Virus record (IMG/VR): IMGVR_UViG_3300021378_000115
Location: 1-28,766 of that record
Origin: a virus
DNA length: 28,766 nucleotides
Reading direction: 5' to 3' (one strand)
Both the position numbers and the translations under genes were made by a program. Positions 1-28,766 of this stretch are shown piece by piece. Numbering within the stretch: position 1 is the first letter of the stretch; every line of letters begins with the position of its first letter. Below the pieces are notes generated by a model. That model made no database searches, was not told where the DNA came from, and saw nothing but the letters and a program-made list of their open reading frames with translations.

Positions 1-981
1 CATTCTATAGCTTCACAAGGCTACGCTACACACAGCCGTAGTAGTGGGATACCTTTGTTTTTAAACAGGAACACAAACGATGGAAGCATTTTAGACCTCC
101 GAAAAAACGGAGCAAGCGTAGGTAGTATTGGTGTTGGTGCTAGTAATAAACTTACTTTAATTGGAACGAACCAAAATTTGCAACTAGGAGCTAATGGTTC
201 AGCAGTATTTAATGTAAGTACCTCAAGTGTATACCCTAACACTGACAATGCGGTTGATTTAGGTTTTAGTGGTTCTTCTGCTCGTTGGCGTGACGCTTAC
301 CTATCAGGGACAATCAATTTATCAACTGCCGACAATGCTTCTAATGCTCAAATATTTGTAAGCCCCTCAACAGACTTTGCATATTTTGACCATCCTAGTA
401 ACGGCATGATATTTAGAAATACGTCTGGCGCAGAACGCATGAAAATAGATTCTGATGGCGTTGCTCACTTCAACGGTGATGTAAAAGTCCTATCGGGTGA
501 CATTCAGATGGGTAGCGGCAGAGGTATCAACTTCAGTGCAAGCAGTAATGCTTCTGGTATGACTTCAGAAACTTTGGATGACTATGAGGAGGGGACTTGG
601 ACTCCTAACGTAATTGTCGATTCAGGGACAAACCCTACACTCACATACCACTCAAGGTCTGGTAATTATACAAAAGTTGGTAACATAGTCCATGTAACTG
701 GCGCATTTCATATCAACGCAATGACAGATGGCACAAACAACTTTTTCCTTATTGACGACTTGCCTTTTACCGCTATTGAAGACACTCCAGTTGGTAGCCA
801 CACTTTCAGTGTCTTTAATTTAGACGCTGGTAACTACAAGCTAACAGTTTACAACGCAAATAGGCTGGGGTTTTTAGGTCCAGCAACAACTGGCGCTGGC
901 TGGGGTTGGGCGCAGATAAATACTATTTTGTCAGCGAATTCATCAATTAGATTTTCCATAACTTATCGCACAACAGCATAA
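1..981 (+). CDS. Tail fibre / receptor-binding structural protein, C-terminal part (5' end outside window)
   Basis: The reading frame is open from base 1, so the visible 326 codons are the end of a longer gene. The TTG at 55 is not a convincing start because coding character continues upstream of it. Visible motifs are a GIPLFLNRNTNDG segment followed by LDLRKNG, then an AVDLGFSGSSARWRDAYLSG segment, then YEEGTWTP near residue 195. These are stock motifs of fibre proteins in marine phages: a beta-rich rod followed by a small globular tip. No S74 (endosialidase-type) self-cleaving chaperone is visible at the C-terminus. The protein presumably forms trimers on the tail and contacts the host surface. 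The family is recognised from memory of similar proteins; the receptor cannot be inferred. Confidence 0.8.
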   Translation, partial: HSIASQGYATHSRSSGIPLFLNRNTNDGSILDLRKNGASVGSIGVGASNKLTLIGTNQNLQLGANGSAVFNVSTSSVYPNTDNAVDLGFSGSSARWRDAYLSGTINLSTADNASNAQIFVSPSTDFAYFDHPSNGMIFRNTSGAERMKIDSDGVAHFNGDVKVLSGDIQMGSGRGINFSASSNASGMTSETLDDYEEGTWTPNVIVDSGTNPTLTYHSRSGNYTKVGNIVHVTGAFHINAMTDGTNNFFLIDDLPFTAIEDTPVGSHTFSVFNLDAGNYKLTVYNANRLGFLGPATTGAGWGWAQINTILSANSSIRFSITYRTTA

Positions 982-1026
982 ACCCCATACGCCTATCGGA
1001 CGGTAGGCACAGACAGGAGCAATACA

Positions 1027-1272
1027 ATGGCTTTAGAAAAAGTAATATCAGAGGACAAGATTGAGGTAGTTGGTGAACACCGCGCAGTACAGGTACGAAC
1101 TAAAACAGCCGTTATGGAAGATGGCGTAGAACTAAGTTCTGGCTACCACAGACACGTAGTTAGCGCAGGTGATGACTACAGTAACGAATCTACAGAGGTG
1201 CAAGCTATATGTGCCGCTGTACATACAGACGCGGTTATTGCCGCATATCAAGCATCTTTAACAGAGGTATAG
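1027..1272 (+). CDS. Small conserved marine-phage protein (81 aa), unknown function
   Basis: An ATG preceded by a clear AGGAG at 1015-1019. The soluble 81-residue product contains the stretches VQVRTKTAVMEDG and YHRHVV followed by a GDDY motif, and ends with an alanine-rich helix (VQAICAAVHTDAVIAAYQ). Small proteins of this type sit directly after tail-fibre genes in many marine podoviruses and myoviruses, so a role in fibre attachment or assembly is plausible. That role is inferred from position only. There is no signal peptide or membrane segment. It lies 45 bases after the fibre gene and 4 bases before the next gene, so it belongs to the late operon. Confidence 0.75.
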   Translation: MALEKVISEDKIEVVGEHRAVQVRTKTAVMEDGVELSSGYHRHVVSAGDDYSNESTEVQAICAAVHTDAVIAAYQASLTEV

Positions 1273-1276
1273 AAAA

Positions 1277-1606
1277 ATGGCAGTAACTTGGACAATCTCA
1301 ACCCTAGAACGCAACACATCAAACGATGGTGTCATCGTTGCTCATTGGCGTGTATCAGACAGCGAAGAAGTAGGAACTGGAGATGACGCTGTAACCCACT
1401 ATGGTAGTTCTTATGGAACCTCTGGTTTCACTCCAGACCCCGATGCAGATGGCTTTGTAGCCTTTGCAGACATCGAAGAAGCAACCGCTATCCAGTGGTG
1501 CAAAGACAGTATGGGCGAAGAGCAAGTGACTTCCATTGAGGAATCTATTGCTAACCAGATTGCAGAGTCAAAGGCTCCGTCAATAGTAGCAGAGGTTCCT
1601 TGGTAA
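1277..1606 (+). CDS. Small conserved phage protein (109 aa), DUF7936-like
   Basis: Starts at an ATG four bases after the preceding stop, with AGAGG about ten bases upstream. The N-terminal MAVTWTISTLERNT and the pattern VAHWRVS, then FVAFADIEEATAIQWCK resemble a widespread small protein found beside fibre genes in marine phages (the DUF7936 group, from memory). The N-terminal half looks like a small beta-sandwich (WTI...GVIVAHWRV). The C-terminal half is helical and ends in VPW. Its stop codon overlaps the next ATG (TAATG), which suggests translational coupling. The molecular role is unknown. Confidence 0.7.
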   Translation: MAVTWTISTLERNTSNDGVIVAHWRVSDSEEVGTGDDAVTHYGSSYGTSGFTPDPDADGFVAFADIEEATAIQWCKDSMGEEQVTSIEESIANQIAESKAPSIVAEVPW

Positions 1607-1800
1607 TGGATCTAATTCTTAAATCACTCAAAAGCAAAACAGTACAGTTCAGTATCGCACTGGCAGTGTTGTCTATCCTACAAGGCTATGTCGGGTTCTT
1701 ACCTGTTAGCCCCGCAGGTCAGGCAGCTGTTGGTTGCATTATTGCAAGCTGTGTAACCGTTTTGCGGTTTGTGACAACTGGACCGTTATCGGCTAAGTAG
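1606..1800 (+). CDS. Small two-TM membrane protein, possible holin or holin partner
   Basis: I chose the ATG at 1606 (64 aa), which overlaps the previous stop as TAATG. An in-frame TTG two codons upstream is less likely. The protein has a basic N-terminus (KSLKSKT), a hydrophobic segment at about residues 14-32, a short loop with Pro and Gly, and a second hydrophobic segment at about 38-56. Two-TM proteins of this size next to a larger holin-like protein commonly belong to phage lysis cassettes. The next gene is holin-like, so this could be a second holin, an antiholin or a membrane partner. No enzyme motif is present. The function is inferred from topology and neighbours. Confidence 0.55.
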   Translation: MDLILKSLKSKTVQFSIALAVLSILQGYVGFLPVSPAGQAAVGCIIASCVTVLRFVTTGPLSAK

Positions 1801-1802
1801 TC

Positions 1803-2165
1803 ATGGGCATCCTTAGTCAGATATTGGGAAGTGGAGACGTAGTTAGCAAAGGGCTTGACCTTATTGATAGCTTTCACACGTCCGAGACTGAAGCGATTGA
1901 AGCAAAGACTAAGGCAAAGACAGACCTCCTTACCAGCTACGCCCCATTTAAAGTAGCGCAGAGATACTTAGCTCTTATATTTGGATTCACTTTTGTAGCG
2001 TCATACCTAATGATTTTGGTGTTGTTTTTTTTGGACAAAGATGTAACCGCAGTTCAAGAAATAATTTCAGCATTTAAGATTGACTGGATCATGTTAACGA
2101 TTGTGGGTTTCTATTTTGGTGGTGGCGCCTTTGAAGGTGTCATGAACAAGAAGGATAAAAAGTAA
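1803..2165 (+). CDS. Holin-like protein of the GTA 3-TM type
   Basis: A 120-residue protein whose N-terminal MGILSQILGSGDVVSKGLDLID, charged helix (ETEAIEAKTKAK) and C-terminal membrane part match the layout of the 'holin of 3TMs' family known from gene-transfer agents and related phages. Hydrophobic segments lie at about residues 57-78 and 93-113, and the C-terminus is lysine-rich. It would act in the inner membrane, forming the lesion that releases the endolysin at the end of infection. No endolysin gene is seen in the window. It starts two bases after the preceding gene without a good Shine-Dalgarno, so translation is probably coupled, and its stop overlaps the next start (TAATG). Confidence 0.65.
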   Translation: MGILSQILGSGDVVSKGLDLIDSFHTSETEAIEAKTKAKTDLLTSYAPFKVAQRYLALIFGFTFVASYLMILVLFFLDKDVTAVQEIISAFKIDWIMLTIVGFYFGGGAFEGVMNKKDKK

Positions 2166-3805
2166 TGGCAGGTTTTAAGCTGCAAACATTTAGCGGACAG
2201 GCACCTAAGGTGTATGCTCGCTTACTGCCGGATGATATGGCACAGATTGCTACTAACTGCCGACTTGATTCTGGTAGGTTAGAGCCTTGGAAAACCAATG
2301 CATCGGCTTCCATTTCTGTTGTCGGGTCATACACAATATCTTCTCAAACAAAAACCTTGTTTAGATATAGCAGCTCGATATGGATGGGCAGCAACTATGA
2401 TATAAACATCGTAAGGTCTCCTGTTGCAGAAGACCCGCACGAAAGAATTTATATTAGCGGTTTTACTTATCCTCAAATGACCACCGCTTCTATAGTGGGA
2501 GCCAGTCAGTACTATCGCTTAGGCATCCCAAAGCCAGCAGACCTGACGTCCGTAACACTGTCCCCAACAACATCAAACAACGTTGATACAGAAGTTCCGC
2601 AGTCAAGATCGTACATTTTTACGTACGTTTCTGCGTACGGTGAGGAAGGTGTCAATTGTGATGCGGAAGCTGCTCAAGTAGTGGATGTTCACACAGACCA
2701 AACTGTCACCTTAGATTTCCCACCCAACCCTTCTGGTAATTACAACCTGACTCTTAAGCGGGTTTACAGAACGGACGCAGGGGGAACGTATAGGTTTGTT
2801 CAGGACGTTCCTATAGCGACAGATACATTCGCTGATACTGTGACTGAGGTGAATTTGGGTGAAGAGATTCCGACCTCGACGTTTGATGCTCCACCAGATG
2901 ATGACGCGGCAGATCATAAAGATGGTCCCTTGCTTGGTCTAGTGTCTATGCCTAACGGAATCCTTGCAGGTTTCTCTGGTCAAACAGTTTCATTTAGTGA
3001 GGCGTTTCAGCCTCATGCTTTTCCTGATGAGTACAAGCTAACAGTTAAGTCTGACATCGTTGCACTAGCGCCCCTTAATACAGGCTTGTTGGTTCTTACA
3101 AAAGAAAAGCCAGCAATCATTCAGGGTCTAGACCCCTCTTCCATGAGCATGATGGAGGTAGACAGTTCTTTGTCATGTGTCGCTAAAAGATCTGTTGTCG
3201 ATATGGGTGAGTTTGTTATGTACGCATCTCCTGACGGTATTGTTATGGCTAACGATAACGGACTAAGCCTTATTACAGAGCAGTCGCTAACTAGAGATCA
3301 GTGGCAGGAATACACGCCCAGTTCAATTGTAGCGTTTCAGTGGGAGGGTCATTACATCGCCTTCTACACTAACAGCTCAGAAAGCAAAGGATTTATATTC
3401 GACCCAAGGGGAGGAAAGAATTCTTTTGTAAAACTAGACTTCCATGCAACGGCTGGATTTAACGATTTAGAGAATGATCAGCTTTATTTAGTGGTTGGGG
3501 GTAGCGTTGTAAAGTTTGCTGAAGGAAGTGCAGACTCAAATTTTGTTTGGCGGGGAAAGAAATTTTACACCCCCAGACCAATCAACCCAGCAGTAGCTAA
3601 AGTACAGTGTGATAGCTACAGCCCTAATCCTACTATGAAGCTATATGCAGACGGTGTTCTCAAACATACCCAAAGTGTTACAAATAGTAACACCTTTAGA
3701 TTGCCATCAGGTTACAAAGCTAACGAGTTCGAAATAGAACTAGCAGGCTCAGTACCTATTAATGAAGTATGTGTATATGAGAGTCCGGAGGAAATAGGTG
3801 GCTAG
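2165..3805 (+). CDS. Virion structural protein (546 aa), probably tail or neck component
   Basis: A 546-residue soluble, beta-rich protein with no enzyme motif visible. The N-terminal motif pattern AP-V-AR-LP-D-AQIATNC-LDSGRLEPW is characteristic of large structural proteins of marine short-tailed phages, from memory. The middle part (about residues 140-200) looks like an Ig or FnIII-type beta-sandwich (YIFTYVSAYGEEG, then VTLDFPP and LTLKRVYRTD). Later repeated strands such as MVSMPNGILAG-like and FVMYASPDGIVMAN segments suggest a propeller-like fold. It is flanked by a holin gene and the long fibre gene, and overlaps the fibre start by eight bases. I cannot assign an exact location in the particle. 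Confidence 0.6.
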   Translation: MAGFKLQTFSGQAPKVYARLLPDDMAQIATNCRLDSGRLEPWKTNASASISVVGSYTISSQTKTLFRYSSSIWMGSNYDINIVRSPVAEDPHERIYISGFTYPQMTTASIVGASQYYRLGIPKPADLTSVTLSPTTSNNVDTEVPQSRSYIFTYVSAYGEEGVNCDAEAAQVVDVHTDQTVTLDFPPNPSGNYNLTLKRVYRTDAGGTYRFVQDVPIATDTFADTVTEVNLGEEIPTSTFDAPPDDDAADHKDGPLLGLVSMPNGILAGFSGQTVSFSEAFQPHAFPDEYKLTVKSDIVALAPLNTGLLVLTKEKPAIIQGLDPSSMSMMEVDSSLSCVAKRSVVDMGEFVMYASPDGIVMANDNGLSLITEQSLTRDQWQEYTPSSIVAFQWEGHYIAFYTNSSESKGFIFDPRGGKNSFVKLDFHATAGFNDLENDQLYLVVGGSVVKFAEGSADSNFVWRGKKFYTPRPINPAVAKVQCDSYSPNPTMKLYADGVLKHTQSVTNSNTFRLPSGYKANEFEIELAGSVPINEVCVYESPEEIGG

Positions 3806-6800
3806 AAAAGGCAATATGCCAGTACCGCCAAAATGGGCTGGGCAAGATAAAAGATTTGGCGAAACTATCAAGAACAATCTTGATGTGTTGTGCGGCTATA
3901 CAGGTGACCCTCTAGATAGGGCTTTGACTGCTAGAGACCTTCTTGATAGTGGTATTGTAAAGTTAGCGGCAGGGTCGAGTACGTTCTCTGGTGGGTCGTC
4001 AGGCTTAGCGCCAACAACAACCGCAACGACTTACGCGACTCCTCCAGCTCCTACGTCCCTGTCTGCAAGTGGTGCCTTTCAAAACATATTGCTTACGTGG
4101 AATCTCGAGATTTACACGGGGCATGCGTACACTGAGGTGTTTCGGTATACCTCAGACTCTGTTGCTGACGCGACTCTTGCGGGTCAGGTATCAGGATTCA
4201 ACGGCATATTTTCAGATGCTGTTGGCGGAGGAAAGACTTATTTCTATTGGGTAAGAGCTGTAAACCAGAACGGTGTTGCGGGACCATTTAACTCATCTAC
4301 TGGAACGCAGGGTCAAACACAGACAGATGTCGCAGTCTTGCTGGACATCCTTACGGATCAGATAACAAGCTCAGAGCTAGCTTCTAGCCTATCCACACCA
4401 ATTGCTACCATACCAACACTTGACGGCAGGATAGATGGGTTAGATGCTTATACTGGGTATACCACTACATATAGTGGCGCTAATCTTTTAACCCGCGTTG
4501 GTAATACTGAGGCTACAGCAAACACTGCTGCTTCTGCCGCCACGGCAGCCTCGTCCGCCGCAGCAACAGCTCAAGCGTCCGCTAACTCGGCAGCAGCTTC
4601 TGCATCATCATTAAGCAGTACCGTGTCAACGCTGCAAAGTTCTGTTAGCTCAAGAAATACTTCTGTTGATAGCAGCCTGTCATCTTTAAATACATCTGTA
4701 AGCAATCTTCAGTCATCTGTGTCAGATTTAACGTCTGGCACTAGCTCGGTTTACGTTCAGACTTCAGCACCAACCGGCACGATTGCGACAAACTCTAGAT
4801 GGTATGACTCTGATGACAATATGGCGCCTTATTATTATGACGGCTCTAGCTGGGTAAGTATTGCTGATCCAAGAATTGCATCTAACCAAGCATCAATTAC
4901 TTCTCTAAACTCTCAAGTATTTAATGGCGACGGGTCGTCTCGTTTAGCCACATCTTCAGCGTTAACCGCCCTTGATACCACCGTTGTAAATCTCAACGGA
5001 ACGGTAACCTCTATAGCTGCGGACGTGACAAGTTTGGAGGGGGAAGTATTTAACTCCAACGGTTCCGCTAGATTAGCTACTGGAGCAGCTGTAACAAGCC
5101 TAACAAATACAGTAACCACCCAAGGAAATAACATATCTAGCGCTCAGACGGATATTACAGATCTTGAGGGTGAGGTTTTTAATTCTGATGGTTCTGCTCG
5201 CTTAGCTACTGGAACCGCGTTAACAGGTCTAACAAATACAGTTAGCACTCAAGCCGGAACAATCACCTCAATACAGACAGACGTTACAGCACTAGAAGGG
5301 CAAGTATTTAACGCAGATGGATCTGCAAAATTAGCTACAGGATCTGCACTTACCGGAGTAACTAATTCCGTAACGGCGATTTATGACGGGACCAACGCAA
5401 GCGTTGTTAAAAGCGTACAAGATGATGTCACCGCTTTAGAGGGTGAAGTATTTAATTCTGACGGTTCCGCAAGGTTAGCGACCGGAACTGCCCTGTCAGG
5501 TCTGACTAATAGCGTCACTGCCATCTACGATGGTACAAATGCTAGTGTCGTTAAAAGTGTACAAACAGACATTACCGACCTAGAAGGTGAAGTATTTAAT
5601 TCTGACGGGTCTTCTAGACTAGCCACAGGATCAGCCTTGTCGGGTCTTACTAACTCAGTTACAGCGATCTATGATGGCACTAACGCCAGTGTCGTTAAGT
5701 CCGTGCAAACCGATGTAAGTGCGCTAGAAGGCGAAGTATTTAATTCGGATGGTTCGGCTAGACTTGCCACGGGGTCGGCTTTATCTGGACTTACCAACAG
5801 CGTAACAGCTATCTACGACGGAACGAATGCTAGTGTAGTTAAGACTGTGCAGACAGATGTAACTGCTCTTGAAGGTGAAGTCTTTAATTCGGATGGCTCG
5901 GCTAGACTTGCAACGGGTTCAGCTTTAACTGGGGTAAGTAATTCGGTAACTGCAATCTATGACGGCACAAATGCCAGTGTTGTTAAGTCAGTGCAGGACG
6001 ACGTTTCAACTTTAAATGGTGCAGTTTTTAATGCTGATGGAACTGTAGCAATAGCAACATCTGCGGCGATATCTGCGCTTTCATCAGAAGTGGAAGCTAT
6101 TTACAACCCTGAAAACCCTAGTGAAGTGTCTGTTGTAAAAACAATTCAGTCTGATATTACTTCATTAGAAGGAGAAGTATTTAATTCAGATGGGTCTGCA
6201 AGATTAGCTACAGGTTCTGCTTTAAATACAGTGTCCAATAGTGTTACTGCAATCTATGATGGCGGAAATGCTAGTGTTGTTAAGTCTGTTCAGGATGACA
6301 TAACTGATTTAAATAACTCCGTTTTTGATTCTAGCGGAAATGTTTTACTTGCTACTACTTCTGCATTGTCTGGTCTTACCACATCTGTTGAGGCTATTTA
6401 TAACCCTGACGATCCAGATGCAGTATCACTTGTTAAAACAATTCAAAGCGATGTAACTGATCTTGAGTCAGCAGTTTTCGATTCTAATGGAGTTGTTCAA
6501 TTAGCAACGCAAAATTCCATTGATGGTTTAACAACTAGTATTGAGGCTATCTATAATCCAGATAACCCCAATGAAGCGTCTGCGGTTAAGTCGCTACAAG
6601 GTAGATCTACAGCATTGGAAGGTGCGGTATTTAATGGCAATCAGGTTAAGTTAGCTACAGTAGATGCGCTAGACGGGTTAACTAATAACGTAACTGCAAT
6701 ATACAACCCCAATGACCCAGACGCGGTTACTCAAATTAGCGCCATACAGGAAAAAGTAACCAGCCTAGATGCTGAGGTATTTAATGCTAACGATACCTCA

Positions 6801-9041
6801 AGACTTGCTACAGGCAGCGCTCTAGGTGCTCTTAGCAACAAAGTAACAGCTATTTACGATGACTCTACTGATCCCCCTTCAGGTCTTGTTACGTCGGTTC
6901 AGTCGGATGTGGTTGATTTAAATAATGCGATGTTTGATTCTGGGGGCAATGTTAAGTTAGCAGGCGCTGGAGCCTTATCTCTGTTAGAAACTGAGGTTTG
7001 GGGCAATGGAGTAACGCCTTCTGGTGCGACTTCATCTCGAATAGACACGTTAGATGCGACAATAACAAATCCAACAACAGGTCTTACTGCAACCTCCGGT
7101 GCTGTGTCCGTATTAAACACTAGCGTGTACGGTGAGGGTGTAACCCCTCAGGCAGGAGCTTCTAAAATAGACGCTCTCAGTTCAGCCGTATTTGATGAAA
7201 ATAATAATGTGAAGCTTGCGGATGCTGACGCATTTTCAACATTACAAACAGAGGTTTTTGGTCCCGATGGAAATGTTTCAGCTTCTAGAATAGATGGATT
7301 AAGGGCTGTTCTTTATGACACAGATTCTAATGGTAACGAGCAGCTAGCTTTGGCAACAGCCGCTCAATTTGGGACTCTTAATGCGACGGTAAACAACAGT
7401 GGAGCGTTGGTTGATAAGGTCGATAACATAGCGGCATCTATGTTTGTTAATAGTGATACGTCGGGGACATTAAAGCTGGCTACGTCCGAGGCTTTTGACA
7501 AAGTACAGACCGAAGTGTTTCCGAATGGTGATAGTAATGCATCTAGAGTTTCGCAGTTATCAGCAGCACTTTGGGATCAAGGTAATCCAGATAACGCTGT
7601 CTTATTAGCTGGAGCTGATTTTGCGTCAAAAATAAATCTAGAGGTATTTGGGTCTGAGACAGACCAGACTGGCGCAAGTAAGATTGACACCTTGCAAGTT
7701 GTTGTTAATGGTGAAGATGGAACAAGCGGAATTAAAGCCGCTATTGAAACTACTCAGGAAATTGTTGGAGATTCTGAGACAGGACTTTCATCACAGTACT
7801 CCGTAAAAGTAGACAACCAAGGACATATAGCCGGATTCGGGTTGTCTAACACGAGCAATGATGACGGAACTCCAACCTCTGCATTTATTGTTAGGGCTGA
7901 TCGGTTCGCCATCGTAAATCCTCAGACTACTTCGACTCAAGTTTCAAACGAGCCCATAAATGACACTCAGGTTTTAGTTCCCTTCACGGTTGAAGGTGAG
8001 GATATAGAGGATGAGAACGGTAATGTTATTGTCCCTGCCGGCGTTTATATGGATGGTGCGTTCATTAAGAACGGTACGATTACTACAGCACAGATTGGCA
8101 ACGCTACAATTGATACTGCAAACATTACGGGTCAGTTAAACGCAAATAGAATTTCGGGCGGAAAAATATCAACCTCCCTCCTTAACATTGACGGTGTATT
8201 CCTTACGTCGCAGGACGTTAACGGTGTTCCCACACTAACCTTAGGTGACATATCAGCTAACAAGATAACCTCAGGAACAATAAACGCTGCCAACATAACA
8301 GTAGAGAACCTAAGAGCTGACCAAATAACTGGTGATATCAATGATCTGATTCCGTTCTCTCTATCTTCGGCGGTAGCAATTGATGCACCTAACGGAGCAG
8401 AGCAAGTCATATTCACAGGTCAAATTCCTGCTCAGGCGGACGGTGTAGAGAAAAGAGCTTACATCAGTGCGGAAGGTTGGGGTGTGTTTGAGAATGACGA
8501 CGCCTACAGATTAGAGCTATGGATGAAAACAAACGACACATCAAGTTCTACTCCTTCTCTAGGGACTGTAACCAATCACGGATCTCAAAATTACGGCTTT
8601 GGTTATATTATCTACTGGTTTGAAGTGGCTGGAGATGTAACATCCCTTGTCTCTTCGGGATCTGCATTACTGGTAATGGGCTACACCTACGGCAACACAT
8701 CATCCAGCGGCTATACGTCATCAACAGATAGAACTCGAATTTATTACACAAGAGCGTCAACATCAACAATCACCACAAACATGTCTGTGTTCGGACAGAT
8801 CCTGACCAATCAGTACACTATGGTTAATGACTTTTTCTTCAGGTCTGCGTCTGACTACCACCCATATCAGTTCTCTATTAGTGGCGGTCTTGGCACCAAG
8901 ACAAGCTCGGCTGTTGATTTTGAAATTAGGATTGGAGTTTACAACGCGAACAAGTACTACGTTCCAAGCAGCCAGCCATACAAAAATTGGGTGATGGATA
9001 AAATTTACGCCTTAGAAGGCATAGCTATGAGCCTACGATAA
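3798..9041 (+). CDS. Giant tail fibre / tip protein with gpJ-like (DUF1983) C-terminal region
   Basis: Starts at GTG 3798, six bases after a strong GGAGG, overlapping the previous gene. Domains in order: a short N-terminal anchor; an FnIII-like beta-sandwich at about residues 78-175 (LTWN ... YFYWVRAVNQNGVAG); an Ala/Ser-rich coiled coil at about 232-315; a small YDG-SSW motif domain at about 316-358; tandem 48-residue repeats from about 370, degenerating to about 1290; a DUF1983-type module at about 1300-1375 (SQYSVKVDNQGHIAGFGL, then FIVRADRFAIVNP) as at the C-terminal end of lambda gpJ; short shaft repeats (GTITTAQIGNATIDTANI) at about 1410-1515; and a unique C-terminal tip at about 1516-1747, probably the receptor contact. 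It is likely the central or side fibre that determines host range. Confidence 0.8.
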   Translation: MARKGNMPVPPKWAGQDKRFGETIKNNLDVLCGYTGDPLDRALTARDLLDSGIVKLAAGSSTFSGGSSGLAPTTTATTYATPPAPTSLSASGAFQNILLTWNLEIYTGHAYTEVFRYTSDSVADATLAGQVSGFNGIFSDAVGGGKTYFYWVRAVNQNGVAGPFNSSTGTQGQTQTDVAVLLDILTDQITSSELASSLSTPIATIPTLDGRIDGLDAYTGYTTTYSGANLLTRVGNTEATANTAASAATAASSAAATAQASANSAAASASSLSSTVSTLQSSVSSRNTSVDSSLSSLNTSVSNLQSSVSDLTSGTSSVYVQTSAPTGTIATNSRWYDSDDNMAPYYYDGSSWVSIADPRIASNQASITSLNSQVFNGDGSSRLATSSALTALDTTVVNLNGTVTSIAADVTSLEGEVFNSNGSARLATGAAVTSLTNTVTTQGNNISSAQTDITDLEGEVFNSDGSARLATGTALTGLTNTVSTQAGTITSIQTDVTALEGQVFNADGSAKLATGSALTGVTNSVTAIYDGTNASVVKSVQDDVTALEGEVFNSDGSARLATGTALSGLTNSVTAIYDGTNASVVKSVQTDITDLEGEVFNSDGSSRLATGSALSGLTNSVTAIYDGTNASVVKSVQTDVSALEGEVFNSDGSARLATGSALSGLTNSVTAIYDGTNASVVKTVQTDVTALEGEVFNSDGSARLATGSALTGVSNSVTAIYDGTNASVVKSVQDDVSTLNGAVFNADGTVAIATSAAISALSSEVEAIYNPENPSEVSVVKTIQSDITSLEGEVFNSDGSARLATGSALNTVSNSVTAIYDGGNASVVKSVQDDITDLNNSVFDSSGNVLLATTSALSGLTTSVEAIYNPDDPDAVSLVKTIQSDVTDLESAVFDSNGVVQLATQNSIDGLTTSIEAIYNPDNPNEASAVKSLQGRSTALEGAVFNGNQVKLATVDALDGLTNNVTAIYNPNDPDAVTQISAIQEKVTSLDAEVFNANDTSRLATGSALGALSNKVTAIYDDSTDPPSGLVTSVQSDVVDLNNAMFDSGGNVKLAGAGALSLLETEVWGNGVTPSGATSSRIDTLDATITNPTTGLTATSGAVSVLNTSVYGEGVTPQAGASKIDALSSAVFDENNNVKLADADAFSTLQTEVFGPDGNVSASRIDGLRAVLYDTDSNGNEQLALATAAQFGTLNATVNNSGALVDKVDNIAASMFVNSDTSGTLKLATSEAFDKVQTEVFPNGDSNASRVSQLSAALWDQGNPDNAVLLAGADFASKINLEVFGSETDQTGASKIDTLQVVVNGEDGTSGIKAAIETTQEIVGDSETGLSSQYSVKVDNQGHIAGFGLSNTSNDDGTPTSAFIVRADRFAIVNPQTTSTQVSNEPINDTQVLVPFTVEGEDIEDENGNVIVPAGVYMDGAFIKNGTITTAQIGNATIDTANITGQLNANRISGGKISTSLLNIDGVFLTSQDVNGVPTLTLGDISANKITSGTINAANITVENLRADQITGDINDLIPFSLSSAVAIDAPNGAEQVIFTGQIPAQADGVEKRAYISAEGWGVFENDDAYRLELWMKTNDTSSSTPSLGTVTNHGSQNYGFGYIIYWFEVAGDVTSLVSSGSALLVMGYTYGNTSSSGYTSSTDRTRIYYTRASTSTITTNMSVFGQILTNQYTMVNDFFFRSASDYHPYQFSISGGLGTKTSSAVDFEIRIGVYNANKYYVPSSQPYKNWVMDKIYALEGIAMSLR
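4909..6310 (+). repeat. 48-residue (144-bp) tandem protein repeats in the fibre gene
   Basis: The unit runs from T-D-V-T-A-L-EGEVFNSDGSARLATG through SALSGLTNSVTAIYDG to TNASVVKSVQ. The conserved TTTAAT within it recurs exactly 144 bases apart in the core (5451 and 5595). About four units in the core (roughly 5425-6005) are nearly identical at protein level, with shorter or longer variants before and after. Further variants with YNPDDPDAV-type inserts continue to about 7600. The DNA copies differ at many synonymous positions. The heptad-like spacing suggests a long trimeric rod. Confidence 0.85.
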
Positions 9042-9388
9042 TGACACAACTTTATGTTCAATTTGATACAGGTGAGGGACGCATAACGGCAGGTCCACAA
9101 GCAGGCATGAAGGACCAGTCAGGATGGTATGCGTATGCACCAGCTCCGGATAGGTTGCCAAGAGATGAAGTAGATTATGTTGTTGATGACGAGTTTGGAA
9201 CAGTAATTCAGTATGTTACGGCAACAGCTCCAGAGCCTACATACGCAGAGTCTAGGGCATTAACTTACCCAAGCATTGCAAATCAGTTAGACAAACTGTT
9301 TCACGATATAGACAACGGTACACTTAATGAAACAGGTGAGTTCTTTACAGCAATAAAAGAAGTAAAAGACTCCTACCCCAAAGCGTAA
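9041..9388 (+). CDS. Small conserved phage protein (115 aa), possibly fibre-associated chaperone
   Basis: Start and previous stop overlap (TAATG), so it is coupled to the fibre gene. The N-terminal half is beta-rich and binds nothing recognisable. The C-terminal half contains YPSIANQLDKLFHDIDNGTL and FFTAIKEVKDSYPK, a C-terminal signature seen in many small phage proteins encoded next to fibres. It faintly resembles the 'YP-I-QLD' motif of XkdW-like proteins. Position and size suit a fibre-assembly or tail-tip accessory role, but this is inferred only from context. It is the last gene before a 149-base gap. Confidence 0.6.
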   Translation: MTQLYVQFDTGEGRITAGPQAGMKDQSGWYAYAPAPDRLPRDEVDYVVDDEFGTVIQYVTATAPEPTYAESRALTYPSIANQLDKLFHDIDNGTLNETGEFFTAIKEVKDSYPKA

Positions 9389-9389
9389 T

Positions 9390-9409
9390 AATTACTTTTT
9401 TTAGTAATT
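9390..9409 (+). terminator. Weak AT-rich hairpin after fibre cluster
   Basis: The arms AATTACT (9390-9396) and AGTAATT (9403-9409) are perfect inverted repeats around a six-T loop, directly after the stop of the 115-aa gene. The stem is all A/T except one G-C pair and no clean T-run follows, so it would be a weak or partial terminator at best. Confidence 0.3.
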
Positions 9410-9431
9410 TACTTGATTTTAAAGTATCATA

Positions 9432-9509
9432 AGGGTAAAGCGGGACTCCGACCTCCGGAACATCTCACCCCGAATTAGCTACTCGTTTATACACGAATAT
9501 AGCTTATAA
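9432..9509 (+). other. Possibly structured 5' leader of the acetyltransferase gene
   Basis: The gap before the GNAT gene holds two further hairpin candidates. One has GGGT (near 9433) facing ACCC (near 9467) with TCCG and CGGA inside. The other has AGCTA-TCGT at 9477-9486 facing ACGA-TATAGCT at 9493-9504. The compact GC-rich patch stands out from its AT-rich surroundings. It could be an mRNA leader structure, a processing site or a late promoter region. I do not recognise it as a known riboswitch class. Confidence 0.25.
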
Positions 9510-9537
9510 AAATCCAACATATTAAAGGCAGGCTTTA

Positions 9538-10002
9538 GTGGCAATTGTCGTGCGTGATCCGTCGTTAGACGACTTTCCTCAGATCAATGATTTGGGTAAG
9601 TGGTTTCAAGAAAACAGCAGTTACAAAAACTGTGGATGGTCTGACGGTAAGTTCTACGGATTGCTCAAAGAAGCAATAAATCCCTTGTCGGATATTTTTA
9701 TGTTGATTGCAGACGATGACGGCGAAGTTGTTGGGATGTTCATGGGGTGCGTCACAGAGTGCTTTTTTTCATACGAAAAAGTTGCAGAGGATTTGGGGCT
9801 TGTATTCAAGCCTGATAGGCGAAAAGGAATTGGTAGCAGTATTAAAGAGATTATTTCAAGTTACAGACTTTGGGCTACAGGGAAAGGAGTAAAGCAAGTG
9901 ACCTTAGGAATCACGTCAGGTATAGCGGGTGATGGCTATAAGAAGTTATTGGAACGCCACGGCTTTAGTGAAGTCGGGGCTTTATTAAAGATAGAGGTTT
10001 AG
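9538..10002 (+). CDS. GNAT-family N-acetyltransferase (154 aa)
   Basis: Starts at GTG 9538 with AAAGGCAGG upstream. The protein has the GNAT layout: an N-terminal VRDPSLDDFPQINDL strand-helix, a central strand with DGEVVGMFMG (motif D/A region), the acetyl-CoA pyrophosphate-binding loop PDRRKGIGSSI (R-K-G-I-G matching the Q/R-x-x-G-x-G/A signature) at about residues 97-107, and a final helix-strand YKKLLERHGFSEVG. It would transfer an acetyl group from acetyl-CoA to an amine, but the substrate is not evident. Phages with short tails often carry a GNAT at this place, between fibre and internal-virion genes. It may modify a virion protein or a host target. Confidence 0.8.
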   Translation: MAIVVRDPSLDDFPQINDLGKWFQENSSYKNCGWSDGKFYGLLKEAINPLSDIFMLIADDDGEVVGMFMGCVTECFFSYEKVAEDLGLVFKPDRRKGIGSSIKEIISSYRLWATGKGVKQVTLGITSGIAGDGYKKLLERHGFSEVGALLKIEV

Positions 10003-10005
10003 CTT

Positions 10006-10578
10006 ATGTGTTTTGGCGGTGGTGGCGGAAGCGATCCAAAGGAATTAGAGAGTAAAGAGGCGCTAGCTCAGCAGGCAGCTAATGCATTGCGACGTTACGG
10101 TGATGTGTTTGTCCCTTTAGAGAACATGTTTATTGATGACACTAAAGCAATGTTTGCTGACGGTGCTTCTGATGATGCAATGGCATCTGCACAAAATCAG
10201 ACCTCTGCTATCTATGAGCAAGGCTTTGGAGATATGCAAGGCGCTCAATTCAATATGGGATTAGACCCCATGTCTGGTCGCGCTCAAGGTGAGTCATCAG
10301 CATTAAGACAGGCTCAGGCTAGAGGTATGGGTCTTGCTGGTGCAGATGCAGGTCTTGGTTATACAGATGCTGCCTACCAAGGTTTAGGTAATGTAATAGC
10401 AATGGGTCAGGGTCTTCAAACTCAAGCAATGACTGGAAACATTGATCGTATGCAGAACAGTTTAGATAGAGCGGGATCAGCGGCTAAAAGAGATTTCGCT
10501 AGATCACAAAGTCTTGCATCTATTGCAGGTACTGGTGCCGGCATGGCGGCAGGATATGGCTTAGGAGGTGGAGGCTAA
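10006..10578 (+). CDS. Internal virion / ejection-type protein beginning MCFGGGG (190 aa)
   Basis: A 190-residue Ala/Gly/Gln/Met-rich helical protein beginning with the short Cys-Phe-Gly5 sequence common in small virion proteins of podoviruses. No membrane segment is certain, although the C-terminal stretch (ASIAGTGAGMAAGYGLGGGG) is Gly-rich and mildly hydrophobic. It heads a set of four co-linear genes (10006-13177) that precede the giant ejection protein, as internal core proteins do in T7- and P22-like phages. It starts four bases after the GNAT gene, and its stop overlaps the next ATG. The role in DNA ejection is inferred from context and composition. Confidence 0.6.
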   Translation: MCFGGGGGSDPKELESKEALAQQAANALRRYGDVFVPLENMFIDDTKAMFADGASDDAMASAQNQTSAIYEQGFGDMQGAQFNMGLDPMSGRAQGESSALRQAQARGMGLAGADAGLGYTDAAYQGLGNVIAMGQGLQTQAMTGNIDRMQNSLDRAGSAAKRDFARSQSLASIAGTGAGMAAGYGLGGGG

Positions 10579-11090
10579 TGATGGACTTTAGAGGCTATAT
10601 GGCTATGTTAAACCCAGAAGTAGCAGGAGCTGTTGGTAGCTTTTACAACTTCTCGGGTGGCAGTAATCCTTATTCAAACATTAACCCTTACAGATATTCT
10701 GGCATGAGTCCCGAAGACAATCCCGGAGACCAGTTATATGCCGATTTAATTAGGGCTCAGACTCAAGACTATAATACGCGATTTGCCCCGATGGAAGATT
10801 TTTTGGCAGGACAAATCACCGCAACAGGCACCAAGTCCTTGGGTGCAGATCTGGAACGTACACGCTCAAATATGGGAAGTGCAGTGACCAATGTTCAGGG
10901 TCAACAAGACCGCAACATGGCTCGAATGGGTTTGCAAAACAGAAGCAACATATCTAACAGCACAACAGCTGTGGGTGGTTTAGTTGGTGGACTTAACGAT
11001 ACAAGACTCAGAGATGCAGATCGTCGCCAGTCAATCCTTTCAGGCTCTCTATCAGGAATCTCACAGAAGGCAAGGAGTACAGGACAATGA
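10578..11090 (+). CDS. Internal virion protein candidate (170 aa), unknown family
   Basis: Starts at overlapping ATGs (10578 and 10581) after the TAA of the upstream gene, with a good AGGTGGAGG-type ribosome site. The N-terminal 60 residues are rich in Tyr, Asn, Pro and Gly (NPYSNINPYRYSG). The rest is predicted helical with many Gln, Arg, Asn and Ser (TRSNMGSAVTNVQGQQDRN). There is no enzyme motif and no membrane segment. It ends by an ATGA overlap with the following gene, so the three genes 10006-11731 are translationally linked. I infer a minor virion or core component from position. Confidence 0.5.
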   Translation: MMDFRGYMAMLNPEVAGAVGSFYNFSGGSNPYSNINPYRYSGMSPEDNPGDQLYADLIRAQTQDYNTRFAPMEDFLAGQITATGTKSLGADLERTRSNMGSAVTNVQGQQDRNMARMGLQNRSNISNSTTAVGGLVGGLNDTRLRDADRRQSILSGSLSGISQKARSTGQ

Positions 11091-11731
11091 CAATGATTGC
11101 GGTAGGACAAGGTCTTAGAGGTCTTGCAAACAGAGGAATGGCAGCGGTAGCTAGATCTGAGTCTATTGAGAATCAGCAAAGGATGGCTATTGAGGCACAG
11201 GAGCAGGCGGCGGAATCACAGCTTCTTGGCACTGGCGCAGGTATTGGTGGAATGCAGGGAGCATCGACAGCGATGAAGCTGAAAGGCGCTCACGCAGGTA
11301 ACGTCCAAAGACTGTCCGACGCTCAAGGGGCTCTTAGCGCAGCTACCGACGCATCAGGTCCGATAAACAACATCGGAACCGCTATGGAGGGGATAGGCAA
11401 GTCTGGAGAAACAGTTAAAACCATAATGGAAGGTGGCGAGTTAGCGAATACGGCTGGAGGAATAAACAACATATCGACTGCTGTTGAGGGGGTAACGGCA
11501 ACTGGAGAGGTGTTGGCAGGTGGTGCAGAAGTTGGTGGAGCAATCAACAATCTTGCTGGGGTGACTGAGGCAGTCGCTACTGGTGGTGAGGCAGTCGCAG
11601 CCGCAGGCGAAGTTGCCGCAGCATCCGAAGCCGTAGCAGCTACAGGACCAATGGCTCAGCTCTCGGCATTAGCAACACCAATAGCTATTGGCTTAGGCGT
11701 GGCTTTCTTACTTAACAAATTATTCGACTAG
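11087..11731 (+). CDS. Gly/Ala-rich virion protein with C-terminal hydrophobic segment (214 aa)
   Basis: The ATG at 11087 overlaps the upstream stop; a second ATG at 11093 is possible. The N-terminus is helical with Gln and Glu. The long middle is low complexity, built of Gly, Ala, Thr, Val and Glu with repeated short motifs such as NNI-TA-EG and GE-VAAAGE. The C-terminus has a hydrophobic segment of about 20 residues (ATPIAIGLGVAFLLNKLF) that could insert into the membrane. Proteins of this composition in the internal-virion gene set of podoviruses are thought to be ejected with the DNA and to line or anchor a trans-envelope channel; that assignment is inference here. Confidence 0.5.
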   Translation: MTMIAVGQGLRGLANRGMAAVARSESIENQQRMAIEAQEQAAESQLLGTGAGIGGMQGASTAMKLKGAHAGNVQRLSDAQGALSAATDASGPINNIGTAMEGIGKSGETVKTIMEGGELANTAGGINNISTAVEGVTATGEVLAGGAEVGGAINNLAGVTEAVATGGEAVAAAGEVAAASEAVAATGPMAQLSALATPIAIGLGVAFLLNKLFD

Positions 11732-11740
11732 GTATTTATC

Positions 11741-13177
11741 ATGGCAGGTTTTGCAGACGGTTTTAGAAGTGGCTTCGGGCTAATAAGTGACGTTAAGGAT
11801 CGTGAGTTACAACGGGACAGGCTTGAAGAGCAGGCTCGTCAGGGTGATCTTGATCGGGAATCTACGGCTGCATACCGAAAGGCGCAGACAGACAATGCCG
11901 CTGAACAAACTCGCATAAGGGGTTTAGAGGCAGAAAATAAAAAGAAACAGCTTGGTCTGGACGAAACCAGAATTAATTCTGACGCCAATTTTAGGAACGC
12001 GCAAACAGATACCCTTACTGACGATCTAGACCTGAAGAAGAAGCGCCGAAGTCAAAGAGAAACAAATTCAGTAGCAGCTACACGAGTTCAGTCGTTTGTG
12101 GACTTGGCAGAGCAGGTAAGAACTGGTGAGGTTGCTTACGATGCTGACACGCAGGCTAGGCTTGCAGAGATGGCAGAAGCCACCAGAGGAACGCTGATGG
12201 ACTTGGATTACGTCACCCAGCCTAACGTTCAGTTCCAAGCAGGAAGACTCAAACAAACACTCGACCTTATTGCCGAAGGTAAGGCTGACCAAATTGATGA
12301 GACCGCCCTTAGAGATACTTTTAACGTAGTGTTTCACAGTAACAATATGGCTGGTGTTGGAGAGTTAGTTACATCAGAAACTCACAAACACGCAGGCTCT
12401 TATGCAGACAAGGGCTACGTTGTTGTGAGCAAGCAGGTGTCGAATGTTGGGCTGGACGGAAATTCATTAGGACTCACAGTAGACGTTTTGATTGAGAACC
12501 CTGAGACAGGTGAGCAGTTTACTTACGAGGCTCCAATGACTGTTGGTCGTGAAGCTAGCAGTGAGAAAGCATTTATGTCTGTCGAAGAAGCCGTTCAAGC
12601 CGCCAGCGGGTTCTATCAGTACGCAAACGCTATGGCGCCTTATCGTGGAGTACTTAACGAAATTAATGCAAGGGGTTACGACTTAACTGAGGGTCGCAAA
12701 GACGGAGACTTCTTGCAGCTAGTCGCTGACGACATTAAAGCTGCTGAAATAGATGGAGCACGAAACCCAGATCTATCAAGCCCTATTAAGGGCATGACTA
12801 TGAGCGAGTTTGCTGCAAACAAAGGGCTGATGAGGTCTCACTATTCGTCGAATCGAGTGGGCAATTATCAACCTGTTGAGGCAGCTCTAGCTGGAGATCA
12901 ATCCTATAACGCACTTAAAGATCAAGGCGTTATTAGAAATCTAAGTCGATTTAATGAGGGCAAGCCTTTGTCCAGAGCGAAGGTTCTGGAAGCGGCACAG
13001 TATCTCAGCATAGATGAAAACGGGAATGCTGTGATTGATAACGATAAAGAGTGGAAAAACTGGAAGAACGATACGTTTAGAAGAGCGAGCAATAATAGAG
13101 GTGCGGGAAAGTATCTAACTCCTTCCGAGCAGCTAGCCCGTACTGGCTCAGGCAAATATTTCAACGCAGTAGATTAA
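11741..13177 (+). CDS. Internal virion protein candidate with N-terminal coiled coil (478 aa)
   Basis: The start ATG at 11741 is preceded by AGGTATTT. After a short Gly/Phe-rich N-terminus (MAGFADGFRSGFG), residues 20-110 form a highly charged helical region (repeated Arg, Glu, Gln, Asp with NFRNAQTDTLTDDL-like runs) that looks like a coiled coil. The middle (about 200-290) appears globular alpha/beta (YVVVSKQVSNVGLDG, then LTVDVLIENPETGEQFTYE). The C-terminal third is helical. There is no catalytic motif. It lies directly before the giant polyvalent gene (13 bases apart), the usual place for a core protein that is ejected with it. Family not recognised. Confidence 0.55.
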   Translation: MAGFADGFRSGFGLISDVKDRELQRDRLEEQARQGDLDRESTAAYRKAQTDNAAEQTRIRGLEAENKKKQLGLDETRINSDANFRNAQTDTLTDDLDLKKKRRSQRETNSVAATRVQSFVDLAEQVRTGEVAYDADTQARLAEMAEATRGTLMDLDYVTQPNVQFQAGRLKQTLDLIAEGKADQIDETALRDTFNVVFHSNNMAGVGELVTSETHKHAGSYADKGYVVVSKQVSNVGLDGNSLGLTVDVLIENPETGEQFTYEAPMTVGREASSEKAFMSVEEAVQAASGFYQYANAMAPYRGVLNEINARGYDLTEGRKDGDFLQLVADDIKAAEIDGARNPDLSSPIKGMTMSEFAANKGLMRSHYSSNRVGNYQPVEAALAGDQSYNALKDQGVIRNLSRFNEGKPLSRAKVLEAAQYLSIDENGNAVIDNDKEWKNWKNDTFRRASNNRGAGKYLTPSEQLARTGSGKYFNAVD

Positions 13178-13190
13178 TTCAGGTATTTAA

Positions 13191-16100
13191 ATGCCCATAT
13201 ATGCGAATCAAGACTTTAACAACGCCCGTCTAAAAACCTTCAAGGAAGAAGAGGAAACCGGAGTTCTTAACGAATTCGGTAAGGGTTTCGGCGCTGGTGT
13301 AGATCAGTTGCAGGCTCTTGCCGGTGGTGCAAAAGCGTTAGTTGGATCGGCTGTCGGTAACGATGATTGGTTCTATGACGGTATGCAGTACTTCGACGAG
13401 CAGATGGCAGAAGCCGCTGAGAATACTGCTGATGTCGGAAGGCTAGAAGACATTGATGGTGGTGGAGACTTAGCAAATTATGCTGCATTTATCGTAGGCA
13501 ACATTATACCTAGCCTCATTGGGGGCGGTGGTGTTGGTGCAGTAGGGGGTTTTGCCGCCAAGAAGCTAGCCATACATCAAGGCGCAAAAGCTCTAGTCAA
13601 AAAGAACGCTGAAGGAATGGCGAAGAGTGCAGCGTCAAGGCAGTACGCACAGTCAGCTGTAGGCAGAGAGGCTTTGGGTAAGGTTGGGCTAAAGGGTCAG
13701 GTCGCAGGCGCTGTAGGTTTTGGTACGGTGATGGGTGCGGGAGAATCCTTTACTAGAATCTTTGATGAGACTGGTGAAGAGGCTGCTGGTCTAGCACTTG
13801 TTACGGGTCTAGCATCTGGTGCGTTAGACGCAATGACTCCAATGAGAGTCTTGAAGCGTGTCTTACCACAAAACCTATACGGCAAAGCTACTCAAGAAAT
13901 AGCTGAAAACGTAAGCAAAAAACAATCAGTCATTGGTCGCGCATTTAAAGAGGCAGCCAAAGCATCCGGTACTGAAGGCGTAACGGAGATGATGCAGGAA
14001 GTTGTACAGAACTCTACCTTGGAGTTTGTACGCGGTCAGCAAGACCCTGCTATAGAGGAAGCGTTCCTTGAGCGATTGTTCGATGAAGAGAACCGATCTC
14101 AATACCTTAATGCGTTTGTAGCTGGTGCCATTGGTGGTGGAGCTATCGGCGGCGTTACTGGTGCTGTCACTAAAGATCCAGAGCTAAAGCAAAACCTAGA
14201 TGAGAATGCTTTAGACGGTAAGTCTGAAGAAAGCTCGCCGGAAGTTGTTTTAGATGAAGAGCAGGCTCAAGAACAAGAACAAGCTCCGGTTATAGATGAT
14301 CAGCCGCAACCAGAGTCAACTGACAAGGGCGGAGCAAAGGTTCAGGCTGCAAGAGAAAAAGCTCTCGATCTTCCTAAAGGCAGAGCAAGGAATGACCCGC
14401 GCACTGACCCACTAACGGTAGAACAAGCTAGAGAGCAGGCTAGGAGTAGAACCGAGACGCAAATTGATGGGCGTAGATTGCCTACTGGCAGAACGACTAT
14501 AGCTCCAAAAAGCAGAGAGGAAGTTCGTCGAGAAATTGATGACTTCCCAGATCGTCAAGATCGATCTGACCCTGAAGCAAGGCAAGAAGAAGCTAGAGCA
14601 AAAGCAAGGGCGCAAATTGAGGGGCTTCCTGCCGTTCGAGAAAAGGTCAAAAAAATCTATCAGATGGAGCTTGGTGCTCTAGGTGAGACAACAAGAATAC
14701 CTAAAGACAAAGAGCCAGAGCCTGTAGCTGAAGAGCCTCCAGTGTTTGGTGGCAACTTACCAGAGTCTATCACCCCCAGAATGGAAGAGCTTGTAGGTCA
14801 GGACGTAGACTACAACGGAAACAAAGGACCAGTACTTAAGAAAGACGACGGGTTCTACGTAGCAACTCAAGACAACGGTGACGTGCTTATTGAGAGTGGT
14901 GAGTACCAGTCTCCAGAGCAGTTAGGTGTCGTGCCTACTGGTGGCAATCTGGTATTCGAGAAAGACGTTCAGATTGATGACAACAATAAATTTGAATTGC
15001 GCGGGAAAAAATATTCTCTCACCCGAATTATAAGAGATGCAGAAGGTAATCCTTTATCTCTAGCAGTAAGGGATGAGAACGGTGCAAAGAAAACTATTAG
15101 GACTCCAGAAGTAGTAGCTAGAATCAATAACCAAAAGACTCCAGTTCCTGACTTCTCTCAAATTATAGTAGAACTAGATGACTTACCTGCAAGCATACAA
15201 AAGCAGGTAATACAGCAGTCTGACCCAGACAACATCCCAGATAGTGTTCCGGCATCTCAAGCTATAGATATCGCGCAATCAATGCCTAATGCAGAAGCTG
15301 TGGTAGAGGGCATTCAAGAGATAGCAACTCAAAGCCTCACGATCCCTCAAGGTTCTATGAGCGATATGCCTGCGGTTGCTTACACAGAGAATGTAACGCG
15401 CCCTAACATGAAGCCTTTGGCTCAGGCTATATCTGACATCAATGATTCTCAAGGCGCTAATAGATCACCTATTGATCAAGGTCGTATAGACAGTTTGTTT
15501 GCGTCTCCTGAAGTTGTGATGCAGAACGGTAATACGATTACTGTAGCCGAAGGTGTTCAGGCTGATGAGATTAAGCACGCTCTAGTTGATCTGCTAGGTG
15601 CAGGTCTTCCAAAGCGTGTGATGAATTATGTAAGCGGCTTTTATTCACATACCGATAGCCAGATGGACAGGCAGGTAGCTGGCTCATACTTAAAAGCATC
15701 TAAAGCGATAACGCTAAATAGTGCGAGAGTTAAGGAACTTATAGCCGACAAAGACAATAGCAGCGATTCTGCTATCGAACTCAGATTTAATCTTGCTCAT
15801 GAAATCGGTCATGCTTTTGATGTAGGCACTGGTCACACAACCAACTCTCCAGACTTTTCTTTAGAGGTAAACGGGATGGGCATGAACTCGGCTACTTACG
15901 AGATGGGACCAGTTATCCATGAGCTGGGTCAAAACTATTTAAGTGGCACAGAGTTAGGTCAAGAGTTAGCATACCCATTCGGACCAGCATTTGAATGGAT
16001 AGCTAATTCAGAACCTCAGAATATAGCGGGTCAAGTAGATCGCATGCAGAAAGAAGCATTCGCTCAAGCGTTTGCCATCTTTCATACAAGCCCTGAACTA

Positions 16101-19100
16101 CTTCAGGAGCAAGCACCAAAAACGTATAAGCATCTAGAGAGACTGCTTAGAACGCAACCAACGGAGACTATTCAAAATGGCGAAGCTGACATTCGGACCA
16201 ATGAAGCTAACGGGCAACCTCAAGAAGTACAGGGAGAAGTTCGGTCACCTACCCAGCGCGGAAGCACTCAAGTTCAGGAGCAAGAAGGATCTGGAGGAGA
16301 TGGCGGAAGTAGCCTTGATGCGGAACAAGCCAGTCAAGGACTGGGAGAACCGACCCAACGTGAAGCTGGGGACAGGGATGGACGAGCTGTACAGCTAGAG
16401 CAAACAGAGCCGAAGGTAAAACGAGCCGCAGATTTTGAGAACACTGGTAACTATAACGTCACCTATCCGGACGGCACTGAATACTTAATCTATCGAGACA
16501 CAATGCAGTTTGCCAATCCAATGTGGCACTTGTCTCCAGAGTACTATGACATTCTCAAGCTGGACTTCAACGCCATCGCAAGAACTGGCGGTATCGGTGA
16601 CAATCGAAAGGAAGCCTTGCAGTGGCTTAATAAAGCACACAGTGAACGACTAGAGAAAGCTGAAGCGGACGCTGTTCAGCAAGATCTTGGTGATATCGAT
16701 GACGACTATGATCCGATGGATGATCTGGCTGGCTTCGATGATGATGCCCTGTATCAGGCGGTAAGCACTAGGTTCCCTACAGCTAAAGAAAGAACTCAAG
16801 ACCCTTTAAGAGAATTATTGGTCAACGACTACGAAAGTTTTTTGAATGCTGGCAATCTGTTTAGCAAAAACATTGCTCTCATAAAGCCCTACACAAACCT
16901 TACACAGCAAGAGCAAAACGGATCGGATGAGGTTGTTGCCGAAAGATTTGTAAATCATGTGCGAGACAACCTGTTATATATATTTGATTCTGTTCCTCAA
17001 GCCACAAGAGAAGTATCGAAACAGTGGTACGAGGGCGCAAACAAAATCGTACAGCGAATGGCTGACAGGCATGGCATTTCGCTTGCTCAAGCGAGCGCTG
17101 TAACTGCTAACTTATCTCCACAGAAAGACTGGTATCAGAATGCTAGCCTAGCTGAGAGAGTTATTGATATATATCACCAGAACATGAACGACCCGTTTGA
17201 TCAGGCTATGAAAGAAAAAGCCGAGCAAATATATTTTCATAAGGGTGTAAATGCTAAGACAAAAATAGAAAACAGAGAAAAGCTGGACATCATTAAAGAA
17301 AAATCTCTGAGCGATTTAATTCGAGAGGATGCTCCAAGTAATATTTTAGGGATGTGGATACGGACCTATGATCAGACGTACAACGCTCCGAGTTATCGAA
17401 TAGTTTCTCCTGACGGGAAATTATTAGATTATGCGCTAAACGCAAACGGGAAAACTCGGTCAAAGGTTGCTTGGGGTTCGCTCTCTGAAATAGGGAAGGC
17501 TGTCACAGCGCTGATTAATAGCGATATGGATACACTTTCCTTGTCTCTCGGCGATAAGAACAAGGTCAGAAACTTTTACAACAATATTTTTGATCCTGCA
17601 TCTGATTTAGGTTTTGTGACGATAGACACCCATGCTGTCGCCGCTGGCTTAATCAGACCTTTAGGAGGGAACTCTCCAGAGGTAGCGGCAAACTTTGGCT
17701 CGGGCGCCTCAAACTCTACAGTTACGGGTCACAGAGGAACGTATTCACTTTATGAGGAAGCATATCGAAGAGCCGCCAAAGATAGAAACGTGTTGCCTAG
17801 AGAGATGCAGTCAATTACTTGGGAGGCAGTAAGGGGTTTATTTACTGCCGGTTATAAGTCAAATAAACAAAACGGCGTATTTGTACAAGGCGTATGGAGT
17901 CAATATAATAACGGTAAATTAAGCCTCGATGAGGCAAGGGTAAAAATCAATGAGCATTCCGGAGGAATACAAAGACCTGATTGGGAGCGATCCGATTCTT
18001 CAGTACCTGACGAAGTATCAGAAACCAGTTACGAGAGAATCCTATCTGATAGAGGCGTACCCAGACAGGACTCTGGACCCCAAGAAGCCACTGGAAGCGG
18101 AGCTAGAATCGATGCTGCCGGAGTTTCTACAGATCAGCTAGACTCACCCCCACAAAGACCTTCAGAGAAGGACTTCGTAACTGCCCCCACAAGTACAGCC
18201 GCAGAGATCATGTCGGATGAAGACTTGGTTGCATCTGTTCGCGCTGGATCAGACGGCAGTCAAGTAATCGACGCAGTCAAAGATAAAGATGTTAAGGCAG
18301 CAGCAGGGTTTGCAGCTTCAGGTTTTAAGAAGTGGTTCCAGAAGAACTTCTACTCCAGAGGTCTATTGCCTGAGACAGCGTTTGATTCAAAGATCGAGCG
18401 TGATGGTGAGTTCGGTGCTGTGGAGATGGACATCCGCCAGATGGTTGGATTGTTTGATGAAGCGGTTCAGAACAACTTCGGCGAGATAGACGCATCACAG
18501 GCTGCTGTGTTGGACAAAGCAATGCAAGTACCAGCGGCAGAAGTTATGGCTTCTAAGCTACCTAATGATATTAAGGAAGCTCTGGTAGCAATGCGTAACT
18601 ACATCGACAAGATGTCAGCTGACTATGCTGAGATACTTAACTCAGATATAGAAAAGCTGAAGTCTGAGGGTAACGATGAAGCGCTAGCCAAGAGTGAGTT
18701 GTTAAGCATTGTTGTCAACAATATGGGTAAGTATGCAAACAGAAGCCACAGGGCTTTTGACGATAAGAACTGGAACAAAGAAGTCCCCAAAGAAATCATT
18801 TTGGCAGCTAGAAACTTCCTTGTAGAGCAGGGTACTACTAACCCAGATCAGGTAATCAATACCATACTCAAAGAAGGTACTGCCTTTGATGATATGTCAT
18901 CGTTTATTGCCGAGTCTAAGTTAGGGGCAAAAGACCTATCCATCCTGAAGAAACAAAAGGATATAGCCCCAGAGATACGGGCACTTCTAGGTGAGTATAA
19001 GGATGCGCGAATCAACTTCGCTAAGTCAGCCACCAAGATGTCTCGCCTTATCTACAACGACAGGTTCCTTAACCAAGTTCTTAAAGACGGTAAGGGTGTA

Positions 19101-20879
19101 TTCCTGTTTGATCAGGCAGATGCTCCGGTAGGCGCAACGAAAAAAATTGCGGAAGTCGGGTCAAAAACCATGTCCCCCCTCAACGGCTTATATACATTCC
19201 CTGAGATAGAGCAAGCATTCAGAGACGCCCTAGATAAGGAGCAGCTAGGAGGCTTGTATAAGACGGTTATCCAGATCAACGGTATGGTCAAGTACGGTAA
19301 GACTGTAATCGCACCTACCACTATGGCTCGTAACTGGATGTCTGCATCTCTGTTTACTGTGGCAAATGGGCACTTTAACTGGTCTAAAATAGGCAAGTCG
19401 ATTGATGTGACCAGTAGCTACAGAACAGGTCAAGGTGACGGCGTTGAGTACTTAAAGCGCCTGAAAAAGCTAGGTGTAGTACACGACAACCCATACGCTG
19501 GCGAGATGGTAGATCTGTTGAAGGACACTAACGCAGAGCAGTGGGTATCAGGCACAGGAATGATGAAGTCATTCTTTGATAACGCTACACGGTTCTATCA
19601 GTATGGTGATGACTTCTGGAAGATCGTTGGCTTCGAGAATGAAATCATCAACTTCATGGAGAACAAGGGCATGTCACGCGAAGAAGCTGAGATCAAATCA
19701 GCTAAGCGTATTCGTGACACCTACCCAACTTACTCTCTGATTGGTGATCTGCCTCAGAAGTTAAGACGTTTTCCTCTTGCTGGCACGTTTGTTTCTTTCC
19801 CCGCAGAAATTGTTAGGACGCAAGCGAACATGATCAAGTACTTGCGTGAAGACTTGGCAGATCCAGACATGAGACCTGCTGCTCTTAAGCGTATTGCAGG
19901 TATAGGTATGGTTAGTGCGGGTGTGTATGCAGCTCAAGCAATGGCTATGTCAGCGTTTGGTGTTTCGGAAGAAGAGGAAGAGGCTATCAAGTTGATGGCA
20001 GCTCCTTGGGCTAAGAACTCAAACATACTGGTAACAGGTAGAGATGATCAAGGTCGCTTAGAGTACTTAGATCTTACTCATCTTGACCCATACGCACTAA
20101 TGAAGCGTCCATTAAATGCGTTACTGAGAGATCAGCCGCTAGATGATGCTGTAGTAGATGCTGGGGTTGAAATACTTAAGCCGTTCTTAGGCTGGGATAT
20201 ATCCACCAATACTATCTTAGAGTTTATCTCAAACGAGAAGACGTCAGGCGGTGAGGTCTATAACGAGGCTGACACGCTAGCCAATAAAGCTGTAGATACC
20301 TACATGCACTTTGAGAGAGGTATGGGACCAAGCGTTATACAGAACGGTCGCCGTATGGAGAAAGCTCTTTCAGGAGAAATATCTAGAGGCGGTAAGGCTT
20401 ACGATGTTGGTGATGAAATGGCGGCATTTATAGGCTTCCGTAAGACTACATTTGATCCTAAGACTGCACTGCACTTTAAGGCGTATGAGTTCTCAGAAGG
20501 TAAGCGCCAGTCAACTAGACTGCTTACCTCCGTGTTTAGAGACCCTAACGATGTATCGGATAGCGATATACGAGAAGCTTTTGGCAGAGCTTCTACAGCT
20601 AGGCGCGAGACCTTTGAAGATATGGCAGCTCTGGTAAGTGCAGCTATGAGTTCCGGCTTAAACGCTACACAAACAATGACAATATTGCGCTCTAACGGCG
20701 TGACCAAGAAGGATGCTAGGGCTTTGATTCAGGGTGGGGCATCAGCTTGGACTATGTCAGACAGCACTTTAAAGAACTCAATATCTAAGTCAGACGTTTT
20801 GTTTGGTAAGCAGAAGAGTAAAGAGTTTGTTGATAGATGGACATTAATTCAACAGCTATTAAATGAAGAGTTAAATTAA
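13191..20879 (+). CDS. Giant polyvalent virion/ejection protein (2562 aa) with zinc-protease and glycosylase-like domains
   Basis: The single open frame encodes, in order: a Gly/Ala-rich membrane-active N-terminal region (hydrophobic runs near residues 98-125 and 305-326); a charged Arg/Glu/Gln linker (about 330-520); small beta-rich modules (about 527-655); a zincin-like domain with HEIGH at residues 870-874 and a likely third ligand Glu955 in KEAFAQAF; a low-complexity linker (about 996-1069); a domain of about 1200-1597 resembling DUF7178-type proteins and HhH-GPD DNA glycosylases (NLSPQKDW near 1308, VTIDTHAV with Asp1479); a second linker (about 1587-1650); and a helical C-terminal part of about 900 residues with a segment near 2043-2063 like the LPD38 domain of polyvalent phage proteins. 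It would be packaged and injected with the DNA. Two overprinted small genes lie in the linkers. Confidence 0.75.
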   Translation: MPIYANQDFNNARLKTFKEEEETGVLNEFGKGFGAGVDQLQALAGGAKALVGSAVGNDDWFYDGMQYFDEQMAEAAENTADVGRLEDIDGGGDLANYAAFIVGNIIPSLIGGGGVGAVGGFAAKKLAIHQGAKALVKKNAEGMAKSAASRQYAQSAVGREALGKVGLKGQVAGAVGFGTVMGAGESFTRIFDETGEEAAGLALVTGLASGALDAMTPMRVLKRVLPQNLYGKATQEIAENVSKKQSVIGRAFKEAAKASGTEGVTEMMQEVVQNSTLEFVRGQQDPAIEEAFLERLFDEENRSQYLNAFVAGAIGGGAIGGVTGAVTKDPELKQNLDENALDGKSEESSPEVVLDEEQAQEQEQAPVIDDQPQPESTDKGGAKVQAAREKALDLPKGRARNDPRTDPLTVEQAREQARSRTETQIDGRRLPTGRTTIAPKSREEVRREIDDFPDRQDRSDPEARQEEARAKARAQIEGLPAVREKVKKIYQMELGALGETTRIPKDKEPEPVAEEPPVFGGNLPESITPRMEELVGQDVDYNGNKGPVLKKDDGFYVATQDNGDVLIESGEYQSPEQLGVVPTGGNLVFEKDVQIDDNNKFELRGKKYSLTRIIRDAEGNPLSLAVRDENGAKKTIRTPEVVARINNQKTPVPDFSQIIVELDDLPASIQKQVIQQSDPDNIPDSVPASQAIDIAQSMPNAEAVVEGIQEIATQSLTIPQGSMSDMPAVAYTENVTRPNMKPLAQAISDINDSQGANRSPIDQGRIDSLFASPEVVMQNGNTITVAEGVQADEIKHALVDLLGAGLPKRVMNYVSGFYSHTDSQMDRQVAGSYLKASKAITLNSARVKELIADKDNSSDSAIELRFNLAHEIGHAFDVGTGHTTNSPDFSLEVNGMGMNSATYEMGPVIHELGQNYLSGTELGQELAYPFGPAFEWIANSEPQNIAGQVDRMQKEAFAQAFAIFHTSPELLQEQAPKTYKHLERLLRTQPTETIQNGEADIRTNEANGQPQEVQGEVRSPTQRGSTQVQEQEGSGGDGGSSLDAEQASQGLGEPTQREAGDRDGRAVQLEQTEPKVKRAADFENTGNYNVTYPDGTEYLIYRDTMQFANPMWHLSPEYYDILKLDFNAIARTGGIGDNRKEALQWLNKAHSERLEKAEADAVQQDLGDIDDDYDPMDDLAGFDDDALYQAVSTRFPTAKERTQDPLRELLVNDYESFLNAGNLFSKNIALIKPYTNLTQQEQNGSDEVVAERFVNHVRDNLLYIFDSVPQATREVSKQWYEGANKIVQRMADRHGISLAQASAVTANLSPQKDWYQNASLAERVIDIYHQNMNDPFDQAMKEKAEQIYFHKGVNAKTKIENREKLDIIKEKSLSDLIREDAPSNILGMWIRTYDQTYNAPSYRIVSPDGKLLDYALNANGKTRSKVAWGSLSEIGKAVTALINSDMDTLSLSLGDKNKVRNFYNNIFDPASDLGFVTIDTHAVAAGLIRPLGGNSPEVAANFGSGASNSTVTGHRGTYSLYEEAYRRAAKDRNVLPREMQSITWEAVRGLFTAGYKSNKQNGVFVQGVWSQYNNGKLSLDEARVKINEHSGGIQRPDWERSDSSVPDEVSETSYERILSDRGVPRQDSGPQEATGSGARIDAAGVSTDQLDSPPQRPSEKDFVTAPTSTAAEIMSDEDLVASVRAGSDGSQVIDAVKDKDVKAAAGFAASGFKKWFQKNFYSRGLLPETAFDSKIERDGEFGAVEMDIRQMVGLFDEAVQNNFGEIDASQAAVLDKAMQVPAAEVMASKLPNDIKEALVAMRNYIDKMSADYAEILNSDIEKLKSEGNDEALAKSELLSIVVNNMGKYANRSHRAFDDKNWNKEVPKEIILAARNFLVEQGTTNPDQVINTILKEGTAFDDMSSFIAESKLGAKDLSILKKQKDIAPEIRALLGEYKDARINFAKSATKMSRLIYNDRFLNQVLKDGKGVFLFDQADAPVGATKKIAEVGSKTMSPLNGLYTFPEIEQAFRDALDKEQLGGLYKTVIQINGMVKYGKTVIAPTTMARNWMSASLFTVANGHFNWSKIGKSIDVTSSYRTGQGDGVEYLKRLKKLGVVHDNPYAGEMVDLLKDTNAEQWVSGTGMMKSFFDNATRFYQYGDDFWKIVGFENEIINFMENKGMSREEAEIKSAKRIRDTYPTYSLIGDLPQKLRRFPLAGTFVSFPAEIVRTQANMIKYLREDLADPDMRPAALKRIAGIGMVSAGVYAAQAMAMSAFGVSEEEEEAIKLMAAPWAKNSNILVTGRDDQGRLEYLDLTHLDPYALMKRPLNALLRDQPLDDAVVDAGVEILKPFLGWDISTNTILEFISNEKTSGGEVYNEADTLANKAVDTYMHFERGMGPSVIQNGRRMEKALSGEISRGGKAYDVGDEMAAFIGFRKTTFDPKTALHFKAYEFSEGKRQSTRLLTSVFRDPNDVSDSDIREAFGRASTARRETFEDMAALVSAAMSSGLNATQTMTILRSNGVTKKDARALIQGGASAWTMSDSTLKNSISKSDVLFGKQKSKEFVDRWTLIQQLLNEELN
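16177..16398 (+). CDS. Nested small gene 1 (73 aa) in the +1 frame of the giant gene
   Basis: ATG at 16177 preceded by GGAG at 16163-16166 (spacing 10). It encodes a 73-residue basic protein with a balanced, ordinary composition: a start MAKLTFGPMKLTGNLKKY, a helix with HLPSAEALKFRSKKDLEEMA, then WENRPNVKLGT and a final MDELYS. The ending motif pattern (WENRP, GT, LY) reminds me of a small protein family in phage structural clusters, not verified. In the giant frame the same bases give Gly/Gln/Glu/Ser-rich low-complexity sequence, which is what AAG, GAG and GGA codons yield when read one base off. That argues the +1 frame is the older, selected one. No function is known. Confidence 0.55.
   Translation: MAKLTFGPMKLTGNLKKYREKFGHLPSAEALKFRSKKDLEEMAEVALMRNKPVKDWENRPNVKLGTGMDELYS
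17950..18141 (+). CDS. Nested small gene 2 (63 aa) in the +1 frame of the giant gene
   Basis: ATG at 17950 preceded by AAGGG at 17936-17940 (spacing 9). The 63-residue product is acidic and helical: MSIPEEYKDL, then LTKYQKPVTRESYLIEAYPD, then a PLEAELESMLPEFLQ ending. The combination 'P-x-TRE-x-YL-x-x-AY ... EAELE-x-x-LP-x-x-x-Q' is the signature of a widespread family of 50-70-aa phage proteins of unknown function (recognised from memory, often TRENYLxLAY). Here that family member sits wholly within a larger gene, offset by one base in the same +1 frame as nested gene 1. The giant frame over it is Ser/Asp/Gly/Pro-rich linker. Of the two nested genes this is the better supported. Confidence 0.65.
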   Translation: MSIPEEYKDLIGSDPILQYLTKYQKPVTRESYLIEAYPDRTLDPKKPLEAELESMLPEFLQIS

Positions 20880-20895
20880 CAGAGAGATATAAGTT

Positions 20896-21198
20896 ATGTC
20901 AGAGAAAGGTATTGTAATCCCAACATGGGCTATTCCATTAGTCGTTTCATTATTTGTTGGAGCTATCTCGTACGGGGCAGCACAAGCTAACGCTGAAAGC
21001 ACTACTACTGAAGTTAAGCGTATTGAAGTCATTGTTAAGGAAACAGCTAAGAAGGCACAAGAGAACGGTCAGGCTCAAGCTGTAACAGAGACTAAGGTTG
21101 ATGCAATTGTAGAGTCATTGGCTCGTCAAGAAAAAATACAAGAAAAGACTAACGATCAAATCTCTGCGTTAGTACAGGCGTTGTTGGCTAAACAGTGA
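20896..21198 (+). CDS. Membrane-anchored coiled-coil protein, possible spanin-like lysis protein (100 aa)
   Basis: Residues 7-30 form one hydrophobic segment (IVIPTWAIPLVVSLFVGAIS) followed by a long charged, Gln/Glu/Lys/Thr-rich helix with heptad-like repeats up to the end. The topology (N-terminal anchor, extracytoplasmic coiled coil) resembles the inner-membrane spanin Rz, which helps fuse inner and outer membranes at lysis. It could equally be a membrane-tethered virion accessory protein. No outer-membrane lipoprotein partner with a lipobox was identified nearby. Starts 16 bases after the giant gene; GAGAGAT serves as a weak ribosome site. Its stop overlaps the next GTG. Confidence 0.45.
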   Translation: MSEKGIVIPTWAIPLVVSLFVGAISYGAAQANAESTTTEVKRIEVIVKETAKKAQENGQAQAVTETKVDAIVESLARQEKIQEKTNDQISALVQALLAKQ

Positions 21199-21386
21199 GA
21201 ATGGTCTTCGCTCTTCTATTCTTCGTTAACGGTGAGGTTGATGAGAGCAAGACACGTTACTACGTTAATAAGCACGCCTGCGTGTACATGTGTCAAGAGT
21301 TGTCCCGACCTTCAAAAAAATATGAAGCGGTTGACTGCGTCTGTAAAGTGACGTGGGTAGATAATTCTACACGAGTTATAAAGTGA
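21195..21386 (+). CDS. Small Cys-rich protein with hydrophobic N-terminus (63 aa)
   Basis: I take the GTG at 21195, which overlaps the TGA of the preceding gene (GTGA); an ATG two codons on (21201) is an alternative. The N-terminus FALLFFVNGEV is a short hydrophobic strand, followed by DESKTRYYVNKHACVYMCQEL, with four cysteines in two pairs (C-x-x-x-C and C-x-C). The layout (FALL...NG.., Y, C, C) is shared with the next gene, so the two are probably diverged paralogues. Similar tiny proteins at the end of late operons occur in marine phages, from memory. Function unknown. Confidence 0.5.
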   Translation: MRMVFALLFFVNGEVDESKTRYYVNKHACVYMCQELSRPSKKYEAVDCVCKVTWVDNSTRVIK

Positions 21387-21625
21387 AAACGTTAGTGTTT
21401 GCTTTGATGATAGAGACCATGACCCCTGATGGTTTTGTTGAAGACATTGAGGAGTACGGAGTCTGGAATAATATCAACTCCTGCGTTTATTTTGCTAGAA
21501 GAATAACCCTGCAAAGCATAAGAGGGTCCGGCGAAAATAGATTTGGGAAAATATATGACGTACCAGTAAGGGCTTTCTGTAAACCGAAGTATGTGGACCC
21601 AAAAGAGACGGTAATTTTTGAATGA
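21383..21625 (+). CDS. Small Cys-containing protein, likely paralogue of upstream gene (80 aa)
   Basis: The GTG at 21383 overlaps the upstream stop (GTGA), as for its neighbour. The product begins MKTLVFALMIETMTPDG, has the helix NNINSCVYFARRIT, and ends with FCKPKYVDPKE. The order 'short hydrophobic strand, G, aromatic/N, Cys helix, Cys' matches the previous gene. The two cysteines (one in the helix, one near the end) could form a disulphide if exported, but the N-terminus is not a clear signal peptide. Marine phages often carry runs of such proteins. Function unknown. Confidence 0.5.
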   Translation: MKTLVFALMIETMTPDGFVEDIEEYGVWNNINSCVYFARRITLQSIRGSGENRFGKIYDVPVRAFCKPKYVDPKETVIFE

Positions 21626-21723
21626 GTAATTTTGACTGGAGAGATAAAGAAGAGTGGAAGGCTTTGATTTTTGTAATTGTATTCTTTTCTTTTGGTTTTA
21701 GTTCGCTTCTGTGGATAGGCTAA
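21622..21723 (+). CDS. Tiny single-TM protein (33 aa)
   Basis: A short gene starting by ATGA overlap with the upstream stop. It encodes a polar N-terminus (SNFDWRDKEEWK) followed by a single hydrophobic helix (ALIFVIVFFSFGFSSLLW). It fits the tail-end, overlap-coupled pattern of the three genes before it and is likely translated. It may act in the membrane during lysis or exclusion, but this is only inferred from topology. Confidence 0.4.
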   Translation: MSNFDWRDKEEWKALIFVIVFFSFGFSSLLWIG

Positions 21724-21724
21724 A

Positions 21725-21746
21725 GGCGCTACCTTTCGATAACGCC
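21725..21746 (+). terminator. Hairpin after the late operon
   Basis: GGCGCTA (21725-21731) pairs with TAACGCC (21740-21746) with one mismatch, just after the last plus-strand late stop. What follows (CTTATCTT) is only moderately T-rich. The place between converging plus and minus genes fits a terminator; the weak U-tract keeps confidence modest. A perfect 12-bp palindrome, TTAGCTAGCTAA, follows at 21753-21764. The remaining bases up to 21927 show no gene I can support. Confidence 0.4.
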
Positions 21747-21927
21747 CTTATCTTAGCTAGCTAAATCATCTTTAGCTATAACGACCAAACCAAACAATAC
21801 GCAGATACAAACCACCAACATTACCTTGACACCTTTAAGTTACATTAAAATTGAGGGCGCATTGTAGTGTTGTTTTAGCTCAACGGCTAATGAATATTTG
21901 CAATCTGCTCCATGTTTTTTTGGTATA

Positions 21928-22116
21928 TCAAAACACTAAACAGAGAACTACAGTAACAACAAACCACCCAAACAAATGCTTGTTCTGTAGGTTGTATGTT
22001 CCTGCGTTCATCCATCTCTTTGTGGTGGCTTCGATACTCTTTAAGTCTCCACAAGTGTTAGCTATTGCTTCATCAGCGAAGTCGTTGGCGTCTCTAATTG
22101 CTTTCTTTATATCCAT
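21928..22116 (-). CDS. Small tail-anchored membrane protein (62 aa)
   Basis: On the minus strand the ATG at 22116 is preceded by GGAG with a spacing of eight bases. The product has a soluble N-terminal part (MDIKKAIRDANDFADEAIAN, then KSIEATTKRWMNAG) and a C-terminal hydrophobic helix (LFGWFVVTVVLCLVF). The opposing plus-strand frame over the same bases has no comparable start site, so I prefer this strand. It lies downstream of the integrase gene, separated by about 170 bases containing a long palindrome. It may be a lysogenic-conversion or superinfection-exclusion protein; that is speculation from topology and location. Confidence 0.5.
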   Translation of the reverse strand: MDIKKAIRDANDFADEAIANTCGDLKSIEATTKRWMNAGTYNLQNKHLFGWFVVTVVLCLVF

Positions 22117-22199
22117 TTTCAGTCTCCGGTAGTACGCGCAAGAGCCTCTGCTGTCGGTCTCTAAGTTATTGATTTAATTGAATAAAAATGATTGTCACC

Positions 22200-22227
22200 T
22201 GCTTCGAGAGCAATTGCTTACGAAGCA
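22200..22227. other. 28-bp near-perfect palindrome by integrase 3' end (att or regulator site candidate)
   Basis: Arms TGCTTCG (22200-22206) and CGAAGCA (22221-22227) enclose AGCAATTGCT (22209-22218), itself a palindrome. Over the full 28 bases the two halves match at 12 of 14 positions. No T-run follows on either strand, so a simple terminator is not obvious. The position beside the integrase gene suggests a recombinase or regulator binding site. The flanking bases 22117-22289 hold no gene. Confidence 0.35.
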
Positions 22228-22289
22228 ACTTAAGATGAAAATTATTGTTATATATCAATGACTTGCGCGAGTTTATATTTTAAATGTTT

Positions 22290-23207
22290 TTATAGCATTC
22301 CTTCAATGTTAGACGATGCAATCTTTCTTTGAGCTTGGTTTAGATGAGCATATCGTTGCAATGAAGTACGATCTTTCCATCCTCCTAACTCCATAAGCAC
22401 CATCTCACTCGTTCCGTTTTCAATGTGCCAGCTAGCAAATGTGTGACGCATGGTGTGAAAGGTGGTTCCTTCTGGCAAGCCAGCTTTTCTGCAAGCATTC
22501 TTGTAGGTGCTGTTTGTAATTTCACTTAAAACATTACCTACCTTTGTTCTGCCTCCAGACTGCTGAACAAAGACATAGTCTATCTTGTTGCGAAGATACC
22601 TATGCTTCTTTACTAGAGCATCGTTTAAATCCTTTCGTCGCAGCAAGACTGCTCGAGCATCTGCGTTTAACGGGATGAGGATATCCTCGCCCATCTTGGC
22701 ATCTTTTCCATCGACAAGAAGTGACGACAAGTCTTCTGATATTTGCCCCCACTTCAAAAGTCTGATGTTTGTCTTTCGCAACCCTGTCGCTACTGCAAAT
22801 CTAACTTGATCTGCTCTCAAGTCATCCAAAGTTCCAATAAGGTCGAGAACCTGTTGAGGCTTAAGAAAGATCTTGCTCTTAGTCTCTGGCAACACGGACA
22901 ACTTAGGCACTCTATTTATATGCTCTTTACTGTAAGCGTAGTTAAGAATAGCTCGCATAATAATAGTGTGCTTGTTAACCCAGCTATTGCTGACCCTTTG
23001 ACCAATTTTCCTTTTGGATGGTTGTACCCGCAGATCCTCAATAAAATTATCGAAAAGAGCGATCTTTTCAAATGCTTTAATCGGCTTGTTACCAAACACC
23101 TTAATAAGGTTATTAGCGACAACTACCGTGGTTCTCTGCTTCTCATCGTTATGTGCGCTTGGCTGTGCCAAATAACGATCAGCTATTTCTTTAAATGTTA
23201 ACTTCAT
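22290..23207 (-). CDS. int: Tyrosine-recombinase integrase (305 aa)
   Basis: ATG at 23207 on the minus strand with GGAG seven bases upstream. The N-terminal part (about residues 1-110) is the helical core-binding domain (WVNKHTIIMRAILNYAYS). The catalytic domain shows Arg144 in ATGLRKTNIRLLKW, a beta-hairpin Lys in DGKDAKMGEDI (168 or 171), His251-x-x-Arg254 in HTMRHTFASW, Trp277 in the second histidine position (LGGWKD), and the nucleophile Tyr286 in RYAHL. All key residues are present, so the enzyme should be active. It inserts phage DNA into the host chromosome at attB. The first domain is short, without an obvious arm-type binding domain. No excisionase was recognised in the window. Confidence 0.93.
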   Translation of the reverse strand: MKLTFKEIADRYLAQPSAHNDEKQRTTVVVANNLIKVFGNKPIKAFEKIALFDNFIEDLRVQPSKRKIGQRVSNSWVNKHTIIMRAILNYAYSKEHINRVPKLSVLPETKSKIFLKPQQVLDLIGTLDDLRADQVRFAVATGLRKTNIRLLKWGQISEDLSSLLVDGKDAKMGEDILIPLNADARAVLLRRKDLNDALVKKHRYLRNKIDYVFVQQSGGRTKVGNVLSEITNSTYKNACRKAGLPEGTTFHTMRHTFASWHIENGTSEMVLMELGGWKDRTSLQRYAHLNQAQRKIASSNIEGML

Positions 23208-23351
23208 ATTCGTCTCCGTGAAGAGACCAACAGCAGTGGCAGGTTACCATGCATCGATCTCATTAATAAAGGTCTGTTCTCGAGGGACAGGTAGACCAAG
23301 CCTGCTATAAAAGGACGTGAGGAGGGAACGCCCTAACCCTCTAGGGGAGCC

Positions 23352-23612
23352 TTAGTGGCGGTTATCTACCACTTCAACATCTTCGTCTGCTTCTTCAGCA
23401 GCTTCAGCTTGATAAGGTTCAGGCAACAATTTCTTAGCTTCACTAAGCGCAACGTCAAGACCCATCTGTAAGAGCTTAGCTTCAGCTTGCTTTTGCCCAA
23501 GGGCTTGGCTGCCTGCCTGTGCTAGGTTAAGTTGCTCTTTACACAGATCACTTAGGTCATCAATTAAGTAAGGGGTATTATCGATAGAGATAATTTGTGG
23601 TTGTTCACTCAT
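23352..23612 (-). CDS. Small acidic protein, DUF6447-like (86 aa)
   Basis: ATG at 23612 overlaps the preceding gene's stop (ATGA), with AGGA upstream. The N-terminal ISIDNTPYLIDDLSDLCKEQL has the 'I-x-x-Y-x-I-D-D-L-S' opening seen in a small phage family (DUF6447-like, from memory), followed by a helix of Gln, Ala and Leu and a very acidic tail (EAAEEADEDVEVVD). No enzyme motif. It is the last gene of a tight minus-strand operon with the recombination proteins. A stretch of 144 bases separates it from the integrase, with a possible hairpin (GGTCT...AGACC, about 23270-23296) but no gene. Confidence 0.5.
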   Translation of the reverse strand: MSEQPQIISIDNTPYLIDDLSDLCKEQLNLAQAGSQALGQKQAEAKLLQMGLDVALSEAKKLLPEPYQAEAAEEADEDVEVVDNRH

Positions 23613-24010
23613 TTCTTTTTCCTCGCGTCATCACGCACTATTTGGTAGTTTCGGGGTGCTCCTACTAGCAGCTTCGCTGATGGCAACATAAAGGGCTTAG
23701 CCCCTACTCCATCAGATCGTCCGCATTCAGGGCACGTTACTTGGGGTTTTACAAAATACGGCTGTACACCTGTCATCTCGACAAACACAGAATCAGTAAG
23801 CTGAAGACCTTCATCCCCAGCAGTTAATACATGGTCCTGATGCCCTTTACGTTTGGTATGCACGTTAAGGATCGCCTCATGTCTGCCGTCCAAGTCCACT
23901 ACACCGCGAACCCAAACTCGATGATCGAAAGTGCCTTCGAGGTCGTCGGGGTCAAGGCTTTCTCCGCCATAAAAGACGGAGTTAGCTCTTCGGGTAATTC
24001 TTAGAGGCAT
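23609..24010 (-). CDS. Unrecognised 133-aa protein in recombination operon
   Basis: ATG at 24010 with AAGGA nine bases upstream. The N-terminus (MPLRITRRANSVFYGGESLD) and the beta-rich middle (VWVRGVVDLDGRHEAILNVH) suggest a small beta-barrel. There is one CPEC motif (VTCPECGR), too few cysteines for a full zinc ribbon unless paired in a dimer. The C-terminus is basic (RDDARKKK). It sits between an SSB-like protein and a small acidic protein, so a role in DNA recombination or replication is possible. I do not recognise the family. Confidence 0.45.
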   Translation of the reverse strand: MPLRITRRANSVFYGGESLDPDDLEGTFDHRVWVRGVVDLDGRHEAILNVHTKRKGHQDHVLTAGDEGLQLTDSVFVEMTGVQPYFVKPQVTCPECGRSDGVGAKPFMLPSAKLLVGAPRNYQIVRDDARKKK

Positions 24011-24021
24011 TTAGTAAGTCC

Positions 24022-24396
24022 TTAGAAAGGTAGGTCGTCGTCTAAAAAGTCGTCAGCAGGCGCAGCTGCTGGCGCTGAAGATTGCGTATTAGGGTTTGGC
24101 TTAGGAATCCAGTAATCAACATTTAACTGCTGTAAGTTCCCATCGTCACCCATCTGCTCGCAGACTTTTATGTTGTAGCGGAAGTCGTTACCGCCATGTA
24201 CGTCAAGAGCAGCCTGTAGGTCAGCGACTAACTCGCGACTAACTTTAATAAAGCCATCGAACTTAGGGACGTGCGCCTTGGTTGCCCAGTCATACTGCTT
24301 AAGGCGGTTCCACTCTTCGACGCGCTTCTCTTTTGGCATTGGGTATAATCTACCCTTGCCTGCTTTTAATGATTCAAATGCTGTTGGTTTTTGCAT
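24022..24396 (-). CDS. Probable ssDNA-binding protein with SSB-type acidic C-terminal tip (124 aa)
   Basis: ATG at 24396 overlaps the exonuclease stop (TAATG), with GGAG seven bases upstream. The C-terminus ends in DDDLPF after an Ala/Pro/Asp-rich flexible tail, the hallmark by which bacterial SSB proteins recruit repair and replication partners. The preceding ~95 residues do not look like the classical OB-fold SSB. They contain FDGFIKVSRELVADLQAAL and FRYNIKVCEQMGDDG, then QLNVDYWIPKPN, perhaps a divergent or non-OB ssDNA-binding fold. In phages of this kind such a gene beside an annealing protein and a 5'-3' exonuclease is expected to coat ssDNA during recombination. Confidence 0.6.
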   Translation of the reverse strand: MQKPTAFESLKAGKGRLYPMPKEKRVEEWNRLKQYDWATKAHVPKFDGFIKVSRELVADLQAALDVHGGNDFRYNIKVCEQMGDDGNLQQLNVDYWIPKPNPNTQSSAPAAAPADDFLDDDLPF

Positions 24397-25424
24397 TACA
24401 CTTCTCCGTGTTGAATTTGTACCTGCATTGCTCCCGTCGATCTTCGAAAAGAATCTAGGGACTCGTCTTTATTTAATACTTCATCTTCACCACCCAAGAA
24501 CTCAAACGCTTTTCTATAGTCTATTGGTGGGTTCTTCATAATCACCTTCACAGTAGTCTTGCCATTGCTGACAGAACTCTTGTAACGTTCGGCGATATCT
24601 TTTTTCAGGGAGTCACTGGTCTTTCCCAGTACGTCCAAGGTTTCTAAGTCGTCACTGATTCGTGACTTAATGTCTGCAATCCTGTTCTGCATTGCAGTTA
24701 GTCGGTTCAGTTCCTCATCGGTCTTAATGACCTCAGGAGCGTTAACCTCAATTGTTTTTACGTGTTCAGCTCGGGTTACTTCGTCTCTATACTGTTCTTG
24801 AATCCAGTTGTGCCAACATCTATATAGATCAAGGCGAGAGATAGTTCCCTTCTCAGGCTGAGGCAGGTACTTGCGGCTTAACAGTTCAGTTAGAAAGTCT
24901 TCCTTGCGGTGAACTCTCTCCAACGTGTACTGGGGTTCCGCCGTTTCATTTTTTGCGAGGTAACAAATAAAATCACACCACTCTGCATCAAGCACTTCCA
25001 TCTGCATATAGACCTGCATTAGATACATGCTTCTCTTGGGAGCAAAGATAGAGTAAGGGGTCTTAGTGTATTGGGGGAACGGACACTTAATCTCAACGCA
25101 GCCGTCAAGTCCGACAAGTCCGTCTGGAGATGCTGCAATAAAGTCATACTTAGGATGTACAACCAGACCAGTCTCTTCGACAGTGTAGTCCTGCAAGTTC
25201 TCAAGAAAGATCCTTGCATGGTCTTCCATCATTTGCCCGTGAGCAACTGCCGGAACCATCTTGAATTCTGATTCAGCCCCTGCCAGTGCTCGTACTTCTT
25301 GGCGAACTAAGTCAGCAGGTTTCATGTATGGGTGCTTACCCTCTAGCGCGGCGCAGACAGATGCTTTGATCTTTCCAGCTCTTGCCGCGTGCCATTCGGG
25401 TGATCCTTGGACAGCTAAACTCAT
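24396..25424 (-). CDS. YqaJ/lambda-exonuclease-type recombination nuclease (342 aa)
   Basis: ATG at 25424 overlaps the upstream stop (ATGA); GGAGG lies in the end of the previous gene. Motifs of the PD-(D/E)XK lambda-exonuclease superfamily are clear: SPEWHAARAGKIKAS at residues 8-22, Glu67 in GQMMEDHAR, Asp101 in ASPDGLVG, Glu111 and Lys113 in VEIKCP, and Gln137 and Gln141 in MQVYMQME. The enzyme would resect one strand of double-stranded DNA ends to leave 3' overhangs for the annealing protein encoded upstream. The C-terminal ~110 residues are a helical, charged extension beyond the nuclease core (about residues 230-342) that may contact a partner or form the oligomer. Confidence 0.88.
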   Translation of the reverse strand: MSLAVQGSPEWHAARAGKIKASVCAALEGKHPYMKPADLVRQEVRALAGAESEFKMVPAVAHGQMMEDHARIFLENLQDYTVEETGLVVHPKYDFIAASPDGLVGLDGCVEIKCPFPQYTKTPYSIFAPKRSMYLMQVYMQMEVLDAEWCDFICYLAKNETAEPQYTLERVHRKEDFLTELLSRKYLPQPEKGTISRLDLYRCWHNWIQEQYRDEVTRAEHVKTIEVNAPEVIKTDEELNRLTAMQNRIADIKSRISDDLETLDVLGKTSDSLKKDIAERYKSSVSNGKTTVKVIMKNPPIDYRKAFEFLGGEDEVLNKDESLDSFRRSTGAMQVQIQHGEV

Positions 25425-26074
25425 TTCTTAGCCCTCCAACCATTCTCCTTACAGAGCTTTTCCCAGTTACCAGTGGTATCTGTTAAGCCTCTATTAGTTA
25501 GACCACGTTTAAACTTGTCGTACAGCTTGGTTGCTTCACTAAGAGTTTTGGCGTCACCAAACTTCAGGTGATCCCAGATCGCAATAACCTTTTGAAGTTC
25601 TGCATCTGCATCATCTGTTTCTGGAGGTGTACTTTGTACATCTTGAGAAGCACTTTTAGACTCAATATCTTTAATTTGAGAGCTAATCCACATCCGGTAG
25701 CCCAGACCAAACTCACCCATTGCCTTAACACGACACCGCTGTTTAGCTTGGTTGATATCGGTTGCTGAGGGTGAACTGACTGCTTTGCCAGATGAGTGGA
25801 CGGGTAAGTAGGTGATGTTGGTCTGCCCACCGATAGTCATTCGGCATCTAACTTCGGCAGAACCATCATCAAAATAGTGACATTCACGAGAAGAAGGGTC
25901 TTCGGTGAACTCCCAAGAGTATTCAGGAAACTCGCCCATCATGATTTCATGGGCTTTCATCCAAGGCAGATAGGTCAACGTTTTATTGTCGAGTATCTCT
26001 GTTTCGGTACAAAATTCTGTTACATCTATATTAGACAGTGTCGCCCAGATTTGGGCTCGGGTAAGCATATCCAT
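25421..26074 (-). CDS. Sak3/DUF1071-type single-strand annealing protein (217 aa)
   Basis: ATG at 26074 with GGAG seven bases upstream. The N-terminal region has the family pattern 'L-S-x-I-D-V-T-E ... LTYLPWMKAHEIMMGEFPEY-W-F', then a hairpin of strands (AEVRCRMTIGG), the loop YLPVHSSGKAV, and helix TDINQAKQRCRVKAMGEFGLGYRMWI. These match the DUF1071 (Sak3) group of annealing proteins. The last ~70 residues are a variable charged tail. It anneals complementary single strands in partnership with the exonuclease encoded directly downstream (overlapping by four bases), as in lambda Red or RecET pairs. Confidence 0.75.
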   Translation of the reverse strand: MDMLTRAQIWATLSNIDVTEFCTETEILDNKTLTYLPWMKAHEIMMGEFPEYSWEFTEDPSSRECHYFDDGSAEVRCRMTIGGQTNITYLPVHSSGKAVSSPSATDINQAKQRCRVKAMGEFGLGYRMWISSQIKDIESKSASQDVQSTPPETDDADAELQKVIAIWDHLKFGDAKTLSEATKLYDKFKRGLTNRGLTDTTGNWEKLCKENGWRAKK

Positions 26075-26134
26075 GTAATATCTCCGTTAATTCAACAGAC
26101 ATATTACACACCATGTAGATTTATTTCAACACTT

Positions 26135-26326
26135 TCAGATTTTTAAATCATCCTCTAAACTATTTATTTTAGATCCTAATCTTTTCCGGATGCTTTTAAC
26201 TGTCTGGAGATGTTCAAAAAATAATGGATGGTCTATACGAAAGTTCTTGCTAAGTGCGGGGCGGGCTTGCATAAACTTAACCAACTGATTACAGCTTAAT
26301 CTATCTTCCGGTGTAACTCTTGCCAT
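26135..26326 (-). CDS. Small basic protein (63 aa), unknown
   Basis: ATG at 26326 with a modest GGA ribosome site in GGACGTTTTAT. The product is helical, mildly basic and soluble (VTPEDRLSCNQLVKFMQARP, then HLQTVKSIRKRLGSK), with no recognised motif. It lies between the repressor and the annealing protein on the same strand and might be a small regulator or an accessory recombination protein. The family was not recognised, and the low complexity of evidence keeps confidence moderate. Confidence 0.45.
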   Translation of the reverse strand: MARVTPEDRLSCNQLVKFMQARPALSKNFRIDHPLFFEHLQTVKSIRKRLGSKINSLEDDLKI

Positions 26327-26388
26327 ATAAAACGTCCATTTAATGTAATTATTTCTTTAAAAATTATCTTTCAAATATAAATATTTGA

Positions 26389-26802
26389 TTAACCTTTTGC
26401 AGTCAAAACTTTCATCATGCCTGCTATCCCATCGCGCTTTCGAGCATCTGTATACATTAGACACATAAGAGAAAACTGATCTGGTGTAAGGGTGAAAGCT
26501 GTTTTTTCCTCAAAATGCTTAACGTAAATGATAGCTTCAGTCATCGAATCTGCTATCAGCGAATCACCTCGCGACGCCAAGGTTATCCATAGGTATAAGT
26601 CAATGTGATAAAGATCACATAACTCTACTATGCGCTCCCCATCCGATGGCAGGCTTCCTCGAATCCAAGCCTGCGCTGAAGCTGGGCTACAGCCGGTCTG
26701 CTTTACAATCGCTGCGCCCCTGCCCCATTCCGGCACTCCCGCTTGATCTAAAGCGTCTTTAAATATTTCCGCACGTTTTTCTTTTTTAGTTTTATCGTCC
26801 AT
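26389..26802 (-). CDS. HTH phage repressor-like regulator (137 aa)
   Basis: ATG at 26802 with GGAG seven bases upstream. Residues 26-60 hold an Xre-like helix-turn-helix: AAIVKQTGCSPASAQAWIRG followed by SLPS. A helical C-terminal part (about 75-137) probably dimerises. Unlike lambda CI there is no S24/LexA-type protease domain, so RecA-stimulated self-cleavage is not expected. It is divergent from the replication initiator across 134 bases with repeats, the classical place for a lysogeny repressor. It likely represses the replication promoter and may regulate its own operon, which includes recombination genes. Confidence 0.75.
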   Translation of the reverse strand: MDDKTKKEKRAEIFKDALDQAGVPEWGRGAAIVKQTGCSPASAQAWIRGSLPSDGERIVELCDLYHIDLYLWITLASRGDSLIADSMTEAIIYVKHFEEKTAFTLTPDQFSLMCLMYTDARKRDGIAGMMKVLTAKG

Positions 26803-26936
26803 GTATTTCTCCCTGAGTCAGGATCTTCCATATTTAAGATAATTTAACAAGACCTTCAGATAAATAAATTTGCCAAATGAATACTTGCAGATTATTATCC
26901 CTGCTCAAATGAATATTACATGGAGCTGTCTGATTA
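26803..26936. promoter_or_regulatory. Divergent control region with two direct repeats and an inverted repeat
   Basis: The region separates the repressor and replication genes. CAAATGAATA occurs twice in direct orientation, at 26874-26883 and 26906-26915, 32 bases apart (about three helical turns), overlapping the -35 and lying just past the -10 of the forward promoter. ATCTT (26823-26827) and AAGAT (26836-26840) form an inverted repeat nearer the repressor start. These are the best operator candidates; the region is AT-rich and contains no gene, and no Cro-like gene. Confidence 0.5.
26870..26898 (+). promoter_or_regulatory. Sigma70-like promoter for the replication operon
   Basis: TTGCCA (26870-26875) and TATTAT (26893-26898) are spaced by exactly 17 bases, 39 bases upstream of the initiator ATG at 26937. 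GGAG (26922-26925) is the likely ribosome site. The CAAATGAATA repeats flank the -10 element, so a bound repressor would block it. Confidence 0.55.
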
Positions 26937-27659
26937 ATGATTTTTCGTCCTGCCAATCTTAAACAAGATTATTATACCCGAATCCCCAACTTACTCCTTC
27001 GAGGTGGATTTTCCGCCAGCGAGTATAGAGGCGATGGACTTAGCCCCGAATCCCTCGGTGTTCTTGTCTACCTTTTAAGCCATGTCGATGACTGGCAAAT
27101 AACTAACAACCAACTCTGTACAGTCTTTGGTGTCGGCAATGTGAAGATGACTCGCATTACTGATGAGCTAGAGAACGCAGAGTATATCCGTAGAGAAATT
27201 GTCCGAAACGAAAGTGGTCATGTTGTCCGATGGGACTGGCTAGTTACAGATGTTCGCGGTCGCTTTCCACCAGATCATCAAAACCCAGATCAAGTAAACC
27301 CAGATCAAGTAAATCAGACCCAAAGAACAAACATTATTACTAACGAAGATAAGAAAGAACAAATATGTTGGCGTTCTTCTCTCCTTAACGCTCCACCAGA
27401 GGGTGTAACGAAAGCCGCTTGGGTTAAGTGGTGGGAGTACAAGCTTGATGATCGTAAAGGTAGGAAGCCTGCCAAGAAAATGATTACGGTCATTTCTCAG
27501 GACTTTCTTGTTCTTAAAAAGCAAGGCTTTGACTTGTCAGGTGTTGTGGATTTTGCAATCAGCAGGGAGTGGAAGTCTGTTGGTAAGCCTGACTGGGATG
27601 CTCTTAAGTCATTTAGAGGTCACGACAGAAAGAATGATCTGTTGGGGGCTGTCAAATGA
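26937..27659 (+). CDS. Replication initiator, winged-helix, lambda O-like (240 aa)
   Basis: ATG at 26937 after GGAG with an 11-base spacing. The N-terminal domain (about residues 12-105) is a winged helix: LSPESLGVLVYLLSHVDDW, then ITNNQLCTVFGVGNVKMTRI and the wing (YIRREIVRNESGHVVRWDWLV). A Pro/Asn/Gln-rich linker (about 109-130) follows, then a helical C-terminal domain (about 140-240, WVKWWEYKLDDRKGR) that probably recruits the helicase. This two-domain organisation with a linker is the O-type initiator scheme. Its gene overlaps the primase-helicase ATG by four bases (ATGA). It is the first gene right of the repressor, so it is probably an early gene. Confidence 0.7.
   Translation: MIFRPANLKQDYYTRIPNLLLRGGFSASEYRGDGLSPESLGVLVYLLSHVDDWQITNNQLCTVFGVGNVKMTRITDELENAEYIRREIVRNESGHVVRWDWLVTDVRGRFPPDHQNPDQVNPDQVNQTQRTNIITNEDKKEQICWRSSLLNAPPEGVTKAAWVKWWEYKLDDRKGRKPAKKMITVISQDFLVLKKQGFDLSGVVDFAISREWKSVGKPDWDALKSFRGHDRKNDLLGAVK
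27270..27307. repeat. Three iteron-like repeats inside the initiator gene (candidate origin)
   Basis: CCAGATCA occurs at 27270, 27285 and 27300, each exactly 15 bases apart, and the last two lie in perfect 15-bp units (AACCCAGATCAAGTA). They encode the linker of the initiator protein. An A/T-rich stretch follows (about 27325-27365), as in the lambda origin, where iterons lie in the O gene and an AT-rich region beside them. Confidence 0.45.
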
Positions 27660-28766
27660 TGGATGTTAAAACGCTAGCGCAGAACCTAGCACCTCATGCC
27701 GCAGGCATTTGCAACGAGTTATATCCTGACGGTCGAGTCGAGTCTGGATGCTACAAGATAGGATCGATACAGGGTGAAAGAGGTAGAAGTATGTCTGTCT
27801 ATCTCAACGGTGATCAGTGCGGTAAGTGGATGGATTTCAGCACCGGAGAAGGTGGTGACCTTCTTGACTTGATTATGTACAGCCAAGGTCTTTCTTTAGT
27901 CAATGCTATGGACTGGGCAAAGAAAAGATATGGTATCAGGGACAACACGCCTGCAAAAAAAGTTGCTCCGGCGGAAAAGAAAAATTACACCCTACCTAAA
28001 CCTCCCGAAAGGAATGAGCATCAACACCTTCATGAATACATGGAGAAAAGAGGATTCAAAGATGTAGGAGAGGTGTGCTTCCGATACAAGATCTATGAGA
28101 CAGATGCTAGAGGCGGTCAGGATGTAGTGTTTCCGTTCTTTGATACAGACGGCAAAGAGACATTCATAAAGACTAAGCCGATCAATCATGATGGCAACCC
28201 ATCTACCCAGAAAGATCTAAAGCCAATCCTGTTTGGTTGGCAGGCAATCCCTGACACTGTCAGGAAGATCTGGATTACGGAGGGTGAGTGGGACGCGATT
28301 GCTTGTGGTGAATTAGGTTTCCCTGCTCTATCTGTACCAATGGGTGGAGGTAAAGGTGCAAAGCAGACTAAGTGGATAGCTCATGAATACGAGAACCTAG
28401 CACGCTTCGAAGAGATCCTTATCGCTACTGATATGGATGAGCAGGGGGAGCTTGCCGCCGCAGAAATAATGCAGCGACTTGGTGATCGATGCTATCGAGT
28501 CAACCTTCCTACCAAAGACATTAATGAGCTCTTGCAGAAGGAAGGTTATGAGCAGGCTCAATGGATGCTCAAGTGTGCATATGAAGAGGCTCGGTGGAAA
28601 GATCCTGAGACTCTTAGATCTGTCTTAGATTTTGAGTCAGAGATAGATGACTACTTTGAAAACAAGGCTGATGACACTCAGGGCTTTGGCTCTGGTTGGG
28701 CGAAGTTAGACGAAGAAGACATCAAGTTCAGACCCAATGAACTCTGGGGTGTGTGCGGCATCAATG
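27656..28766 (+). CDS. T7 gp4-like primase-helicase, N-terminal part (3' end outside window)
   Basis: ATG at 27656 overlaps the initiator stop; a second ATG follows directly. The visible 370 codons are open to the end of the window. Residues about 30-80 look like the primase N-terminal fold (SVYLNGDQCGKWMDFSTGEG then GGDLLDLI) but without the four paired zinc-binding cysteines or histidine of T7 gp4. A Toprim catalytic core follows: WITEGEWDAIACGELG (Glu of motif) and LIATDMDEQGELAA (the D-x-D), at about residues 203-265. The last visible part (DFESEIDDYF, then GFGSGWAKLDE) enters the RecA-like helicase domain, just before the P-loop. It would make primers and unwind DNA at the fork. Confidence 0.88.
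   Translation, partial: MMDVKTLAQNLAPHAAGICNELYPDGRVESGCYKIGSIQGERGRSMSVYLNGDQCGKWMDFSTGEGGDLLDLIMYSQGLSLVNAMDWAKKRYGIRDNTPAKKVAPAEKKNYTLPKPPERNEHQHLHEYMEKRGFKDVGEVCFRYKIYETDARGGQDVVFPFFDTDGKETFIKTKPINHDGNPSTQKDLKPILFGWQAIPDTVRKIWITEGEWDAIACGELGFPALSVPMGGGKGAKQTKWIAHEYENLARFEEILIATDMDEQGELAAAEIMQRLGDRCYRVNLPTKDINELLQKEGYEQAQWMLKCAYEEARWKDPETLRSVLDFESEIDDYFENKADDTQGFGSGWAKLDEEDIKFRPNELWGVCGIN

What the first reader, a model, noticed from the sequence alone, without database searches (positions are those of the whole stretch)
16150..18215. Gene-fusion-by-overprinting model: small genes became interdomain linkers
Both nested genes are in the same +1 frame and each falls exactly between two folded parts of the giant protein (zincin | small gene 1 | glycosylase-like domain | small gene 2 | helical LPD part). 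The likely history is three large genes separated by two small ones, joined when the large genes lost their stops and read through the small genes in a different frame. The linkers of the giant protein would then be by-products of other genes. An in-frame ATG at 18210, just after small gene 2, may be the relic start of the third ancestral gene.
Basis: inference. Interest (0 to 1): 0.85.

Follow-up and report, generated by a model that had tools for sequence, protein, structure and literature searches.

The report
Swappable enzyme cassettes with nested genes
In a family of giant phage proteins, enzyme-like parts are followed by their own tiny genes hidden in another reading frame of the giant gene, and part and tiny gene are gained, lost and swapped together, which suggests that the tiny protein is the partner of the part before it.

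Summary
Both nested +1-frame genes are real. Their length alone is not above chance, but both belong to conserved families, each tied to one domain. Small1 follows the zincin domain in 43 of 44 unique cases. Small2 follows the DNA-glycosylase-like DUF7178 domain ("B") in 92 of 102. Most members have a start with a ribosome-binding site, and the small frame, more than the giant's linker, is conserved.

The read-through idea holds for B/small2: in 30 unique loci B stops about where small2 starts, in 28 it reads just through, in 34 it reads on. One read-through group sits among tandem lineages. Small1 was never seen outside a giant.

The main correction: [B+small2] is an exchangeable cassette, not one of three fused ancestral genes. 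Closely related giants carry [B+small2] or [another domain + another nested gene] in one slot; it is empty in L021 and L022. Further nested families pair with further domains.

Best reading: polymorphic-toxin-like enzyme-plus-partner cassettes inside a virion polyprotein. That the small proteins restrain their enzymes is inferred, not shown.

The parts
13191..20879 (+). giant gene, 2562 aa, polyvalent-type virion protein
   Evidence: ORF; residues 1836-2538 match phrog_22602 virion structural protein E 2e-64
13269..14162 (+). N domain (N-terminal part shared by many giants)
   Evidence: profile hit
14730..15458 (+). MID domain
   Evidence: profile hit shared by a subset of giants
15579..16142 (+). 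zincin metallopeptidase domain (ZN), HExxH
   Evidence: H-E-x-x-H invariant in the 10 rows of A4; weak Pfam PF07737 E 1.7e-4, below cut-off; profile hits lethal-factor chains in PDB E 3e-5
16163..16166 (+). Shine-Dalgarno-like GGAG, 10 nt before small1 start
16177..16398 (+). small gene 1 (s1), 73 aa, +1 frame inside the giant
   Evidence: s1 family 3' of ZN in 43 of 44 unique loci, +1 in 43 of 43
16748..18170 (+). exchangeable cassette [B + small gene 2]
   Evidence: blastn against L004 colinear up to 16747 and from 18171; against L003 up to 16754 and from 18132
16761..17939 (+). B domain (DUF7178, PF23802), DNA-glycosylase-like fold
   Evidence: Pfam E 8.7e-27; AF2 pLDDT 96; VIA-align AGOG Z 8.5, OGG1 Z 7.1; Foldseek best E only 0.26
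17936..17939 (+). weak Shine-Dalgarno-like AAGG, 10 nt before small2 start
17950..18141 (+). small gene 2 (s2), 63 aa, +1 frame inside the giant
   Evidence: s2 family 3' of B in 92 of 102 unique loci; B 5' of s2 in 71 of 73 s2-retrieved loci, the other 2 at contig ends
18324..20870 (+). C part (C1 18324-18704, C2 18711-20870), virion structural
   Evidence: stand-alone gene in Pseudoalteromonas phage Y3

Best explanation
The giant gene encodes a polyvalent-type internal virion protein. Its interior holds a cassette slot. The unit that moves is an enzyme-like domain in the giant's frame plus a small gene directly 3' of it in the +1 frame, with its own start, over which the giant reads as a disordered-looking linker. 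In the window the fixed pair is zincin+small1 and the slotted cassette is DNA-glycosylase-like B+small2. Shown by comparison: the pairing, the separate starts, selection on the small frame, exchange of domain and small gene together, and that B and small2 also exist as ordinary adjacent genes from which, in one clade, read-through forms most simply arose. Inferred: the small protein is the partner of the domain before it, most likely a binder that restrains the enzyme (or helps it fold) in the cell that makes the virions, while the giant is packaged and ejected. Nesting in another frame lets a partner gene travel inside a polyprotein without ending it.
For: One-to-one pairing, unique domains with partner: W-s5 6 of 6, X-s3b 9 of 10, Y-s3a 8 of 14, all +1; ZN-s1 43 of 44; B-s2 92 of 102 (one of the 10 without, L055, has only 66 bases after B). 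No domain type had another's partner within 300 nt, except X in one phage (2 overlapping loci), which has s3a after s3b. s2 retrieved on its own: 71 of 73 loci have B directly 5', the other 2 begin 43 and 77 bases before s2. Exchange: L009 and L120 are 97.9% identical up to the slot and 90.6% after it but carry [B+s2] and [W+s5]; window against L004 ([X+s3b]) and L003 ([W+s5]) likewise; segment lengths keep the frame in the two pairs checked. Slot empty in L021 and L022. Starts with SD: 37 of 42 and 81 of 88 against 7% and 12% control. Small frames are the best conserved frames. Tandem and nested states of one gene pair, a nested group inside tandem lineages. Opposite median charge of domain and partner in 4 of 5 pairs.
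Against: No binding, inhibition, expression or packaging is shown. B keeps the proposed catalytic residues in all 10 rows without s2, so s2 is not always needed. Y lacks s3a in 6 of 14 and X lacks s3b in 1 of 10; Y and s3a are both acidic, and X/s3b charges are small (+2, -1). s1 is more conserved than its zincin (0.75 against 0.69), unlike many fast-evolving immunity proteins (general knowledge). Charge co-variation is weak after tree correction (ZN-s1 contrasts r -0.31, p 0.04, 25 opposite and 12 same of 42) and unclear for B-s2 (p 0.08, uncorrected). The swapped segments of L009, L120 and L004 hold more than domain and small gene. The window's clade is nested throughout, so its own polarity is unresolved. 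The B fold match is middling for a helical protein (Foldseek E 0.26; Z 8.5).
Confidence: 0.6

Rival explanations
1. One reading: three large genes separated by two small ones lost their stops and fused, leaving the small genes as linkers.
For: B and s2 occur as separate neighbours (30 of 102 unique) and in short read-throughs (28); a separate internal virion protein gene follows s2 in L079; C is a stand-alone gene in L017.
Against: s1 never occurs outside a giant (0 of 43); giants N-ZN-s1-C without B exist; B and s2 are swapped together in otherwise alike giants; homology of the separate downstream gene to the window's C is unproven (hhalign 85.7%, but 12.8%, with HMM scores like shuffled controls).
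Confidence: 0.15
2. De novo overprinting: the small genes arose as new +1-frame ORFs inside pre-existing tolerant linkers.
For: The overlapped giant segments are disordered-like, ORFs of this length appear by chance, and phase-1 overlaps are favoured by composition (PMC2542354, abstract seen). It cannot be excluded for s1, which is only known nested.
Against: s2 is a stand-alone gene in tandem loci whose B frame is closed by stops, and the giant frame over s1 and s2 shows little constraint of its own.
Confidence: 0.12
3. The small genes are independent phage genes that hitchhike next to these domains and have no functional link to them.
For: No interaction evidence exists; linkage alone would keep pairs together over short times.
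Against: Five domain types are followed by five different small families, also after exchange between backgrounds (W-s5 in L003 and in L120), and s2 has no orphan copies in 71 testable loci.
Confidence: 0.2
4. The +1 ORFs are C-terminal tails reached by programmed +1 frameshifting, giving B-s2 and zincin-s1 fusion forms.
For: Nearly all are in the +1 frame and begin right after the domain.
Against: Start codons with SD sites well above control, and stand-alone copies in other frames relative to B (L052, L183: +2; L176: 0).
Confidence: 0.05

Closest known systems
Two-component spanin genes (lambda Rz/Rz1; embedded, overlapped, separated)
   Same: Partner genes of one complex, the small one fully inside the larger, usually in the +1 frame; three architectures exist (PMC6139136, passages seen).
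   Different: That survey reports no family with embedded together with overlapped or separated members, and only envisions stop loss as one route; here one gene pair shows all states. Here the host is a polyprotein with several nested genes that move as cassettes, and nothing points to lysis.
Polymorphic toxin / immunity cassettes, including phage MuF toxins
   Same: Enzyme-like domain plus small downstream gene exchanged together on a constant backbone (PMC3482391 and PMC5576092, passages seen).
   Different: There the toxin is the C-terminal end and the immunity gene follows its stop; here the domain is internal and the small gene is overprinted so that the protein continues. Toxicity and immunity are untested here.
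Polyvalent proteins of phages and conjugative elements
   Same: Giant multidomain phage proteins with zincin domains; LPD38 and ART-PolyVal domains in relatives (PMC5512222, passages seen).
   Different: The word 'overlapping' has no occurrence in that paper's main text as held and its two 'nested' hits are a hairpin structure; I saw no mention of nested partner genes in the passages shown.
Small phage inhibitors of DNA glycosylases (Ugi, p56; recalled, no call)
   Same: Small acidic proteins; s2 median pI 4.3 next to a glycosylase-like domain of median pI 8.3.
   Different: Ugi and p56 act on uracil-DNA glycosylase (recalled); s2 is not known to inhibit anything and homology to them was not tested.

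Membership tests
Polyvalent proteins (LPD-type giants) | very large multidomain phage protein with several unrelated domains | tested here: met
   zincin, DUF7178 and virion structural part in one ORF
Polyvalent proteins (LPD-type giants) | zincin-like metallopeptidase domain | tested here: met
   HExxH invariant in 10 aligned rows; lethal-factor-like profile hits
Polyvalent proteins (LPD-type giants) | a named LPD domain | tested here: inconclusive
   none in the window's giant by Pfam; LPD38 in relatives L028 and L158
HhH-GPD / AGOG-type DNA glycosylases (for B) | fold | tested here: inconclusive
   the 14 rows of Z 4.4 or more are DNA-glycosylase or DUF2419 entries and one hypothetical archaeal protein; best Z 8.5, rmsd 4.7, 203 aligned; Foldseek E 0.26; no PDB sequence match
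HhH-GPD / AGOG-type DNA glycosylases (for B) | catalytic Lys and Asp | tested here: inconclusive
   K268 and D289 kept in 101 of 102 rows, the other being a gap; equivalence to OGG1 K249/D268 is recalled, not aligned by a tool
HhH-GPD / AGOG-type DNA glycosylases (for B) | glycosylase activity | not testable with these tools
   needs an enzyme assay
Polymorphic toxin-immunity systems | domain plus small partner gene exchanged together on a constant backbone | tested here: met
   L009/L120, window/L004, window/L003
Polymorphic toxin-immunity systems | variable toxin domain at the C-terminus, immunity gene after the stop | tested here: not met
   cassette is internal and small gene nested
Polymorphic toxin-immunity systems | toxicity of the domain and neutralisation by the small protein | not testable with these tools
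   needs bench work
Embedded two-component genes of the Rz/Rz1 type | small gene wholly inside the larger in the +1 frame with its own start | tested here: met
Embedded two-component genes of the Rz/Rz1 type | inner-membrane protein and outer-membrane lipoprotein (spanins) | not tested
   no signal-peptide prediction run; no such claim is made

The most novel reading that the evidence does not exclude
These phages carry a virion polyprotein built from interchangeable effector cassettes in which each effector domain brings its own antidote gene, written in the +1 frame of the linker behind it. The overprint is what allows antidote-bearing cassettes to be exchanged in the middle of a polyprotein. 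It would be an internal, frame-stacked toxin-antidote system, with the glycosylase-like B restrained by acidic small2 and the zincin by basic small1 until ejection.
Probability: 0.35. Interest if true: 0.92.

Novelty: new variant of a known kind. Interest (0 to 1): 0.8.

Why it matters
The spanin survey PMC6139136 names stop loss as one conceivable route to embedded genes but reports no family with embedded together with overlapped or separated members (passages). Here one gene pair shows separate, overlapping, read-through and fully embedded states on one tree, so the route can be tested. The cassettes also suggest where to look for partner genes of uncharacterised domains in giant phage proteins: in the +1 frame behind each domain. 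The two window small genes had no Pfam, PHROG, NCBIfam or PADLOC match at E 0.01; scans of family members gave only single weak hits (Pfam 1 of 42 s2 at 0.006, PHROGs 0 of 42 s2 and 1 of 26 s1 at 0.008). tblastn found neither in 50,697 phage records, though a profile finds s2 in one of them, Rhodobacteraceae phage LS06-2018-MD07 (L020, E 2e-9). Such genes would be missed by ordinary annotation.

Tried and rejected
Homology of domains X, W and B: they share motif-like strings by eye (WY, SP...N, Q..xW), but hhalign gave 0.2% (B-X), 0.8% (B-W) and 4.2% (X-W), so I do not claim it.

Homology of the gene after s2 in tandem phages to the window's C part: phmmer 9e-6 for one pair and hhalign 85.7%, but with a different, closer set hhalign gave 12.8% and the HMM scores (best 5.1 bits) were no better than shuffled controls (best 6.5 bits, 450 sequences); two earlier HMM and phmmer checks also gave nothing convincing. 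Left open.

A recurrent D-x-L-x-S/A-P-P string at cassette edges (possible processing site): seen at the right edges in the window, L003, L009 and L120, a looser form in L004, and not in all giants by pattern. Left as a lead.

All-against-all search for conserved nested ORFs: the largest cluster (423 ORFs) mixed s2 with high-GC low-complexity frames, and most two-member clusters looked spurious; only s1, s2, s3a, s3b and s4 were kept. s5 was found by reading the swapped segment.

Search for s1 in 289 genomes of the class of G001: no match, which shows little. No paper in the library holds the word DUF7178. Searches whose listings showed me no report of nested partner genes in polyvalent phage proteins. 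Of papers I saw passages of PMC5512222, PMC5576092, PMC6139136, PMC3482391, PMC10386132 and PMC8227390 and the abstract of PMC2542354, none whole; the library lacks most subscription papers.

Rows dropped: B hits lacking the C-terminal part of the profile; rows with identical B, ZN, X, Y or W translations; L180, L181 and L184 left out of the first tree; these plus L171, L173, L178, L179, L182, L019, L020, L055 and rows 90% or more alike left out of the second. L181 and L184 have B in broken pieces; L184's piece is counted as tandem.

Full report
What is there. The window is a 28,766-base virus record. The giant ORF 13191-20879 holds two +1-frame ORFs at 16177-16398 (s1) and 17950-18141 (s2). 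Profiles place N, MID, zincin (ZN), s1, B (DUF7178), s2, C1 and C2 in that order. The C part matches a virion structural family.

Chance. ORF length proves nothing: synonymous shuffles give a +1 ATG ORF of at least 73 aa in 408 of 1000 and two of at least 63 aa in 237 of 1000. The +1 frame is also not telling by itself: among nested stop-to-stop ORFs of 38 aa or more in 365 large ORFs, 2710 are +1 and 1558 +2, and a compositional explanation of such a bias is in print (PMC2542354, abstract).

The small genes are real. s1 and s2 have homologues in other contigs, the distant ones 37-59% identical, in the same relation to their domain. An in-frame ATG/GTG with a ribosome-binding site of 4 or more bases is present for 37 of 42 unique s1 and 81 of 88 unique s2; the same rule at 4000 random +1 positions gives 7% and 12%. 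Substitutions follow the small frame: in 84 nested-short pairs s2 identity is 0.77, the B frame over it 0.67, the unused frame 0.61; in 36 tandem pairs 0.77, 0.56 and 0.55; for window-L008 0.81, 0.70 and 0.62. For s1 in 154 pairs of middling distance: s1 0.754, zincin 0.685, giant frame over s1 0.621, unused frame 0.602; the farther (364) and nearer (10) pairs agree in direction, with the giant frame no higher than the unused one. So the giant's linker there is largely a by-product, with weak constraint at most over s2.

Each small family belongs to one domain. s1 follows ZN in 43 of 44 unique ZN; the exception ends 3 bases after ZN. s2 follows B in 92 of 102 unique B C-termini: 30 tandem, 28 nested-short, 27 nested-long, 7 nested and running off the contig; one of the 10 without s2 ends 66 bases after B. 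The frame is +1 in all 62 nested and in 27 of 30 tandem cases. Retrieved by s2 alone, 71 of 73 loci have B directly 5', and the other two start 43 and 77 bases before s2 (many of these contigs were already in the B set). Other nested +1 families were found: s3b after X (9 of 10 unique), s3a after Y (8 of 14), s5 after W (6 of 6), and s4 in 4 loci. Apart from one phage with X-s3b-s3a, no domain was followed by another's partner.

From neighbours to nested. In tandem loci B typically ends ...GGI..P.W.. and a stop, and s2 starts with a ribosome-binding site at the same place; in nested loci B reads on. In 27 of 28 nested-short loci the extended B stops on or beside the start codon of the next gene. 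On the B tree, tandem against nested needs 5 changes (99 rows) or 6 (65 rows). In the second tree a clade of 27 rows (99/96) holds 3 tandem rows (100/99) beside 24 (100/99) that split into 5 tandem (100/95) and 19 nested (93/57), so tandem to nested is the shorter reading there; two nested-long rows sit inside the nested-short ones. The tree is unrooted, the nested group itself is weakly supported, and the window's clade is nested throughout. Twenty-four of 27 tandem +1 loci have three or more stops in the B frame up to the end of s2, counting B's own, so several changes, or lineages with few stops such as L075 and L085, are needed.

A cassette, not only a fusion. Window and L004 align at about 80% up to 16747 and 92% from 18171; between them the window has [B+s2] and L004 [X+s3b and more]. 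Window and L003 break at 16754 and resume at 18132, with [W+s5] in L003. L009 and L120 are 97.9% identical up to L009:3831 and 90.6% from 5776, with [B+s2 and about 500 further bases] against [W+s5 and more]. Length differences are multiples of three in the two pairs checked (window/L004, L009/L120). In L021 and L022 only 56 and 75 residues separate s1 from C1. The left edge lies at a shared FDDD-type string in the two pairs printed.

What the domains may do. B folds confidently (pLDDT 96). Its best PDB neighbours by VIA-align are AGOG, DUF2419 (queuosine salvage), OGG1 and MUTYH (Z 8.5 to 5.8), with mostly unrelated helical proteins from Z 4.0 down, but Foldseek's best E is only 0.26 and such Z values are common for helical models. 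K268 and D289 are kept in 101 of 102 rows (one gap), with or without s2; likeness to OGG1 K249/D268 is recalled. In L079 the B gene lies after an internal virion protein gene (phrog_418) and a 592-aa gene without a match, and before s2 and another internal virion protein gene (phrog_6651), followed by a tail protein gene, so B is probably part of the ejected protein set (inference). s2 is predicted as four short helices (pLDDT 87.6).

Function of the small proteins (inferred). Near-obligate pairing, joint exchange, separate translation and mostly opposite charges fit a partner that binds the preceding domain. Median pI: B 8.3 and s2 4.3; ZN 4.4 and s1 9.4; W 4.7 and s5 10.1; X 8.4 and s3b 5.6; against this Y 5.4 and s3a 4.3. 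I favour restraint of the enzyme in the producing cell over a chaperone role, with roughly 0.35 for the antidote reading. B without s2 keeps its conserved residues (10 of 10), which counts against an absolute need.

Against known systems. Polymorphic toxin cassettes exchange domain and immunity gene together, as passages of PMC3482391 and PMC5576092 indicate, but at the 3' end of the gene. Spanin genes show embedded, overlapped and separated forms, and PMC6139136 envisions stop loss as one route while reporting no family mixing embedded with other forms. Polyvalent proteins (PMC5512222) are the class of the host protein. The combination seen here, internal cassettes with overprinted partner genes, I did not see in the listings and passages named under Tried and rejected.

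Noticed in passing
L028 12032-12310; L004 4389-4601; L024 2836-3141; L158 4877-5122: Further nested +1 gene families (s3a, s3b, s4) behind other domains of related giants; in L028 s3b and s3a lie in one nested ORF.
   Followed up: partly
L120 4587-7391: The [W+s5] segment also carries a Pfam ART-PolyVal ADP-ribosyltransferase match after s5.
   Followed up: no
L004 about 4900-5190: A weak Phage_L5_gp82 match (below cut-off) lies between s3b and C1.
   Followed up: no
L017 8977-9336 and 9977-10336: In Pseudoalteromonas phage Y3 the C1 domain occurs twice: at the end of a large ORF and near the start of the separate C gene.
   Followed up: no
L174, L175, L177: Bradyrhizobium genome contigs carry B with nested s2, so the pair also sits in cultured genera, probably in prophages.
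   Followed up: no
window 18132-18170, L009 and L120 right edges: Right edges of cassettes share a D-x-L-x-S/A-P-P string, possibly a processing or recombination site.
   Followed up: partly
window 16375-16398: small1 ends in GMDELYS, like the tail of GFP (recalled); relatives vary there, so I take it as chance.
   Followed up: yes
window 22290-23207 and 2165-3805: Phage integrase gene and a strong phrog_511 internal virion protein match: probably a temperate tailed phage.
   Followed up: no
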